Assembly: GCF_006547065.1 (NCBI RefSeq)
Contig: NZ_CP041243.1
Coordinates: 3,115,001-3,179,000 of the forward strand
Direction: 5' to 3'
Source: Brevundimonas sp. M20
Lineage (GTDB): Bacteria > Pseudomonadota > Alphaproteobacteria > Caulobacterales > Caulobacteraceae
DNA length: 64,000 bases
The translations under genes were made by a program, and so were the position numbers. This document shows, piece by piece, positions 1 through 64,000 of this stretch. Numbering within the stretch: the first letter of the stretch is position 1; each line of letters starts with the position of its first letter. The notes under the pieces are model-generated. The model made no database searches and was not told the origin of the DNA. It worked only from the letters and a program-made list of their open reading frames with translations.

Positions 1-2108
1 TCATCCAGCAGATCGCGGACGGTCAGTTGCAGGGCCAGGGTCTCGGTCAGTTTGCGGCGGTAGCCGAGGTTGATCAGCTGGGTCGCGTCCCGCGTGCCCT
101 GGGCCAGCAACTGCTCGCCGGTCCAGATGCCGGACACCTGCACGAAGTCGGCCTGGGTCGGCTGCCAGTTCAGGCTGAGACGGCCCGAGACCACCTCGCC
201 CTCGCTGCTGACGCCGCCAACCAGGTTGGAGGCGTCGATCTCCTGACGGAAGACATTGACGCTGGCGTTGTAGCGCAGGGTCGGGTGCAGGCGACCGTTG
301 GCGACCAGCTCCACGCCGGTGGCGGTGCGGGCGCCGAGGTTCTCGGTGCGGGTCAGCAGGACCCCGTTGCCGATGTCGCTGACCACCGGGGTGAAGGCGT
401 TCTGCGTATCGCGATAATAGAGGGTCGCGCCGTAGAAGGACTGGTTCACCCGGCGCTGCCAGCTGAACTCGAACGAGTCGGTTTCCTGCGGCTCCAGATC
501 CGGATTGCCCGAGCGGTAGTTGAGCGGGTCCTGATAGGTGGTGAACGGGTTCAGATCGTTCGGCGCGGGGCGCTGGACACGGCGGCTGTAGCTGCCGCGC
601 AGGGTCTGGTCCGCGGTCAGCTGATACGAGACGTGCAGGGTCGGATAGGCGCGGAAGTAGTCGTTCGAGGCGGTGATGCCGGTCGTGACCTGATCCAGCT
701 CCAGATCAGCCTGTTCCAGACGCAGGCCGAACTGGGCGCTGAGCTTGTCGCCGAAGGGCTGCTCCCAGGTGCCGTAGAGGGCGTGGACGGTCTGATCGAC
801 CTTGAAGAGGTTGGACACCAGCGGATCGGGCGTCAGGGCGCCGGGCGAGGCGCCGCGCGCGACGAGGTTGTCCAGTTCAAGCTGGGTGTACTCCAGCTCA
901 TAGCCCAGACGCAGGCGGGCTCCGCTGGTGAAGGGGCGGACGTAGGCGCTGGCGAAGTTAAAGGTGTCGTTGTTGTTCTGGTTGTCGACGCGCTCGTACT
1001 GGTTCGGCGCGGCGGGGATGAGGCCGTCGACGAGGGTGTCGTGGGCGTAGCTGCCGCGACCGCGGTTGTAGCGGACCTCGTTGGACCACTCGTGGCCCTG
1101 TTCGGGGAAGCGGCGCACCACGCGGCCCGTCGCGCCCGAGAACTGGCCCTCGAAGCCGCCGTCGGACAGGCGGCGATAGGCCGAACCGATGCCGCCGCCC
1201 GCGGCGTCAGCCTCGAACTGATCCAGCATCAGGCCCTCGCTGGTGACGTCCACATGGTAGAGGTCGCCGTAGACCTGCAGCTGGTCGGTCGGGCGATAGT
1301 CCGCCGAGAAGCGAACAAAGACGTTATCGACCTCGCCGTCGCCATCCTGGGTGTTGCGGGATTCGAGGAACTGGTTCGAGCCGGAATCGTAGCGGGTTCG
1401 GACCCGGTCGGTCGACTGGACGAAGGTGTCGTGGCGGATGGCCGCGTCGGCGGTCACCGTCAGCTTGTCGCGGTTGAAGACGCTGCTGACGCCCAGATTG
1501 TAGCGCTCGTCATTGCCGACGTTGACACGAACCGAGCCGGTTGTGGTCGGCTGGGCGCGCGGACGGTTGGGCTTGGTGATCAGATTGATCACGCCGCCGC
1601 CGCCGTCCGGGCGATAGGCGGCGGAGGGATTGGTCATGACCTCGATGCGGGCGTACTGATCCGCCGGAATCTGCAGGATGACCTGCCCCCGGTTCTCGCC
1701 CGAGAACAGGCCCGAGGGGCGGCCATCGACCAGAATGGTGACGCCCGCATCGCCGCGCAGGCTGACATTGCCGTCCGGGTCGACCTCGACCGAGGGGATG
1801 TTGCGCAGGGCGTCGGCCAGCGTGCCGGTCGCGGTCTGCAGGTCTTCGCCGACGTTGTAGCTGATCGAGTCGACCGAGGTGCGGATGTCATTGGCCCGCC
1901 CCTGAACGACGGTCTCGCCCAGTTCTGTCGGGGACTGTTCGGCGCCCTCGGCCGGCGCTTCCTGTGTCGCGGTGGACGGCGTGGCCGGGGCCTGAGCAGG
2001 CGTCTGGGCCGGCGTCTGGGTCGGGCCCGGCGCGGGCTGGGTCTGGGCGACAGCGGCGCCGGCCGGCAAGGCGAGCGCGAGCAGCGAGATGAGGGTGGTT
2101 CTGGTCAT
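1..2108 (-). CDS. TonB-dependent outer membrane receptor (partial, C-terminus beyond window)
   Basis: Reading leftward from the ATG at 2108, the frame is open to base 1, so about 702 residues are visible and the end of the barrel is missing. The N-terminus is a signal peptide (MTRTTLISLLALALPAGAA, then VAQ) followed by a Pro/Thr/Gln-rich linker. A TonB-box-like GETVVQG comes next, then a plug domain with DALRNIPSVEVDPDGNVSLR, ILVDGRPSG and GGGGVINLITK. This plug resembles the outer-membrane beta-barrel receptor family that also carries CirA/FepA-type plugs. It would import a siderophore or another large substrate using TonB energy; the substrate cannot be told from sequence. No regulator or transporter partner lies on the visible side. 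An AT-rich direct repeat lies about 85-115 bp upstream of the start. Confidence 0.9.
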   Translation of the reverse strand, partial: MTRTTLISLLALALPAGAAVAQTQPAPGPTQTPAQTPAQAPATPSTATQEAPAEGAEQSPTELGETVVQGRANDIRTSVDSISYNVGEDLQTATGTLADALRNIPSVEVDPDGNVSLRGDAGVTILVDGRPSGLFSGENRGQVILQIPADQYARIEVMTNPSAAYRPDGGGGVINLITKPNRPRAQPTTTGSVRVNVGNDERYNLGVSSVFNRDKLTVTADAAIRHDTFVQSTDRVRTRYDSGSNQFLESRNTQDGDGEVDNVFVRFSADYRPTDQLQVYGDLYHVDVTSEGLMLDQFEADAAGGGIGSAYRRLSDGGFEGQFSGATGRVVRRFPEQGHEWSNEVRYNRGRGSYAHDTLVDGLIPAAPNQYERVDNQNNNDTFNFASAYVRPFTSGARLRLGYELEYTQLELDNLVARGASPGALTPDPLVSNLFKVDQTVHALYGTWEQPFGDKLSAQFGLRLEQADLELDQVTTGITASNDYFRAYPTLHVSYQLTADQTLRGSYSRRVQRPAPNDLNPFTTYQDPLNYRSGNPDLEPQETDSFEFSWQRRVNQSFYGATLYYRDTQNAFTPVVSDIGNGVLLTRTENLGARTATGVELVANGRLHPTLRYNASVNVFRQEIDASNLVGGVSSEGEVVSGRLSLNWQPTQADFVQVSGIWTGEQLLAQGTRDATQLINLGYRRKLTETLALQLTVRDLLD

Positions 2109-2190
2109 GGCCCCGAGGATCCTGAGTTCGGGAGTCCTGATCGCCCCCGTTTGAGCCCGGAACCTATCAGCGGCGCTGTACGGGCCTCAG

Positions 2191-2222
2191 TTACATCTTT
2201 TTCATTTCATTACAGTTTTTTC
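2191..2222. repeat. Direct repeat of 13 bp upstream of the TonB receptor
   Basis: TTACATCTTTTTC (2191-2203) and TTACAGTTTTTTC (2210-2222) match at 11 of 13 positions and start 19 bp apart. They sit in the only AT-rich part of the 243-bp gap between the receptor and the divergent zinc-finger gene. Two helical turns between copies would suit a regulator bound on one face of the DNA, or the pair may simply be promoter-associated. The rest of the gap (2109-2351) shows nothing else I can name. Confidence 0.45.
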
Positions 2223-2351
2223 AGAGATCGCCACTTTTCGGACCTGATCGCCGCCCCCGCCGCGAGCAAGGGTCGCCGATCAGCGATCACCTTGCCTCCA
2301 GGACCGTCACGCTGTTTGATGCGGGAGGGGAGACAGGATGACGGGGCAAAC

Positions 2352-4151
2352 ATGGCGGGGAACGGGACGGGCGCCGGGCTGAAGACGAAGATCGCCGCGC
2401 GGCTGGAGGGGACGGTCGATCCCCGGCACTGGGATCTGGACATCGTCACGGACGGCCCGATTATCCTGCCGGTCAAATCTACCTACAGCCATACCTGGGC
2501 CCGGCGACGGGAGCGCGCCGACAGCGCCCTGGGCGCCGGAACGATCGACAGCCAGATCGACAAGGCGTTGAAGAAAAAGTCTCCCGCCGAAACCCTTGAG
2601 GCCGAGGTGAAGCGCGAGCCGGGCAAGTGGCTGGGTCGATTGAACGCCCGCGCCCTTCCCGGCTGGCATTTCGCCGAGACCTGCACGGAAACCTGCGACA
2701 CCTGCTCGGGCGCCGGAAAGGTGCGCTGCGGAAACTGCTCGGGTTCCGGGTCGGTGAACTGTGGCGCCTGTGGCGGCGCGGCCAGGGTGCGCGAGCAGTG
2801 CGCCGGGTGCTGGGGACGCGGCAACCACCAGCGCAGCCGTCAGGCGACCCGCTGGAACGGCCAGTACAATGAGAACTACACCGAATATTACACCGAGACC
2901 TGCTGGCAGTGCACCGGCGGGGGCTACAACTATGTGAACTGCCGGGATTGCAATAACGGCAAGGTCCGCTGCGGGCGGTGCGGAGGCTCCGGAAAGGTCA
3001 CGTGCGGAGACTGCGGCGGGCCGGGCAAGCGGCTGTATCGCTACGACCGCGAGATCGTGGTCAGCAATGCCTTGGTCATCACCGGAGCGCGCGCCAACCA
3101 CGACGGGCTGAGACTGGCCGCATTGGGTCGCTGGGAAGCGGTTCTCGGATCAACCGGGGTGCGCGTTGAAGACCTGACATGCGGCGATGTCACCGGCGAA
3201 GGCATGATCGCCACCGCCAACATCTCCATACCGACCGCCACCGGCCGGTTGAGGATTCACAGCGAGAGCGGCGACGTCTGGGCGCTGGGCGCGGGCGCCG
3301 AGATACACGACGGCGAGCCGGTGCTGGCGAAGGGGCTAAAACTACCGGAGCCGAAGCCGGAGTCCCCCTGGACTTCCGTGGCGCAGCATCTCGCGGGGAC
3401 CCGCCTGCTGCGGGAGGCCCTGGCCCGGTTCAACACCGCGACCGGCAAGTCCGAGGCCAGGCGCGACCTGACCGCCGGGACAGTGCTGGCCGATCAGGGC
3501 TGGCTGCTGGGCAATGACGGCGCCATGGCGATGGCGATGGCAGCCGCGTTCGGTGTCGGAAAGCTGCGCGGTCAGGCCCAGAAAAAGGTCTGGTGGGGCG
3601 CTTGGGCGCTGGCGCTCGCCGCCACGGCGGTCCTCACCTGGATCGCGATACGAACGATCATCGCAGAGCCCCATCCGGGGCCGGAGCTGGTCACCCTGCT
3701 GCTCTGCGGGGGCGGGCTGGGTCTGGCGCTCGGCGTGGGCGCCGCCCTGCTTGCGCGGCGCAACACAAAGGCGCTGGCTGAGGAGTTGGGGGTCGAGGCG
3801 GGCAATGTGAACATGAAGCCGGGCAAGCTGGTTCTGAGCGTCGGCGGCATGGCCGTCGCAATCCCGGTCGCTGTCGTCGCGGCCCTGTTCGCCGCCTACT
3901 TCGTCGGCTGGCCGGCGGACTACCGGCAAGCGATCGCCGGGCCGGTCGAGCCGGAGGCGCGGATTGTCACCACGACGACGGTGCGATTGAGGCGGGGCGC
4001 CAGCGAACGCGCGGACATCGTCGCCACCCTGCCGGCGGGAACCGTGATGCTGGAGGCCGCGCCCTTCGACGACACATGGGCGCGGGTGAACACGGAGTAC
4101 GGCAGCGGCTTCGTGGCGATACGCTATCTGGAAAAGCAGACCGTTCCCTGA
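2352..4151 (+). CDS. Membrane protein with two DnaJ-type zinc modules and C-terminal SH3 domain
   Basis: The product is 599 residues and I do not recognise it as a named family. Residues 111-221 hold eight CxxC pairs (115/118, 126/129, 137/140, 150/153, 184/187, 197/200, 207/210, 218/221), several followed by GxG. This matches two successive DnaJ cysteine-rich modules of four CxxC each, normally binding two zinc ions per module. There is no J domain. Three hydrophobic helices follow (about 413-437, 445-468, 493-519), and residues 538-597 resemble a bacterial SH3 domain (TTVRLRRGASERADIVATLP). No signal peptide is seen, so the zinc part is probably cytoplasmic. The frame is open far upstream, but that part is antisense to the receptor. 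I chose ATG 2352 (ACGGGG 5 nt upstream); ATG 2319 is an alternative. A role in protein folding or quality control at the membrane is only an inference. Confidence 0.8.
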   Translation: MAGNGTGAGLKTKIAARLEGTVDPRHWDLDIVTDGPIILPVKSTYSHTWARRRERADSALGAGTIDSQIDKALKKKSPAETLEAEVKREPGKWLGRLNARALPGWHFAETCTETCDTCSGAGKVRCGNCSGSGSVNCGACGGAARVREQCAGCWGRGNHQRSRQATRWNGQYNENYTEYYTETCWQCTGGGYNYVNCRDCNNGKVRCGRCGGSGKVTCGDCGGPGKRLYRYDREIVVSNALVITGARANHDGLRLAALGRWEAVLGSTGVRVEDLTCGDVTGEGMIATANISIPTATGRLRIHSESGDVWALGAGAEIHDGEPVLAKGLKLPEPKPESPWTSVAQHLAGTRLLREALARFNTATGKSEARRDLTAGTVLADQGWLLGNDGAMAMAMAAAFGVGKLRGQAQKKVWWGAWALALAATAVLTWIAIRTIIAEPHPGPELVTLLLCGGGLGLALGVGAALLARRNTKALAEELGVEAGNVNMKPGKLVLSVGGMAVAIPVAVVAALFAAYFVGWPADYRQAIAGPVEPEARIVTTTTVRLRRGASERADIVATLPAGTVMLEAAPFDDTWARVNTEYGSGFVAIRYLEKQTVP

Positions 4152-4211
4152 CGGCTGGCCTCGGCGAGCCACAGCGACTAGCGTCACGCTCAGTTCAGTC
4201 CGGAGCCTGCC

Positions 4212-5849
4212 ATGTCCATCCGCCTTACGCGCCGCGCGGCGCTGGTTTCGTCCGCAGCGGGGGCCGCGGCCCTGCCCGCGACCGGATGGGCGCAAACGGC
4301 GGCCAATGATGCGGCTTCGCTGGCCGGGCAGGTGGAAGAGTTCGTCAAACGCGCCATGGCGGCCTTCCCGGAACAGCCGGCCGTCTCGGTGGCCGTGATC
4401 AAGGACGGGCAGCCCATCCTGACCCGCGGATATGGCCTGCGCTCGGTCGGCGGCCCGCCGGTGGACGATCACACCCTGTTCGCCATCGCCTCGAACACCA
4501 AGGCCGTGACCTGCGCGGCGCTGGCGATCCTGATCGACGAGGGCAAGGTGAAATGGGACGAGCCGGTGCGGACCTATCTGCCCGGCTTCACCCTGTCGAA
4601 GCCCGAGTTGAACGCCATGGTGACGGTGCGCGATCTGGTCAGCCACCGGATCGGCTTCGGGCTGGGCGCGGGCGACCTGCTGTTCTGGCCGAACGGAAAC
4701 CGGACCCGGGCCGAGATCATGGCGGCCATCCCGAACGTGCCGATCGAGGACAGCTTCCGCACCTCCTACCACTACTGCAACCTGATGTTCGTGGCGGCGG
4801 GCGAGGTCGTGGCGGCGGTCAGCGGCATGCCGTGGGAGGACTTTGTCCAGACCCGCATCCTGAACCCGCTGGGCATGACCGAGACCAAGCCGCTGATGAC
4901 GTCGGCGGAGCCGGCGAAGTCGGCCCTGCCCAACGGACGGCTGGGGCCGCCACTGCGCTATCAAGGCCCCATGCAGACGATGGCGCAGTCCATTCAGGCG
5001 GTGTGGGACTGGTCGGCGGCGGGCGCCGCGGGCGGGTTCGCCACCAACCCGGTCGACTGGGCCAAATGGATCGCGGTGCAACTGAACAAGGGCGCCCTGC
5101 CGGACGGCGCGCGCCTGTGGTCCGAAGCGCGCGCCAACGAGATGTGGCGGCCCAACATCATCGTCTCCAGCTCGGGCGGGCCGACGCCGGATGCACCGGG
5201 CCGGGCCATCGCGGCGACCTATGCGACCGGCTGGCAGGTGATGGACTATCGCGGCGAGCGGATGATCACCCACGGCGGCGGCGCCCCCGGCTACCTGTCG
5301 GGCACCGTCCTGCTGCCCGGGCGCAACGCGGGCTTCAGCTATTTCACCAACGCCGAGGAAAGCCAGCTGACCCGCGCCCTGCGCAGCGGGATCTCCGACA
5401 TCCTGATGGGCAAGACCGGCTTCGACTGGATCGCCGACGCGGTGCGCCTGACGCAGGAAGGCAATGCCAAGTCCATCGCGGCGGCCGCGGAGATCGACGC
5501 CAAACAGGCGGCGGGCGCGGCGCCGTCCCTGCCGCTGGAAGCCTATGCGGGGAGCTGGGTCGATCCCTGGTACGGCGAAATCCGCATCGAGCCGCGCACC
5601 ACGGGCCGGGGCCGCAACCGCCGGACGACCCTGCATCTGGATTTCACCCGCACCAACGCCCTGAAGGGACCGCTGGAGCCCTATGACGGCGACACCTTCC
5701 GCACCCGTTTCCCGGACACGCGGGAAGAAGATACGTTCGTCGTCTTCAAGGTGGAGAACGGCGTGGCGGTATCGGCAACCCTGAAGGCCGTCAGCCCGGA
5801 TGCGGACTTCAGCTACGACTATCAGGACCTGAGGCTGACCAAGGCATGA
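4212..5849 (+). CDS. Serine hydrolase of the beta-lactamase/PBP-like family
   Basis: The 545-residue protein starts with a twin-arginine-like signal (TRRAALVSSAAGAAALP) and so is probably exported. It carries the class C beta-lactamase/esterase triad: S94-N-T-K97 (SxxK nucleophile), Y188-C-N190 (YxN) and an HGG motif in ITHGGGAPGY. A C-terminal domain after about residue 440 resembles the beta-barrel extension (DUF3471-like) common in these hydrolases. Family members include D-aminopeptidases, esterases and beta-lactamases; substrate is not predictable here. The stop overlaps the start of the TPR gene by ATGA, so the two are translationally coupled. Confidence 0.9.
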   Translation: MSIRLTRRAALVSSAAGAAALPATGWAQTAANDAASLAGQVEEFVKRAMAAFPEQPAVSVAVIKDGQPILTRGYGLRSVGGPPVDDHTLFAIASNTKAVTCAALAILIDEGKVKWDEPVRTYLPGFTLSKPELNAMVTVRDLVSHRIGFGLGAGDLLFWPNGNRTRAEIMAAIPNVPIEDSFRTSYHYCNLMFVAAGEVVAAVSGMPWEDFVQTRILNPLGMTETKPLMTSAEPAKSALPNGRLGPPLRYQGPMQTMAQSIQAVWDWSAAGAAGGFATNPVDWAKWIAVQLNKGALPDGARLWSEARANEMWRPNIIVSSSGGPTPDAPGRAIAATYATGWQVMDYRGERMITHGGGAPGYLSGTVLLPGRNAGFSYFTNAEESQLTRALRSGISDILMGKTGFDWIADAVRLTQEGNAKSIAAAAEIDAKQAAGAAPSLPLEAYAGSWVDPWYGEIRIEPRTTGRGRNRRTTLHLDFTRTNALKGPLEPYDGDTFRTRFPDTREEDTFVVFKVENGVAVSATLKAVSPDADFSYDYQDLRLTKA

Positions 5850-6703
5850 CCCCGATGCTCTCCCTGCTGTTCGCCCTGATGACCTCGCCCGCGCAGGCGC
5901 AGGAGCCGCCTCCGCCCGCCTGCATCGGCGCGACCTTCGTCAGCTGGCAAGCCTGCGCCGAGGCCGCGCGGGAGGGTACGCCGGCCTATTCACTGGCCAT
6001 GATCAATCTGGGTACCGAGGCCTATCTGAACGGCGATCTGGCCGCGGCGCTGGTCCATTACGACAAGGCCCGGCTGGACGGTCAGGAGATGACCTCGGAC
6101 GTCCTGTTCCACACGTTCCGGGCCGATACCCTGCGCTACGCCGGGCGGATGGATGAGGCGCGGGCCGATGCGCGCATCGCCTGGGGCTTTCTTGACGGAC
6201 GACCGCCGGCCGATCTGCCCGCCGACCTCGCGCGGCCGGTGGACAATGAACTGCGCGCACCGATCCTGAGCATTCTCCTGCCGATCATGAAGGAGGACGA
6301 CGCCGGAGCCTTCCGCCGGGCCCGCGACCAATATCTGGCCCTTCCGGCGACCGACTGGACGACGTTGAGCCAGCGATCCGGCGTCCTCACCAGCCTGGGC
6401 GAGCATGAGAGTGCAGTCACCGCCAGCAAGGCAGCGCTGGACCTGCGTCCGCAGGACCCGCTGTCGCAGAACAACCACTGCTACGCCCTGGCCGAGGCCG
6501 GCCGCGCGGCGGAGGCCCTGCCCTATTGCGAAAGCGCGGTCGCGGGCCTGCCTGAACTGGGGCCGGTCCGGCACAGCCTTGCGACGGTTCTGGCGAAGCT
6601 GGGCCGGTGCGCCGACGCCGAGGCCCAACTGGTCATCGCCAGACGGCTGGAGCCGGGCAGCAGCCTGTATCGGGAACAGCTGACCTGCACGCCGAAGGGC
6701 TGA
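5846..6703 (+). CDS. Exported TPR-repeat protein
   Basis: The protein has 285 residues and a short signal peptide (MTPMLSLLFALMTSPAQAQ). Helical repeats of TPR type are visible, for example YSLAMINLGTEAYLNGDLAA and the C-terminal blocks around NNHCYALAEAGRAAEALPYC and LATVLAKLGRCADAEAQL. It overlaps the serine hydrolase by 4 nt (ATGA), which suggests the two periplasmic proteins are made together. Such TPR proteins are usually scaffolds; no specific partner can be named beyond the linked hydrolase. The gene converges on the minus-strand DUF4893 gene with a 9-bp gap and no clear terminator. Confidence 0.8.
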   Translation: MTPMLSLLFALMTSPAQAQEPPPPACIGATFVSWQACAEAAREGTPAYSLAMINLGTEAYLNGDLAAALVHYDKARLDGQEMTSDVLFHTFRADTLRYAGRMDEARADARIAWGFLDGRPPADLPADLARPVDNELRAPILSILLPIMKEDDAGAFRRARDQYLALPATDWTTLSQRSGVLTSLGEHESAVTASKAALDLRPQDPLSQNNHCYALAEAGRAAEALPYCESAVAGLPELGPVRHSLATVLAKLGRCADAEAQLVIARRLEPGSSLYREQLTCTPKG

Positions 6704-6712
6704 AGACGCGCG

Positions 6713-7417
6713 TCACTTCACCAGCTCAAGGATCTCCAGTTTCGCCTCCTGACGTGGCCAGGGGACGACCAGACGCCAGCGGGACGAACCGATACGCTCG
6801 AAAACGCCGACCTGATCGCGCACGGGCTGCTGACCATAGTTCGGGAAGCCGGTTTCGTCGTCACCCCAAGCCTGGGCGCCGACGAAGATCAGGCGATTGT
6901 CCGTGTCCGGATAGAGCAGGCCGCGCGTGCGCTGGGAGCCGGTCGTCTTGGTCAGCACCAGATCGCCGCCGGGGGTCAGTTCGACCGAACAGCGGAAGAA
7001 GGGATAGGCGACATAGGCCAGGGTGTTCCCGGCTTTTGAACCCAGCTTGATCGTGCGGCAGCGATAGGTCCCCGGCGGCGGCTGGAGACGGCCGGACTGG
7101 CCCGCCATGGGATCGACCAGCGGTCCCAGAGCCTCGACCTCGGAAGCGAACCCCTTGTCCTCGGCCTCTGCGCGGCCCAGTCGCCAGGCCTGATCCAGAC
7201 GGCCCAGATTGCCGGAATCCTCCGTCGAAACGATCTGGCGCCAATCGGAGATTCCGCCCTGTTCACCTTCCGTCGGAGGCGCGGTCGGAGCCGGGGCCGG
7301 TTCAGGCGCGGGGGTCGGATCGGTCGCGGGCGCCGGGGCCTCGGGCGGGGACACCGCATTGTCCCCGCAGGCGGCGAGCAGGGCGGCGACGGAAGCGACG
7401 GCGATCAGGGTCCGCAT
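6713..7417 (-). CDS. DUF4893-type lipoprotein, copy A
   Basis: I chose the internal ATG at 7417, which gives 234 residues starting MRTLIAVASVAALLAACGDN. This places a lipobox (LAAC) correctly and has GGAG 8 nt upstream. A Pro/Ala-rich linker leads to a domain with DWRQIVSTEDSGNLGRLDQA, YRCRTIKLGS and LVVPWPRQEAKLEILELV. I assign this to DUF4893 from memory of the family pattern. The neighbouring gene at 7475-8131 encodes a clear paralogue. Function is unknown; it is probably an outer membrane or periplasmic lipoprotein. Confidence 0.8.
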   Translation of the reverse strand: MRTLIAVASVAALLAACGDNAVSPPEAPAPATDPTPAPEPAPAPTAPPTEGEQGGISDWRQIVSTEDSGNLGRLDQAWRLGRAEAEDKGFASEVEALGPLVDPMAGQSGRLQPPPGTYRCRTIKLGSKAGNTLAYVAYPFFRCSVELTPGGDLVLTKTTGSQRTRGLLYPDTDNRLIFVGAQAWGDDETGFPNYGQQPVRDQVGVFERIGSSRWRLVVPWPRQEAKLEILELVK

Positions 7418-7474
7418 GGGGCAGGCTCCATAAGGCTGAGCTTGCACAACGGACGGGCGCGCCGGGGGTTGCCC

Positions 7475-8131
7475 TCAGGCGACGGGGACGAGCTCGATCA
7501 GGTCAAGATTGGATTCGTTCTGCGGCCATGGGATCACCAGCCGCCAGCGACGCTCGCCGATCCGCTCCAGCGACGCGACCAGATCGCGGTCCGGGCGCTG
7601 GCCATAGGAATTGGCGGCCGGTTCGGACGCCAGAGCCATCGAGCCGAGCATGACCATGTGCCGGTCGTCCTCCGGGAAAAGCAGGCCGGAAGGACGTTGT
7701 GACCCGGTCTCCTTGACGAATTTCAGTCCGTTGGGGGTCTGTTCGATCCGGCAGGCGAACCAGCCGTAGATGACATAGCCCAGACCGTCCTCGCCGCCCT
7801 GCGAGCCCAGCTTCACGGTACGGCAGCGATAGGCGCCGGCGGGCGGGACGACGGAGGGACGGCGCGCATCCGGGGCGATCAGCTCGCCCAGACTGTTCAG
7901 ATCGCCCGAGCCGCGCTGGCGGCGGGCCTGTTGCAGGGCCAGGGACCAGGCGGCGTCGCGCCGGGTGTACCGGTCACGGTCCGACGCGGTGATGATGCTG
8001 CGCCAGTCCCGCAGGGTCGCGCCCGGTCCACCTGACGGCGGCGGGGGCGGCGGGGCCGGCGTGGAGGCGCAGGCCGAAAGGGTCAGGGCGGCGCCGACCA
8101 ACAGGGTCGACAGCCGGAACAGGCGAGGCAT
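7475..8131 (-). CDS. DUF4893-type lipoprotein, copy B
   Basis: The start at 8131 gives 218 residues beginning MPRLFRLSTLLVGAALTLSA with a lipobox ending at Cys (LSAC) and then a Pro-rich linker. The domain shares DWRSIITASDRDRYTRRDAA, YRCRTVKLGSQ, GSQRPSGLLFPEDDR and LVIPWPQNESNLDLIELV with the gene just downstream. The two form a tandem duplication on the same strand, 57 bp apart. No function is known for the domain. An earlier in-frame ATG (8167) would place a charged tail before the signal peptide and is less likely. Confidence 0.8.
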   Translation of the reverse strand: MPRLFRLSTLLVGAALTLSACASTPAPPPPPPSGGPGATLRDWRSIITASDRDRYTRRDAAWSLALQQARRQRGSGDLNSLGELIAPDARRPSVVPPAGAYRCRTVKLGSQGGEDGLGYVIYGWFACRIEQTPNGLKFVKETGSQRPSGLLFPEDDRHMVMLGSMALASEPAANSYGQRPDRDLVASLERIGERRWRLVIPWPQNESNLDLIELVPVA

Positions 8132-8271
8132 GGGCGCTCCCGAACGCAGGCTGAGGGCTTGGCTCAACTCTTTTGGACCGGTTCAGGCAGCCGCCGTCAA
8201 CCGCCCTCGCGTCACGAGGCGTCACAAGGCGATGGCGGTTCAGCGGTTTCCCCCTTGAGGGGAGGCCAGCG

Positions 8272-9183
8272 TCAGCCTTCCTCGGCGGGCGCCTCGACCT
8301 TGGGCTTGCGCGGCGCGCGGGTTCGCTTGGGCGCCGGAGCCTCCTCGCCTTCCGCCTCGGCGGCCGGAGCGGGCGCGGGGGCGGTCGAACGGGTCAGGAA
8401 GCCCGGCAGGCCGCCCGTGTCTTCCGACGACTCTTCGCGGCGCGGACGACGCGGCGTGCGTTCGGCGCGTTCCGACGCAGCCTCGGCGGCGACCGGTTCG
8501 GCCTCGACAGCGGCGGGCGCATCACTCTCGGCGGCGGCTTCACCACCTTCACCTTCGAAGCGACGGTTGCGCTCGTCACGACGACGTTCCCAACGCTCGC
8601 GTCGGCTTTCGCGGCGACCGCCTTCGCGGGGCTGACCGTCTTCGCCCTCGGCGCGGGGTTCGCGCGGCTCGCGCACTTCACGGGGTTCGCGGTCGTCGCG
8701 GTCACGCCATTCGCGGCGGCCTTCGCCGTTGTTGTTCTGACGATCCTGCTGGCGCTCGTCCTGCTCGCGCTGGCGGGCTTCCTGCTGGGCGGCGCGATCA
8801 GCCTCGGCCTGCTGGGCGGCGAGGATGGCGGCGGCCTGGGCGCCGGATTCGTCTTCGAAATCGATGTCGAAACCCTGACCGGCCAGTTCGCGCTGGGCGA
8901 TCTCTGAGACCGAACGCTGGGGCTGCAGGGCGCGCAGGACGCGGAAATAGTGTTCGGCGTGCTGGGTGTAGTTCTCAGCCAGAACGCGGTCGCCGCCGGC
9001 CGACGCATCGCGGGCCAGCTGCATATAGCGCTCATAGACGGTCTGGGCGTTGCCACGGACCTTGATGTTCTCGGGACCTTGCGAGTCCCACGAACGGTTC
9101 GGGTTGGTGGCGTTGGCGTTGTTGCCGCCGCCGGGCTTTCTGTTGCGTCCGCGTTGACGCTTCATGCCCTTGAAATCTCTCAT
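8272..9183 (-). CDS. DUF4167 domain protein (RNA-binding-like, basic/acidic tail)
   Basis: The 303-residue protein begins with a very basic segment (KRQRGRNRKPGGG) followed by the conserved core NPNRSWDSQGPENIKVRGNA and ERYMQLARDASAGGDRVLAE, HAEHYFRVL, which defines DUF4167. The C-terminal two thirds are low-complexity Arg/Glu/Ala-rich. In many alphaproteobacteria this gene follows prfA-prmC, as it does here. The basic tract suggests nucleic acid binding, perhaps at the ribosome, but that is inference. MRDFKG (9183) and the internal Met at 9165 are both possible starts. Confidence 0.88.
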   Translation of the reverse strand: MRDFKGMKRQRGRNRKPGGGNNANATNPNRSWDSQGPENIKVRGNAQTVYERYMQLARDASAGGDRVLAENYTQHAEHYFRVLRALQPQRSVSEIAQRELAGQGFDIDFEDESGAQAAAILAAQQAEADRAAQQEARQREQDERQQDRQNNNGEGRREWRDRDDREPREVREPREPRAEGEDGQPREGGRRESRRERWERRRDERNRRFEGEGGEAAAESDAPAAVEAEPVAAEAASERAERTPRRPRREESSEDTGGLPGFLTRSTAPAPAPAAEAEGEEAPAPKRTRAPRKPKVEAPAEEG

Positions 9184-9541
9184 CGGACGCTACCGTGCCT
9201 TGATGGGGAGGACGGACCGGGCCTCCTGGGCTCGGTATCCATCCGGGGGTGTTCCGTCTCGGGCGGGGCCTATTCCCCGCTGGCGATGTGTTCGGAAAGC
9301 CGTGTCGCCCCGGACCATCGGACTCGATGGTCCGCTCGACGTTGGGCGGAAATCTGAGTTCAGATGCAAGAGCGTCTGAACCGATTTCCCGCCGGTCCGC
9401 CGGGCGACCGGCCCGACCGTCACTGCCCGAAGCGCGCGCGAAACAGGAACCGAAGCGGTTCGAGGCGTTTGCTTGGGTGGGAGACGAGAGAGACTTAGCG
9501 CGGGTTTGTGGCGTTTCCAAGGGGGTTTATGAGCCCCCGCA
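9184..9541. other. Intergenic region with several strong inverted repeats (DUF4167 leader / prmC downstream)
   Basis: This 358-bp gap holds no convincing gene. It contains a perfect 10-bp hairpin with 4-nt loop (9311-9320 with 9325-9334), a two-tier hairpin (GGGCGGAAATC 9344-9354 with GATTTCCCGCC 9383-9393, inner TTCAGA 9359-9364 with TCTGAA 9375-9380), a small repeat GAACCG-aag-CGGTTC (9447-9461) and GGGGG/CCCCC (9521-9538) just after the prmC stop, which may be a weak terminator. On the minus strand the first two structures would lie in the 5' leader of the DUF4167 mRNA. Confidence 0.5.
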
Positions 9542-10450
9542 TCAGCCCGCCTCGGGATACATCGGCGGAATGGGGTTGGTGCGGGGGTCCGGGCCGTTGG
9601 TGACGACGCGATCGCGGTTGGACAGGTCCTTGACCACGATGACGTTCTCGAAGCCCGCCTGTTCGAACAGGGCCTTGACCTGCGCCCCCTGATCCCAGCC
9701 GATCTCGACCGCGAAGGTCCCGCCCGGCTTGAGGATGCGCATGATCTCCGGCGCCAGTTCGCGATAGGCGACCAGACCGTCCGGACCGCCGTCCAGCGCC
9801 AGATGCGGATCATGCTCACGCACTTCGGGGTCCAACCCGGCGATGTCGTCGGACGGGATGTAGGGCGGATTGGACACGACCAGATCAAAGCTGTGGTCGG
9901 CGAAGCCCGCGGCCCATTCGGTGCGGATGAAGTCGCAGCGGCTGTCCAGATCGAGATTGGCGGCGTTCTCACGCGCCACGGCCAGAGCTTCGGTCGAGAT
10001 GTCGGTGCCGACCCCCTTGGCCGCAGGCCGCTCGGCGAGCGTCGCCAGCAGGATGGCGCCCGAGCCCGTGCCCAGATCGATCATGGTGAAGCTGTCCTGC
10101 GGCTGGAAGGCCAGCATGACGACGTCGAGGATCGCCTCGGTGTCCGGGCGGGGGCTGAGCACGTCGGGGGTGACGTTCAGAATGATCTTCCAGAAGCCCT
10201 TCTTGCCCAGAATGCGCGACACCGGCTCACGCTTCAGGCGGCGGGCGACATAGCCGTCCATCGTCGCCTTCTGTTCGGCGGTGACCGGCCGGTAGGGGTC
10301 GGTCAGGATGTCGGTGCGCGAGCAGTCGGCGGCGACTTCCAGCAGCAAGCGGGCGTCGATCGACGGGCTGTCGATCTTCCCGGCCTTGAGCTCGGCCTGC
10401 GCGGCTTTCCAGGTCTTCAGCAGGGTATGGGCGGGGGCGGTGTCGGTCAT
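9542..10450 (-). CDS. prmC: Peptide chain release factor N5-glutamine methyltransferase
   Basis: PrmC (HemK) methylates the glutamine of the GGQ motif in release factors RF1 and RF2 using SAM. The 302-residue product has the N-terminal helical recognition domain (SIDARLLLEVAADCSRTDIL), the SAM-binding segment MIDLGTGSGAILLATLAE and the catalytic NPPY motif in LVVSNPPYIPSDDI. I prefer ATG 10450 (MTDTAPAHTLLKTW) over the earlier in-frame start at 10486. Its substrate gene prfA lies about 2 kb upstream on the same strand, but two plus-strand genes sit between them, so they cannot share a simple transcript. Confidence 0.95.
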   Translation of the reverse strand: MTDTAPAHTLLKTWKAAQAELKAGKIDSPSIDARLLLEVAADCSRTDILTDPYRPVTAEQKATMDGYVARRLKREPVSRILGKKGFWKIILNVTPDVLSPRPDTEAILDVVMLAFQPQDSFTMIDLGTGSGAILLATLAERPAAKGVGTDISTEALAVARENAANLDLDSRCDFIRTEWAAGFADHSFDLVVSNPPYIPSDDIAGLDPEVREHDPHLALDGGPDGLVAYRELAPEIMRILKPGGTFAVEIGWDQGAQVKALFEQAGFENVIVVKDLSNRDRVVTNGPDPRTNPIPPMYPEAG

Positions 10451-10499
10451 GCGCAGGGCCTTGAACCGGACGCGGTCGGATTTCAAGCGTAGAGGATGC

Positions 10500-10524
10500 G
10501 GAACGACAGGTCAGCTTGGCCGTT
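10500..10524 (+). promoter_or_regulatory. EcfG-type (general stress) promoter for the YihY/BrkB gene
   Basis: GGAAC (10500-10504), 16 nt, CGTT (10521-10524) is an exact match to the EcfG/SigT consensus of alphaproteobacteria. Transcription would begin near 10530, which argues against the TTG at 10516 and favours ATG 10555 as start of the downstream gene. Confidence 0.7.
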
Positions 10525-10554
10525 GAGGCGCGGATGCAGAACCAGTCGGGACAG

Positions 10555-11772
10555 ATGGGCTCGAGACGAAAGAGCGGGCCAGGTCTCTGGAGCGTGGCCG
10601 GAGCCATCGTGGGCGGTCTTGCGGCCGGGGCGGGCGCCGCGCACCTGCTCTATACGCGCGGACACAAGTACGGGATCGAACTGCGCCCGGCGCGACCGGA
10701 GATCCTGCCGCCAGCCCCGCCAAAGCCGGAGGATTTCGACGCGAAGGAGCCCGGGCGCGGGCGCATGGCCCAACGGCCGGAACATATTCCGCGCAAGGGT
10801 TGGGTCGACATCTTCTGGCGGGTCGGCGCGGCCTATTTCGGCGACCGGGTCGGCTTCGTGGCCGGCGGCGTGACCTTCTTCGTGGTCCTGTCGCTGTTCC
10901 CGACGCTGGCGGCCTTCGTGACCGTCTATGGCCTGTTCGCCGATCCGAACGGCGCCTGGGACCGGCTGCAGTTCCTGTATTCCGTCCTGCCCGGGGGCGT
11001 GGCCGAGTTTCTGGGTCAGGAGATGCAGCGCCTCGCCGAGAACACCAACACCGCGCTGACCTTCACCCTGGTCTGGACCCTGCTGCTGTCGCTGTGGACG
11101 GCGAACGGGGCGATCAAGGTGCTCTTCTACGGCCTGAACATCGCCTATCACGAGGTCGAGCGGCGCAATATCGTCCGCTACAACCTTATGTGCATGGCCT
11201 TCACCGTGTCGGGTCTGTTGGCGGTGCTGATGTCGGCGGGCATGGTGGTGGGCGCCCCCCTGGTGCTCGACTTCCTTGGACTGAGAGAGGAGTGGGGCTA
11301 TCTGGCGCCGTTCCGGTGGCCAGTGCTGCTGCTGATCTACATGGCCGCCCTGACCGTCATCTATCGCTTCGGCCCTTGCCGACAGAAGGCGCGGTGGCGG
11401 TGGCTGACACCCGGAGCAATCTTCGCGGCCCTTCTAAGCCTCGGCCTGTCGCTGGGCTTCAGCTGGTACATCGGCGCCTTCGTCCGCACGGCCTCCTATG
11501 GCCCGCTGGCGGCGATGATGGGCTTCCTGTTGTGGACATGGCTGACGGTGCAGATCGTCATCATGGGCGCCGAACTGAACGCCGAGATCGAGCACCAGAC
11601 CGCCATGGACACCACGACGGGCGACCCACGTGACATCGGCGACCGGGGCGCGGTGGTGGCCGACACCGTCGGCCCCAAACGCGGAAGCCCGGCGGCGCTG
11701 GCCTTCACCCTGAAGCACGCCGAGGCGCTTTCGGATCGGCTTGTCCGGCGACGTATCAGACGGGACAGCTAG
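10555..11772 (+). CDS. YihY/BrkB family inner membrane protein
   Basis: The 405-residue product carries an N-terminal helix (VAGAIVGGLAAGAGAAHLLY) and then the YihY/BrkB domain with about six membrane segments. Conserved pieces include RVGAAYFGDRVGFVAGGVTF, LLLSLWTANGAIKVLFYGLN, SWYIGAFVRTASYGPLAAMM and IVIMGAELNAEIEHQT. The family (once misnamed ribonuclease BN) has no settled function. The stress-type promoter ends at 10524, so ATG 10555 (GGGAC upstream) is the preferred start; ATG 10534 would be nearly leaderless. The gene lies in a plus-strand pair between prmC and prfA. Confidence 0.88.
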   Translation: MGSRRKSGPGLWSVAGAIVGGLAAGAGAAHLLYTRGHKYGIELRPARPEILPPAPPKPEDFDAKEPGRGRMAQRPEHIPRKGWVDIFWRVGAAYFGDRVGFVAGGVTFFVVLSLFPTLAAFVTVYGLFADPNGAWDRLQFLYSVLPGGVAEFLGQEMQRLAENTNTALTFTLVWTLLLSLWTANGAIKVLFYGLNIAYHEVERRNIVRYNLMCMAFTVSGLLAVLMSAGMVVGAPLVLDFLGLREEWGYLAPFRWPVLLLIYMAALTVIYRFGPCRQKARWRWLTPGAIFAALLSLGLSLGFSWYIGAFVRTASYGPLAAMMGFLLWTWLTVQIVIMGAELNAEIEHQTAMDTTTGDPRDIGDRGAVVADTVGPKRGSPAALAFTLKHAEALSDRLVRRRIRRDS

Positions 11773-11823
11773 CCCACGGTCCCCCGATATGCTCTGGCTC
11801 CGCGCAAAGCGGCGAGGAGACCG

Positions 11824-12483
11824 ATGAGACTGTTCCAACCTCTTCTGGCGGGCGCGACTCTCCGTGACCGGGCCATCGCCTGTCTCGGCGCCCTGCTGGG
11901 CATCGGAGCGACCGGGCTGCTGTCCCGCGTCGTACTGGGCGGCGACACGGCGCTGTCGCTGTTGATGGTCGCGTCCATGGGCGCGTCAGCGGTGCTGGTG
12001 TTCGCCGTTCCCGCCAGTCCTCTGGCCCAGCCCTGGCCGCTGATCGGCGGCAATGTCATCTCGGCCGTGGTCGGGGTGATCGCGGCGCGACTGATCCCGG
12101 ACCCGATGATCGCAGGCGCGGTCGCGGTGGCGACGGCCATCGGCCTGATGTCGCTGCTGCGCTGCCTGCACCCGCCGGGTGGCTCGACGGCCCTGATCGG
12201 GGTGCTCGGCGGATCCAGCATTCATGGCGCGGGCCTGATGCTGGCGCTGGCGCCGGTGGGGCTGAACGCGATGATCCTGGGGCTGTCCGCCTGGGTGTTC
12301 CACCGCTTCTCCGGCCACGCCTGGCCCCACAGGGCGGTCGCCACACCGGGCCCCGCGCCGGTGACGGACGAGGATATTGAAGCCGCGCTGGAGACCGTCG
12401 GGGAACCGCTGGACGTCAGCCGCTCTGATCTGAAGGCCGTGGTGAAGCTGGCGCTGGATAACGCCGCCTCGCGGAAGCCTTAG
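11824..12483 (+). CDS. HPP family integral membrane protein
   Basis: The 219-residue protein has four hydrophobic segments and the signature [17 protein letters not shown], which names the HPP family. Some members of this family have been linked to nitrite transport in chloroplasts and cyanobacteria; the role here is not known. The start has GAGGAG 4 nt upstream. The gene follows the YihY gene by 51 bp on the same strand and its stop overlaps the convergent prfA stop by a few bases (TAG/TAA shared), so no terminator separates them. Confidence 0.88.
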
Positions 12484-13550
12484 CCGCCGAACTCGGCTTC
12501 CAGATCGGCCAGACGGGCGGCCTGATCCTCGGCGATCAGGGCGTTCAGCATGGGGTCGATGTCGCCCTCCAGAATCTGGGGCAGGCTGTGCAGGGTCAGG
12601 CCGATGCGGTGGTCGGTCACCCGGCCCTGCGGGAAGTTGTAGGTGCGGATGCGCTCGGACCGGTCGCCGGAACCGACCTGTGACTTGCGGGCGTCCGAGC
12701 GGGCCTGATCCTTGGCCTGCCGCTGCATGTCGTACAGGCGGACGCGCAGGTTCTTCATCGCCTTGTCGCGGTTCACGTGCTGCGACTTTTCGGACGAGGT
12801 CACCATGATCCCGGACGGGAAGTGGGTGATGCGGACTGCGGAATCGGTCTTGTTGACGTGCTGACCGCCCGAGCCCGAGGCGCGGAAGGTGTCGATGCGG
12901 ATGTCCTTGTCAAGGATCTCGATCTCGACGTCCTCAACCTCGGGCAGGACCGCGACGGTGGCGGCGGAGGTGTGGATGCGGCCCTGCGTCTCCGTGGCCG
13001 GGACCCGTTGGACGCGGTGGACGCCGCTCTCGAACTTCAGGCGACCGAAGACCCCCTCGCCGGTGACGGTGGCGATGATTTCCTTGTAGCCGCCGGCCTC
13101 GCCCTCGGTGGCGCTGTCGACCTCGACCCGCCAGCCGCGCGTGGAGGCGTAGCGCGAATACATGCGGAACAGGTCGCCCGCGAACAGCGCCGCCTCGTCG
13201 CCGCCGGTGCCCGCGCGGACTTCCAGAACAGCCGAGGCATTCTCGTCGGCGTCCCGCGGCGCCAGCAGCAGGGCGACCTCACGTTCCAGCTCCGGGAGGC
13301 GATCCTTGAGCGCCTGTAGCTCCTCGGCGGCCATCTCGGCCATCTCCGGATCGGCGGCCATGACTTCCAGATCAGCCATTTCGGCGCGGGCCCTGGCCAG
13401 TCCCTGAACCGCGTCGGCGACCGGCTTCAGCTCGGCGTGCTCCTTCGACAGGCGCACGATCTCGGCGCCGTCGCTGGCCGCGCCCATGCGCGCCTCCACC
13501 TCGTGGAAACGGTCGAGCACCTGATCGAGCCGGGCCTGGGGCAGTCGCAA
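12480..13550 (-). CDS. prfA: Peptide chain release factor 1
   Basis: RF1 reads UAA and UAG and triggers peptide release on the ribosome. The 356-residue product has the GGQ loop ([19 protein letters not shown]) and the RF1 anticodon tripeptide PAT in [18 protein letters not shown], which separates it from RF2. The frame has no usable ATG; the first codon appears to be TTG at 13550 ([15 protein letters not shown]), which fits the usual N-terminus. The GGQ glutamine would be methylated by the prmC product encoded downstream on the same strand. Confidence 0.96.
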
Positions 13551-13716
13551 GAGGGATCATCCATGCGGGAAAGGGGTCGGAGCCTTTAGCGCGCCGCGCC
13601 CCGCCCTGTCGATGCACGGTCACGACAGGATCAGCCATCCGTGAACGGCGCAACCTTTGCCGTCGGGGTTCATTGGGCGAAGATCGGCGCCTGTTGGTGC
13701 GACAGACGGGGCATGC

Positions 13717-14496
13717 ATGGAAACCTTCCTCCTGTTTCTGGCCGTGGGTTTTCTGGCCCAGGCGGTCGATGGCTCGCTGGGCATGGCCTATGGCGTGATC
13801 TCGTCCTCGGTGCTGCTGGCCTTCGGCGTGCCGCCCGCGACGGCCTCGGCCAGCGTGCACGGGGCGGAGGTCTTCACCACGGCGGCGTCGGCCGGAAGTC
13901 ACGCCTGGCACAGGAACATCGACTGGAAGATGCTGGCCCCGCTGGCCATCGCCGGGGTGATCGGCGGCTGTCTGGGGGCCTATGTGCTGGCCGGTCTGGA
14001 CAGCGACATCATCAAGCCGTTCGTCATCGCCTATCTGGCGCTGATGGGCGTGTGGATCCTCTGGCGGGCCGCCCATGACGTGAAGCCCAAGCCCATCCGT
14101 CCGCGCTGGATCGTCGCGCCGCTGGGGGCCCTCGGCGGCTTTCTGGACGCCATCGGCGGAGGGGGCTGGGGACCGACCGTGTCATCCACACTCGTCGGGG
14201 CCGGACAGGAACCGCGCCGCGCCATCGGCACGGTCAACACCGCCGAGTTCTTCGTCACCGTGGCGGTCAGCGCGACCTTCGTCTGGTCGCTGGTGAGCGG
14301 CCACTGGGAAGAGGCCGACGCCTTGCAGAACCATGCGGCGGCGGTCGGCGGACTGGTCGTCGGCGGCCTTCTGGCCGCGCCGTTCGCCGGGCTGATCGCC
14401 AAGCGCGTGCCGCAGCGCCCGATGACCTATGCGGTCGGCGGGCTGCTGATCGTGCTGGCCGCCTTCCAGGGTGTTCAGCTGTCGGGCGTGCTCTAG
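13717..14496 (+). CDS. TauE/SafE family sulfite exporter-like permease
   Basis: The 259-residue protein begins at ATG 13717 (METFLLFLAVGFLAQAVDGS) and has about seven to eight membrane helices. The paired family motifs are present: LAQAVDGSLGMAYGV near the N-terminus and GFLDAIGGGGWGPTVSSTLV in the middle, then GTVNTAEFFVTVAVSATF. TauE/SafE permeases export or import small organic anions such as sulfite, sulfoacetate or related compounds. No sulfur gene lies next to it, so the substrate is open. A hairpin follows the stop. Confidence 0.9.
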   Translation: METFLLFLAVGFLAQAVDGSLGMAYGVISSSVLLAFGVPPATASASVHGAEVFTTAASAGSHAWHRNIDWKMLAPLAIAGVIGGCLGAYVLAGLDSDIIKPFVIAYLALMGVWILWRAAHDVKPKPIRPRWIVAPLGALGGFLDAIGGGGWGPTVSSTLVGAGQEPRRAIGTVNTAEFFVTVAVSATFVWSLVSGHWEEADALQNHAAAVGGLVVGGLLAAPFAGLIAKRVPQRPMTYAVGGLLIVLAAFQGVQLSGVL

Positions 14497-14505
14497 ACAA
14501 GAGAA

Positions 14506-14540
14506 AGGGCGACCGGCCCCCTGTCCAATCGCCCTATCTT
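14506..14540. terminator. Possible bidirectional terminator
   Basis: AGGGCGA (14506-14512) and TCGCCCT (14529-14535) form a 7-bp stem with a 16-nt loop between the convergent permease and lipoprotein genes. The T-tract on the plus side is poor and the minus side has TTTC, so it is only a candidate. Confidence 0.4.
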
Positions 14541-14561
14541 CATCCGATTGACGGACCGCGT

Positions 14562-15089
14562 TTACGCGCCCGGCGCGGCGTCTTCAGCGGCGGCCGCGGC
14601 GGTGGAGGCGGCTGCTGCGGCGGCGGCGGCTTCCTCGGCCTGTCGGGCGGCTTCCTGCGCCAGACGCTCGGCGTCCTGTGCCGGAGTCAGCAGTTCGACC
14701 ACCAGCGGGTTCGGCGTCAGATCCCGCATCGCGCCCGAAGTCGCGTCGACGGCCGCGCCGATGCCGCCGCCGAGAATGCCGTTGCCGACCGCCATGGTGA
14801 CGATGCCGTTACGGCTCACACGACCGACGACGGCGTGCTCCTGGGTGACGTAGCCGTCCATCGTGACGGTGGCGGTGAAGTTCGACTTGCGCGGCATGCG
14901 GAAGGTGCAGGGCGTGGCGTCGCACTGGAAGCCGTTCGAGGTCGTCACCCGGGCGCCGGACGGCGTGCTCTCGACCTTGAAGTCCTCGTCGACGCCGCGA
15001 AGGATGGAGGCGCAGGCCGGCAGACAAAGCGTGATCGCGGCGAGCGCGACCATCTGCGCGGCACGGCGCGCGGTACGAACAGAAATCAC
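14562..15089 (-). CDS. PEGA-like lipoprotein with Ala-rich tail
   Basis: The 175-residue protein has a lipoprotein signal (MVALAAITLCLPAC, Cys about 26) followed by a PEGA-like beta domain (DFKVESTPSGARVTTSNGFQ, CTFRMPRKSNFTATVTMDGY). A glycine-rich hydrophobic stretch (VGNGILGGGIGAAVDATSGA) comes next, then an Ala/Glu helical tail. The domain type is common in surface-anchored or periplasmic proteins that bind cell wall or other proteins. Its function is not known. It lies alone between the permease and the GST gene. Confidence 0.75.
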   Translation of the reverse strand: MISVRTARRAAQMVALAAITLCLPACASILRGVDEDFKVESTPSGARVTTSNGFQCDATPCTFRMPRKSNFTATVTMDGYVTQEHAVVGRVSRNGIVTMAVGNGILGGGIGAAVDATSGAMRDLTPNPLVVELLTPAQDAERLAQEAARQAEEAAAAAAAASTAAAAAEDAAPGA

Positions 15090-15100
15090 TGAAATCCCCG

Positions 15101-15131
15101 AAATTCAAAGAAGATCGCCCCCCGGCGATCT
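15101..15131 (-). terminator. Probable terminator after the GST gene
   Basis: AGATCGCC (15112-15119) pairs with GGCGATCT (15124-15131) across a 4-nt loop. Read on the minus strand the stem is followed by TTCTTTGAATTT. It lies downstream of the GST gene and upstream of the next minus-strand gene. Confidence 0.55.
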
Positions 15132-15221
15132 CCATCACTCCCTCGCACCGGGACCGAGCCGCCGTCAATCACCGGTGCGCGAAATTGCGCCGATCCGGAT
15201 CGAAAGACAGCGGGAGGCGCC

Positions 15222-15812
15222 TCAGGCCGGTTGGGTGGCCGCGAAGCTGGGCCGGGCCTCAAGCGCCGCCTGAAGCGCGACCAGACGCGGACGCCCCGTC
15301 GCCCAGTCGAAGTCCGGGTGGCGGAAGCTGATCCAGGTCAGGGCGATCCCGGCGGTCAGGCTGCCGATGTGGAAGTCGTCCGCCGACAGATCGGCAGCTT
15401 CCAGCGCATCCAGCGCGCGGTGCATGTTGGCGGCCCAGCGTTCCATCCATGACGGCGAGCGCTCGTGCTCGGGGCGGCGCTTCTCGAGCACCAGCTTGAC
15501 CCCCATTTCCAGCAGACCGTCGGCGGTCGCCTCGATCCGGCGCACACGCAGCCGTTCCGGACCGCTTTCGGGCGTCAGGCGCGGGCCCGAGCCGACCATG
15601 TCCAGATACTCGCAGATGATCGGGCTGTCGTTGAGCGGCAGACCGTCCTCGGCGATCAGGGACGGCACCTGGATGAGCGGGTTGTAGGCCAGAAGTTCCG
15701 GAGCGTTCGCATAGGGGTCAACCACGACCTCCTCGAGCGAAACGCCCTTCTCACGGGCCACGACGCGGCATTTGCGGGCGAAGGGTGACGGGGTGGTGAT
15801 GTAGAGCTTCAT
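15222..15812 (-). CDS. Glutathione S-transferase family protein
   Basis: The 196-residue product starts MKLYITTPSPFARKCRVVAR, a thioredoxin-fold N-terminal domain with the usual Ser/Pro region, followed by VPSLIAEDGLPLNDSPIICE where the SPIICEYLD segment binds the gamma-glutamyl part of glutathione. The all-helical C-terminal domain follows. I chose ATG 15812; the preceding codon is also ATG (15815). The upstream hydrolase stop is only 1-2 bases away, so the two genes are almost certainly co-transcribed and coupled. The substrate is unknown. Confidence 0.88.
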   Translation of the reverse strand: MKLYITTPSPFARKCRVVAREKGVSLEEVVVDPYANAPELLAYNPLIQVPSLIAEDGLPLNDSPIICEYLDMVGSGPRLTPESGPERLRVRRIEATADGLLEMGVKLVLEKRRPEHERSPSWMERWAANMHRALDALEAADLSADDFHIGSLTAGIALTWISFRHPDFDWATGRPRLVALQAALEARPSFAATQPA

Positions 15813-15816
15813 CATC

Positions 15817-16689
15817 TCAGCGGCGCTCAATGGTGACGCCCTCGGGGGCGGTCAGGGCGTCAAGGCGGGCGCCGGCGGCGGCGTCGCCCAGCGCATGGGC
15901 GCGGATGAAGTCCGTGGTGGTCCGGGCGATCAGGTCCATATCGGCGGCGTCGGCGTTGGCGATCAGGCTGTGGTCGCCGCCCGCGAAGGTCACGAGCATC
16001 TTGTCGCCCGCCGGGCTGGTGTCGAAGGGCGCGCGGTGGTCGCGCGGATCGGTGACGAAGCCGCGCACCAGATCGTTGTCGCCGGTGATCATCAGAACCG
16101 GAGTGGTGACGCCGGCGAAGGTTGAGGGGGTGACCACCTGCGGGATCAGGCCCGGGGAGGACAGGGCCACGACGACCTTGATGTCCGGGTCCGCCTGCGG
16201 CCCCGCCATGGTCAGGGCCCCGGCTTCCATCAGGGCGTTCAGCGAGCCGAACGAGTGACCCGCCGCGATTAACGGCTTGCCCGGATGGCCGGCCTTCACA
16301 TAGCCGCGCACCACCGCCAGATCGACAATCCGCGTCATGAAGATGGTCTGGGGCGTCGCCCCGGCGTTCCGCGGGTGGCGCGCCGAATCCGTATGAAGCG
16401 GGGCGACGACGGTGAAGCCGTGCGCGACCCAGTACTCGATGATGCGATGGTAGGCCGCCGGGGCGCCGCCCCAGCCGTGGCCGAAGACGATCACCGCCTG
16501 CTCGTTCTCGGCCTGCCAGACGCTGACGTCGATGGTGCGGCCGTCAGGAGCGGAAAGCTCGACGTGGGTGGCGGCCGTCGCCGCGGCGGAGCTGACGGGC
16601 GCGGACGCTTGCCGGGCGAAGGCCGGCGCGACAGGGGCGAGTCCCAGCGAGAGAGCCAGAACAAGCGCGGACGCGGCGCGACGGATCAT
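15817..16689 (-). CDS. Exported alpha/beta hydrolase (lipase/chlorophyllase-like)
   Basis: The 290-residue protein has a signal peptide (ALVLALSLGLAPVAPAFA) and an alpha/beta hydrolase fold. The oxyanion segment is VIVFGHGWGG, the nucleophile elbow is GHSFGS, an acidic residue lies in TGDNDLVRGF, and the histidine is in FAGGDHSLIAN. It may act in the periplasm on an ester or lipid; the substrate is not predictable. It is directly followed by the GST gene. An 18-bp inverted repeat 23 bp upstream of its start may be its operator. Confidence 0.85.
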   Translation of the reverse strand: MIRRAASALVLALSLGLAPVAPAFARQASAPVSSAAATAATHVELSAPDGRTIDVSVWQAENEQAVIVFGHGWGGAPAAYHRIIEYWVAHGFTVVAPLHTDSARHPRNAGATPQTIFMTRIVDLAVVRGYVKAGHPGKPLIAAGHSFGSLNALMEAGALTMAGPQADPDIKVVVALSSPGLIPQVVTPSTFAGVTTPVLMITGDNDLVRGFVTDPRDHRAPFDTSPAGDKMLVTFAGGDHSLIANADAADMDLIARTTTDFIRAHALGDAAAGARLDALTAPEGVTIERR

Positions 16690-16711
16690 ATTGAATACCC
16701 CACCGAATGAT

Positions 16712-16729
16712 CTGGTCTGACTAGACCAG
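16712..16729. promoter_or_regulatory. Perfect inverted repeat upstream of the hydrolase gene
   Basis: CTGGTCT (16712-16718), GACT, AGACCAG (16723-16729) is a perfect 7-bp inverted repeat. It lies between the ispG stop and the hydrolase start on the minus strand. No T-tract follows on the minus strand, so an operator for a dimeric regulator is more likely than a terminator. Confidence 0.45.
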
Positions 16730-16749
16730 CGGCGGGTGTCAGAACAGGG

Positions 16750-17901
16750 CTATTCCGCCGCTGCCAGGGCCGTTTCGTCGGCGGCCTTGCGGGCGGCGTC
16801 CAGTTCGGCGGCCTTGGCTTCGACCTGGGCGACAATCTCGTCGATCATTCCGTCGTTGGCCTGCTTGTGGGCGATCTTGCCGTTCAGATAGACCATGCCC
16901 GACCCCTTGCCGCCGCCGGTGAAGCCGACGTCGGTGTAGAGGGCCTCGCCCGGGCCGTTCACGACGCAGCCGATGATCGACAGCGACATGGGCGTGGTGA
17001 CGTGGGCCAGCTTCTCTTCCAGCACCGCGACCGTCTCGATGACGTTGAAGCCCTGACGGGCGCAGGACGGGCAAGCGATGATGTTCACGCCGCGGTGACG
17101 CAGACCCAGCGACTTGAGAATGTCGAAACCGACCTTGATCTCCTCGACCGGATCGGCGGCCAGCGAGACGCGGATGGTGTCGCCGATACCGGCCCACAGC
17201 ATCGAGCCCATGCCGATGGCTGACTTGATGGTGCCGGTGCGCAGGGGGCCGGCCTCGGTCACGCCCAGATGCAGCGGGCAGTCGATGGCGTCCGCCAGTT
17301 GCTGATAGGCGGCGACGGTCAGGAAGGGGTCGGACGCCTTCACCGAAATCTTGAACTCGTGGAAGTCGTTGTCCTGCAGGATGCGGGCGTGGTTCAGCGC
17401 GCTTTCGACCATAGCATCAGGGCAGGGTTCGCCGTACTTCTCGAGCAACTCGCGCTCCAGCGATCCGGCGTTGACGCCGATCCGCATCGAGCAGCCGTTG
17501 TCGCGGGCGGCCTTGATGACCTCCCTCACCCGCTCGGCGCTGCCGATGTTGCCCGGATTGATCCGCAGGCAGGCGGCGCCGGCCTCGGCGGCCTCGATGC
17601 CCCGTTTGTAGTGGAAGTGGATATCGGCCACGAGCGGGACCTTCGCCTCCCGGGCGATGGTGCGGAAGGCGGCGGTGGACTCTTCGTCCGGGCAGGAGAC
17701 GCGAACAATGTCCGCCCCGGCCTCTTCCAGCTTGCGGATCTGGCTGATCGTCGCCGCCGCGTCCGAGGTCGGCGTATTGGTCATCGACTGGACACTGATC
17801 GGCGCGCCGCCGCCGACCGCGACATCGCCCACCATGATCTGGCGGCTCTTGCGGCGCTCGATATGGCGCCAGGGACGGACGTGGGTGTGATCAAGGCTCA
17901 T
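16750..17901 (-). CDS. ispG: 4-hydroxy-3-methylbut-2-en-1-yl diphosphate synthase (flavodoxin)
   Basis: IspG (GcpE) is the iron-sulfur enzyme that converts MEcPP to HMBPP in the MEP isoprenoid pathway. The 383-residue protein has the family start ([20 protein letters not shown]), the TIM-barrel core and the [4Fe-4S] ligands in [20 protein letters not shown] and [13 protein letters not shown]. Length matches the short bacterial form without the plant insert. It lies downstream of the RodZ-like gene, a pairing seen in other Caulobacterales, and 71 bp separates them. Confidence 0.96.
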
Positions 17902-17972
17902 GCGAGGGCCAACATAGGCTCACGATTGCGGCATGGCCACGACAAGCCGCGTTCCGGCGGCGTCGGGACGCA

Positions 17973-19193
17973 TCAGCCTCCGGTCGGCGCGACCGGAGCC
18001 GGCGCAGGCGTGGCGGCGGAGACGGCCTGGATCTGGGCCTGCGCGGCCAGACGGGCGGCCTCGGCGCGCGCGGCGATCTCGGCGGCAGCCTCGCGGGCGA
18101 GCGTCTGGGCGCGGGCGTTCAGCTGCGACAGCTGGGTCTGCTGGGCGGTCAGGGCCCCGCCGTGCTCGCCGTTCAGATAGACGTCGAAGGCGCCGAAGTC
18201 GGAGGCGTCGATCACCGCCGCCACATTGGCCGGGGCGCGCCAGGCCTCGCCGGCCGCGAGTTGGCGGGCGAACAGCACCCGGCCGTCGCCCATGCGCACC
18301 ACGATGGCGGCGGCCTTGCGGGCCTGGATCACCACATCCGAGGCGCTGGCGGAGGCGCCGTAAATGGCGCCGCGCGGATTGAAAGCCTTTGCAACCGGGG
18401 TGGCGGCGGCCGCGGCCGCGGCGGCCTCAGCCGGATCGATGCCGGTCAGCTGCATTTCGAGGCCGGGCGTGACGTAAAGAGCCGGAATGGTCTGGTCAGG
18501 CGGCGCCGGATGCGGCGCGGTCAGGCGCATATTGGCGTCCTGCCCCGGAATGGTGCCCACACGCCACGTCTCGGGCACCTCGGCGATGTCCGACGGCTGG
18601 GGCGCGCGCATCAGATTCACGCGCTGGAAGACGTTCCAGCCGACCACCGCGAACAGCAGCACGGCGCAGCCCGCGATCAGGCGGGGCGAATAGCGTTTCA
18701 CTTCCTCGAAGGCGACGCCGACGGGGGGCTGCAGCGGGACCGAAGGGTCCGGGCTCTCACGCTTGAACCGCTCGACCGCCAACTGCTCGTCCAGACCAAG
18801 GGCGCCAGCATAGGCGCGCACATAACCGATGGAGAAGACGCGGTTGGGAAGGATGGAGAAATCGTTCTGCTCCAGCGCGGTCAGATACCGGGCCGGCACG
18901 CGGGTCAGCGATGCGAGTTCAGCCAGCGAGCGACCAGAGTGGTCGCGCGCGATCTTCAGGCCTTCGCCCAGAGTCGGGGCATCCGTGACCGAAGGAACCA
19001 GATCCTTCCAGTCGCCGTGCGCACCATACTCTTCCGGGCCCTTGCCCGCATCCAGCGCCATGACGCTCGACCCCACACTCGACGGCGCGTCATCCACGCC
19101 CGCCGTACTCGAACCCGGCCCCTGTACCATATCGGGATGACAGTCGGGTCCTGCCCCCGCAGGCCCGCCGAACTCGCCTTGTGGATAACTCAT
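17973..19193 (-). CDS. RodZ-like protein: HTH domain, one membrane helix, DUF4115-like C-terminal domain
   Basis: The 406-residue protein has a disordered N-terminus, an Xre-type HTH around residues 74-140 (LGEGLKIARDHSGRSLAELA, VPARYLTALEQNDF), one membrane helix at about 171-189 (LIAGCAVLLFAVVGWNVF) and an extracytoplasmic domain with DVVIQARKAAAIVVRMGDGR as in DUF4115. This is the RodZ architecture; RodZ links MreB to the cell wall elongation machinery. The C-terminus is Ala/Gln-rich. The start is uncertain: ATG 19193 has no clear ribosome site and an internal Met at 19061 is possible. It lies between ptsP and ispG on the same strand. Confidence 0.85.
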   Translation of the reverse strand: MSYPQGEFGGPAGAGPDCHPDMVQGPGSSTAGVDDAPSSVGSSVMALDAGKGPEEYGAHGDWKDLVPSVTDAPTLGEGLKIARDHSGRSLAELASLTRVPARYLTALEQNDFSILPNRVFSIGYVRAYAGALGLDEQLAVERFKRESPDPSVPLQPPVGVAFEEVKRYSPRLIAGCAVLLFAVVGWNVFQRVNLMRAPQPSDIAEVPETWRVGTIPGQDANMRLTAPHPAPPDQTIPALYVTPGLEMQLTGIDPAEAAAAAAAATPVAKAFNPRGAIYGASASASDVVIQARKAAAIVVRMGDGRVLFARQLAAGEAWRAPANVAAVIDASDFGAFDVYLNGEHGGALTAQQTQLSQLNARAQTLAREAAAEIAARAEAARLAAQAQIQAVSAATPAPAPVAPTGG

Positions 19194-19250
19194 AAGAGTC
19201 GACCGTTCAATGATTTGTTAAGCACCCTGGCCGTTCCGGCCCCGGCACGA

Positions 19251-21518
19251 TCAAATCTGTACGTTCAACTTCCGGGCCAGAGTTTCGAGCTCGCCACGGA
19301 CCGAGCCGGACGATGATCCAAGCAGGCTGGTCATGCCCCGATGCGCCGCCGCCAGGTCGGTGGACAGGATCATTCGCTTCACCGGTCCCACACCCCCGGC
19401 CGGGGCCGAAAGACGGGTGAAACCCAGCGCCAGCAGGGCGAACGCCTCGAGCGGACGGCCCGCCAGTTCGCCACAGACCGAGACCGGCGTGCCGGTGTCG
19501 GCGCATTTCTTCTGGATTTCGGCCAGCGCGCGGAGCGCGGGGGGCGAAAGGGGATCGTACCGATCCGAGACCAGCGGGTTCGTGCGGTCAGCCGCGAACA
19601 TGTACTGGAACAGGTCATTGGACCCGATCGAGACGAAATCGGTCAGGGGCAACAGGGCGTCCAGGTGCCACAGAAGGCTGGGGCATTCGATCATCGCCCC
19701 GACCCGCAGCAGGGCGGGCAGTTCGCGGCCCCGTCGCCGCGCCCAGTCGCACTCGATATCGACCAGTTCGCGCGCGGCGCGGAACTCGTCGACCGTGGCG
19801 ATCATCGGGAACATCACGCGCAATTCGCGCCCGGCGGCGGCGCCCAGAAGCGCCCTGAGCTGCAGGCGAAGCATGGCCGGCCGGTCCAGACCCAGACGGA
19901 TGGCGCGACGGCCGAGCGCCGGGTTCTCTTCCCGCTCGGTCTCCAGATAGGGCAGAACCTTGTCGCCGCCGATGTCGAGGGTGCGGAAGGTGACCGGGCG
20001 GTCGCCCGCCGTGTCGAGCACCAGCCGATAAAGGGCGGTCTGGCTGTCCAGACGCGGCAGTTCTTCCGAGACCATGAACTGGAACTCGGTGCGGAACAGG
20101 CCGATGCCCTCCGCGCCGGTTGCATCAAGATTTTCCAGATCGACAGCCAGACCGGCATTGGTCAGCAGGCTGATCCGCTGGCCGTCGGCGGTGACGGCGG
20201 GCACATCGCGCAGCTTGGCGAACTCGGCCTGCCTCTGGTTGCGGACCTCCATCCGCGACTGGACCGCCGACAGCATGTCGGGACGCGGGCGCAGATAGGC
20301 CTCGCCGGTCTCGCCGTCGGCGATGACCAGATCGCCCTCCGACAGGCGATCCCGCAGCCCCTGCAGGCGGCCGACGCAGGGGATGCCGAGCGCGCGGGCG
20401 ACGATGGCCGCGTGACTGGCCGCTGAACCTTCTTCCAGCAGCAAGCCTCTCAGCTTGTTGCGCGGATATTCGAGCAAGTCCGCCGGACCGAGGTTGCGGG
20501 CCACCAGAATGGCGTCGTCCGGCAGGTCGCGCGTGCCCGGGCTGTCGCCCGCCAGCACACGCAGCAGACGGTTGGCCAGATCCTCGAAATCGTGCAGCCG
20601 TTCCTTGATGTAAGGGTCGCGGGCCTTGGCGAAGCGGGCGCGGTGCTCGTTGCGAACCCGGTCAACGGCAGCCTCGGCGGTCAGGCCGGTGCGGACGGCC
20701 TCTTCCAGCGACCGGTTCCAGCCCCGGTCGTCGGCGAACATCCGGTAGGTTTCCAGCACCTCGAATGACTGGCCCGCCAGCTTGCCCTGCCCGCCCTCCA
20801 GCATGGCGTCGATATTGGCCTTCAACCCGATCAGGGCCTCGCGCAGGCGGATTTCCTCGACCTGCTGGTTCTCGGCGAGAAGGTTTTCGGGCGCGACCGG
20901 CGCCTCGTGCAGGACGACATGACCGAAGGCCAGACCTTCGGCGAACCGCTGCCCCTTGAGGCGCTCCGGACGGTGCGGGGCGACCTCGATGTCGCGCAAC
21001 TCTTCCTGACCCAGCAGCTCGCCGGAAGCCACGGTCTCGGCCAGCACCATGGCGATGGTCTGGATGTCCTCGACCTCGTCCTCGTCGTAGCGGCGCTCGG
21101 ACCGGTTCTGGACGACCAGAACGCCGATGGCGCGACCACCGCGCAGCAGGGGCGCGCCGAGGAAGGCGTGGTAGGGGTCTTCGCCCGTTTCCGGACGATA
21201 GGAGAAGCTGGGATGCGACGGCGCGTCCGACAGGCTGATCGGACCGGCGCTGCGGGCGACCTCGCCCACCAGGCCCTCGCCGGGGCGAAGGCGGGTGTTG
21301 TGGACAGCGTCCGGCTTCAGACCCTGGGTGGCGAACAGCTCCAGCTCGCCCGACGCCCGGCGCAGATAGATGGAGCACACCTCGGCGACCATCGACTGGG
21401 CGATGATGCGCACCACGGTGTCGAGCCGTTCCTGAGCCGGCGCGGCCCCCGCCATAGCCTCGCGGATCTGGCGAAGGAGGTTACGCGGCCCCCTCGTCGT
21501 CAATCCGCCAACCGGCAT
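19251..21518 (-). CDS. ptsP: Phosphoenolpyruvate-protein phosphotransferase PtsP (enzyme I-Ntr)
   Basis: The 755-residue protein has an N-terminal GAF domain (about 20-170, including STVVRIIAQSM-like and GEGLVGEVARSAGPISLSDA segments) followed by enzyme I domains. The phospho-histidine is in EGSAASHAAIVARALGIP, and the PEP-binding barrel shows GIGLFRTEFQFM and SIGSNDLFQYMFAADRTNP. PtsP starts the nitrogen-related phosphotransfer chain (PtsP to NPr to EIIA-Ntr). In Caulobacter this chain senses glutamine and influences ppGpp. It follows lysC by 50 bp on the same strand, a conserved pairing. Confidence 0.95.
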   Translation of the reverse strand: MPVGGLTTRGPRNLLRQIREAMAGAAPAQERLDTVVRIIAQSMVAEVCSIYLRRASGELELFATQGLKPDAVHNTRLRPGEGLVGEVARSAGPISLSDAPSHPSFSYRPETGEDPYHAFLGAPLLRGGRAIGVLVVQNRSERRYDEDEVEDIQTIAMVLAETVASGELLGQEELRDIEVAPHRPERLKGQRFAEGLAFGHVVLHEAPVAPENLLAENQQVEEIRLREALIGLKANIDAMLEGGQGKLAGQSFEVLETYRMFADDRGWNRSLEEAVRTGLTAEAAVDRVRNEHRARFAKARDPYIKERLHDFEDLANRLLRVLAGDSPGTRDLPDDAILVARNLGPADLLEYPRNKLRGLLLEEGSAASHAAIVARALGIPCVGRLQGLRDRLSEGDLVIADGETGEAYLRPRPDMLSAVQSRMEVRNQRQAEFAKLRDVPAVTADGQRISLLTNAGLAVDLENLDATGAEGIGLFRTEFQFMVSEELPRLDSQTALYRLVLDTAGDRPVTFRTLDIGGDKVLPYLETEREENPALGRRAIRLGLDRPAMLRLQLRALLGAAAGRELRVMFPMIATVDEFRAARELVDIECDWARRRGRELPALLRVGAMIECPSLLWHLDALLPLTDFVSIGSNDLFQYMFAADRTNPLVSDRYDPLSPPALRALAEIQKKCADTGTPVSVCGELAGRPLEAFALLALGFTRLSAPAGGVGPVKRMILSTDLAAAHRGMTSLLGSSSGSVRGELETLARKLNVQI

Positions 21519-21568
21519 GGCCCCTCCCGAAAGTCAGCGCTCCAGATGGGCGCCGCAAAGCTTGATTT

Positions 21569-22843
21569 CTAGACGGCTTCCAGTCCGTAAGCCGAATGAA
21601 GCGCACGAACCGCGAGCTCAGCATAGGCCGCATCGATCAGAACACTGATCTTGATCTCCGAGGTGGAGATGGCCTGGAACTTCACACCCTTGTCCGCCAG
21701 CGCCTTGAACATGGTCTGGGCGACGCCCGCATGACTGCGCATCCCGACCCCGACGACCGAAACCTTCGCCACGTCCTCATCGACGCGCAACTCCTCGAAA
21801 CCGATATCGGTCTGGGTCGCTCGCATCAGTTCGGCGGCGCGCTGGGCGTCACGGCGACCGGTGGTGAAGGTCAGGTTGACGGTGCCGGCGGTTCGGGCCT
21901 GCGACTGGACGATCATGTCCACGTTCACATTGGCCTCGGCCAGACGGGTGAAGACGTCGGCGGGCGCGTCGACCCGGTCGGACAGGCCCAGCAGGGTGAT
22001 GCGGGCTTCGTCACGGCTCATGGTCACACCGGACACGATGCGCTTTTCCACGATCTCCTCCTCGTCGCAGATCAGGGTTCCGCCCTTGTCGGGCATGACG
22101 CCGTCGGCGTCAGGTTCGATAAAGCTGGACAGAACCCGGACAGGGACCTGTTTCGCCATGGCCAGTTCGACCGAGCGGGTCTGCAGCACCTTGGCGCCCA
22201 GCGAGGCCATCTCCAGCATCTCCTCATAGGAGACCTTTTCGAGGCGGCGGGCACGGGATTCGATGCGTGGGTCGGTCGTGTAAACGCCGTCGACGTCCGT
22301 ATAGATGTCGCAGGGGCACTCCAGCGCCGCCGCCACGGCCACCGCCGAGGTGTCCGAACCGCCGCGACCGAGCGTGGTGATCCGGCCGTCCTTCGTCACA
22401 CCCTGGAAGCCGGGGACGATGGCGATCTGGCCGGTGTCGAGCGCGGCGCCCAGCACCTCGCCCGGCACGTCCTCGATGCGGGCGCGGCCGTGGGCGTCGT
22501 CGGTGATGATGGGAATCTGCCAGCCCATCCAGCTGCGGGCGTTGAGGCCCATGTTGCGCAGGGTCAGGGCCAGCAGGCCAGAGGTCACCTGCTCGCCCGA
22601 GGCGACGACGACGTCGTACTCGTCGTCCGACATCTCGATGCCGGCGGCCGGGCGGCCCGCGCCGTCCGTCCAGGCGACCAGTTCATTGGTCTTTCCCGCC
22701 ATGGCCGACACGACGACAGCGATTTTCTTGCCCGAAGCAGCCTCGGCCGCGACGATACGGGCGGCGCGACGGATACGCTCGAGGTCGCCCATCGACGTTC
22801 CGCCGAACTTCATCACCAGTCGCTGTGAGTCGGTCCGCGTCAT
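21569..22843 (-). CDS. lysC: Aspartate kinase
   Basis: LysC phosphorylates aspartate, the first step toward lysine, threonine, methionine and diaminopimelate. The 424-residue protein starts VMKFGGTSMGDLERIRR, has the TLGRGGSDTSAVAVAAALEC nucleotide/substrate segment and two C-terminal ACT domains (TLLGLSDRVDAPADVFTRLA, VSVVGVGMRSHAGVAQTMFK) for feedback control by amino acids. Within the gene a second start for a beta subunit cannot be judged. It is divergent from ubiG across 55 bp and followed by ptsP. Confidence 0.96.
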   Translation of the reverse strand: MTRTDSQRLVMKFGGTSMGDLERIRRAARIVAAEAASGKKIAVVVSAMAGKTNELVAWTDGAGRPAAGIEMSDDEYDVVVASGEQVTSGLLALTLRNMGLNARSWMGWQIPIITDDAHGRARIEDVPGEVLGAALDTGQIAIVPGFQGVTKDGRITTLGRGGSDTSAVAVAAALECPCDIYTDVDGVYTTDPRIESRARRLEKVSYEEMLEMASLGAKVLQTRSVELAMAKQVPVRVLSSFIEPDADGVMPDKGGTLICDEEEIVEKRIVSGVTMSRDEARITLLGLSDRVDAPADVFTRLAEANVNVDMIVQSQARTAGTVNLTFTTGRRDAQRAAELMRATQTDIGFEELRVDEDVAKVSVVGVGMRSHAGVAQTMFKALADKGVKFQAISTSEIKISVLIDAAYAELAVRALHSAYGLEAV

Positions 22844-22898
22844 CCTGACAGGCTGCTCCGTGCTTGCATGAAACGGCGCGCGGGTTCATCGCTGCGCC

Positions 22899-23699
22899 AT
22901 GGCTGCTTCTAACGGCACGGTATCGGCGCGCAAACCCCAAAGCGGGGCGGAATTCCACGATCAGGCGGAAGGACCGTCGATCGACCCCGCCGACGTGGCC
23001 CGCTTTTCCGCCCAGGCCGCCGAATGGTGGGACGCGCGCGGCCCCTTCGCGCCGCTGCACCGCTTCAATCCCGCGCGGCTGGCGTTCGTGCGCGACCGGG
23101 TCGCCGAACGGTTCGGGCGCGACCCGAAGCGGCGCGAGGCCTTCGCCGGGCTGACCCTTCTGGACGTCGGCTGCGGCGGCGGCCTGATCGCCGAGCCCAT
23201 GCGCCGCCTCGGCTTTGAGGTGACGGCGGCGGACGCCTCCAGCGAGAACATCGGCACTGCCCGCGCCCACGCGGAGCAGTCGGGCCTCGACATCACCTAT
23301 CGCGCCGCGACAGTGGAGCAACTTGAAACCGAAGGCGCGGGTCCGTTCGACGTGGTCCTGACCATGGAGGTGATCGAGCATGTCGCCGATCCGGAGGCCT
23401 TCGTGCGCGCCTGCTCGCGGCTGGTCAAACCGGGCGGCATCATGATCGTCGCCACCCTGAACCGAACCCTGAAGGCGCTGGCGCTGGGCAAGTTCGCGGC
23501 TGAATATGTGCTGCGCTGGGTGCCCGCCGGAACCCATGACTGGAACCAGTTCCTGAAGCCGGACGAAATCCGCGCCATGCTGGCGGACGAGCCCCTGACC
23601 GTCACCGGCCCGTTCGGACTAGCGTTCAACCCGCTCACTGCCCGGTGGAGCGAGGGCGATTCCGACATCAACTACATGATGGTCGCCACGCGGGACTGA
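22899..23699 (+). CDS. ubiG: UbiG O-methyltransferase of ubiquinone synthesis
   Basis: UbiG does both O-methylations in ubiquinone biosynthesis with SAM. The 266-residue product has the family N-terminal [20 protein letters not shown] and LHRFNPARL, the SAM motif [33 protein letters not shown] and the C-terminal segment [14 protein letters not shown]. Length is typical. It faces lysC head to head; the 55-bp gap must hold both promoters. Confidence 0.96.
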
Positions 23700-23805
23700 G
23701 ACCCGCCTTACGACGATTTCACTTACCTGACCGTGTTTTAACGGGACCGGGACCTGGGCTCATGCGACCCCTTGTGGCGTCAACTTCGCCTTGGGGAACA
23801 CCACC

Positions 23806-24033
23806 ATGAAACGCTTGATCATCGTCGCGGCCGTCGCAGCCGCCGCCCTGCTGAACGCCGCCTGCGTCACCGTTATCGGGATGGACGACACCGACTATCG
23901 CTGGACCGGCGAGAACGCCCAGCCGTTCGACGGCGCGCGCGATGCCTGCCGCAACAGCGCCGGCGGGGCCGAGGGCTCGACCGCCTTCGTCCAGTGCATG
24001 GCCGAAAAGGGCTGGACCCGCGTCAAGGACTAA
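23806..24033 (+). CDS. Small lipoprotein of unknown function
   Basis: The 75-residue product starts at ATG 23806 (MKRLIIVAAVAAAALLNAAC), a lipoprotein signal with Cys at position 20. The mature part (DDTDYRWTGENAQPFDGARD, ACRNSAGG, FVQCMAEKGWTRVKD) has two further cysteines that could form a disulfide, and its ending resembles small periplasmic proteins of Caulobacterales. Its stop overlaps the stop of the convergent GNAT gene by 4 nt. The 106-bp gap before it shows no promoter I can assign. Confidence 0.75.
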   Translation: MKRLIIVAAVAAAALLNAACVTVIGMDDTDYRWTGENAQPFDGARDACRNSAGGAEGSTAFVQCMAEKGWTRVKD

Positions 24034-24563
24034 AGCGGGCGCACCATGTAGCGGGCGTCGGAGCCATAGGAGGCCAGCTTGGCCGCCATCTCCGGCGTCT
24101 CGCGCACGACAAAACCGTGGCGCGCCCAGAAGGGCGCGGCGTCATTGACCGCGACCAGCGCCACCGCGGGCCAGCCCGCCGCCTTGGACGCCGCCGCCAG
24201 TTGTTCGACGACCACTCCCGGATAGCCGCCGCCGCGGGCGTCGGGATGCAGGGCCAGGTCGTGCAGATACATGACCGAGGCGTCCGACGGGACGCCCCCA
24301 AGCAGGGTGTTGAGGGCGGGCGCGCTGTCCGGTCGCCATGGATAGGCGACCATATAGCCCTTCGGTTCTCCCGGTCCGTCCGCCAGCACGAAACAGCCGG
24401 ACGGGTTCAGGGAAAGTCGGTTCTCGAACAGATCGCGACCCTCGAAATGATCCGGAAAGCCGATCACGGCGATGGCGGCGACCGCATCGAGGTCGGCCAC
24501 CGTCATCGGCCGCCAGGTCAGGCGGGGCAGTTGCTGTTGAATTCCGCCTTGTGGAACCGCCAC
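24030..24563 (-). CDS. GNAT family N-acetyltransferase
   Basis: The 177-residue protein has the GNAT fold with LTWRPMTVADLDAVAAIAVI at the N-terminus and the acetyl-CoA-binding segment VMYLHDLALHPDARGGGYPG. The C-terminus ends with GFVVRETPEM. Because LTWRP belongs to the first strand of the fold, the start must be upstream of Met 24506; GTG 24563 fits and overlaps the preceding DUF6265 gene by 46 nt. The substrate is unknown. Confidence 0.82.
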   Translation of the reverse strand: MAVPQGGIQQQLPRLTWRPMTVADLDAVAAIAVIGFPDHFEGRDLFENRLSLNPSGCFVLADGPGEPKGYMVAYPWRPDSAPALNTLLGGVPSDASVMYLHDLALHPDARGGGYPGVVVEQLAAASKAAGWPAVALVAVNDAAPFWARHGFVVRETPEMAAKLASYGSDARYMVRPL

Positions 24564-24988
24564 CGGATGGTCCTCGTCTGTCCGTCAATCTCGCCCTCGA
24601 TCCGGGCGTTCAGCATATCGCCGTCGCGTTCATAGATGACCCGTTTGGGGAAGTCGTGGGCGGCCTGCTCGAAGACCACCCGGTTCGGGCCGGACTCGAG
24701 GACCGGGAAGGTTGTCGGCGCCTGTCCCTCGGGGATGGCGAAATAGCCGAAGGGCGCATCCGGCGCCGGGCCGGTCGGGGCGATGCGGGCCAGCTCCCAG
24801 CCGACGCGACCATCGCGGACAGTGATCGAGCTTCCGGCCATCAGCCCCAGACGCGGCGGGCTCCAGGTCTCCGCCACCTCACGCCCGCCGTCACAGGACA
24901 GCCAGTAGCCCGCCATCCAGCCGAGATCCGGGCGCAAATCGGCCTGCGGGCTCAGGACGGCGGCGGTCATCGTCAGGGCGGTCAGCAT
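24518..24988 (-). CDS. DUF6265-type exported protein
   Basis: The 156-residue product has a short signal-like start (MLTALTMTAAVLSPQ) and the pattern LGWMAGYWLSCDGGREVAET, VVFEQAAHDFPKRVIYERDG and LNARIEGEIDGQTRTIRW, which matches DUF6265 proteins. These look like small lipocalin-like beta barrels, but no function is known. It is followed with overlap by the GNAT gene, so they are translated from one mRNA. Confidence 0.8.
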   Translation of the reverse strand: MLTALTMTAAVLSPQADLRPDLGWMAGYWLSCDGGREVAETWSPPRLGLMAGSSITVRDGRVGWELARIAPTGPAPDAPFGYFAIPEGQAPTTFPVLESGPNRVVFEQAAHDFPKRVIYERDGDMLNARIEGEIDGQTRTIRWRFHKAEFNSNCPA

Positions 24989-25018
24989 CTCGGGTCTCCC
25001 TCCGGGTTCGAAGGCAAG

Positions 25019-25858
25019 CTAGGCCGGGTGGTCGGTATCCGGCTTGTAGGTTTGCGACGCGATGGCGCGGGCCAGCGCCTGCTGCTCCCGCGCCCATTCG
25101 GTGGCGGTGCAGCCGAGAAAGCGGCGGAAGTCGCGGGCCATCTGGGGCTGGTCGAAATATCCGGCTTCCAATCCTGCGCCGAGCCAGCTCTCGGCCCCGG
25201 GCCTGCCGGGATGGGCGGCGTGATCGAACACCCGGCGGAACCGGAAGATGGACCGCAGCATGCGGGGCGAGACCCCGACCCGGTCGGCGAAGCGGCGCTG
25301 GAGGGCGCGCCGGTCAGCCGGCGAGCGCGCCGGTGAAGGCTGGTCCGTCGCGGCAAGGCCGATCTCATCACGGACGACAGGATCAATCCGCCAATCGGAC
25401 CGCGACCGTCGTGCATCCAGCCATCGGACGAACGCCTCGGCCTGCCCGGCCGGGTCTCCGGCGGGAGCGGTGAACCCCGCCAGGCGGTCCGTCATGTCGA
25501 GCCGTCTGTCCGTCGCGCTGTCGAGAGACCGGCCCAGCCAATCGCGGGCGCCGTCCGGTTCAAACCGGATCGCCACAAGCTCGGTCGGCCCGACAGGGCG
25601 CAGTGCGAGAGGGCGCGTCATCTGGCCGGCGAAGATGGCGGCGGGCTGAATCCGCCAGGCTCCGTCCTCGTCCTGTTCCTCATAAGGGGAGCCGATGTCG
25701 AAGATCAGCTCCGGACAGCCATCCGGCGCGATCCGCTGGACCACCGGCGCGGGATCAGGGTCGGCATAGGTCCAGATGACGCGCACAAAGGGCTTGAGGG
25801 CCGCGGGCGGTTCGAACTCCTCATAGCGCTCCCCCTCCCCCGACACGGCCCCGGACAT
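25019..25858 (-). CDS. AraC family transcriptional regulator with DUF6597-like N-domain
   Basis: The 279-residue protein has an N-terminal sensor domain (ALKPFVRVIWTYADPDPAPV, RIAPDGCPELIFDIGSPY) of the kind found in AraC proteins with DUF6597. The C-terminal AraC HTH follows (FADRVGVSPRMLRSIFRFRR, EAGYFDQPQMARDFRRFLGC). The arrangement suggests activation or repression in response to a small ligand. It lies 3 bp after the DUF1178 gene and just before DUF6265, so it may control its own cluster. Target genes are unknown. Confidence 0.88.
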   Translation of the reverse strand: MSGAVSGEGERYEEFEPPAALKPFVRVIWTYADPDPAPVVQRIAPDGCPELIFDIGSPYEEQDEDGAWRIQPAAIFAGQMTRPLALRPVGPTELVAIRFEPDGARDWLGRSLDSATDRRLDMTDRLAGFTAPAGDPAGQAEAFVRWLDARRSRSDWRIDPVVRDEIGLAATDQPSPARSPADRRALQRRFADRVGVSPRMLRSIFRFRRVFDHAAHPGRPGAESWLGAGLEAGYFDQPQMARDFRRFLGCTATEWAREQQALARAIASQTYKPDTDHPA

Positions 25859-25861
25859 GGC

Positions 25862-26296
25862 TCAGTGAACTCCGGACTTGTCCGGCGGGATGTCAGGGAG
25901 CGGCGCGACCGGGACCCCGTCGTCGCGCAGCTTCTTCACATCGGCGGGGGTCGCCTCGCCATAGATTTCGCGCTTCTCGGACCGGCCTTCATGGATGTCG
26001 CGGGCTTCGCGCGCGAAGGCGTCGCCCACGTAGTCGAAATTCCGCTCGACGTGGCTGCGCACCTCGCGGGCCGCCTCCATCATCATGGTTCGCATCTTCG
26101 CCTGCATGTCCGCGGCGGGCGCGGACTTCCTCGTGCCGGACACCGACGGCGCCATGATCTGTTTGGACACCGCGCGCGAGCCGCACATCGGGCATTCGAC
26201 CAGTCCCCGCGCGGCCTGATCGTCATAGTCCGAAGACGATCCGAACCACGCCTCGAACCCGTGGCTCCCGTCACAGATCAGGGCGTAGCGGATCAT
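25862..26296 (-). CDS. DUF1178 family protein
   Basis: The 144-residue protein starts MIRYALICDGSHGFEAWFGS and has a CPMCGS metal-ribbon-like motif and EVRSHVERNFDYVGDAFARE, which define DUF1178. The family is widespread in alphaproteobacteria next to the nitrilase gene, as here (ATGA overlap). Function is unknown; the cysteine pair plus upstream Cys/His suggests a small zinc ribbon. Confidence 0.9.
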   Translation of the reverse strand: MIRYALICDGSHGFEAWFGSSSDYDDQAARGLVECPMCGSRAVSKQIMAPSVSGTRKSAPAADMQAKMRTMMMEAAREVRSHVERNFDYVGDAFAREARDIHEGRSEKREIYGEATPADVKKLRDDGVPVAPLPDIPPDKSGVH

Positions 26297-27141
26297 GCAG
26301 GGATCGGGGACGGGGGCGCGAACACGCGGTCGTGGGTCAACTGCGGCACGGCATTGCGCGCTGTTTCGACCGCATCGAAGTCCAGGGTGGCGAACAGGAC
26401 GCCGGGCTCGTCATTATCGAGTTTGGCGATTACCTCGCCCCAGGGCGCGACAATGGTGGAACGCCCCCACGTCATGCGACCATCCTCATGCTCCCCCGCC
26501 TGCGCCGGGGCGAGGATGTAGGCGCCGCTCTCGATGGCGCGGGCGCGCAGCAGGATTTCCCAATGCGCCTCGCCCGTCGGAACGGTGAAGGCGGCGGGGA
26601 CGGCGATCATGGAGGCCCCGGCCTTGGCCAGCGCCCGATGCAGCTGCGGGAAGCGGATGTCGTAGCAGATGGTCAGGCCCAGCCCGCCCCACGGCGTCGG
26701 AGCCACAACCGCACCGTCGCCGGGCCGCACCGTCGCGCTTTCGCGCCAGCGCTCGCCGGTCGGCAGGTCGACGTCATAGACGTGCAGCTTGTCATAGGTC
26801 GCGACCACCTCGCCCTGATCATCAATCAGCAGGGAGCGATTGGCGGCGCGCTCGTCGCCTGCGTGGCCTGACTTCACAATGGCAGAGCCGATCAGCAGCC
26901 AGACCCCCAGGTCCTTCGCCAGATCGCGCAATCGGACGACCACCTCGTCCCGGTCATCCGTCGTCAGGACAGCCTCGCGGGCGTCCTTGTCCCGGATCAG
27001 GAAGTTGGTGGCCTCGGGCGTCAGGATCAGCTGCGCCCCGCCCTGCGCCGCCTGACGGATCAGGGGCTCGACATGGGCGAAGGCCGCCGCCGGAGAAGCC
27101 GGGGTGCGGGTCTGGACAAGGGCGACGGGAAGCGTGGTCAT
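26293..27141 (-). CDS. Carbon-nitrogen hydrolase (nitrilase superfamily, Nit1-like)
   Basis: The 282-residue protein carries the Glu-Lys-Cys catalytic triad of the family: Glu in LILTPEATNFL, Lys in ATYDKLHVYDVDLP and Cys in GLTICYDIRFPQLHRALAKA. It is most like Nit1/NIT-type amidases; deaminated glutathione amidase is a plausible activity because the gene sits next to glutaredoxin, but that is inference. It overlaps grxC and DUF1178 by ATGA on both sides, which shows tight coupling. Confidence 0.9.
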   Translation of the reverse strand: MTTLPVALVQTRTPASPAAAFAHVEPLIRQAAQGGAQLILTPEATNFLIRDKDAREAVLTTDDRDEVVVRLRDLAKDLGVWLLIGSAIVKSGHAGDERAANRSLLIDDQGEVVATYDKLHVYDVDLPTGERWRESATVRPGDGAVVAPTPWGGLGLTICYDIRFPQLHRALAKAGASMIAVPAAFTVPTGEAHWEILLRARAIESGAYILAPAQAGEHEDGRMTWGRSTIVAPWGEVIAKLDNDEPGVLFATLDFDAVETARNAVPQLTHDRVFAPPSPIPA

Positions 27142-27395
27142 GCGGCCAGCAATGGGTCCAGCCCGCCCTTGCGGTCAAGCGCGTGCAGATCGTCCGAACC
27201 GCCGATGTGCTGGTCGTTGATGAAAATCTGCGGGAAGGTCATCCGGCCCTTCGAGCGCTGGATCATCTCCTGCTTCTTCTCCGGATCGTTCGACGCGACG
27301 ATCTCGGTGTAGTCCACGCCCTTTTTCGTCAGCAAGGCTTCCGCCATAGCGCAGTAGGGGCAACCGGGCTTGGTGTAGATGACGACTTCGGCCAA
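27138..27395 (-). CDS. grxC: Glutaredoxin 3
   Basis: The 85-residue protein has the CPYC active site (VVIYTKPGCPYCAMAEALL), the cis-proline segment MTFPQIFINDQHIGGSDDL and normal GrxC length. It reduces protein disulfides and glutathione mixed disulfides. The best start is TTG 27395 preceded by GGAGAG; a TTG at 27407 would add four residues and contain the ribosome site. It lies between comF and the nitrilase gene and overlaps the latter by ATGA. Confidence 0.95.
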   Translation of the reverse strand: MAEVVIYTKPGCPYCAMAEALLTKKGVDYTEIVASNDPEKKQEMIQRSKGRMTFPQIFINDQHIGGSDDLHALDRKGGLDPLLAA

Positions 27396-27458
27396 ATCTC
27401 TCTCCAACTCGAAAAGCGCCCCGCCTGCCTGAAACTCCGCAGGGTCAGGGTGTTTCCC

Positions 27459-28253
27459 TTACATAGTCAGTTCCCGTACTGTTCGCACGCGTGCGATCAC
27501 CGCCAGATCGACCGCGCGTGCGCCGGCCTGCAGCAAGGCCCTGGCGCAGGCCTCGGCGGTGGCCCCCGTGGTCAGGACATCATCCACCAGAAGGACGCGC
27601 CGCCCCTTGATTCGGCGAGCGCCGACAGGGGTGACGGCGAAGGCCTTCTTCACGTTCAGACGGCGGCCCCGCGCGGACTTGCCGCCCTGGCTGGTCGTAT
27701 GCGTCTGCCGGATCAGGGCGTCGGGCAGATAGTCGAGCCCGGCGACACGAGCCAGCGGGCGCGCCACCTCCGCCGCCTGATTGAAGCGACGCGCCAACAG
27801 CCGCCAGCGATGCAGGGGCACCGGCATGACCACGTCCGTCTCCTCCAGCAAGGGGGCGGCGGCGCGGCTGATCCATCGGGCGAACAGGGGCGCGAACGGC
27901 TGATGATCTCCATGTTTGAACTTCAGGATAAGTCCCCGTGACGCCTCGTCATACAGGCAGGCCGCCCGCGCCCGGGTGAAGGCGTAGGGCTGGGCCAGAC
28001 AGGCCGCGCACCGCTCGGACGCGAAGGCCCCGCCATCCATCTCGAAGGCGGCTCCGCAGCCATCACAGACCGGGTCTTCGAGAAACACCACCCGGCTCCA
28101 GGCGTCCGGCGTCAGCCCCGCCGAGGCGGTGGCTTCCGGGCTGTCATGGGCCAGCGGCGGCAGCAGAACGTCCGCCATTCCACGGCCGATCCGACGCCCG
28201 ATGCCGGTCGCCGCTTCCCAACGCGCCCTCCAGACCCCATCCTGAAGGCTCAT
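27459..28253 (-). CDS. comF: ComF family phosphoribosyltransferase-like protein
   Basis: The 264-residue product has a double zinc-knuckle (CDGCGAAF, CAACLAQP) followed by a phosphoribosyltransferase fold with the PRPP motif RRVLLVDDVLTTGATAEACA. ComF is needed for DNA uptake in competent bacteria; in many species its role is unclear. ATG 28253 has GGAGG about 8 nt upstream. The start codon interlocks with that of the divergent methyltransferase gene, so the promoter must lie inside the neighbour's coding region. Confidence 0.92.
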   Translation of the reverse strand: MSLQDGVWRARWEAATGIGRRIGRGMADVLLPPLAHDSPEATASAGLTPDAWSRVVFLEDPVCDGCGAAFEMDGGAFASERCAACLAQPYAFTRARAACLYDEASRGLILKFKHGDHQPFAPLFARWISRAAAPLLEETDVVMPVPLHRWRLLARRFNQAAEVARPLARVAGLDYLPDALIRQTHTTSQGGKSARGRRLNVKKAFAVTPVGARRIKGRRVLLVDDVLTTGATAEACARALLQAGARAVDLAVIARVRTVRELTM

Positions 28254-28258
28254 GAGCC
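28247..28258. promoter_or_regulatory. 12-bp perfect palindrome over two overlapping divergent start codons
   Basis: GGCTCATGAGCC is a perfect palindrome. Its centre CATG holds the ATG of comF on the minus strand (28253-28251) and the ATG of the methyltransferase gene on the plus strand (28252-28254). Both starts have good ribosome sites (GGAGG on the minus side, GAAGG on the plus side). Confidence 0.6.
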
Positions 28259-29136
28259 CCTCCTCCGGTCCCCCCGTCATCTTCGACAGCCTGCGCCGAA
28301 CGGCAAGGCTTGAGCGCAGCGAAAAGTTGTTTTCCGGCGCCGATTTCCTTCATGCCCGCGCCGCCCAGACCGCTGTCGACAGTCTGGACGCCCTTCTGCG
28401 CGACTGGCCGGAGGTGGCGGACCTGTCCGCCCAGCCGGGTTCGTTCGCCGCGGCCCTGACGGACGCCCATGCGGCCGCACGGGTCGGACCGGTCAAGATC
28501 ACGGGTAATCTGGCGGAGCGCGCCGCGCCGGGCGCGGGGCCGCTGGACCTGCCGGACCAGTCGCAGGACCTGATCGTCAGCCTGATGAGCCTGCACTGGG
28601 CCAATGACCTGCCTGGCGCTCTGAGCCAGATCCGGCGGGCGCTGAAGCCGGACGGTCTGTTCGTCGGCACCCTGCTGGGCGCGGGCACGCTCAAGGAGTT
28701 GCGCGCGGTCCTGACCGAGGCGGAGCTGGAACACCGCGGCGGGGCGCAGGCCCGGGTCTCGCCCTTCGCGGACGGATTTGACGGCGCGGCCCTGCTGCAG
28801 CGGGCCGGGTTCGCCCTGCCGGTCTCGGACGTGGATCGCCTGACCGTGCGCTATTCGGACCTGTTCGCCCTGATCCGCGACCTGCGCGCCATGGGCGAGA
28901 CCAATGTATTGGCCGGAAACGGCCGACCGCTGACGCGCGGCATCATCGCCCGCGCCGCGCAGCTGTACTCGGAAAAGTTCGGAGAGCCGGACGGCCGCAT
29001 CCCGGCGACCTTCGAGATCGTGCACCTGGCCGGCTGGGCGCCCCACGACAGCCAGCAGAAGCCTCTGCCTCGCGGCTCGGCGAAGATGCGACTGGCGGAT
29101 GCGCTGGGCGTGAAGGAGCAGACCGGCGAGGACTGA
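28252..29136 (+). CDS. SAM-dependent methyltransferase (BioC/NDUFAF5-like)
   Basis: The 294-residue protein resembles the alphaproteobacterial relatives of BioC and mitochondrial NDUFAF5: PPVIFDSLRRTARLERSEKL, a degenerate SAM-binding stretch, then LPDQSQDLIVSLMSLHWAND and LSQIRRALKPDGLFVGTLLG. The C-terminal part (FEIVHLAGWAPHDSQQKPLP, GSAKMRLADALG) is typical of this subgroup. The mitochondrial relative acts in complex I assembly; whether the bacterial protein does so is unknown. Start ATG 28252 has GAAGG 3 nt upstream. Confidence 0.86.
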   Translation: MSPSSGPPVIFDSLRRTARLERSEKLFSGADFLHARAAQTAVDSLDALLRDWPEVADLSAQPGSFAAALTDAHAAARVGPVKITGNLAERAAPGAGPLDLPDQSQDLIVSLMSLHWANDLPGALSQIRRALKPDGLFVGTLLGAGTLKELRAVLTEAELEHRGGAQARVSPFADGFDGAALLQRAGFALPVSDVDRLTVRYSDLFALIRDLRAMGETNVLAGNGRPLTRGIIARAAQLYSEKFGEPDGRIPATFEIVHLAGWAPHDSQQKPLPRGSAKMRLADALGVKEQTGED

Positions 29137-29143
29137 CGGCCCG

Positions 29144-29323
29144 TCAGCCGCCCATCCCGGTGCGGATGGCGTTCATTGCGGTGTTGAACAGCCCGCTGGT
29201 GGTCCCGCCGAAGACGGTCAGGGCCGACAGGATGACCAGAAAGATCAGTGCGATGATCAGGCCGTACTCAATCGAGGTCGCGCCACGCTCGTCGCGCCGG
29301 AAGCGGGTGAGGAAACGTCTCAT
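29144..29323 (-). CDS. Flp family type IVb pilin
   Basis: This 59-residue gene starts MRRFLTRFRRDERGATSIEY and continues GLIIALIFLVILSALTVFGG. It has the Flp signature: a basic leader, G-A-T-S-I-E-Y around the prepilin peptidase cut, and one hydrophobic helix. A strong ribosome site (AAAGGAGG, 4 nt before ATG 29323) supports it. Flp pilins are exported by the Tad machinery and make adhesive pili. No tad/cpa gene is in the window, so it is an orphan copy here. It lies 20 bp after mutT on the same strand. Confidence 0.9.
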   Translation of the reverse strand: MRRFLTRFRRDERGATSIEYGLIIALIFLVILSALTVFGGTTSGLFNTAMNAIRTGMGG

Positions 29324-29342
29324 CCTGCCTCCTTTCTGAAGG

Positions 29343-29753
29343 CTAGAGCAGATCGCGTAGCCAGGCGATCAGAGGTTCGTCCGCCGGAGGCATGGGGTAG
29401 TCCGACAACTGCGCCGGCCGCACCCATTTCAGGGCCGAATGCTCGCGCGCCTGAACCACACCCGACCAACGTCGGCACAGGTACAGTGGCATCAACAGGT
29501 GAAAGGACTCGTAACCGTGACTGGTAAACACGAACGGCGAGAGACAGGCCTCGTTGACGTCGATGCCCAGTTCTTCCTTCAATTCGCGGATCAGCGCGGC
29601 CTCCGGCCGTTCCCCCGGTTCGACCTTGCCGCCCGGGAATTCCCAGAGCCCGGCCAACTGCTTGCCCTCGGGTCGCCGGGCGATCAGCACGCGACCGTCA
29701 GTGTCCACAAGGGCGACGGCGACGACGAGGACCGTTTTCACGCCCTCGCTCAT
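29343..29753 (-). CDS. mutT: MutT-type (deoxy)nucleoside triphosphate pyrophosphohydrolase
   Basis: The 136-residue Nudix protein has a complete Nudix box, GGKVEPGERPEAALIRELKE with following ELGI, and an N-terminal strand ARRPEGKQLAGLWEFP typical of MutT. It removes 8-oxo-dGTP from the nucleotide pool. It overlaps argJ by ATGA at 29750-29753, so translation is coupled, and the Flp pilin gene follows. Confidence 0.92.
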   Translation of the reverse strand: MSEGVKTVLVVAVALVDTDGRVLIARRPEGKQLAGLWEFPGGKVEPGERPEAALIRELKEELGIDVNEACLSPFVFTSHGYESFHLLMPLYLCRRWSGVVQAREHSALKWVRPAQLSDYPMPPADEPLIAWLRDLL

Positions 29754-31147
29754 GAGCGGTAGTCGCCGTTGATTTCGACGTAGCGCTTGGTCAGGTCACA
29801 GGTCCAGACGGTAGCCGACGCCCTGCCCGAGGCGACATCGACGGTGATGTCGATCTCGGGCTTCTTCATATAGGCGCTCATCTTCGCCTCGTCGTAGGTC
29901 GGCGAAGGCGCGCCGTCGACGGCGGCGACGTGGGGCCCGAACTTGATCATCAGACGGTCGCGGTCGACCGGCTCCTCGGTCTTGCCGACGGCCATGACCA
30001 CGCGGCCCCAGTTTGCGTCCTCGCCCGCCAGGGCGGTCTTCACCAGCGGGCTGTCGGCGATGGATTTGGCCAGCTTGCGGGCCGAGGCGGGGCTGGCGGC
30101 GCCGTCCACGGTGATCTTGACGAATTTCGTCGCGCCCTCGCCGTCACGGACCAGCTGGTGAGCCAGATCCAGCATGACCTCGTCCAGCGCACGGCTGAAA
30201 TCCTTCAGGCGACGGTCACCGACCCGGCCGATGCGCGGCGCGCCCGAGGTTCCGGTGGCGAACAGCAGGGCGGTGTCATTGGTCGAGGTATCGCCGTCCA
30301 CGGTCACGCTGTTGAAGGTCGTGCGGACATGCAGCCCCAGCAGGGCCTGCAGCACGGCGGGCGAGATGGCGGCGTCGGTGACGATGAAGGCCAGCATGGT
30401 CGCCATGTCCGGCGCGATCATGCCCGAGCCCTTGGCGATGCCGGCGATGCGGACCTTGTGCCCCTCGATCTCGCACTCGGCGTAGGCCCCCTTGGGGAAA
30501 GTGTCCGTGGTCATGATGGCCCGCCCGGCGGCGGCCCAGTTGTCGGCGTCGAGGCCGGCCTCGATCTCGGGCAGACGGGCGGCGATCTTGCGATCATCCA
30601 GCACCACGCCGATCACGCCGGTGGAGGCCAGCATGACGTCGCGCTGGCGGCAGCCGAAACGCTTGGCGACTTCCGAGGCCGTGCGCCGGGCGGCGTCAGA
30701 CCCGGCCTTGCCGGTGAAGGCGTTGGCGCAACCGGCGTTGACCACCAGCGCCCGCACGTCCTTGCCGCCGTCCTCGGCGCCCAGGTGACGTTTGCACCAG
30801 TCCACGGGGGCGGACCCCACCTTGTGGCGGGTGAACACCCCGGCGCAGGTCGTGCCGCGCGCGAAGCTGAACACCACCAAATCCTCGCGCTCATGCTTGT
30901 AGAAGCCGGCCCGACCGGTCGCGATCTCGACACCCCCGATGGGCGGGATGGTCGGGAAGGGCACGGCCAGCGGGGAAATCTCCAGACCCGGTTTGCCCGG
31001 CGCGGCCGGCGCAGGCGCGGTCACGGGCTTCGACGACGTCGTGGCCCGCTTGATGGCCGTGGCCACAGGCTCCAGAGCCTTCTCCAGCGCCTGCTCGATC
31101 TTCTGGCCGGTCGAACCGCGACCGGTCGGGGTGGGCGTCTTGCTCAT
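29750..31147 (-). CDS. argJ: Bifunctional ornithine acetyltransferase/N-acetylglutamate synthase
   Basis: ArgJ moves acetyl groups between N-acetylornithine and glutamate in arginine synthesis. The 465-residue protein has [20 protein letters not shown], the self-cleavage site in [17 protein letters not shown] (cut before Thr of ATML) and [16 protein letters not shown] at the end. About 55 residues precede the usual start ([20 protein letters not shown]); this basic, Ala/Pro-rich extension is unusual. It overlaps ppiC upstream and mutT downstream by ATGA. A start inside the extension cannot be excluded. Confidence 0.95.
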
Positions 31148-32079
31148 CGGGCCTTGGCGGGAACTGGAGTGGCGGGAGAATTCGGTGCGGGCGCGTCGGC
31201 CGGAGGGGCGGAAGCGGGTTCCTGCGACGTCGCCCCGTCGCCGCCCAGCAGCACATCAACCGACGCCTTGCCGCGCAGGTCCTCCAGCAGCTGACGCACG
31301 CCCTCATAGGTCAGGTAGCGCACGATCTGCGGGCGGGCCTGATCCATGGTCGGCGGGGTTTCTCGACGGCGATCCTCGACCCGCAGGACAGCCCAGCCGC
31401 CCTCCGTCTGGAACGGGCCGACGGTCGATCCCGCAGGCCGGTCGCGCAGGGCGTTTCGGTAGGCCTCCGGCATGACGTCCGGTGTCAGGTAGCCGAGATC
31501 ACCGCCTGAAAAACGGGTGGCGTCGTCAATCGAACGCTCCATGGCCACGGCTTCGAAGGCGGCGCCCTGCCCCAGCACGCCGACGACGGCGTCGGCTTCG
31601 GCGCGGGTGCGCGACAGGATCAGCCGCGTGCGCACCTCCTCGGAGGTCCGGGCCAGATTGAGCTGACCCTGATAAATCTCCTCGATCTTCTTGTCCGAGA
31701 TCCGGTCGTTGACCACGGTCTCGACCAACATGTCGCCGAGGATGCGCTCACGGGTCGCAGCCAGCCGGCGCTGGGCCAGCGGTGAATTGTCCAGCCCCCG
31801 ACGCTCGGCCTCGCGAGCCAGAAGCTTCTGGTCGATCACTTCATCGAGAACACGCCGGAACAGGGCGGAGGACACATCCAGAGGCTCGCCCTCGCCCACC
31901 AAACCCTGCGCCACGGCCTCACGCTTCACGTCAGAGGCCCAGATGGTCTCGTCCTGAACCCGGGCCACGGCGCGATCACCGGGCTCCGGCGGGCGATCCG
32001 AACCGCCGCCCCGGCCGCAGGCGGCGACCGTCAGCGCAAGCGCCATCAGCAGGGGAAACAGGACGCGGGAAGACCTCAT
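31144..32079 (-). CDS. Parvulin-type peptidyl-prolyl isomerase lipoprotein
   Basis: The 311-residue protein has a lipoprotein signal ([14 protein letters not shown]), an N-terminal SurA-like helical part ([20 protein letters not shown]) and a parvulin domain ([56 protein letters not shown]). A Pro/Ala-rich tail ends the protein. It would help fold exported proteins in the periplasm. It sits divergent from secA, so export and folding genes face each other, and overlaps argJ by ATGA. Confidence 0.9.
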
Positions 32080-32119
32080 GCGGACGCGCTCCGTCTGCGG
32101 GCGGCGAAAGGCCCTCGCG

Positions 32120-32147
32120 TTGACAGGGATAAGGGCGGTGCTTAAGT
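32120..32147 (+). promoter_or_regulatory. Housekeeping-type promoter of secA
   Basis: TTGACA (32120-32125), 16 nt, TTAAGT (32142-32147) is a good sigma-70 match and also fits the Caulobacter pattern TTGAC then GCTTAAGT. It would give a leader of about 160 nt before secA. The remaining part of the 235-bp gap up to 32314 shows nothing else clear. Confidence 0.55.
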
Positions 32148-32314
32148 CCCGGCTGCGCCCAAGTCGAGGGGTTTTCGATCGTTCGCGCGGCCCTCGCGCG
32201 CGCCTGTCACGGGCGCACCGGGCCGCCGTCGTCGGAGCCTCTCAGCGGCGTCCGCTCGCCGCCCTTCCGGGACCTCGTACCAGAGCCATTCGCTCGACCG
32301 CCTTCGGATACTCC

Positions 32315-35170
32315 ATGCTCGGCTTCGCCAAGAAGATTTTCGGCTCGTCCAATGACCGCAAGGTCAAGGATTTCATGAGCCGCGTTCAGAAGATCAACGC
32401 GTTGGAGGAGAAGTACGCCGCCCTCTCCGACGACGAGCTGCGGATGATGACGGATGCGTTCCGGGACCGCCTGGCCGCCGGTGAGACGACCGACAAGATC
32501 CTGAACGACGCCTTCGCGGTCGCCCGCGAAGCCTCGCGCCGGGTGCTCGGACAGCGCCAGTACGACGTGCAGCTGACCGGCGGCATGATCCTGAACGACG
32601 GCGGCATCGCCGAAATGCGGACCGGTGAAGGCAAGACCCTGGTCGCCATCGCCCCGGCCTATCTGAACGCCCTGTCAGGCAAGGGCGTGCACGTCATCAC
32701 CGTGAACGACTACCTCGCCCGTCGCGACGCCGAATGGATGGGCCGCGTCTATCGCTTCCTGGGCCTGGAAGTGGGCGTGATCGTAAACGGTCTGTCGCAG
32801 GGCCAGCGCCAGGCGGCCTATGCGGCCGACATCACCTACGGCACCAACAACGAATTCGGCTTCGACTATCTGCGCGACAATCTGGTCTATGACCGTCGCG
32901 AGATGGTGCAGCGTCCGCACCACTTCGCCATCGTCGACGAAGTCGACTCGATCCTGATCGACGAAGCCCGTACCCCGCTGATCATCTCGGGCCCGACCGA
33001 GGACCGCTCGGACCTGTATGTAACGGTCGACGCGATCATCAAGGACCTGATCCAGGACAAGTCGACCTACGATCTGGACGAAAAGCAGAAGCAGGCCCTG
33101 CTGAGCGAAAAGGGCTCGGAGCTGGTCGAACAGCTGATGGAAGAGCGCGGTCTGTTCGCCGAGGACACCACCGGCCTGTACGACGCCGCCAACATCACCC
33201 TGGTCCACCACATCAACCAGGCCCTGCGCGCCAACACCCTGTATCAAAAGGACAAGGACTACATCATCAAGGCCGGTGAGATCATGCTCATCGACGAGTT
33301 CACCGGCCGGATGATGCAGGGCCGCCGTCTGTCCGAAGGCCTGCACCAGGCCATCGAGGCCAAGGAAGGCGTCAAGATTCAGCCCGAGAACCAGACCCTG
33401 GCCTCGGTGACGATCCAGAACTACTTCCGCCTTTACGAAAAGCTGTCGGGCATGACCGGCACGGCCGCGACCGAGGCCCAGGAGTTCATGGACATCTACA
33501 AGATGGACGTCCTTGAAGTTCCGACCCACCGTCCGATCCAGCGCATCGACTACGACGACGAAATCTATCGGACCGAGCGCGAGAAGAACCTCGCCATCGC
33601 CGCCCAGATCGCCGAACGCCATCTGGCCGGGCAGCCGGTTCTGGTCGGCACCGTGTCCATCGAGAAGTCGGAGGTCCTGTCCGAACTGCTGAAGAACTTC
33701 GTCTACAAGGTCGAGACCGGCCGGACCCTGAAGAAGGAGTTCGAAGGCAAGGCCAAGGAAGCCGAGAAGATCGGCGATGCCGCCTACGACATCCAGTATG
33801 AGGTCAAGCTGCGCGGCATTCCGCACGCCGTCCTGAACGCCCGCCAGCACGAGCAGGAAGCCTATATCGTCGCGGACGCCGGTCTGCCCGGCGCCGTCAC
33901 GATCGCGACCAACATGGCTGGCCGCGGCACAGACATTCAGCTGGGGGGCAACCTCGAGATGCGGATGCAGAAGTGGCGTCTGGAGCAGCGCAACCTCGCC
34001 ATCGAGGTCACGCCGGAAATGGAAGCCGCCAAGGAAGCCGAGTTCAAGGCCGACATCAGCGCCCAGAAGGAAATCTCGATGGCCGCGGGCGGCCTGTTCG
34101 TCCTGGGCACCGAGCGTCACGAAAGCCGCCGGATCGACAATCAGCTGCGCGGGCGCACGGGCCGTCAGGGCGACAAGGGCACGTCGAAATTCTTCCTGTC
34201 CTGCGAGGACGACCTGCTGCGCATCTTCGCCGGCGACCGTCTGGACTCGATCATGAAATCGTTCGGCGTCGCCGAGGGCGAGGCGATCAGCCACCCTTGG
34301 CTGAACAAGGCGGTCGAACAGGCCCAGAAGCGCGTCGAGACCCGCAACTACGACATCCGCAAGAACCTGCTGAAGTACGACGACGTCGTGAACGACCAGC
34401 GCAAGGCCGTGTTCGAGCAGCGTCAGGAGTTCATGGACTCCACCGATCTTTCCGAACTGGTCAACGAGTTCCGCGCCGATGTGGTCAATGACCTGGTCGA
34501 GCGCCACATGCCGCCCAAGGCCTATGCAGAGCAGTGGGACATCGCTGGTCTGGACGAGAAGGTCCGCTCGACGCTGGGCCTCGAGCTGCCGCTGGCCGAG
34601 TGGGCCGCCGAGGAAGGCGTCTCGAACGAGGAGATCGAGGAGCGGATCAACGAGGCCGCCGACGCCCGGGCCGCCGAACGCATCGAGATGGTCGGGGCCG
34701 ACCAGATCCGCAGTCTGGAGCGCCAGTTCCTGCTGCAGATGATCGACATGCAATGGCGCGAACATCTGGTTCAGCTGGACCACCTGCGCGGCGTGATCGG
34801 CCTGCGCGGCTATGGCCAGCGCGATCCCTTGAACGAGTACAAGACCGAAGCCTTCAACCTGTTTGAATCGCTGCTGCACAACCTGCGTCACGACGTGACC
34901 CGCTGGCTGATGACGGTCGAGTTCCGCTTCGAGCAGCCGCCGGCGATGGAGATGCCCGAGTTCCAGGAAATCCATCTGAACCCCGGCACCGGCGAGAACG
35001 AGATGCGCAACCCGCTCGCCCAGCTGCCGGAAGGCGCGCTCCAGGGCGATGATCGCTCGCGACTGCCGGTGGACGTGCTGCCGGTCGGTTGGGAGCGCAC
35101 TCCGCGCAACGCCGACTGCCCCTGCGGCTCGGGCCGCAAGTTCAAGCACTGCCACGGAAGCTTGATTTAA
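32315..35170 (+). CDS. secA: Preprotein translocase ATPase SecA
   Basis: SecA drives protein export through SecYEG. The 951-residue protein starts [20 protein letters not shown]. It has Walker A in [37 protein letters not shown], the second helicase part ([35 protein letters not shown]) and a C-terminal SEC-C zinc motif [14 protein letters not shown] that binds SecB. I chose ATG 32315; upstream in-frame codons overlap the promoter and ppiC. A terminator follows. Confidence 0.98.
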
Positions 35171-35226
35171 GGGACGCCGCCGCGCTGCTTGAGCGCGACC
35201 CGTTGAGGCGACAGCCTATTGAGTGG

Positions 35227-35260
35227 GAGGCGGGTCAGCGATGGCCCGCCTCTTTCCGTT
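35227..35260 (+). terminator. Intrinsic terminator after secA
   Basis: GAGGCGGG (35227-35234) pairs with CCCGCCTC (35245-35252) across a 10-nt loop, followed by TTTCCGTTT. It lies 57 bp after the secA stop. Confidence 0.75.
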
Positions 35261-35293
35261 TCGGCCGGCGGACGAACCGGTTAAGGTCCGGCC

Positions 35294-36457
35294 ATGAGCT
35301 ACAAGTTCCTGTTCTCGCGCGCCCTCGGTCTGGACCCGGAGCGGCTGCATTTCGCCGCGCATAGCCATCATCTGTGGCCGGACGCCAGCTTTGACGGACA
35401 GGTCCGGGCGTGGGTCGAGGCCAATCGCTTCGCCGACCGGAAATGGGACCTGATCTTCGGAGAGGTCATTCCGGAAGCCCAGAAGCATGTCGCGAAGGAA
35501 CTGAACCTCCCCTCGCCCGACAGCGTGGTGTTCGCGACGAACACCCATGAATTCCTGCTGCGCATCGTCTCGGGCGTGGAGACGAAGCCGGTCCGTATTC
35601 TGTCGACCGATGGCGAGTTCCACTCGTTCCGGCGTCAGGGCGAGCGCTGGGAAGAGGCGGGCGAGGCGGTGATCACCCGCATCCCGCTGCATCCGTTCGA
35701 CACCTTCGAGGCTCGCTTCATCGCGGCGGCGAAGGCCGGAAGCTTCGATCTGATCGTGGTCAGTCAGGTCTTCTTCCGCACCGGGCAGGTGTTCAGCGGG
35801 ATCGCCGACCTGGCCGAACTGGCGCGGCCGGAGGGCCCGTGGGTGGTCATCGACGGCTATCACGGCTTCATGGCGACGCCGACCGATCTGTCGGCGGTTG
35901 CGGACAAGGTCTTCTACGTCGCGGGTGGGTACAAATACGCCATGTCGGGCGAAGGCGCGGGCTTCCTGCACGCTCCGGACGGCTTCTGCCCCCGGCCGGT
36001 GATCACCGGCTGGTTCGCCGAGTTCGGCGATCTGGAGGGCCCTCCCGGCGGGGTGCGGTACCGCACCGACGGCGGCCGGTTCTGGGGCGCGACGCTGGAG
36101 GCCACGCCCTTCTATCGCTTCAACGGTGTGCGCCGGATGCTGGACGAGGCCGGTCTGACCACCGCCGACGTCGCCGCCCATGCCCGCGGCCTGATGCAGA
36201 CCTTTCGGGACGCCGTTGAGGCCGGGCGGACCGGACGACTGGGCAAGGCCGAACTGTTGAACCCGCTCGACAGTGAAGGCGCCCGAGCCCGCTTCCTGGC
36301 CTTCCGGCACCCGGACGCGCAGGACTGGCGCAAGCGACTGCTGGACGCAGGCGTGGTGACTGACGTGCGTGACGACGTCATCCGCTTCGGCTTCGGCCTG
36401 TATCAGGACGAGGCCGACGTCGAACGACTGATCGCGATCTGCGCGAAGGTGCTCTGA
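35294..36457 (+). CDS. Aminotransferase class V-fold PLP-dependent enzyme (kynureninase-like)
   Basis: The 387-residue protein has the fold-type I PLP arrangement. The conserved Asp lies in WVVIDGYHGFMATPTDLSAV and the PLP lysine in FYVAGGYKYAMSGEGAGFLH. HFAAHSHHLWPDASFDGQVR at the start resembles kynureninase and related class V enzymes, as does the C-terminal IRFGFGLYQDEADVERL. No tryptophan-pathway gene lies nearby, so the substrate is open. The start has TAAGG upstream. Confidence 0.85.
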   Translation: MSYKFLFSRALGLDPERLHFAAHSHHLWPDASFDGQVRAWVEANRFADRKWDLIFGEVIPEAQKHVAKELNLPSPDSVVFATNTHEFLLRIVSGVETKPVRILSTDGEFHSFRRQGERWEEAGEAVITRIPLHPFDTFEARFIAAAKAGSFDLIVVSQVFFRTGQVFSGIADLAELARPEGPWVVIDGYHGFMATPTDLSAVADKVFYVAGGYKYAMSGEGAGFLHAPDGFCPRPVITGWFAEFGDLEGPPGGVRYRTDGGRFWGATLEATPFYRFNGVRRMLDEAGLTTADVAAHARGLMQTFRDAVEAGRTGRLGKAELLNPLDSEGARARFLAFRHPDAQDWRKRLLDAGVVTDVRDDVIRFGFGLYQDEADVERLIAICAKVL

Positions 36458-36464
36458 TCCGCCT

Positions 36465-37385
36465 CTAGAAGAAGGTGGTTTCGTCCTGCTGACGGGCCTC
36501 GGGCGCCTTGCGAGGGGCCGGGGTGCGATTGGTCGGCGCAGGTGTGGGAGCCGGCGTCGCCTGACCCGGCTGGGCGGGTTGTCCGGGTTGGCCCGGCTGA
36601 ACCGGCGTCGGGGTCTGGCCGGGGACCGGCGTGACCTGCGGCAGGGCCGGATAAGGCAGGGTCTGCGGGGTCGGCCCGCCCTCCGGATAGGCCGGGGCCT
36701 GACCGTTGGCGTCCACCGCGGGCACATCCGGCGCCACGCGATCCGGGGCGTCCAGATCATCGCGGATGAACGCCCAAGAGCGTGCATCCGAACAGGCGCA
36801 GGCCTTCATGAAGCCCTCGCGGTCGCGCCAGATGATCAGCGGATAGCGGGTCTGGAGCCCGGCTTCACTCAGGTTGCGGCTCAGCTGGTTGACGAAGTCG
36901 CGCCCGGCATCGACCACCGCCGCCCGGGCCAGGTTGCCGTCCGCCGCCGGAATGCCCGCGGCGGTCCAGTTGTTCACCGGGGTCGCCGTCCAGCGCTCGT
37001 AGAGCACCCAGTCACGGGTCAGCCACAGCTCGGCCACGGTGGCGCGCTCGGCCGCCGTCGACTGCTGCATGCCTTCACGATCCGGACGAGCGAAGACGAG
37101 AACCCGCACCTCCACCCCGGCAGCCCGCAGCTTGGGCCCCTCCTCCCGCTCGAAACGCTGCATGGCGGCGCTGTCGCGGTAGCCGATGATGTAGAGGGCC
37201 TGCCCGCCGCCGCCCGCCGACATCCATGAGCTTTCGTCCAGCAGGCGCTGAATTTCGACCTGATTGCGGGTCACCGTCACCGGCTGGAAGCGGGCGTAGA
37301 AATTCCAGTAGGCCCAGTAGCCGCCGCCCGCGAGGGCGAGGCCGATCACGGCGGCGAGGGCGGACCAGACGAAAAAGCGACGCAT
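36465..37385 (-). CDS. Membrane-anchored protein of unknown function with Pro-rich tail
   Basis: The 306-residue protein starts with a signal anchor (FVWSALAAVIGLALAGGGYW). The middle part has alternating strands and helices that look thioredoxin-like (QALYIIGYRDSAAMQRFERE, VEVRVLVFARPDREGMQQST, YPLIIWRDREGFMKACACSD), but there is no CxxC, only CAC near residue 195. The last 80 residues are Pro/Gln/Thr-rich low complexity. I do not recognise a named family. It stands between the PLP enzyme (convergent) and mmsA (same strand). Confidence 0.75.
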   Translation of the reverse strand: MRRFFVWSALAAVIGLALAGGGYWAYWNFYARFQPVTVTRNQVEIQRLLDESSWMSAGGGGQALYIIGYRDSAAMQRFEREEGPKLRAAGVEVRVLVFARPDREGMQQSTAAERATVAELWLTRDWVLYERWTATPVNNWTAAGIPAADGNLARAAVVDAGRDFVNQLSRNLSEAGLQTRYPLIIWRDREGFMKACACSDARSWAFIRDDLDAPDRVAPDVPAVDANGQAPAYPEGGPTPQTLPYPALPQVTPVPGQTPTPVQPGQPGQPAQPGQATPAPTPAPTNRTPAPRKAPEARQQDETTFF

Positions 37386-37453
37386 GCGGGGGAGCGCTCC
37401 AGCTTCACAGTGCGAAGACGTTAACGCCTAACACCGAAAAGCGCTGCCGCGAA

Positions 37454-37480
37454 CGCCGAAGAGGTGAATCCTCTTCGGCG
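37454..37480. terminator. Hairpin after mmsA
   Basis: CGCCGAAGAGG (37454-37464) and CCTCTTCGGCG (37470-37480) form a perfect 11-bp stem with a 5-nt loop just after the mmsA stop on the minus strand. There is no good T-tract, so it may be a factor-assisted terminator or an mRNA-end stabiliser. Confidence 0.55.
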
Positions 37481-37494
37481 CCGTGTCGTTAGCG

Positions 37495-38997
37495 TCACCC
37501 CATCGTCGGGATGACGAAGCTGCTGTCGGCGTGTTCCAGCTCGCTGTCCGGCCAGCGGGCGGTGATGGTCTTGACCTTGGTCCAGAACTTCACGCCTTCC
37601 ATGCCGTGCTGGTTTGTGTCGCCGAAGGCCGAGCGCTTCCAGCCGCCGAAGGTGTGATAGGCGACCGGCACCGGGATCGGCACATTGATGCCGACCATGC
37701 CGACGTTCACACGGGCGGCGAAGTCTCGGGCCGCGCGGCCGTTCTGGGTGAAGATGGCGACGCCGTTGCCGTACTGGTGCTTCGACGGCAGGCTCAGCGC
37801 CTCCTCGAAGCTGGCGGCGCGCATGATCTGCAGGACCGGGCCGAAGATCTCTTCCTTGTAGGATTCCATGTCCGGCTTCACGTGGTCGAACAGCGACGGG
37901 CCGACGAAGTAGCCGTTCTCATGGCCCTGCAGCTTGAAGCCGCGACCGTCGACGACCAGCTCGGCGCCGTCCTTGACGCCCTGATCGATCCAGCCTTCGA
38001 CGCGGGCCTTGTGGGCGGCGGTGACGACCGGGCCGTAGTGAGCCGAGGCGTCGGTCGAAACGCCGACGCGCAGGGTGTCGATCTCGGCGACCATGCGCTC
38101 GCGCAGTTCATCGGCGGTCTTCTGCCCGACCGGCACCACCACCGGAAGGGCCATGCAACGCTCGCCGGCCGAGCCGAAGGCCGCACCGGACAGGTCCTTG
38201 ATGACCTGATCCATATCGGCGTCCGGCAGGACGATGCCGTGGTTCTTGGCGCCGCCCATGGCCTGGACGCGTTTCCCGTGCTGGGCGCCCATCTGATAGA
38301 CGTAATGGGCGATGTCGGATGAGCCGACGAAGCTGACGGCGTGAACCAGCGGGTGGGTCAGGATGGCGTCGACGGCGGTCTTGTCGCCATGCACGACGTT
38401 CAGGACGCCGGCGGGGGCGCCCGCCTCCATCATCAGTTCAGCCAGACGGACCGGCACGGACGGGTCACGCTCGGACGGCTTCAGCACGAAGGTGTTGCCG
38501 ACGGCGATGGCCACGCCGAACATCCACATCGGGATCATGCCGGGGAAGTTGAACGGGGTGATGCCCGAGACCACGCCCAACGGCTGACGCATCGAATAGA
38601 CGTCGATGCCGGGGCCGGCGCCGTGGGTGTACTCACCCTTCAGGACGTGAGGGATGCCGCAGGCGAACTCGATCACTTCCAGACCACGCTGGATGTCGCC
38701 TTTCGAGTCGGCGATGACCTTGCCGTGCTCCGAGCTGAGCAGCTCGGCCAGCTCGTTCATGTTGGCCTCGACCAGACGCTTGAACTCGAACATCACCCGG
38801 GCGCGGCGCTGGGGATTGGTCGAGGACCAGCCGTCAAAGGCGGCCTGGGCGGCCTGAACCGCGCGATCGACCTCGCCGGTCGTCGCCAGCTGGACACGGG
38901 CCTGAACCTCGCCGGTGTTCGGGTTGAACACGTCGCTGAAGCGATCCGAGGCGCCGACGAACGACGCGCCGCCGATGAAGTGGTTGATATCACGCAT
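37495..38997 (-). CDS. mmsA: CoA-acylating methylmalonate-semialdehyde dehydrogenase
   Basis: MmsA oxidises methylmalonate or malonate semialdehyde to propionyl-CoA or acetyl-CoA in valine and inositol breakdown. The 500-residue protein has the ALDH fold with GITPFNFPGMIPMWMFGVAI, LKPSERDPSVPVRLAELMME and the catalytic cysteine in GSAGERCMALPVVVPVG. IGGASFVGASDRFSDVFNPN at the start is typical for MmsA. No other valine gene is adjacent. Confidence 0.94.
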   Translation of the reverse strand: MRDINHFIGGASFVGASDRFSDVFNPNTGEVQARVQLATTGEVDRAVQAAQAAFDGWSSTNPQRRARVMFEFKRLVEANMNELAELLSSEHGKVIADSKGDIQRGLEVIEFACGIPHVLKGEYTHGAGPGIDVYSMRQPLGVVSGITPFNFPGMIPMWMFGVAIAVGNTFVLKPSERDPSVPVRLAELMMEAGAPAGVLNVVHGDKTAVDAILTHPLVHAVSFVGSSDIAHYVYQMGAQHGKRVQAMGGAKNHGIVLPDADMDQVIKDLSGAAFGSAGERCMALPVVVPVGQKTADELRERMVAEIDTLRVGVSTDASAHYGPVVTAAHKARVEGWIDQGVKDGAELVVDGRGFKLQGHENGYFVGPSLFDHVKPDMESYKEEIFGPVLQIMRAASFEEALSLPSKHQYGNGVAIFTQNGRAARDFAARVNVGMVGINVPIPVPVAYHTFGGWKRSAFGDTNQHGMEGVKFWTKVKTITARWPDSELEHADSSFVIPTMG

Positions 38998-39050
38998 GAT
39001 GAAGGCGTTTCCCTGAACCGAACTTTTGTTCTTGTGGGCGCGGTTTAGCG

Positions 39051-39072
39051 GCTGGCGTCGAAGGGCGCCAGC
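39051..39072 (-). terminator. Possible terminator after the alpha/beta hydrolase gene
   Basis: GCTGGCG (39051-39057) pairs with CGCCAGC (39066-39072) over an 8-nt loop, directly after the hydrolase stop on the minus strand. No T-tract follows, so confidence is limited. Confidence 0.35.
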
Positions 39073-39078
39073 GGGGCG

Positions 39079-39969
39079 TCAGACCGCCGCGTCGAACAGG
39101 GCGTCGCGGGCGACGTCGGCCTTGAGCATCGGGAAGAAATGCGTGCCGCCGTGGACGGTCTCGACGGTGACGTTCGGCAGGCGACGCGGGTCCGTCGCGA
39201 CCGAGCAGGTGGACCCGGCCTCGGCCTTCAGAATACGCACCGGGCGATCCAGCCGCTTCATCGCCGTCCACGGATCGTGGGACTGTTCGGCGTAGTTGGA
39301 GGCTTCCCAATCGGGGCGGCAGGCCAGGGTGAAGCCGTCGGACGTCTCGACCAGACCGTCGGTCAGATAGTCGGCGATCATCATTTCCGGCCAGCCCCGG
39401 AAGGCGCCGCGACCGATGTAGCCGCTGAGGGCTTTCTCCCGGCTCTCGAACACCGAGCGACGCTTCAGCGCCCCCTTCACCAGCGGGATGTGAGAAGCCA
39501 TGCGGTCGAACAGCGGCAACCGGAACAGGCCGACGGTCAGCCGGCCCCAGATGACCGGGTCCATCAACACCAGCTTCGACACCTTGTCCGGGCGCTCGGC
39601 GGCGGCCAGCAGGGATGAGGTTCCGCCCATGGAATGGCCGGCCAGAACCACCGGCGGCCCATCCAGTCCCTCCAGCAGCGCGGTCAGGTCATCGCGATGG
39701 TCCGTCCAGCCCCGGCGACCGGCCGTGTTCGCCGGCAAGTCCGACTGGCCATGTCCGCGCAAATCAGGCGCCCAGATGCGCAGCGTGCCCGACAGGGGCG
39801 CCAGCAGGGTGCGATAGGTCATGGCGTTGAAGCCGTTGGCGTGAACGAAGACCAGATCCACCGGTCGCTTCGGGTCGCCGAAATCGAGAACGGACATGGC
39901 GCCGGCGCCCCACCGGTTCTCGACCGGAAGGCTCAGGCGACGGGGCGGGGAGAGCCGGATCGCGTCCAT
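39079..39969 (-). CDS. Alpha/beta hydrolase
   Basis: The 296-residue cytoplasmic hydrolase has DLVFVHANGFNAMTYRTLLA, IWAPDLRGHGQSDLP, the nucleophile elbow VVLAGHSMGGTSSLLAAAER and the catalytic His in VETVHGGTHFFPMLKADVAR. The cap domain is helical. The substrate is unknown. It is a single gene between mmsA and zur, all on the minus strand. Confidence 0.88.
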   Translation of the reverse strand: MDAIRLSPPRRLSLPVENRWGAGAMSVLDFGDPKRPVDLVFVHANGFNAMTYRTLLAPLSGTLRIWAPDLRGHGQSDLPANTAGRRGWTDHRDDLTALLEGLDGPPVVLAGHSMGGTSSLLAAAERPDKVSKLVLMDPVIWGRLTVGLFRLPLFDRMASHIPLVKGALKRRSVFESREKALSGYIGRGAFRGWPEMMIADYLTDGLVETSDGFTLACRPDWEASNYAEQSHDPWTAMKRLDRPVRILKAEAGSTCSVATDPRRLPNVTVETVHGGTHFFPMLKADVARDALFDAAV

Positions 39970-40027
39970 GGCCCCAGAGATAGAGGCCCGCGAAAGCGTT
40001 TTCCAGAAAAACCGACGCCATGCGGCG

Positions 40028-40513
40028 TCAGGCAGCGGTCCGACAGGCCGGGCAACGCCCGTGCGCCTCGATGGTGGTGCGCTCGATCACATAGCCGACA
40101 TCGGCGGCGGCCCGGTTAAGGCCCTCGGCGATCGCGGCCGGGATTTCTTCGGTAGCGCCGCAGCAGTCACAGATCAGGAAGGCCGCCGAATGATCCACGG
40201 CGCCGGACGAACAGGCCACATAGGCGCTGATCGAGGCGATGCGGTGGGCCAGCCCCTTGCGCTCGAGAAACTCGAGCGCGCGATAGACTGTGGGCGGCTT
40301 GGCCGGCTGGCCGTCCTCTCCGAAGCGGGCGATCAGGTCATAGGCCTTCACCGGCTCGCCGGCGGCCAGCAACAGCTCCAGCACCCGCATGCGGGCGGCG
40401 GTCATGCGCTCGCCCTCGCCCGTCAGGCGCGCGTCGGCAGCCGCCAGAGCCGAAGCCACGGAGTCGGCGGACGGTGGACCGTCGTGGTGGTGATGGTGGC
40501 AGGCGTCGCCCAT
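40028..40513 (-). CDS. zur: Zinc uptake regulator of the Fur family
   Basis: The 161-residue protein is a Fur-family repressor: winged helix with MTAARMRVLELLLAAGEPVK and PPTVYRALEFLERKGLAHRI, then a metal domain with CDCCGATEEIPAA and a CPACRTA tail (the structural zinc site). I chose ATG 40513 (MGDACHHHHHDGPP), which puts five histidines at positions 6-10. The assignment to Zur rests on the divergent ZnuD-like receptor and the palindrome between them. When zinc is plentiful Zur would repress the receptor and possibly itself. Confidence 0.9.
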   Translation of the reverse strand: MGDACHHHHHDGPPSADSVASALAAADARLTGEGERMTAARMRVLELLLAAGEPVKAYDLIARFGEDGQPAKPPTVYRALEFLERKGLAHRIASISAYVACSSGAVDHSAAFLICDCCGATEEIPAAIAEGLNRAAADVGYVIERTTIEAHGRCPACRTAA

Positions 40514-40574
40514 GGACCGACAGCTAATGCTTCCCCCCGCCCGCCGCAACCGGAAGCGACTTGACGGAATGTGA

Positions 40575-40589
40575 TGTTATCTCATAACA
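40575..40589. promoter_or_regulatory. Zur operator (inverted repeat)
   Basis: TGTTAT-CTC-ATAACA is a perfect 6-bp inverted repeat, AT-rich in a GC-rich setting. It lies 31 bp before znuD and 61 bp before zur. GTTAT/ATAAC palindromes of this kind are bound by Fur-family repressors. Confidence 0.75.
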
Positions 40590-40619
40590 CTTCAGCTTCC
40601 TTTCCGCCAGAGTTCCCCG

Positions 40620-42644
40620 ATGACCCTCCCCGCAGTCTCCCGCGCCGCCCTCCTGACCGCCCTCGGCTGGAGCGCCCTGGCCGGCGCCGCCGCCGCCCAG
40701 ACCGCTCCGCAACAGCCTGCGACTGAACTGGATGAAGTGGTCGTCACCGGCGCTCCCTTCGGAATCAATCAGCGCGCCACCACCATCGCCACCACCGTGG
40801 TCGATCAGGAAGCCCTCGCCCAGGCGCCCGCCGCCTCGCTGGGCGATCTGCTCAACGGCCTGCCGGGCGTGCGTTCTACCGACTTCGCGCCGGGCGCCAG
40901 CCGCCCGGTCATCCGGGGCCTGTCGGGCCCTCGGGTTCAGGTTCTGACCAACGGCATCGGCCTGATCGACGCCAGCTCGGTCTCCCCGGACCACCAGGTC
41001 GCCACTGACCCCGCTGAAGCCAACCGGATCGAGATCGTGCGGGGGCCGGCGACCCTGGCCTACGGCGGCACCGCCATCGGCGGCGTCGTGAACGTTCTGG
41101 ACGGCCGCATCCCGGACCGCCTGCCGGACGGTGTGGACGGCATGGTCTCCACCCAGGCGTCCAGCGTCGATGACGGCTGGGCTGCCTCGGGCCGCGCCAC
41201 CTTCGCGCTCGGCCCCATCGCCGTGAATCTGGATGGGATCAAGAAGGACGCCTCGGACTACGACATCCCGGCCCCCGCGATCTCGCAACGGCTGGCCGAC
41301 GCCGAGGGCATTTCGCGCGGCGAGGGCGGCACGCAGCCGAACAGCTTCTCCGAACTGGAAAGCTGGGGCCTGGGCGCGTCATATATCGGGTCGCGCGGCT
41401 ATATCGGCGCGTCGTACAAGGACCTCTCATCGACCTACGGCACTGTGGCCGAGCCGGACGTCTTCATCGAGCTGAAGCAGACGCGTGAAGACGTGCGCGG
41501 CGAGCTGCGCTTCGACAGCGGCCCGTTCCAGGCGGTGCGCGGGTCGGCCGGCCACGCCGAGTACACTCACACCGAGTTTGAGGGTCCGGGCGAGCCCGGC
41601 ACGATCTTCAACTCCGACGGTCAGGAAGGCCGGATCGATCTGGTCCAGCGTGAGCGGAACGGCTGGAACGGGGCGATCGGCGTACAGGCGCTGTCGCGCA
41701 CCTTCGAGGCGATCGGCGATGAGGCCTTCGTGCCCTCCAGCAAGATCGAGGAGACGGGCATCTATACGGTCCAGCGTCTGGACAGGGACGGTTGGGGGCT
41801 GGAGGGCGGCCTGCGTTATGATCGCCGCACCCTCGCCGCCGATCCGTTGGACGGCAGCGCCCGCGTGGATCGCAGCTTTGACAACTGGTCCGGCTCGGCG
41901 GCCGCCTTCATCCGCCCGACCCACAATCTGTTCCTGGGCCTGAGCTTGGCGCACAATGAGCGCGCGCCGTCCGAAGTCGAACTGTTCGCCGACGGCCTGC
42001 ACGTCGCCACCGCTGTCTACGAGACAGGCGATGTGACGCTGGACAACGAAAAGGTCACCACCCTCGAAGGCACCATCCACTTCGACGCGGGCCGTTTCCG
42101 CGGCGACCTGCACGTGTATGCGTCGAAGTATGACGGCTTCATCGATGAACGCCCGACCGGCGCGACCTTCGTCGACGACGGCGAGGAATTCCCGATCTTC
42201 CAGTTCACCCAGACAGACGCGGAGTTCCGGGGTTTCGAGGCCGAAGCCTCGTATGAGCTGTGGAGCTCGGGTGATCGCGCGCTGTCACTGGAAGGCGCCG
42301 CCGACTATGTCCATGCCGATACCGATCTGGGGCCCGCGGCCCGGATCCCGCCGTACAGCGTGACCGGCCGTCTGGCCTGGACCTCGACGCCGTTCGACGC
42401 GACCTTCGAAGTTCGCCACGTCGGCGAGCAGGATCGTCTGGCCGACTACGAACTGGGCACCGACAGTTACACGCTGGTGAACCTGTCGGGCGCCTGGCGC
42501 CCCTTCGCCGACAGGAACGTCTCGGTCTTCGCCGAGGCGCACAACCTGACCGATGAGGAAGCGCGGGAGCACGTCAGCTTCCTCAAGGATGTGGCCCCGC
42601 TCCCGGGCCGCAACCTGCGCGTGGGCGTCAGCTACCGCTTCTAG
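40620..42644 (+). CDS. znuD: ZnuD-like TonB-dependent zinc receptor
   Basis: The 674-residue receptor has a signal peptide (LGWSALAGAAAAQ), TonB box LDEVVVTGAP, a plug with SRPVIRGLSGPRVQVLTNGI, SSVSPDHQVATDPAEANRIE and VRGPATLAYGGTAIGGVVNV, and a barrel ending VGVSYRF. These plug segments are characteristic of ZnuD. It would import zinc or a zinc complex across the outer membrane. Divergent zur and the shared operator support zinc control. A terminator follows. Confidence 0.9.
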   Translation: MTLPAVSRAALLTALGWSALAGAAAAQTAPQQPATELDEVVVTGAPFGINQRATTIATTVVDQEALAQAPAASLGDLLNGLPGVRSTDFAPGASRPVIRGLSGPRVQVLTNGIGLIDASSVSPDHQVATDPAEANRIEIVRGPATLAYGGTAIGGVVNVLDGRIPDRLPDGVDGMVSTQASSVDDGWAASGRATFALGPIAVNLDGIKKDASDYDIPAPAISQRLADAEGISRGEGGTQPNSFSELESWGLGASYIGSRGYIGASYKDLSSTYGTVAEPDVFIELKQTREDVRGELRFDSGPFQAVRGSAGHAEYTHTEFEGPGEPGTIFNSDGQEGRIDLVQRERNGWNGAIGVQALSRTFEAIGDEAFVPSSKIEETGIYTVQRLDRDGWGLEGGLRYDRRTLAADPLDGSARVDRSFDNWSGSAAAFIRPTHNLFLGLSLAHNERAPSEVELFADGLHVATAVYETGDVTLDNEKVTTLEGTIHFDAGRFRGDLHVYASKYDGFIDERPTGATFVDDGEEFPIFQFTQTDAEFRGFEAEASYELWSSGDRALSLEGAADYVHADTDLGPAARIPPYSVTGRLAWTSTPFDATFEVRHVGEQDRLADYELGTDSYTLVNLSGAWRPFADRNVSVFAEAHNLTDEEAREHVSFLKDVAPLPGRNLRVGVSYRF

Positions 42645-42649
42645 GACAC

Positions 42650-42716
42650 AAGAGGAAGGCGAGCCCGTTTGCCGCCCGCTGATCTGTGGGCTAGAACGCC
42701 CGCCTTCCTCTTTTTT
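42650..42716 (+). terminator. Intrinsic terminator between znuD and sapC
   Basis: AAGAGGAAGGCG (42650-42661) pairs perfectly with CGCCTTCCTCTT (42701-42712), with an inner AGCCC/GGGCT stem in the 39-nt loop, and runs into TTTT. The end is only about 20 bp before the sapC ATG, so it lies in or just before the sapC leader. Confidence 0.75.
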
Positions 42717-42735
42717 ACAGAGCCTGACCGCGTCC

Positions 42736-43527
42736 ATGACCGACACTATCGCCCAGAATGCCGGCCTGTCCGGAAACGTCCTCTTCTACAGCCAACCGGA
42801 GCCGCTGTCGGTCGAAGCCCACGGCACGCTGGGCGTCGATGCCGTCGCGAAGCCCTATGCGTTCGCCGGCTCGTCGAACCTGGTTCCGCTGACGGTCACC
42901 GAGTTCGCGCCCGCCGCCCTGTCCTACCCGGTCATCTTCGCCGGTGAATCCAAGCAACCCGTCGCCGTGATGGGCCTGCGTCAGGGCGAGAACCTGTTCG
43001 TGAGCGACGAAGGCGACTTCCGTCCGGAAGCCTACATCCCGGCCTACGTCCGCCGCTATCCGTTCGTCTTCGCCAATGACGACGTCCAGAAGCGTCTTAT
43101 CCTGTGCGTTGATCGCGCCGCGTCCTTCATCTCGGAAGGCGGCCAGACGCCACTGTTCGTCGACGGCCAGCCGTCGCCCTACACCCAGCAGGCGATGGAG
43201 TTCTGCAACAATTTCGAGCAGGAGCGTCAACGCACCGACGCCTTCGTAAAGCTGCTGACCGATCTCGACCTGTTCGAAAGCAAGGAAGCGGTCTTCACGC
43301 CGCGCAACCCGGACGGCACCGCCGGCACGCCGCAGAAGCTGGCTGAGTACTTCGCCATCTCGGAAGACAAGCTGAAGGCCCTGTCGCCCGAGAAGCTTGT
43401 CGAACTGCGTGACAACGGCGCCCTGGGCCAGATCTACGCCCACCTCGTGTCGCTGCTGGGCTGGGACCGCCTGATCGCCATGGCCTTCCAGAAGGCCGCG
43501 ACGCAACCGGCCGCCGCCAACGCCTGA
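42736..43527 (+). CDS. SapC family protein
   Basis: The 263-residue protein matches SapC: NLVPLTVTEFAPAALSYPVI, FRPEAYIPAYVRRYPFVFAN and LFVDGQPSPYTQQAMEFCNN. SapC-like proteins occur with S-layer genes in Campylobacter and, in Caulobacterales and Sphingomonads, beside TonB receptors and tryptophan halogenases. Its function is not settled. Here it follows the ZnuD-like receptor but behind a strong terminator, so it is probably controlled separately. I chose ATG 42736; the ribosome site is weak. Confidence 0.9.
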   Translation: MTDTIAQNAGLSGNVLFYSQPEPLSVEAHGTLGVDAVAKPYAFAGSSNLVPLTVTEFAPAALSYPVIFAGESKQPVAVMGLRQGENLFVSDEGDFRPEAYIPAYVRRYPFVFANDDVQKRLILCVDRAASFISEGGQTPLFVDGQPSPYTQQAMEFCNNFEQERQRTDAFVKLLTDLDLFESKEAVFTPRNPDGTAGTPQKLAEYFAISEDKLKALSPEKLVELRDNGALGQIYAHLVSLLGWDRLIAMAFQKAATQPAAANA

Positions 43528-43546
43528 TCCGTCCGGACCGGATGAG

Positions 43547-43577
43547 AAAAGCCCCGCCGTCACCGGCGGGGCTTTTT
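43547..43577. terminator. Bidirectional intrinsic terminator after sapC
   Basis: GCCCCGCCG (43551-43559), TCAC, CGGCGGGGC (43564-43572) with AAAA before and TTTTT after. It serves sapC on the plus strand and the convergent MaoC gene on the minus strand. Confidence 0.9.
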
Positions 43578-43578
43578 G

Positions 43579-43986
43579 TTATCTGCGGGCGAGCAAGGAC
43601 CGGGTGAGGCAGGAGAAAACCAGTCGCCCCGCCTCGTCGAGCAGATCCTGCTGAGCGATGACGATGCCCTTCTCATCTCCGACCGGATCCTTGCCCATGA
43701 TGGTCACGCGCCCGCGCAACAACTCGCCGGCGGGTGGATTTCGCATGTAGCGCAGCCCATCGACCGCCAGCACCTTTGATTGGGCCCAGCCCGCGGCCTT
43801 GTCGGCGTACAGCCGGCTCCACAGGGCGTAGACCATGGCGTCCGGAGCCCCATAAGCGACGTCCCAGCCGGGGAGAAAGCGCTCAACAAACACCTCCAGC
43901 GCCGCCTGATCGACCATGCAGGCCCCCAGCGGCACCACCTCGCCCACGCCCAGATCCTCGAAATGGACGTGCAGGGGTTCGGTCAT
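43579..43986 (-). CDS. MaoC-like hotdog-fold protein
   Basis: The 135-residue protein (MTEPLHVHFEDLGVGEVVPL at ATG 43986) has the hotdog pattern of MaoC-type dehydratases: VDQAALEVFVERFLPGWDVA, DAMVYALWSRLYADKAAGWA and LRGRVTIMGKDPVGDEKGIV. These act on enoyl-CoA-like thioesters. It follows the NADP-dependent oxidoreductase by 13 bp on the same strand, so the two likely share a transcript. Substrate unknown. Confidence 0.8.
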   Translation of the reverse strand: MTEPLHVHFEDLGVGEVVPLGACMVDQAALEVFVERFLPGWDVAYGAPDAMVYALWSRLYADKAAGWAQSKVLAVDGLRYMRNPPAGELLRGRVTIMGKDPVGDEKGIVIAQQDLLDEAGRLVFSCLTRSLLARR

Positions 43987-43999
43987 GCGATGCGCTCCG

Positions 44000-45022
44000 T
44001 CAGGCGGCCGGCTCTTCCGACACCCTGACCAGCAGCTTGCCGTCATGGTCGCCGGTGAACAAGCGGTTCAGCGAGTCCAGCGCGACCTCCAGTCCGTCAT
44101 CGACGTGGACCTTCCATTGCACCCGACCGTCGGCGAGCATCGGCCCGACCTCGGCCACCATTTCCTTCGCCCGATGACCGTAGTCCAGAACCAGGAAGCC
44201 CTTCACGTCGAGGCGGTGGGTGATGATCCGGCTGAAGTTCGGCGATGGCGGCGCCTTGGTCGCATTGTACGAGGAGATCAGGCCGCAGACGGCCATGCGA
44301 CCGTGCACCTTCAGGCGATTGAAGACGGCCATCATGATGTCGCCGCCGACATTCTCGAAATTCATCTCGAACCCGTCGGGAGCCAGACGGTCCAGCGCCG
44401 CGCCGACGTCTTCGTTCTTGTAGTCGATGGCGGCGTCGAACCCGAGATCCTCGGTCAACCAGCGACACTTGTCGGGGCCGCCCGCGATGCCGATGACGCG
44501 TGCGCCGTGGGCCTTGGCGATCTGGCCCGCGATGGAGCCGACGGCGCCGGCGGCGGCAGAGATGACGATGGTCTCGCCCGCCTTGGCCTTCAGTACATCG
44601 GTGACGCCCGCCCAGGCGGTCATGCCGGTCATGCCCAGCACGGACATGTTGGCGGTCAACGGCAGGCCCGGCGCGCGATGAACGCGTGAGGCCGTGCTGT
44701 CCGGGATCACCGCATAATCGGCCCAGCCGCCCGCTGCTGTCGTGACCACGTCGCCGACCTTGAAGCGCTCAGACCGGCTTTCCTCGACCACGCCCAGGGT
44801 CAGGCCGCGCATGACCCCACCCAGCGGCACGGCGGGCAAATAGCCCTCCGCCTCGTTCATCCAGGTGCGGTTGGTCGGGTCCAGCGACAGATAGATGGTC
44901 CGGACAAGAATTTCGGATTCGTTCAGCTCCGGCAGGGTCCCTTCGATCAGCTCGAGATCTCCGGGCTGGATCAAGCCGCTGGGACGCTGGCGCAGCACCC
45001 ACTGACGATTGGTTCGAGCCAT
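44000..45022 (-). CDS. NADP-dependent oxidoreductase (MDR superfamily, leukotriene B4 dehydrogenase-like)
   Basis: The 340-residue enzyme (ATG 45022, GGAGGAA upstream) has LSLDPTNRTWMNEAEGYLPA, the nucleotide-binding segment ISAAAGAVGSIAGQIAKAHG, GGPDKCRWLTEDLGFDAAID and FENVGGDIMMAVFNRLKVHG. This is the zinc-free MDR group that reduces enals and similar unsaturated compounds with NADPH. The start lies about 70 bp downstream of the terminator of the candidate small RNA; readthrough from that stress promoter could add to its expression. Confidence 0.92.
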   Translation of the reverse strand: MARTNRQWVLRQRPSGLIQPGDLELIEGTLPELNESEILVRTIYLSLDPTNRTWMNEAEGYLPAVPLGGVMRGLTLGVVEESRSERFKVGDVVTTAAGGWADYAVIPDSTASRVHRAPGLPLTANMSVLGMTGMTAWAGVTDVLKAKAGETIVISAAAGAVGSIAGQIAKAHGARVIGIAGGPDKCRWLTEDLGFDAAIDYKNEDVGAALDRLAPDGFEMNFENVGGDIMMAVFNRLKVHGRMAVCGLISSYNATKAPPSPNFSRIITHRLDVKGFLVLDYGHRAKEMVAEVGPMLADGRVQWKVHVDDGLEVALDSLNRLFTGDHDGKLLVRVSEEPAA

Positions 45023-45092
45023 TGACGGTTCCTCCGGGTTTTCTTTCTGGACGCGCATAGTGGCTTGCCCCGCGCCGCTGTCCAGTCGCGCC

Positions 45093-45125
45093 AAAGAAAA
45101 AGGCGGACCGCATATGGTCCGCCTT
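45093..45125 (-). terminator. Intrinsic terminator of the candidate small RNA
   Basis: AAGGCGGACC (45100-45109) and GGTCCGCCTT (45116-45125) form a perfect 10-bp stem with a 6-nt loop. The T-rich tract is on the minus strand (TTTCTTT), so it ends a leftward transcript. No minus-strand protein gene precedes it; it is 70 bp upstream of the oxidoreductase start. Confidence 0.85.
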
Positions 45126-45211
45126 GAAGTGGCATCATCGAGAATGAGGTGCGGAGGCGACAGACCGGCTGGCGCCGGTCTCAAGTCGGGGGGGCGTCGC
45201 CGCCTCCGCAG
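45094..45211 (-). ncRNA. gsrN: Candidate EcfG-dependent small RNA, GsrN-like
   Basis: On the minus strand an exact EcfG promoter (GGAAC 45242-45238, 16 nt, CGTT 45221-45218) predicts a start near 45211. The RNA begins with a two-part stem (TGCGGA and GGCGAC 45210-45196 with GTCGCC and TCCGCA 45161-45150, a GGC bulge on one side). Its internal loop exposes C7 (45194-45188), and an inner 8-bp hairpin AGACCGGC/GCCGGTCT follows. After a linker comes an intrinsic terminator (AAGGCGGACC/GGTCCGCCTT, then TTTCTTT). No coding frame explains it. Caulobacter GsrN is a sigma-T-dependent sRNA with a C-rich target loop that, as I recall, lies near the phyR/sigT genes. Structure, promoter and location fit; sequence homology could not be tested. 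Confidence 0.7.
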
Positions 45212-45217
45212 TCAGAT

Positions 45218-45242
45218 AACGAGGCCTCCCCGCCCGGGTTCC
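45218..45242 (-). promoter_or_regulatory. EcfG-type promoter of the candidate small RNA
   Basis: Minus strand GGAAC (45242-45238), 16 nt, CGTT (45221-45218). Exact consensus. The predicted start falls at the first paired base of the structured RNA. Confidence 0.75.
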
Positions 45243-45279
45243 TGCGGACGCTGAATATTTTCACGTCAGGCGAGAGTTC

Positions 45280-45305
45280 GGAACAGCGCCGCCGGGCGCA
45301 GCGTT
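45280..45305 (+). promoter_or_regulatory. EcfG-type promoter of the small membrane protein gene
   Basis: Plus strand GGAAC (45280-45284), 17 nt, CGTT (45302-45305), 38 bp before the ATG at 45344. It lies back to back with the small RNA promoter. Confidence 0.72.
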
Positions 45306-45343
45306 GAGGCACCACATATTCTGGAAAACAACGGGAGGCCGTC

Positions 45344-45625
45344 ATGAGCCCGCAATCCCCCCACGACAAGGTCGCCGACGCCGTACATGAGGGTCGGCCC
45401 GCCGACGCCCAACTGGTCCGGCAGGGCCGAAGCGGTAGACGCATCCTGCTTCTGCTGATCGTCTCTGCTGGCGCCGCTGCGGTCCTGTTGCTCGGGCTGT
45501 GGGCCGCGACCAACGGCCGCTTCGCGGACCTTGAGCCCAGCCGGGCCGAAAAGGCGGCCGAGGCGCAGACCTTTGATCAGGAACCGACGGCGACGGCTCC
45601 CGTCACGGCCGCCCCGGCGCGGTAG
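45344..45625 (+). CDS. Small single-helix membrane protein, probable stress-response member
   Basis: The 93-residue protein has a hydrophilic N-terminus (MSPQSPHDKVADAVHEGRPA), a basic stretch RQGRSGRR, one helix (ILLLLIVSAGAAAVLLLGLW) and a short acidic, Ala/Thr/Pro-rich tail that would lie in the periplasm. GGGAGG lies 6 nt before the ATG. The upstream EcfG motif and the position beside phyR suggest it belongs to the general stress response. I do not recognise a family and assign no activity. Confidence 0.8.
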   Translation: MSPQSPHDKVADAVHEGRPADAQLVRQGRSGRRILLLLIVSAGAAAVLLLGLWAATNGRFADLEPSRAEKAAEAQTFDQEPTATAPVTAAPAR

Positions 45626-45630
45626 CGGAC

Positions 45631-45670
45631 GAGAAAAGGCCCCGGCTACGCCACCGGGGCCTTCTCTTTT
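45631..45670. terminator. Bidirectional intrinsic terminator
   Basis: AAGGCCCCGG (45636-45645) and CCGGGGCCTT (45654-45663) form a 10-bp stem, flanked by GAGAA and TTCTCTTTT. It separates the small membrane protein gene from convergent phyR. Confidence 0.85.
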
Positions 45671-45688
45671 CAGACAGGGCGACAGCGG

Positions 45689-46483
45689 TCAGGCCGCTTC
45701 CTTCTGGCGCGATGGATGGAAGAACAGCGCCTGACTGATCGCCGCCTTCACCGTTTCGGGCTGGAAGGGCTTGGTGATCAGGAAGGTCGGCTCGGGCCGC
45801 TCTCCGGTCAGCAGACGTTCAGGGAAGGCGGTGATGAAGATCACCGGCACGTCGATCCGCTTAAGGATGTCCTTCACAGCGTCGATGCCCGAGGAACCGT
45901 CGGCCAGCTGGATATCGGCCAGCACCAGCCCCGGACGATGGCGCGCGACGGCGTCGACGGCTTCGTCATGGGTGGTCGCGATGCCGGTGACGTGGTGGCC
46001 CAACTCCTTCACCAGACTTTCGATGTCCGCGGAAATGATCGCCTCATCCTCGATGATCAGGACGTCCGTCGCGAGCTCCGCGTCGATGTCCGATTGCGCT
46101 TCCGAGATCAGTCGCTCGACGTCCAGCGCGTCGGCTTCCAGGATCTGGGCGGCTTCCGAGGGGGTGAACCCTTCGAGGGCGGTCAGCAGAAAAGCCTGAC
46201 GCGACTTGGGCGCGATCCGCATCAGACGGCCCGCGGCGTCATCGCGGCCTTCGATGCCGCTCTTGTCTTCCAGCTGTGCGCCCGTCGAGGCCCAGATGGC
46301 GTGGAACACATGATACAACGCCACGCGCGGCGTCATATCGGTCGGCAATTGCCGCTCTCCGGCGGCCAGGGCCTCAAGGGCGACACGGACGTAATTATCG
46401 CCCGTCGTCTGATCGCCGGTAAGCGCGCGAGCGTAACGGCGAACATAGGGCAGGTGCGGCGCAAGGCGGGCCAGCAGGCTCAT
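45689..46483 (-). CDS. phyR: General stress response regulator PhyR
   Basis: PhyR is an anti-anti-sigma response regulator. Residues 1 to about 130 mimic a sigma factor (LARLAPHLPYVRRYARALTG, LTALEGFTPSEAAQILEADA). Residues 140-255 are a receiver domain with E145/D146, phospho-acceptor D190 (LVLADIQLADGSSG) and the conserved Lys in FLITKPFQ. When phosphorylated it binds NepR and frees EcfG. It diverges from nepR-ecfG across 186 bp and has its own EcfG-type promoter, giving positive feedback. Confidence 0.97.
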   Translation of the reverse strand: MSLLARLAPHLPYVRRYARALTGDQTTGDNYVRVALEALAAGERQLPTDMTPRVALYHVFHAIWASTGAQLEDKSGIEGRDDAAGRLMRIAPKSRQAFLLTALEGFTPSEAAQILEADALDVERLISEAQSDIDAELATDVLIIEDEAIISADIESLVKELGHHVTGIATTHDEAVDAVARHRPGLVLADIQLADGSSGIDAVKDILKRIDVPVIFITAFPERLLTGERPEPTFLITKPFQPETVKAAISQALFFHPSRQKEAA

Positions 46484-46537
46484 ACTCGAAATCCCCGACA
46501 GGTTCGCAGCCCGGAAAACAGGCCGCAGCTCACCAGA

Positions 46538-46562
46538 AACGTATCAAATCAGCCACGGTTCC
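46538..46562 (-). promoter_or_regulatory. EcfG-type promoter of phyR
   Basis: Minus strand GGAAC (46562-46558), 16 nt, CGTT (46541-46538), 55 bp before the phyR start. Exact consensus. Confidence 0.78.
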
Positions 46563-46604
46563 CTTCGCCACCCGAAAGCTTGAGCATATTTTGATTTCCC
46601 GCCC

Positions 46605-46629
46605 GGAACCCCAAGGCCGGCGTGGCGTT
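46605..46629 (+). promoter_or_regulatory. EcfG-type promoter of nepR-ecfG
   Basis: Plus strand GGAAC (46605-46609), 16 nt, CGTT (46626-46629), 41 bp before the nepR ATG. Exact consensus and expected for autoregulation. Confidence 0.8.
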
Positions 46630-46669
46630 CCGGCCTTCTACAATAGCGTCTGGGTGGCGACCTTATTCA

Positions 46670-46864
46670 ATGACAGACAACTCCAACCCTCCGGGGAAAC
46701 CGGCCAAGGGCGGCGCCGGCCTCGAAGAGGCCCGCCTGCGTCAACAGGCCATCGGCGTGAAGCTGAGGCATATGTTCGACGAGGTGGTGAACGAGCCCGT
46801 TCCCGATGAATTCCTCGACATTCTGCGTCGCGCTGACGAGCGGTCCGAGGGAGGCGGCGCATGA
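46670..46864 (+). CDS. nepR: Anti-sigma factor NepR
   Basis: The 64-residue protein has the NepR core LRQQAIGVKLRHMFDEVVNE and PVPDEFLDILRRAD, two helices that clamp EcfG or the sigma-like domain of PhyR. The N-terminus is disordered (Pro/Gly/Lys-rich). I chose ATG 46670; the ORF is open further upstream but that would run through the promoter. Its stop overlaps the ecfG start by ATGA, so anti-sigma and sigma are made in fixed ratio. Confidence 0.95.
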   Translation: MTDNSNPPGKPAKGGAGLEEARLRQQAIGVKLRHMFDEVVNEPVPDEFLDILRRADERSEGGGA

Positions 46865-47457
46865 ATGCCGCCCCCAAGCCTCCGTCGGCTGATGACAACG
46901 CCTTCAAAAAGGAACTCGTCACCCTGATCCCGCATCTGCGGGCCTTCGCGCGCACCCTGACGGGCGACCCCACGGCCGCCGACGATCTGGCGCAGGACGC
47001 GATGATGAAGGCGTGGGACGCCCGCGCCAGCTACCAGATGGGCACCAACATGAAGGCGTGGACCTTCATGATCCTGCGCAACCAGTTCTATTCCGAGAAG
47101 CGTCGGTCGTGGCGCCAGTCGCAACTGGATCAGGAGGCCGCCGAACGGACTCTGGTGGCGGTGGACGATCCGGAATCGCCCGTCGCTCTGGACGAGTTGC
47201 GTCTGGCCCTCGCCACCCTGCCCGAGGAACAGCGTGAAGCGTTGATCCTGGTCGGCGCCGGGGGGTTCGCCTATGAGGAGGCCGCCGAAATCTGCCAGTG
47301 CGCGGTCGGCACCGTGAAGAGCCGGGTCTCCAGAGCCCGCAAGGCGCTGCAGGCGACGCTTGAGAAAGGCGGGTATGCCCGTGATGGCCGCGCCGCCGGC
47401 GACGCCATGCGTTCCATCCTTGCAGATGCCGACCGCCTGAGCAGCGTCCGGAACTGA
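46861..47457 (+). CDS. ecfG: General stress sigma factor EcfG (SigT type)
   Basis: The 198-residue ECF sigma factor has region 2 (LRAFARTLTGDPTAADDLAQ, DAMMKAWDARASYQMGTNMK) and region 4 (LPEEQREALILVGAGGFAYE, CQCAVGTVKSRVSRARKALQ), typical of the EcfG group. It directs RNA polymerase to GGAAC...CGTT promoters, several of which I see in this window. It is coupled to nepR by ATGA, and the histidine kinase gene follows 4 bp later. Confidence 0.96.
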   Translation: MNAAPKPPSADDNAFKKELVTLIPHLRAFARTLTGDPTAADDLAQDAMMKAWDARASYQMGTNMKAWTFMILRNQFYSEKRRSWRQSQLDQEAAERTLVAVDDPESPVALDELRLALATLPEEQREALILVGAGGFAYEEAAEICQCAVGTVKSRVSRARKALQATLEKGGYARDGRAAGDAMRSILADADRLSSVRN

Positions 47458-47461
47458 TCGG

Positions 47462-49234
47462 GTGGTGCGACTGGGGCGCGCATTCGGCCGGGGCCTCTCC
47501 CAGCCGAAATTCCAGGGCATCCGCTTCCGGCTGGGTGTCGCCCTTGCGCTCGCCCTGTTGCCGATCCTTCTGCTCGGCGCCTTTCAGGCGCAGCAGCAGT
47601 TTCGTGCTCAGGATCTGGAACGTCGCCAGGATTTGCAACTGGCGGCCGAACGCACGGCCGCCAGCGCCAAGTCCCGTCTGGACAGCACCAGTGTCCTCCT
47701 TCAGGCCCTGCGCCCCGAAGCGCTGGAGGTCTTCTGCGAGCCAAGGTTGACGGCTCTGGTCAGCCGGCTGGATGGTCTGGACGGATTGGCCCGCGTCACC
47801 GCGACCGGCTACACCACCTGCGCCTCCCGTGGTCTGGTGGACGACACGCCGCCATGGCTTGCGCAAGCCCGCCAGAGCGCCTGGTTCCAGCGGCTGCGGG
47901 CGGGAGAAGGCACCGTCCTCGCACGCGCCCCCGCGGCGCCCGGCCAGGAACCGGGCCTGATTGTAGCGCTGCGGCTGGAACGTCCGCTGGGCGCCTTTGA
48001 CGGCGCCATGATCGCGGTCATTCCGCTGGCCTCTCTTCAACCCGATGTCGCCGATGCCGCCCTGCCTGAAGGCTCACAGGCCGCACTGACCGACTCCGCC
48101 GGACGCATCCTGACCGCCACCGACACCACCGCCTTCACCCTCAAAGGCGATATGTCCCTGACCGGTTGGGTGGAAAGGGCTCGCACGGAAGGCTCGTCCA
48201 TCTTCGAAGCGGACTCCACCGACAACCGCCACCGGGTTTTCGCCGGCGCCGCGCTGGCGGGCCGGGACGTTTACGCCCTGCTGTCGGCGCCCTCGCCCGG
48301 CCTGCTGTCCTGGGCCCGTCTGAACCCGGTCGGTCTGCTGTTCATGCCGCTGGCGGCCTGGCTGGCCGCCTTCGCGTCGGTCATGCTGTTCAGCGAACGG
48401 ATCGTGGTCCGCTGGCTGGACTATCTGGAGCGGATCGCCGCCATCTACGCCCGGGGTCGCTTCTCGGTCCGGGCGGTGCAGGCGGTGAACGCCCCGTCCG
48501 AAATTCGGGTGCTGGCGCGAACCTTGGACGAGCTGGCCGACACCATCACCACCCGCGACGCCGCTCTTCTGGCCTCGGTCGATGAGAAAGACGCGCTGAT
48601 GCGCGAGATCCATCACCGGGTGAAGAACAATCTGCAGATCATCTCATCCCTGCTGTCGATGCAGCAGCGGGCGCTGACCGATGAACCCGCCAAGGCGGCC
48701 GTCGGCGACACCCGGCAGCGGATCGCCGCCCTGGCCCTGATCTATCGGACACTCTACCAGAGCGACGACCTGCGCTACGCCGACGCCCGCATCTTCCTGA
48801 CCGAGTTGGTCGGGCAGCTGATCGCCAGCGAAAGCGGGCGCGGCCATCTCGTGACCTCATCGGTCGAGGCGGATTCGCTGGTGGTGGACCCCGACAAGCT
48901 GGCCCCGCTGGCGCTTTGGCTCGTGGAGGCCGTAACCAATGCGCAGAAGCACGCCTTCGCCGGACGCGGCGGCGACCTCAAGGTCCGATTCAGAGTGCAG
49001 GGCGACCGTAGCGTACTTGAGGTTCAGGACAACGGACCGGGGGTCAGCGAGACCGAACGCGCCGGTGTCGGGCGAACCCTGATGGGCGCCTTCGCCAAAC
49101 AGCTCCGAGGCGAGGCGGAGATGATCCCCGCCGAAGGGGGGGGGACCATCGCCCGCATGACCTTCGCCACGCCTGAAGCCGTCATTCCGGCCGACCCCGC
49201 GGATCTGGGAACCGCACCCGCGCCGCGACGTTGA
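47462..49234 (+). CDS. PhyK-type sensor histidine kinase (HisKA_2 family)
   Basis: The 590-residue membrane kinase has helices at about 23-43 and 292-312 bounding an extracytoplasmic sensor region, a HAMP-like linker, then the HisKA_2 box EIHHRVKNNLQIISSLLSMQ and an ATPase domain (LWLVEAVTNAQKHAF, LEVQDNGPGVSETERAGVG). Kinases of this family phosphorylate PhyR in alphaproteobacteria. The start is GTG 47462 or 47465, 4 bp after ecfG, so it is in the same operon. The sensed signal is unknown. The 3' end holds a promoter for the next gene. Confidence 0.92.
   Translation: MVRLGRAFGRGLSQPKFQGIRFRLGVALALALLPILLLGAFQAQQQFRAQDLERRQDLQLAAERTAASAKSRLDSTSVLLQALRPEALEVFCEPRLTALVSRLDGLDGLARVTATGYTTCASRGLVDDTPPWLAQARQSAWFQRLRAGEGTVLARAPAAPGQEPGLIVALRLERPLGAFDGAMIAVIPLASLQPDVADAALPEGSQAALTDSAGRILTATDTTAFTLKGDMSLTGWVERARTEGSSIFEADSTDNRHRVFAGAALAGRDVYALLSAPSPGLLSWARLNPVGLLFMPLAAWLAAFASVMLFSERIVVRWLDYLERIAAIYARGRFSVRAVQAVNAPSEIRVLARTLDELADTITTRDAALLASVDEKDALMREIHHRVKNNLQIISSLLSMQQRALTDEPAKAAVGDTRQRIAALALIYRTLYQSDDLRYADARIFLTELVGQLIASESGRGHLVTSSVEADSLVVDPDKLAPLALWLVEAVTNAQKHAFAGRGGDLKVRFRVQGDRSVLEVQDNGPGVSETERAGVGRTLMGAFAKQLRGEAEMIPAEGGGTIARMTFATPEAVIPADPADLGTAPAPRR
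49208..49232 (+). promoter_or_regulatory. EcfG-type promoter of the entericidin-like gene
   Basis: GGAAC (49208-49212), 16 nt, CGTT (49229-49232) lies inside the last codons of the kinase gene, 42 bp before the ATG of the small lipoprotein gene. Confidence 0.7.
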
Positions 49235-49274
49235 TACGCCACAGCCTCCCCAAGGGCCTCAAGGAGTAGAAACC

Positions 49275-49412
49275 ATGCGCAAGATTTTCATTCTGGTCGC
49301 CGCCGCCGCCGCCCTGACCACCGCCGCCTGCAACACTGTCGCCGGCGCCGGTCGTGACGCTTCCGCCGCCGGCAGCGCCGTCACCGAGGCCGCCGAAGAC
49401 GCCAAGAACTAA
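49275..49412 (+). CDS. Entericidin A/B family small lipoprotein
   Basis: The 45-residue product starts MRKIFILVAAAAALTTAACN with a lipobox (TAAC) and continues TVAGAGRDASAAGSAVTEAA, the entericidin pattern. AAGGAG lies 8 nt before the ATG. Entericidins are small membrane lipoproteins induced by stress or stationary phase; their exact role is debated. The EcfG motif just upstream fits membership in the general stress regulon. A terminator follows. Confidence 0.88.
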   Translation: MRKIFILVAAAAALTTAACNTVAGAGRDASAAGSAVTEAAEDAKN

Positions 49413-49468
49413 ACCGCTTTCACCGGTTCCCGGCTGCGACATCCCCCCGACGCGCAGCTCGGTTGAAG

Positions 49469-49508
49469 AAGGCCCGTTCGCTTCCCCCGCGGACGGGCCT
49501 TCGCCTTT
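49469..49508 (+). terminator. Intrinsic terminator after the entericidin gene
   Basis: AAGGCCCGT (49469-49477) pairs with ACGGGCCTT (49493-49501), followed by CGCCTTTT. Confidence 0.75.
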
Positions 49509-49605
49509 TCGGAACACCGGTTGCCGCTTGCGCCTGACGCGGGCCGCTCTAGCATCCCGGCGGGAGGCGTCCGCAGATGACGTCCACGACGCGGGGAGGC
49601 GTTGA

Positions 49606-51264
49606 ATGACGGACGTGGCTGAGCACCGGGACGGACCGGGCCTGAAAACAGTTGTCGGCGCCTCGGCGGCAGGCACGGCCTTCGAGTGGTACGACTTCTT
49701 CGTCTTCGGATCGCTGGCGACCGTGATCGCCAAACACTTCTTCGCCGACGCCGGGGAGACCGTCAGCTATATTCTGGCGTTGTTGACTTTTGGTCTGGGC
49801 TTCGTGGTCCGTCCGCTGGGCGCGCTGGTGTTCGGCTGGTTCGGCGACAGGACTGGACGCAAGACCACTTTCCTTGTGACCATCACCATGATGGGGCTGG
49901 CGACCGTGGCCATCGGCTTGCTGCCGGACTTCAACGCCATTGGTCTGGCCGCGCCAATCCTGTTGCTGATCATGCGAATGCTGCAGGGCTTCGCGCTGGG
50001 CGGTGAGTATGGGGGGGCGGCGATCTATGTGGCCGAGCACTCCCCGCCGAGGAAGCGCGGCCTGCTGACCGGCTGGATTCAGACGACGGCGGCCATGGGA
50101 TTGATCGGTGCGCTGGCGGTCATCCTGATCACCCGCGCCATTCTCGGGAGCGAGGCCTTCGACGAATGGGGCTGGCGTATTCCCTTCCTGCTGTCGGCCC
50201 TGCTTCTGGCGGTGTCGCTGTGGATCCGGCTGAAGCTGAACGAGAGCCCCGCCTATCAGCGCATGGAGGCGGAAGCCGGTGAGAACCGCGCCCCCTATCG
50301 CGAGGCCTTCCTGACGTGGAAGAACGGCCGCTTCGTCCTGATCGCCCTGTTCGGCATCATGATCGCCCAAGGGGCGGTCTGGTATTGTGGGTATTTTTAT
50401 ACCCGGTTTTTCATGGAGAAGGTGCTCAAGGTCGGTACGAACACCGTGGACCAACTGGTTCTGATGGTCACCGTGGCCTCGGCCTTCCTCTACATCTTCT
50501 TCGGCTGGCTGTCGGATCGGCTGGGACGCAAGCCGGTCATGCTGTTCGGCATGATCCTGGCACTGATCGCCTTCTTCCCCGGCTTCCACGCCCTGACCCG
50601 CGCCGCCAATCCGGCGCTGGCCGAGGCGCAGGCCGTCAGCCCGGTGACCGTCATCGCCGACCCGGCGGATTGCAGCCTGCTGTTCGATCCCATCGGCAAG
50701 GCGGTGTTCACAAGCTCCTGCGACATCGCCAGAATCGCCCTGTCCAACGCGGGCATCCCCTACGAGACGACGAAGGCCGTCGCCGGATCGGCGACCGCGA
50801 TCCGGGTGGGCGGGGTGGATGTCGCCTCGGTTGACGGCGGCGGTCTGGACGCGGCCGCGCTTAAGGCCGCCCGGACGGATGTTGAAACCCGCGCCCGCGC
50901 CGCCCTCACCGCCGCCGGCTATCCGCAGAAGGCGGATCCGGCACGGATCAACATGCCGCTGACCTTCGGCATCCTGATGATCTTCATGGTGGCGGCCTGC
51001 GCCCTGTACGGTCCGCAGGCCGCGGCTCTGGTCGAGTTGTTCCCGACGCGGGTGCGCTACACCGCGATGAGCCTGCCCTACAACATCGGCACCGGCTGGG
51101 TCGGCGGGCTGTTGCCGGCGGCCAGCTTCGCTCTGGTGGCGGCGTCCGGGAATATCTATTTCGGACTCTGGTACTCGGTCGCCTTCACGGTCGTGGCCGT
51201 CATCGTCAGCCTGATCTGGCTGCCGGAGACCAAGGGCCGCGACCTGGACACGATCGGTGACTGA
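49606..51264 (+). CDS. MFS metabolite:proton symporter (MHS family)
   Basis: The 552-residue transporter has the MHS hallmarks: GTAFEWYDFFVFGSLATVIA at helix 1, FGWFGDRTGRKTTFLVTI loop 2-3, LQGFALGGEYGGAAIYVAEH and a repeat loop FGWLSDRLGRKPVMLFG. ProP and KgtP belong to this family. About 110 residues (roughly 335-445, cysteine-containing, VTVIADPADCSLLFDP) are inserted in the C-terminal half and probably face the periplasm. GGGAGG lies 7 nt before the ATG. It precedes the aldehyde dehydrogenase gene by 39 bp; the pair may import and oxidise one substrate. Confidence 0.9.
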   Translation: MTDVAEHRDGPGLKTVVGASAAGTAFEWYDFFVFGSLATVIAKHFFADAGETVSYILALLTFGLGFVVRPLGALVFGWFGDRTGRKTTFLVTITMMGLATVAIGLLPDFNAIGLAAPILLLIMRMLQGFALGGEYGGAAIYVAEHSPPRKRGLLTGWIQTTAAMGLIGALAVILITRAILGSEAFDEWGWRIPFLLSALLLAVSLWIRLKLNESPAYQRMEAEAGENRAPYREAFLTWKNGRFVLIALFGIMIAQGAVWYCGYFYTRFFMEKVLKVGTNTVDQLVLMVTVASAFLYIFFGWLSDRLGRKPVMLFGMILALIAFFPGFHALTRAANPALAEAQAVSPVTVIADPADCSLLFDPIGKAVFTSSCDIARIALSNAGIPYETTKAVAGSATAIRVGGVDVASVDGGGLDAAALKAARTDVETRARAALTAAGYPQKADPARINMPLTFGILMIFMVAACALYGPQAAALVELFPTRVRYTAMSLPYNIGTGWVGGLLPAASFALVAASGNIYFGLWYSVAFTVVAVIVSLIWLPETKGRDLDTIGD

Positions 51265-51303
51265 CGCGTTCCTGACGTTCCTCCCCAGAACCGGACGAAG
51301 ACC

Positions 51304-52755
51304 ATGACGATTTCTCCCCGCGACGCCGGACTGAAGCTCCTGCGCGAGCATGCCTTGATCGCGGGGGAGGTCGTGACCGGCGCCGCCCGGATCGCGGTCG
51401 ATGACCCCGCCACCGGCGAGATCATCGGCCATATCCCCGACCTCGGCGTCGCCGAGACACAGAAGGCCATCGCGGCGGCGGTCGAGGCCTTTCCCGACTG
51501 GTCGCGATCCGACCCGCACAAACGCGCCGCCTTCCTGCGGGAATGGGCGCGGCTGATCGATGAGAACACCGAGGGACTGGGAGCCCTGATGGCGCTGGAG
51601 AACGGCAAGCCGTTCGAGGAGGCCAAGGGCGAGGTCGCCTACGCCAACGGCTTCATCAAATGGTTCGCGGGACAAGCCGAGCGCCTGATCGGCGAGACGC
51701 AGGACAGCCCGCTGGGCCACGTCATTCTGACCTTCCGCGAGGCGGTCGGGCCATGCGCCCTGATCACGCCCTGGAACTTCCCGGCGGCCATGCTGACCCG
51801 CAAGCTGGGGCCGGCCTTCGCGGCGGGCTGCACGGCCGTGGTCAAGCCGGCCAGCCAGACGCCGTTCACGGCTCTCGCGCTGGCGGAGTTGGCTTATCAG
51901 GCAGGCCTGCCCAAGGGCGCACTGAGCGTCATCACCGGGGATGCGGCGACAATCGGCGGCGCGCTGACCTCCTCACCGGATATCCGGAAGCTGAGCTTTA
52001 CCGGGTCCACTCCCGTGGGCCGCAAGCTGGCCGAGCAGTCCGCTCCGACCCTGAAGCGGGTGTCGATGGAATTGGGCGGCGCGGCGCCCCTGATCGTCTT
52101 CGCCGACGCTGACCTCGATCTGGCGGTGGCAGAGACCATCAAGGGCAAGTTCCGCAACTCGGGCCAGACCTGCGTTTGCCCGAACCGGGTGTATGTCGAG
52201 GCGTCGGTTGCGGACGAATACGCGACGAAGCTGGCCGCCGAGGTGGCGAAGATTCCGGTCGGCGCAGCCTTCGAGCCCGGCGTGAAGGTCGGCCCGCTGA
52301 TCGAGGACAAGGCGCTCGACAAGGTCGAGGATCACCTGAAGAGGGTGCGGGCGGCGGGTGGCAAGGTGCTGACCGGCGGCGCCCGCCATGAACGCGGCGG
52401 GCGTTTCTTCCAGCCCACGGTGACCCTGGGCGGGGACGACACCCTGTTCCGCGAGGAAGAGACCTTCGGGCCTCTGATTCCGGTCTTCCCGTTTGAGACC
52501 GAAGACGAGGTGCTGACCAAGGCCAACGACAGCGAGTTCGGCCTGGCCTCCTATCTGTTCACCCGCGATCTGGACCGCGCCTTCCGTATCGGTCGCCGGA
52601 TCGAGGCGGGGATGTGCGGTGTGAACACCGGTCTGATCTCAACCGCCGTGGCGCCGTTCGGCGGCGTTAAATCCTCCGGCTACGGCAAGGAGGGTTCGAT
52701 CCACGGGATCGACGAATACGTGGACATCAAAGCCGTGACGCTGGCGCTGAAGTAG
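51304..52755 (+). CDS. gabD: NAD(P)-dependent succinate-semialdehyde dehydrogenase-like
   Basis: The 483-residue ALDH has CALITPWNFPAAMLTRKLGP, LSFTGSTPVGRKLAEQSAPT, the catalytic Glu in VSMELGGAAPLIVFADADLD and the Cys in NSGQTCVCPNRVYVEASVAD. GQTCVCPNR with a second Cys and SGYGKEGSIHGIDEYVDIKA at the end are typical of GabD. It oxidises succinate semialdehyde to succinate. It follows the MFS gene and converges on the AsnC gene. Confidence 0.9.
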   Translation: MTISPRDAGLKLLREHALIAGEVVTGAARIAVDDPATGEIIGHIPDLGVAETQKAIAAAVEAFPDWSRSDPHKRAAFLREWARLIDENTEGLGALMALENGKPFEEAKGEVAYANGFIKWFAGQAERLIGETQDSPLGHVILTFREAVGPCALITPWNFPAAMLTRKLGPAFAAGCTAVVKPASQTPFTALALAELAYQAGLPKGALSVITGDAATIGGALTSSPDIRKLSFTGSTPVGRKLAEQSAPTLKRVSMELGGAAPLIVFADADLDLAVAETIKGKFRNSGQTCVCPNRVYVEASVADEYATKLAAEVAKIPVGAAFEPGVKVGPLIEDKALDKVEDHLKRVRAAGGKVLTGGARHERGGRFFQPTVTLGGDDTLFREEETFGPLIPVFPFETEDEVLTKANDSEFGLASYLFTRDLDRAFRIGRRIEAGMCGVNTGLISTAVAPFGGVKSSGYGKEGSIHGIDEYVDIKAVTLALK

Positions 52756-52758
52756 AGG

Positions 52759-53235
52759 TCACACCGGCAACGCCCCGCGCTTGACCACCGTGCGCATGGC
52801 GACGCTGGACGAGACGCGGGTGACGCCGGGGATGCGGGTCAGTTCGCGGGAGTGGATGCGTTCGAGGTCATCGACGTCGCGGACGACGAGGCGCAGCAGG
52901 TAGTCGGAACCGCCGGTCATCAGATAGCACTCGACCACCTCAGGCACGGTGGCGATGGCGGTCTCGAAGGCGGTCAGGGAGGCCTCGGCCTGTGAGGACA
53001 GGGTGACTGTGACGAAGACGCTGATCGGCAGGCCGACAGCGCGCTCGTTGATAATGGCGGCGTAACGGCTGATGACGCCCTCCGTCTCCAGCGCGCGCAG
53101 ACGACGCAGGCAGGCGCTTTCAGACAGGTTCACCGCGCGGGCCAGATCGGCGTTGGTCATGCGCCCGTCGCCCTGAAGCGCGCGAAGCATCTTTCGATCC
53201 GTCTCGTCCAGGGCAACGGCGGAAATTGTCTTCAT
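52759..53235 (-). CDS. Lrp/AsnC family regulator (probable ald regulator)
   Basis: The 158-residue protein has an N-terminal HTH (LDETDRKMLRALQGDGRMTN, LARAVNLSESACLRRLRALE) and a C-terminal ligand domain (VPEVVECYLMTGGSDYLLRL). I chose ATG 53235 (MKTISAVALDE). It is divergent from alanine dehydrogenase, and such pairs (AldR type) usually sense alanine and control ald. A perfect 15-bp inverted repeat sits 13 bp upstream of its start. Confidence 0.9.
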   Translation of the reverse strand: MKTISAVALDETDRKMLRALQGDGRMTNADLARAVNLSESACLRRLRALETEGVISRYAAIINERAVGLPISVFVTVTLSSQAEASLTAFETAIATVPEVVECYLMTGGSDYLLRLVVRDVDDLERIHSRELTRIPGVTRVSSSVAMRTVVKRGALPV

Positions 53236-53247
53236 TGCACGCCTCAT

Positions 53248-53262
53248 TCGCAGATTCTGCGA
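53248..53262. promoter_or_regulatory. Probable AsnC/AldR operator
   Basis: TCGCAGA-T-TCTGCGA is a perfect 7-bp inverted repeat in the 145-bp gap between the AsnC gene and ald. The spacing and symmetry fit an Lrp-type dimer site. Confidence 0.6.
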
Positions 53263-53380
53263 CTGTACGCCGTTCAGTCAGCGAAAAGAACAGGAACCTG
53301 CGCGGAAAGCGCCGCTAGATTGCGCGCCAGGCGCGACCGGCACAGGGCGGCGCGTTCACCGGTTCAGGCGAGGAAATCCC

Positions 53381-54496
53381 ATGCGCGTCGGCGTCCCCAA
53401 GGAAATCAAGAAGAACGAGCACCGCATCGGCCTGACGCCGACCGCCGTGCGCGAATATGTGGCCCACGGCCACGCGGTCTCGATCGAAAAGGGCGCCGGT
53501 CTGGGCGCCGGCTTCACCGACGCCGACTACGTCAAGGCGGGCGCGAAGATCGTCGACACCGCCGCTGAAATCTTCGCCGCCAACGACATGATCGTTAAGG
53601 TGAAGGAGCCGCAGAAGGTCGAGTGGGAGATGCTCCGCGAAGACCAGATCCTGTTCACCTACCTGCACCTGGCGCCCGATCCCGAGCAGACCAAGGGCCT
53701 GATCGCGTCGAAATGCGCCGCCGTGGCTTATGAGACCGTGACCGACGCCCGTGGCGGCCTGCCGCTGCTGGCCCCGATGTCGGAAGTCGCCGGCCGGATC
53801 GCCGTCTTCTCCGCCGCCGAAACCCTGCTGAAGCACAACGGCGGCATGGGCCTGCTGTTCTGCGGCGTGCCGGGCGTGGCTCCCGCCCGCGTGCTGGTGC
53901 TGGGCGGCGGCGTCGTCGGCCTGAACGCAGCCCGCATGGCCATGGGCCTCGGCGCCGAAGTGGTGGTTATGGAACGCTCTATCCCGCGCATGGCCTACAT
54001 CGACGAAGTCACCAACGGCCGCGTCATCACCCGCTACTCCTCGATCGGCGCGATCGAGGAAGAACTGGTAAAGGCCGACGTCGTTATCGGCGCCGTGCTG
54101 GTGCCGGGCGCCGAGGCGCCGACACTGGTCAGCAAGGCTCAGCTGAAGTCGATGAAGCCGGGCTCGGTCCTGATCGACGTCGCCATCGACCAGGGCGGTT
54201 GCTTCGAAACCAGCCACGCCACGACCCACGAAGACCCGACCTATGTCATCGACGGCGTCGTCCACTACTGCGTCGCCAACATGCCCGGCGCCGCCCCGCG
54301 CACCTCGTCGGAAGCCCTGAACAACGCCACCCTGCCCTTTGGCCTGGCGCTGGCCAATAAGGGCCTGGACGCGCTGAAGGACAATGCGCACCTCGCGCGC
54401 GGCCTGAACGTGCTGAAGGGCGAGCTGACCTATCCCGCCGTCGCCGAGGCGCTGAACATGCCGTGGAGCGACCCCTACGGCGTCTGGGCGAAGTAA
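53381..54496 (+). CDS. ald: Alanine dehydrogenase
   Basis: Ald converts alanine to pyruvate and ammonia with NAD. The 371-residue protein starts MRVGVPKEIKKNEHRIGLTP. It has FTYLHLAPDPEQTKGLIASK, the NAD-binding stretch VLVLGGGVVGLNAARMAMGL and IDVAIDQGGCFETSHATTHE, all typical. AGGAAAT precedes the ATG. Divergent AsnC and the palindrome suggest control by alanine. Confidence 0.97.
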   Translation: MRVGVPKEIKKNEHRIGLTPTAVREYVAHGHAVSIEKGAGLGAGFTDADYVKAGAKIVDTAAEIFAANDMIVKVKEPQKVEWEMLREDQILFTYLHLAPDPEQTKGLIASKCAAVAYETVTDARGGLPLLAPMSEVAGRIAVFSAAETLLKHNGGMGLLFCGVPGVAPARVLVLGGGVVGLNAARMAMGLGAEVVVMERSIPRMAYIDEVTNGRVITRYSSIGAIEEELVKADVVIGAVLVPGAEAPTLVSKAQLKSMKPGSVLIDVAIDQGGCFETSHATTHEDPTYVIDGVVHYCVANMPGAAPRTSSEALNNATLPFGLALANKGLDALKDNAHLARGLNVLKGELTYPAVAEALNMPWSDPYGVWAK

Positions 54497-54510
54497 GGCT
54501 TCGACCTCGG

Positions 54511-54552
54511 TGGAAAAGACAGGGCGGGATCGGAAGCGGTCCCGCTCTTTTC
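54511..54552. terminator. Bidirectional terminator after ald
   Basis: GCGGGA (54524-54529) pairs with TCCCGC (54540-54545), with AAAAG on the left and CTCTTTTC on the right. It separates ald from the convergent coiled-coil gene. Confidence 0.6.
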
Positions 54553-54560
54553 ACATCCGG

Positions 54561-55364
54561 CTAAACGATCAGCGACACCAGCCCGCCGCCGAGATCGGTG
54601 CCCGCCTGCTGGATCGCGCGATCAAGATCGACGGCGGCGTCATCCAGTTCGCGCGCCTCATGAGGTGAGAGCGAGTCGTCTTCCCCTGCCCTGGCCTGTT
54701 CCGTCGCCCGGCGGATCATCCCTTTCAGCTCGGCGGCCATGCGGCGGACATCGGCCATGAACTCGCTGTCGGCGCGCTTTTCGCCATTCCGGCGAGACAT
54801 CTCGGCGGCCTGTGACTTCTGCTCGTCGATGGCGTGCTGATAGGGGTTGGCCGACTTCGCCTCCCCACCTGCCGTCGCCTCCCCCCCGGACCCGGCGTCG
54901 CCAGACACGCCAGCCTCAGCGGATTGAGCCTGAGCCTGCCCAGCCTGCGCCTGCGCCTGCGCTCCCGCGTCTGCCGAAGCCGCCGCCGCCGCATCGCCCG
55001 AAGCGATGGGCGCCGCGCCCGTCGCGCTCATGCCCGCCGTGTTTCCGCCTGCCGAAGCATAGGCCTTCACCGCCGCGCCGAGTTCACGCGCGAGCTGGGC
55101 CGCCAGACGGGCGATGCCTTCCGGATCCATGCCCGCCATGGAGCGGAGCATCTGCAACCGGGCCTTCAACCGCTCGATGGTCTGGCGAGCGGCGGCCTTG
55201 CGGGATTCCGAAGCCTCATCAGAGCGCGTTTTCAGCGCCTCCGACGCCACCTTCGCCTTGCGCAGCTTCCCGTCAGACGCCGCCTTCAGCCGATCCGCGC
55301 GCGTGTCAGCCGACACCTGCAGCGGCTTCATCAGATTCATCAGGGTGTCGGACGAAATCTTCAC
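54561..55364 (-). CDS. Coiled-coil and Ala/Gln-rich protein of unknown function
   Basis: The 267-residue protein has three parts: a basic helical N-terminus (about 1-100) that looks like a coiled coil (KLRKAKVASEALKTRSDEAS, ARQTIERLKARLQMLRSMAG), a low-complexity Ala/Gly/Gln/Ser linker (about 105-170), and an acidic helical C-terminus (FMADVRRMAAELKGMIRRAT, SPHEARELDDAAVDLDRAIQ). There is no signal peptide or membrane helix. The start appears to be GTG 55364 without a clear ribosome site. I do not recognise it. Confidence 0.7.
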   Translation of the reverse strand: MKISSDTLMNLMKPLQVSADTRADRLKAASDGKLRKAKVASEALKTRSDEASESRKAAARQTIERLKARLQMLRSMAGMDPEGIARLAAQLARELGAAVKAYASAGGNTAGMSATGAAPIASGDAAAAASADAGAQAQAQAGQAQAQSAEAGVSGDAGSGGEATAGGEAKSANPYQHAIDEQKSQAAEMSRRNGEKRADSEFMADVRRMAAELKGMIRRATEQARAGEDDSLSPHEARELDDAAVDLDRAIQQAGTDLGGGLVSLIV

Positions 55365-55379
55365 GACCCGGGAGGGTGA

Positions 55380-56585
<1,206 letters not shown>

Positions 56586-56646
56586 TCTTTCTGCCTTGAT
56601 CCTGCCCTGAAACTTGGCTGTTCTGCGTTCGACGGGAGGGCTGCCG

Positions 56647-57648
56647 ATGCTTCAACGCACCATGGTGACAGCTGCCGTGGCAGCAGTGTCGATCCTGATG
56701 GCGGGATTCCAGACCGCGCCGGCGCCGCCGCAGTTGAGTCCGGCGCTCGCGGTGCTGGCCGAGGACGCGAGTGCGGCGCAGGGCTTCGACTACATGGCCC
56801 TGAAAGCCGAAGGCGTGGACCTAAAGGCGATGTCCGACGCGGTCTATCGGCGCGCGGTGGTGGCGGGTTCCGACCCCCGCTGTCTGACCGAGGCGGAAGC
56901 CGAACTTCAGGAAAATCTGGCTGCGGCGGCGGAGGCGACGGATCGCGCGGCCTTTGATGACGACCGGGCGGCCGCGGCGGAGGCCTGGGCGAAATGGAAC
57001 CTGTTCTCCGAGGGCCTGGAGCATGGCCAGATCGCCACCGAGCCGCCGTTCAAATGGGTCTCGGACCGCTATGCAGAGATCTCCGAAGAGACCAATCCTC
57101 GCTCCGTTGAGTTGCTGCGCCGGACGGCGAAAGATCAGATGTACCGCCATAGCTGGACCGGTGGCGAGCAGGTGTGGGGACCGTTGAACCCCGGTGCACG
57201 GAGCCGGGTCCTCGCGAGGTTGATGCGAGCGACCTGTGTGGTGGATCGGGACAATACCGAATGGTTGAAGGCCGACGTCGCGGCCAACGGCTGGTTCACG
57301 ATTTCAGCGAGCGGCGCGCGGGCGTCGAGCTCCGCATGGTTGATGGCCCAGCACGCCGACCGTGACCGGGATTTCCAGCGGCATGTGCTCAGCTTGATGG
57401 AGCCTCTGGTCTCGACCGGGGAGGTCTCGAAGGCCAACTACGCCTATCTGTGGGACCGGATCGCCGTGTCCGAGCGACGACCCCAGCGCTACGGCACACA
57501 GGGACGCTGCGTGGCGCGGAACCGGTGGGAGCCGAACGACCTTGAAGACCCGGCGGGCGTCGAGGCCCTGCGCGAGGTCGCCGAGATCGGGTCGCTGGCG
57601 GAGTATCAGGCCCATATGCACCAGTACTGTGCGGATTTCGCAGGGTGA
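56647..57648 (+). CDS. DUF6624-type exported protein
   Basis: The 333-residue protein (ATG 56647 with GGGAGGG 7 nt upstream) starts with a signal peptide (MVTAAVAAVSILMAGFQ). The C-terminal half has ANGWFTISASGARASSSAWL, MAQHADRDRDFQRHVLSLME and LWDRIAVSERRPQRYGTQGR, which match DUF6624. The function of this domain is unknown. It follows obgE by 61 bp on the same strand. Confidence 0.8.
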   Translation: MLQRTMVTAAVAAVSILMAGFQTAPAPPQLSPALAVLAEDASAAQGFDYMALKAEGVDLKAMSDAVYRRAVVAGSDPRCLTEAEAELQENLAAAAEATDRAAFDDDRAAAAEAWAKWNLFSEGLEHGQIATEPPFKWVSDRYAEISEETNPRSVELLRRTAKDQMYRHSWTGGEQVWGPLNPGARSRVLARLMRATCVVDRDNTEWLKADVAANGWFTISASGARASSSAWLMAQHADRDRDFQRHVLSLMEPLVSTGEVSKANYAYLWDRIAVSERRPQRYGTQGRCVARNRWEPNDLEDPAGVEALREVAEIGSLAEYQAHMHQYCADFAG

Positions 57649-57649
57649 A

Positions 57650-57673
57650 GGAACAGACTCCGGCGCCGTCGTT
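57650..57673 (+). promoter_or_regulatory. Possible EcfG-type promoter (15-nt spacer)
   Basis: GGAAC (57650-57654), 15 nt, CGTT (57670-57673), 24 bp before the small gene at 57698. The spacer is one short of the usual 16-17, so it is weaker evidence than the other sites. Confidence 0.4.
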
Positions 57674-57697
57674 TCCCTTCCCGAAAGGGAGACCGAC

Positions 57698-57880
57698 ATG
57701 GCTGATCCGAAACAGAGCGAGGGCCGCAGGGCCAACGGCGCCATGCCGGGCGGCAAGCCTGACCAGACGACCTCTGACGCCGAGGTGAAGCGCACCGGCG
57801 AGGCGTCACGTCGCAAGGCTGGTCCTGACGGACCGGACGCCACCGAGATCGGCGACACCTTCAAACGGTCTCCACACTGA
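57698..57880 (+). CDS. Small hydrophilic protein of unknown function
   Basis: The 60-residue product (MADPKQSEGRRANGAMPGGK, then PDQTTSDAEVKRTGEASRRK) is highly charged, has no hydrophobic segment and is probably disordered. A ribosome site AAGGGAG lies 6 nt before the ATG. Small hydrophilic proteins of this type are often stress induced, and a near-match EcfG promoter lies just upstream, but both points are inference. Confidence 0.65.
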   Translation: MADPKQSEGRRANGAMPGGKPDQTTSDAEVKRTGEASRRKAGPDGPDATEIGDTFKRSPH

Positions 57881-57945
57881 TGAAGCGCGACAGAGCCTTT
57901 TCGACGTGTTAGGGCGCGGGTGAGCATAAGTCGCGCGAGCCCGCC

Positions 57946-58620
57946 TTGTCCTTCTTCCACGCCGGTCCCGCGCCGCAAAAACCCGGTCCCCGCCCGGGCG
58001 CGCTCCGCGACGGTCTGGACCTGACCCCCGGGATGGCCGTCGGCCTGTTCGGCGGCTCCTTCAATCCTGCCCACGACGGACACGCCCACGTCGCCGAGAC
58101 CGCCCTGCGCCGTCTGGGACTGGACCGGGTGGTCTGGCTGGTCTCGCCGCAAAACCCTTTAAAAGACGCGCGCGACAGCGCGCCTCTGGCCGACCGGATG
58201 ACCTCCGCCGCCGAGGCCGCGAAACTGGCGGCCAGCGGACCGTCGATGATCATTTCGGATGTCGAGACCCGCATGGGCACCCAGTGGACCGTCGATACCC
58301 TGCGCGCGCTGGTCGCGCGGCATCCGGGCGTGCGGTTCGTGTGGTTGATGGGATCGGACAATCTGGCGAGCTTCCACAAATGGCGCGGCTGGACCGACAT
58401 CATGCGCCTGATGCCCATGGCGGTGATCTCCCGGCCGGGTTCCCTGCTGGACAGCCGGACCGCCCCCGCCGCATCTCGTTTCGCGGGCGCGCGGGTCGCT
58501 GCGGAGAAGGCCCGCCTCCTGCCTGATCTGGAGGCTCCGGCCTGGACCTATCTGACGGCGCCGCTCAATCCGCGGTCGTCCACGGCCCTGCGCGCGGCGG
58601 CGAAAGGCCGGGGCGGGTGA
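57946..58620 (+). CDS. nadD: Nicotinate-nucleotide adenylyltransferase
   Basis: NadD makes deamido-NAD from NaMN and ATP. The 224-residue protein has VGLFGGSFNPAHDGHAHVAE with the HxGH motif region, VVWLVSPQNPLKDARDSAPL and the C-terminal NPRSSTALRAAA in place of ISSTxIR. The start is TTG 57946; the first ATG (58033) would leave only MAVGLFGGS and is also possible. The gene opens the conserved nadD-rsfS-rlmH-envC-ctpA cluster. Confidence 0.94.
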   Translation: MSFFHAGPAPQKPGPRPGALRDGLDLTPGMAVGLFGGSFNPAHDGHAHVAETALRRLGLDRVVWLVSPQNPLKDARDSAPLADRMTSAAEAAKLAASGPSMIISDVETRMGTQWTVDTLRALVARHPGVRFVWLMGSDNLASFHKWRGWTDIMRLMPMAVISRPGSLLDSRTAPAASRFAGARVAAEKARLLPDLEAPAWTYLTAPLNPRSSTALRAAAKGRGG

Positions 58621-58677
58621 CGCCCGGCGGGGTTTGTGCTAGACTGCCGCTTTAGTAACTACCCCCGGAGCCCTCCG

Positions 58678-59142
58678 CTGACCCCCTCTACCGCGTATGA
58701 CGCGCACGACGACGCCGTTTCCAACACGGCGCATGAGATGGACGAGATCGAACCCGTCCACTCCGAAGATGGTCACGAGGCGCCCCTTCCCGTCGGCCTG
58801 ACCGAGCTCGAGAACGCCATTGTGGCCAAGCTTGACGAGGACAAGGCGCAGGACATCGTGCTGATCGACCTGCGCGGCAAAAGCCCCATGTCGGACGCGA
58901 TGATCGTGGCCTCGGGCCGTTCGCACCGCCACGTCGGTGCGCTGGCGGACCATCTGCAGCGCCTGATGAAGGAAATGGGTCTGGGCCGGGTCAAGGTCTC
59001 GGGCCTGCCGCACTGCGACTGGGTTCTGCTGGATGCAGGCGACGTGATCGTCCACCTGTTCCGCCCCGAAGTGCGTACCTTCTACAACATCGAGAAGATC
59101 TGGTCGGTCGACAGCGGCCACCGCACCGACAGCCGCGTCTGA
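58678..59142 (+). CDS. rsfS: Ribosomal silencing factor RsfS
   Basis: RsfS binds ribosomal protein uL14 and blocks subunit joining in starvation. The domain starts near LTELENAIVAKLDEDKAQDI and contains VLIDLRGKSPMSDAMIVASG, RSHRHVGALADHLQRLMKEM and DAGDVIVHLFRPEVRTFYNI. The start is unclear: CTG 58678 has GGAG 7 nt upstream, GTG 58636 is the longest frame, and ATG 58738 is the first ATG. I list 58678. It follows nadD and precedes rlmH by 15 bp. Confidence 0.93.
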   Translation: MTPSTAYDAHDDAVSNTAHEMDEIEPVHSEDGHEAPLPVGLTELENAIVAKLDEDKAQDIVLIDLRGKSPMSDAMIVASGRSHRHVGALADHLQRLMKEMGLGRVKVSGLPHCDWVLLDAGDVIVHLFRPEVRTFYNIEKIWSVDSGHRTDSRV

Positions 59143-59157
59143 TCGGTCGAATACTTC

Positions 59158-59622
59158 ATGAAGCTGGGCGTCATCGCGATCGGCAAGCCGGGGCGCGGCC
59201 CTGAAGCCATGCTGGCGGATGACTACGCCCAGCGCGCGACCCTGGCGGGGCGGGCGCTGGGGCTTGGCCCGCTGGAGCTGATCGACCTTGAGCCCCGCAA
59301 GCCCGGCAAGGCGCCGGAGGCTGAACTGATCCTCAAGGCCGCCGAGGGCGCATGCCTGATCGCCTGTGACGAGCGGGGCAAGACCTACTCCAGCCGCGCC
59401 TTCGCCGATCATATCGCCATGCTGCGAGACCGTGGCGAACGACGGCTGGTCTTCGCCATCGGCGGGGCGGACGGGCTGGACGCCAGCGTGCGCGCGGCCG
59501 CGAGTTCGACCCTTGCGTTCGGCCCCCAGACCTGGCCGCACGCATTAGCGCGGGCCATGCTGGCGGAACAGCTGTATCGGGCCGTGACCATTCTGGCCGG
59601 CTCGCCCTATCATCGGGACTAG
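59158..59622 (+). CDS. rlmH: 23S rRNA (pseudouridine1915-N3)-methyltransferase
   Basis: RlmH methylates pseudouridine 1915 of 23S rRNA on the assembled 70S ribosome. The 154-residue SPOUT protein has LIACDERGKTYSSRAFADHI, VFAIGGADGLDASVRAAASS and the C-terminal AEQLYRAVTILAGSPYHRD, close to the family ending HPYHR. Length is normal. It is part of the nadD-rsfS-rlmH cluster; a strong hairpin begins right after the stop. Confidence 0.96.
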   Translation: MKLGVIAIGKPGRGPEAMLADDYAQRATLAGRALGLGPLELIDLEPRKPGKAPEAELILKAAEGACLIACDERGKTYSSRAFADHIAMLRDRGERRLVFAIGGADGLDASVRAAASSTLAFGPQTWPHALARAMLAEQLYRAVTILAGSPYHRD

Positions 59623-59716
59623 GCGAAATCGGCCCGGATGCTTCGCATCCGGGCTCAGATTTCGCTCAAGTTTAATCCGGACCATTTTTTGGATTCGGAT
59701 TGGGATTCAATCCGAA
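59623..59716. repeat. Two strong hairpins between rlmH and the envC-like gene
   Basis: The first is two-tiered: GCGAAATC (59623-59630) with GATTTCGC (59658-59665), and inside it GCCCGGATGC with GCATCCGGGC (59632-59641, 59645-59654). The second is TTCGGATTG (59694-59702) with CAATCCGAA (59708-59716). Two GATTC sites, the CcrM methylation sequence, lie at 59692 and 59704. They could be a terminator-like or regulatory leader. Confidence 0.55.
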
Positions 59717-59730
59717 GCAAAAATGATCTG

Positions 59731-60804
59731 ATGCGTCCCGTCCTTCCTATCCTGCTGGCGAGCCTGATCGCCCTGCCCGTCGCCGCCGCGGCCCCGCAGG
59801 AGCAGGGCGAGGTCGCGCGCCTGCAGACTGAGTATCGGGATGAATTGGCGCGGGCGCGCCGCCTGCGGGCCGAGGCCGAGGAAGCGGCGGCCGAGATCGC
59901 CGGGCTGGAGCGCGAACTGTCACGCCTGACCGCCGCCGTGAACGCCGACGATCAATTGATCAGCGCCCAGCGGACGCGGTTGCGTGAACTGGGTCAGCGG
60001 GAGGCCGCTCTGGTGGCGAAGCTGTCGGCGGCGCGCGGACGACAGGCCCGGCTGCTGTCGGCGCTTCAGATGATGAGCCGCAAGCCGCCGCCCCCTCTGC
60101 TGGTCCCGGCGGACGAAGCCGTCGACGCCGTTCGCGCCTCCATCCTGATGCGCGCCATCGCGCCGGAACTGCGGGCGCGGACACAGGCTCTGATGGACGA
60201 ACAGTCGGAACTGACCCGGGTCCGACGGCTGGCCGCGCTGAACAGCGAGCAACTGTTCACGACCGAGAGCCAGCGCGGCGACCGCCGGGCCGAGATTGAG
60301 ACGCTGAGCGCACGCAAGGCCGCGCTGCGGGCTGTACTGCGTGCGGAAGCGACCCAGGCCGAACGCTCAGGTCGGGCGCTGGAAGCCCGACTGAACACCC
60401 TCGGAGCCACCGTTCCGACCATCGACGCGGACGCGCCCGCGACGGTGGCGCGCTTGCCCGCGGGTCGAAACCGTCTGACCGCGCCCGTCGACGGCGCGCC
60501 CTCGATCAGGTTCGGCCCGGGCGCGGCAGGATGGCGCTGGCGAGCGGACAGACAGGAGGCGCGCGCTCCGGCTGCGGGTCGGGTGGTCTTCGCGGGACCG
60601 CTGTCAGGATGGGGCGAGGTGGTTATCGTCGATCTGGGCCCCGGCTGGCGCGCGGTGATCGCAGGCATGGAGGAGCTTTCGGTCACGACCGGCGCCCGCG
60701 TCGCGGACGGGCAGGCCCTGGGCCGAACCGGCGCCGACGGCGAGGTCTGGTTCCAGTTGCGTCGCGACGAACGCGCCATCGACCCGGCGCCCTGGCTGGA
60801 TTGA
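59731..60804 (+). CDS. EnvC-like murein hydrolase activator (degenerate LytM/M23)
   Basis: The 357-residue protein has a signal peptide (PILLASLIALPVAAAA), a long coiled coil (about 25-230, EVARLQTEYRDELARARRLR, LRAEAEEAAAEIAGLEREL) and a C-terminal LytM-like domain (APAAGRVVFAGPLSGWGEVV). The metal ligands of active M23 peptidases are missing (VDLGPGWRAVIAG where GHGxxYxTxYAH would be), as in EnvC, which activates amidases at division. I chose ATG 59731 because it places the signal peptide; the upstream frame runs through the hairpins. Confidence 0.88.
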   Translation: MRPVLPILLASLIALPVAAAAPQEQGEVARLQTEYRDELARARRLRAEAEEAAAEIAGLERELSRLTAAVNADDQLISAQRTRLRELGQREAALVAKLSAARGRQARLLSALQMMSRKPPPPLLVPADEAVDAVRASILMRAIAPELRARTQALMDEQSELTRVRRLAALNSEQLFTTESQRGDRRAEIETLSARKAALRAVLRAEATQAERSGRALEARLNTLGATVPTIDADAPATVARLPAGRNRLTAPVDGAPSIRFGPGAAGWRWRADRQEARAPAAGRVVFAGPLSGWGEVVIVDLGPGWRAVIAGMEELSVTTGARVADGQALGRTGADGEVWFQLRRDERAIDPAPWLD

Positions 60805-60950
60805 GCGCGCCTTCTCCGCGAATCCGCTTTCCAACCGACGATGACGCTGATTTTATCCACCGTGCCCGGACAGGCCACGATTTGGTCGCGCGCCGGTATG
60901 TTACTGCCGCCCACAAGGTCGCCTCCCCGGCCCGCTGAAGAAGAAGACGA

Positions 60951-62321
60951 ATGCGTAAGCTGCTGATGATCGGCGCCGCCGCCGCCACCGTGATCGGCCT
61001 GGGGGCCGCCACCGCCGCAGGGCAGACGCCGCGCAACGAGGCCTTCCGCATGATCGGCCTCTTCGGCGACGTGCTGGGCATCGTTGAGCAGGCCTATGTG
61101 GTGCCGGTCGATGACAAGAAGCTGATCGAAGCCGCCCTTCAGGGGATGATGGGCGCGCTGGACCCGCATTCCAACTACCTGCCGCCGGACGGCTATGGCG
61201 AACTGCGGGAGCGTACCGAGGGCCAGTACTCCGGCGTCGGCCTGACCATTTCGTCGGAAGGCGGGCTGGTGAAGATCATTTCGCCGATGGACGGCGGCCC
61301 GGCGGCGCGCGCGGGCGTTAACGCCGGCGACGTCATCTCGGCCATCGACGGCCAGAGCGCTTCGGGCCTGACGGTGAGCCAGGTGTCCGACAAGCTGCGC
61401 GGCGCGGTCGGCACTTCGGTCAAGGTCACCTTCCTGCGCGACGGCGAGGAGCCCCGCGAGGTCACCCTGACCCGGGAGATCATCCGCATCGATTCCGTCA
61501 CCGGACGGGTCGAGGGCGAGTTCGGCTATCTGCGTATCTCGACGTTCAACGAGAACACCGGCCGCGAACTGACCGACACCATCAACCGCCTGAAGCGCGA
61601 GAACCCGGCCATCAAGGGCTATGTTCTGGACCTGCGGAATAACGGCGGCGGCCTGCTGGACGCGGCCATCGCGGTGTCCGACGCCTTCCTGGAGCGCGGT
61701 GAGATCGTCAGCCAACGTGGTCGCAAGCCGGATCAGATCCAGCGCTACGCCGCGCGCCCGGGCGACCTGACGGGCGGCCTGCCGCTGGTGGTGCTGATCA
61801 ACTATGGGTCGGCTTCGGCGTCGGAGATCGTGGCGGGGGCCCTGAAGGACCACCAGCGCGCTACCGTTGTCGGCCTGACCAGCTTCGGCAAGGGTTCGGT
61901 GCAGACGGTCATCCCGCTGCGCAACGGCGCGGACGGCGCCCTGTCGATCACCACGGCGCGCTACTTCACGCCGTCGGGCGCCTCCATCCAGAAGATAGGC
62001 ATCGAGCCCGATCTGGAAGTCGCCCGCTCGGAAGCCGAGGCCCGGATCGTGTCGCGGTCCAGTTTCATCTACTCCGAAGCCGCCTACGCCACGGCGCTGG
62101 ACGCCTCCATCGGCGCCGAGCGCAAGGGCGCCCACGTGCCGCACGAGGCGCCGGGCGAGTCCTACGACAAGGACAAGGACTACCAGCTGGAGCGCGCCTT
62201 CGACGTGCTGCGCGCCGGTGGCGTCCTGACCCGACTGGCGGCGGCTCCGGAAGGGATCGTCATCTCGGCCCCCGGCACGGTTCTGGCCGATAACGGATCG
62301 AGGGAAACCCCGGCGCAATAA
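60951..62321 (+). CDS. ctpA: Carboxy-terminal processing protease (S41)
   Basis: The 456-residue protein has a signal peptide (IGAAAATVIGLGAATAAGQ), a PDZ domain (YSGVGLTISSEGGLVKIISP, AGVNAGDVISAIDGQSASGL) and the S41 core with catalytic Ser in INYGSASASEIVAGALKDHQ and Lys in TSFGKGSVQTVIPLRNGADG. CtpA cleaves C-terminal tails of periplasmic proteins. It follows the envC-like gene, as in most alphaproteobacteria. Confidence 0.96.
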   Translation: MRKLLMIGAAAATVIGLGAATAAGQTPRNEAFRMIGLFGDVLGIVEQAYVVPVDDKKLIEAALQGMMGALDPHSNYLPPDGYGELRERTEGQYSGVGLTISSEGGLVKIISPMDGGPAARAGVNAGDVISAIDGQSASGLTVSQVSDKLRGAVGTSVKVTFLRDGEEPREVTLTREIIRIDSVTGRVEGEFGYLRISTFNENTGRELTDTINRLKRENPAIKGYVLDLRNNGGGLLDAAIAVSDAFLERGEIVSQRGRKPDQIQRYAARPGDLTGGLPLVVLINYGSASASEIVAGALKDHQRATVVGLTSFGKGSVQTVIPLRNGADGALSITTARYFTPSGASIQKIGIEPDLEVARSEAEARIVSRSSFIYSEAAYATALDASIGAERKGAHVPHEAPGESYDKDKDYQLERAFDVLRAGGVLTRLAAAPEGIVISAPGTVLADNGSRETPAQ

Positions 62322-62426
62322 GCGTTTGCATGGCTAACGCGCCGTTAGGATTTCTTAACCGGCGCCCGGCAATGTGAGCCTCGAAGGGGTCCGCGTGGGC
62401 CCCACCCTCGAGCGCGCTCATTGTCC

Positions 62427-63614
62427 ATGTTCGCCAAGCGTCAGTCCGCCCTCGCCGCCACCGCCGGAGCCCCGCCGGTGAAGGTCCCCTTGCGTGATCG
62501 CCTTGCACCGGTCGGCCGCATTCTGAAGAAGCCGCCGATCGCCGTGGCCGGCGCCGGCCTGCTGCTGATGGGCGCCGCGGCCCTGTTCATCACTGTGTTG
62601 GGCGATCCTCGCGCAGGCGCGCCGTCAGCCCGCGCCACCCTGCACCGCCAACCTGAAGCGCCCGCCGCCGCACCCTCGGGCATGGAAGCCTTCTCCATGG
62701 GGGCCTATCAGGACCTGACCGGCAACGGAACGCTGGACCCGGCCCTGATGGGTCAGGCCGTGATCACCCTGCCGGACGGCGCCACGGTTTCGGGCGACGG
62801 CGCCCCTGTGACGGCTCCGCGCATCCCGGCCCAGCCCCTGACACCGGCCCCCATCGCCGCCCTGCATCAGCCGGGCCCGGACGGTCAGCTGCCGCGCATC
62901 GCGCCGGATGGCCGCGTTCCCGCCCAAGCCTACGCCCGCCCCTTCCGCTCGAACGGCAAACCCCGCGTGTCGGTGATCGTCGGCGGTCTGGGCCTGAACG
63001 CCGTGACCACCCGCGCCGCCATCGAACGCCTGCCCCCGGAAGTGACCCTGAGCTTCGTCCCCTACGCCGAAGGGCTGCAGGGCTGGATCGACGCCGCCCG
63101 CGCTCAGGGGCACGAGGTCATGATCGAGATGCCGATGGAGCCCACCGGCTACCCGGCCAATGATCCCGGCCCCTACACCCTGCTGTCATCGGCGGACGAC
63201 GCGGAGATCACCGCCCGGATGAACTGGCTGCTGAGCCGGGCCACAGGCTATTTCGCGGTGACCAACTATCTGGGCGACCGCTTCGCCACCTCGGATCAGG
63301 GCATGAACACCTTCCTTGGCCTGCTGCGGTCGCGCGGTATCGCCTTCATAGATGACGGCTCCATGAGCCGTAAGCCGGGCGCCTGGGCCCGCGCCAGCGC
63401 CAATCGTGTCATCGACGAGGAACAATCCCCCGCCGCCATCGTCGGCCAGTTGAACGCGCTGGAAGCCCTCGCCAAGGCGCGTGGCTCAGCCATAGGCTCG
63501 GGCTTCAGCTATCCGGTCACGGTCGAGGCGGTGGCCCGCTGGACCGCCGGTCTGGATGCTCGCGGCCTGCAACTGGCCCCCGCCAGCGCGATGGCGTCAC
63601 GGCCGGGGCGTTGA
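62427..63614 (+). CDS. Divergent polysaccharide deacetylase family protein (YibQ-like)
   Basis: The 395-residue protein has one N-terminal membrane helix (about 38-58, PIAVAGAGLLLMGAAALFIT), a Pro/Ala-rich linker and a polysaccharide-deacetylase-like domain (PRVSVIVGGLGLNAVTTRAA, GHEVMIEMPMEPTGYPANDP, FIDDGSMSRKPGAWARASAN). This YibQ-type gene normally sits between ctpA and rppH, as here. Its substrate is unknown. ATG 62427 is preferred; TTG 62421 is two codons earlier. Confidence 0.9.
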   Translation: MFAKRQSALAATAGAPPVKVPLRDRLAPVGRILKKPPIAVAGAGLLLMGAAALFITVLGDPRAGAPSARATLHRQPEAPAAAPSGMEAFSMGAYQDLTGNGTLDPALMGQAVITLPDGATVSGDGAPVTAPRIPAQPLTPAPIAALHQPGPDGQLPRIAPDGRVPAQAYARPFRSNGKPRVSVIVGGLGLNAVTTRAAIERLPPEVTLSFVPYAEGLQGWIDAARAQGHEVMIEMPMEPTGYPANDPGPYTLLSSADDAEITARMNWLLSRATGYFAVTNYLGDRFATSDQGMNTFLGLLRSRGIAFIDDGSMSRKPGAWARASANRVIDEEQSPAAIVGQLNALEALAKARGSAIGSGFSYPVTVEAVARWTAGLDARGLQLAPASAMASRPGR

Positions 63615-63627
63615 GGCGCAGGAATTC

Positions 63628-63710
63628 GGGCTTAGGAATTAGGAATTAGCGGCGCAGACGGGCGACCTGATACCGTCCTCCCTAATTCCCAATTCCCAAT
63701 TCCTAAGCCC
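63628..63710. repeat. AATTCC-type inverted repeat before rppH
   Basis: GGGCTTAGGAATT (63628-63640) pairs with AATTCCTAAGCCC (63698-63710), and GGAATTAG (63642-63649) with CTAATTCC (63682-63689). The arms are built from repeated 7-8 bp units (GGAATTAG on the left, AATTCCC on the right), AT-rich against the genome. The 110-bp gap between the two genes is made mainly of this element. Confidence 0.7.
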
Positions 63711-63724
63711 CAAGCCCTCCTCCC

Positions 63725-64000
63725 ATGACCGACCTGTCCCAGTACCGTCCCAACGTCGGCGTCGTGCTGTTCCATCCGGACGGGCGCGTCTGGTACGGGC
63801 GGCGCGCCGGAACGCCGGGGCCGCATAATTGGCAGTTCCCGCAAGGCGGCGTGGATGAAGGCGAGGACTATCTGACCGCCGCCCGCCGCGAGCTGGCCGA
63901 GGAGACGGGCGTCTCTTCCGCCGAGCTGATCGGCGAAATCAGCCAATGGATCGCCTACGACTTCCCCGAAGGCTATGGCGGGAGCAAGCAGGCCCGCGGC
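63725..64000 (+). CDS. rppH: RNA pyrophosphohydrolase (partial, runs off right edge)
   Basis: The first 92 residues are present: MTDLSQYRPNVGVVLFHPDG, WYGRRAGTPGPHNWQFPQGG and the Nudix box GGVDEGEDYLTAARRELAEE with ETGV. RppH removes pyrophosphate from the 5' end of mRNA and starts decay. The order ctpA-yibQ-rppH is conserved. The gene is cut by the window end. Confidence 0.95.
   Translation, partial: MTDLSQYRPNVGVVLFHPDGRVWYGRRAGTPGPHNWQFPQGGVDEGEDYLTAARRELAEETGVSSAELIGEISQWIAYDFPEGYGGSKQARG

Follow-up and report, generated by a model that had tools for sequence, protein, structure and literature searches.

Within the 64,000-nt stretch of Brevundimonas sp. M20 DNA analysed here (the window), the minus strand beside phyR holds what a sequence-only reading had taken for the gene of a small RNA (sRNA) driven by the stress sigma factor, likely the counterpart of GsrN, which is ccna_R0081 in Caulobacter crescentus according to passages of PMC5869019. 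This raises two questions, namely whether the RNA is indeed GsrN, and which of its parts appear to be under selection among relatives. The features on which the argument rests are collected in Table 1.

Table 1. Features of the sRNA and its general stress locus, in window positions
Feature	Position	Strand	Basis
Dehydrogenase gene, downstream of the sRNA	44000-45022	-	ORF list
Intrinsic terminator and U-rich tail	45093..45125	-	Terminator scan; stem 45125-45100
GsrN small RNA, about 115 nt	45094..45209	-	RF01529 match; 5' end predicted via Caulobacter GsrN numbering
Conserved linker CCTCATTCTCGATGATGC, proposed second functional element	45132..45149	-	Pairwise identity
Outer stem, right arm	45151..45162	-	Fold; the C53/T54 processing site lies in the Caulobacter counterpart (passages of PMC5869019)
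Inner hairpin	45163..45180	-	Covarying pairs
C-rich loop GACGCCCCCCCGACTTGA, C7 at 45188-45194, proposed mRNA-pairing site	45181..45198	-	Unpaired probability; conservation
Outer stem, left arm	45199..45209	-	Folds
-10 element CGTT	45218..45221	-	Sequence; pattern scan
-35 element GGAAC	45238..45242	-	Sequence; pattern scan; homologue placement
phyR, response regulator/anti-anti-sigma factor	45689..46483	-	Pfam PhyR_sigma2, PhyR_sigma-like, Response_reg
nepR, anti-sigma factor (start codon assumed)	46670..46864	+	Pfam NepR
ecfG/sigT, general stress sigma factor	46861..47457	+	Pfam Sigma70_r2, Sigma70_r4_2
HisKA_2/HWE histidine kinase of the stress locus	47462..49234	+	Pfam HisKA_2, HATPase_c, HWE_HK

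The letters themselves spell an exact GGAAC-N16-CGTT, i.e. the sigma-EcfG consensus promoter, on the minus strand at 45242-45218, just as had been read. The window has eight sites of the form GGAAC-N15-17-CGTT, where shuffles lead one to expect 1.29, and three of the eight precede the sRNA, phyR and nepR. The bulged stem with its exposed C7 tract and inner hairpin is likewise seen in both the sequence and the folds: the outer stem pairs 45209-45199 with 45161-45151 on the minus strand (a further pair, T45210/A45150, is possible, but lies outside the predicted transcript start), and the C tract has a mean unpaired probability of 0.88 in the window RNA. The intrinsic terminator with its U-rich tail was found independently by a terminator scan; it starts around 25 nt past the close of the 5' domain, not the roughly 60 nt first given. 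While a 394-aa TTG open reading frame (44000-45184) in the ORF list overlaps the sRNA region, it is an upstream extension of the dehydrogenase gene, which probably starts with the ATG at 45022, preceded by a GGAGG found by eye. With this frame so explained, no credible coding gene runs through the sRNA, in line with the sequence-only reading.

The predicted fold is far more stable than chance (z = -6.43; 0 of 200 shuffles better), and covariation in related genomes, on which the sequence-only reading had staked its claim, is found as well. In an alignment of 31 sequences, 97.4 % of the cells pair and 15 of the 29 pairs show changes on both sides, amounting to 57 cells with two-sided changes, where shuffled alignments give 14.4 and slid controls no more than 8, although the number of pair types lies only weakly above the shuffles (32 vs 28.5; reached by 13 of 500). 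Two-sided changes were found in 3 of the 13 pairs of the outer helix, six of which never vary, in 5 of the 7 pairs counted in the inner hairpin, and, in some sequence, in 7 of the 9 terminator pairs.

The covariance search that had been proposed succeeded. In a cmscan search, the Rfam family RF01529 (‘CC3552’) covers positions 45101-45207 on the minus strand with 101.9 bits (E 1.3e-15; cut-off 50 bits), and it is the sole match above the cut-off in the window. Among 14 named control genomes, RF01529 matched only that of Caulobacter vibrioides. A literature search found no paper joining ‘CC3552’ with ‘sRNA’, and the link to GsrN comes from published positions: passages of PMC5869019 describe internal 5' ends of GsrN mapped at about C53, T54 and T64, as well as a C. 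crescentus allele without nt 59-106. When the G at the base of the outer stem is numbered as nucleotide 1 in one of the top hits, a Caulobacter-type locus (L084), the numbering yields C53, T54 and T64, and position 106 falls on the foot of the terminator. Since this locus reproduces the published positions and the 106-nt end, we infer that RF01529 and GsrN are one RNA. The same numbering, i.e. L084 together with the passages of PMC5869019, places the start of the window RNA at 45209, with a gap of 8 nt between CGTT and nucleotide 1 that equals the gap in L084. A start near 45211 and a length of about 118 nt, as first estimated, therefore need only a small correction, to 45209 and about 115 nt.

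The neighbourhood is that of the general stress response, with phyR, next to which the sequence-only reading had placed the RNA, nepR, ecfG and an HWE-type kinase all recognized by Pfam domains; the sigma factor was named ecfG because of its place beside nepR and phyR. EcfG-type promoters at 46538-46562 (minus strand) and 46605-46629 (plus strand) precede phyR and nepR-ecfG, respectively, an arrangement that would fit autoregulation of the stress locus. Another GGAAC-N17-CGTT at 45280-45305 (plus strand) faces a 93-aa open reading frame (45344-45625, plus strand) without a Pfam match, which recurs near the sRNA in several but not all relatives (tblastn, partial, 33-68 % identity), and L002 carries a similar GGAAC/CGTT site. 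Considering this facing promoter site, the recurrence in relatives and the site in L002, the frame may be another EcfG target. Further away, the ORF list shows by eye a Fur-type regulator (40028-40549, minus strand) beside a TonB-type receptor (40620-42644, plus strand), a pair perhaps involved in zinc uptake.

The distribution of the RNA was followed in the best 80 of 464 PhyR matches, taken from named records; the titles of most name Brevundimonas, Phenylobacterium or Caulobacter, and the top ones, including B. alba, are at 95 %. A model (R1) built from 31 members, some of which share species with loci among the 80 searched, was applied at E ≤ 0.002; it placed the RNA downstream of phyR and in the same orientation in 66 of these 80 loci. 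This count was reached after dropping 15 of 81 matches, i.e. 14 on the minus strand (including L079, E 1.6e-12) and one weak second match in L071. As for the other 14 loci, the contig ends less than 500 bases from phyR in seven, one has the gene on the opposite strand (L079, at 7530-7637, minus strand, around 2.7 kb from phyR), and six gave no R1 match over 4 kb, three of them still with an EcfG-like site just after phyR. GGAAC lies 32-35 nt ahead of the RNA match in all 66 phyR-linked homologues; exact GGAAC-N15-17-CGTT is found in 37 and a relaxed pattern in 56, while the remaining ten have, by eye, GGTT or AGTT at the -10 place. Across these loci, with real promoters left in, the background rate for a window of the same size is around 1.4 % for the strict pattern and 1.8 % for the relaxed one.

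These data also bear on two other origins of the RNA. That it follows phyR, in the same orientation, in 66 of the best 80 loci would suit a processed 3' end of the phyR mRNA; we give this next to no weight, considering the conserved promoter of its own ahead of the RNA and the gap of around 480 nt to phyR with its GC-rich palindrome at 45636-45663, a plus-strand terminator by scan that is followed by TTTTCTC on the minus strand by eye. Moreover, the RNA is present in L084 and L085, where PhyR has no match within 1.5 kb. Similarly, the terminator ends around 75 nt before the start of the dehydrogenase gene on the same strand, and a similar gene is found in 18 of the 66 sRNA-bearing loci, as would be expected of a cis-acting leader or attenuator of that gene in place of a trans-acting RNA. 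This is very improbable, since tblastn at 1e-8 gives no match to the dehydrogenase in the available stretch of 48 of the 66 loci, the same two loci, L084 and L085, lack a dehydrogenase match within 1.5 kb as well, and katG is a trans target of GsrN in Caulobacter, according to passages of PMC5869019.

At the genome level, RF01529 was found at E ≤ 0.001 in 125 of 199 genomes of the family, 119 of them over the cut-off, and 74 gave no match at this threshold, under stricter filters that lose weak matches. In an equally filtered search of an order-level sample, 52 of 299 genomes matched, all 52 within the family of the window. Second gsrN copies were considered for G078, G151, G155 and G159, but their weak second matches (E 3e-4 to 6e-4) lie inside long open frames, by eye in a gene on the opposite strand, and were for this reason taken as chance. 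A weak match elsewhere in the genome of the window (G000:C1:378996, E 0.005) is by eye a plain terminator, and there are further weak ones at E 0.5 and 0.6, one of which overlaps the sRNA from the opposite strand.

Taken together, the RF01529 match, the covariation, the placement of the -35 element in homologues, the synteny with phyR and the published homologues of the genus support the identity first proposed, and the window RNA is almost certainly the gsrN gene of a Brevundimonas species. By BLASTn, according to passages of PMC5869019, GsrN is present in Caulobacter, Brevundimonas and Phenylobacterium, and its gene usually sits close to ecfG, nepR and phyR. Therefore, gsrN in Brevundimonas was already known and has been correctly rediscovered here; the titles returned by our other literature searches included none on GsrN in this genus.

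A stress signal passing through PhyR and NepR would free EcfG, which, judging from the promoter and the neighbouring genes, would transcribe the RNA from GGAAC-N16-CGTT up to its own terminator, giving about 115 nt. The C7 loop of the 5' domain would then pair with G-rich stretches of mRNAs and alter their translation or stability, and cleavage close to the base of the outer stem would probably leave a stable 5' piece, expected at about 51-54 nt, both as shown in Caulobacter; the position homologous to the Caulobacter processing site is present in the window RNA by numbering.

According to passages of PMC5869019, the C loop of Caulobacter GsrN pairs in trans with the first seven nucleotides of the katG mRNA and raises KatG, and a pairing search against leaders such as that of katG had been suggested for this organism. 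The peroxidase-family matches of the genome fall in one 763-aa frame with two domains, which we infer to be KatG. Its leader has, by eye, no run of four G within around 100 nt before the start codon, and it ranks 46 of 49 for C-loop pairing from -100 to +30, in a ranking by simple duplex energy against 48 leaders of automatically picked ORFs, some of them doubtful genes, and with the katG transcript start not mapped. On the rank and the lack of a four-G run, katG does not stand out as a target here and is left unsupported, and the C-loop mechanism would carry over from Caulobacter.

Passages of PMC5869019 call the C loop the best conserved part across the family. This agrees with our counts for all 66 homologues, 59 of which keep GACGCCCCC against 41 with the exact linker core TCTCGATGATGC, the latter without any other occurrence in the 80 loci. 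It does not hold for loci titled Brevundimonas, where 16 of 21 have GACGCCCCC and 18 the exact core. By the same record titles, with L007 kept apart here although it belongs to the 25 sequences below, the respective numbers are 17 and 16 of 17 Phenylobacterium loci, and 16 and 2 of 16 Caulobacter loci.

In the 25 Brevundimonas-type sequences, the top conserved 13-nt windows fall in the linker. Mean pairwise identity is 0.97 and 0.94 for the -35 and -10 boxes, 0.91 for the linker, 0.75 and 0.66 for the left and right stem, 0.62 for the C loop, 0.55 for the terminator, 0.48 for the inner hairpin and 0.32-0.39 for the flanks. Two rows, L160 and L161, came from a linker search and bias the comparison toward the linker; without them (23 rows), the values are 0.90 for the linker, 0.85 for the left stem and 0.65 for the C loop. 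The 5' domain aligns poorly in diverged rows, and without six of these (n=19) the left stem leads with 0.96, followed by the linker (0.90), the right stem (0.89), the C tract with its near flanks (0.86) and the whole C loop (0.79).

Four of the six RF01529-negative Brevundimonas genomes listed (G107, G127, G180 and G195) carry, next to phyR, an EcfG promoter and the exact linker as well as what by eye is a terminator; their C tracts are reshaped or lost. Five one-mismatch linker hits from the same search had no promoter. The fifth, G174, has the C loop and lacks the linker, and G186 shows no EcfG promoter within 1.5 kb after phyR. Its locus (L167) and L032 are Brevundimonas genomes without a recognized gsrN beside phyR. 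A C tract of at least six C without an exact linker is found in G083/L078 and G092 of the same genus, as well as in G118 and G188 of other genera. Diverged gsrN genes of some Brevundimonas, in L010, L014, L026, L060 and L159-L162, keep promoter, linker and terminator, with the 5' domain largely rewritten.

It is tempting to speculate that GsrN has two modules, i.e. the C loop and, 5' of the terminator, the 18-nt linker as an independently selected target-binding element, a reading whose probability we place only just short of even. On these comparisons, the linker would prevail in Brevundimonas and Phenylobacterium, with most Caulobacter loci carrying an altered form. It would have been kept, with the C loop reshaped or lost, in B. 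diminuta relatives, L060/G107 and G180, and the C loop alone would have been kept in L078/G083, L077/G174 and L029/G092. Because lineages keep either one or the other, the two modules appear to have been lost independently. Caulobacter is the sole genus for which we met tests of GsrN, in passages of PMC5869019, and these passages also make room for a linker conserved merely as a processing or Hfq site, with no target pairing: the C. crescentus cut at T64 maps to the start of the linker region, Hfq stabilizes full-length GsrN, and the allele without nt 59-106 still protects against peroxide. We regard this as a serious possibility, if a somewhat doubtful one, considering that near-exact conservation over 18 nt seems beyond the needs of loose cleavage or a U-rich site, and that the exact core is absent from 14 of the 16 Caulobacter-titled loci although C. 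crescentus GsrN is processed. Going by its conservation, the linker probably acts as a second functional element of GsrN in Brevundimonas. Linker conservation was not found in the passages of PMC5869019.

The predicted fold places the linker partly in a 5-bp mini-hairpin, with a median unpaired probability of 0.335 (0.48 in the window RNA). By eye, Phenylobacterium linkers seem unable to form this hairpin, and base pairing may therefore not be enough to account for the conservation. A 12-nt stretch of the linker has its exact complement at three sites in the genome outside gsrN, each in a long open frame, two of which resemble glmS and recA in their motifs. This complement occurs in 36 of 41 genomes, families beyond that of the window included, far above a reversed control, and lies in a glmS-like frame in 9 of 30 inspected loci, one locus per genome; in L155 and L157, glmS-like and recA-like frames contain the complement of the linker core. 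The recurrence may be explained by codon use (Ile-Ile-Glu). No leader target was recognized among the 30 loci and the three stretches of the own genome, where gene starts were unmapped. A possible likeness of the linker to the 3' end of 16S rRNA was considered; two pattern searches of the genome gave no site at all.

Thus, a known stress RNA is now placed in this genome; the finding is real, was correctly read and, going by the passages of PMC5869019, is in print at genus level, and the linker is the part worth following. The best studied part of GsrN is not clearly its best conserved part in Brevundimonas, and the 3' half, described in those passages as dispensable for peroxide survival in C. 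crescentus, yet holds a strongly conserved element in sister genera. Comparison of relatives suggests that this second part of GsrN may also be under selection, and the conserved 3' element gives a concrete reason to study GsrN outside Caulobacter and to seek targets that the C loop leaves unexplained.

Compared with known systems, the window RNA is a full-length match to Rfam RF01529 (CC3552) with no notable difference, the entry being without the name GsrN. With C. crescentus GsrN, as far as passages of PMC5869019 describe it, it shares the Sigma-T/EcfG promoter, the C-rich loop in a bulged 5' stem, the inner hairpin, the terminator and a length of about 106-115 nt. The Caulobacter RNA has six C in place of C7, is encoded distal to the stress genes and not beside phyR, and has a C-loop site in the katG leader, whereas none is evident here; its linker, in L084, is of the CCCCTTTGTTGATGC type as opposed to CCTCATTCTCGATGATGC. 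Finally, the GsrN-like RNAs proposed for Rhizobiaceae, by the description in those passages, have the EcfG promoter, the stress locus and the C-rich loop in common with the RNA of Brevundimonas sp. M20.
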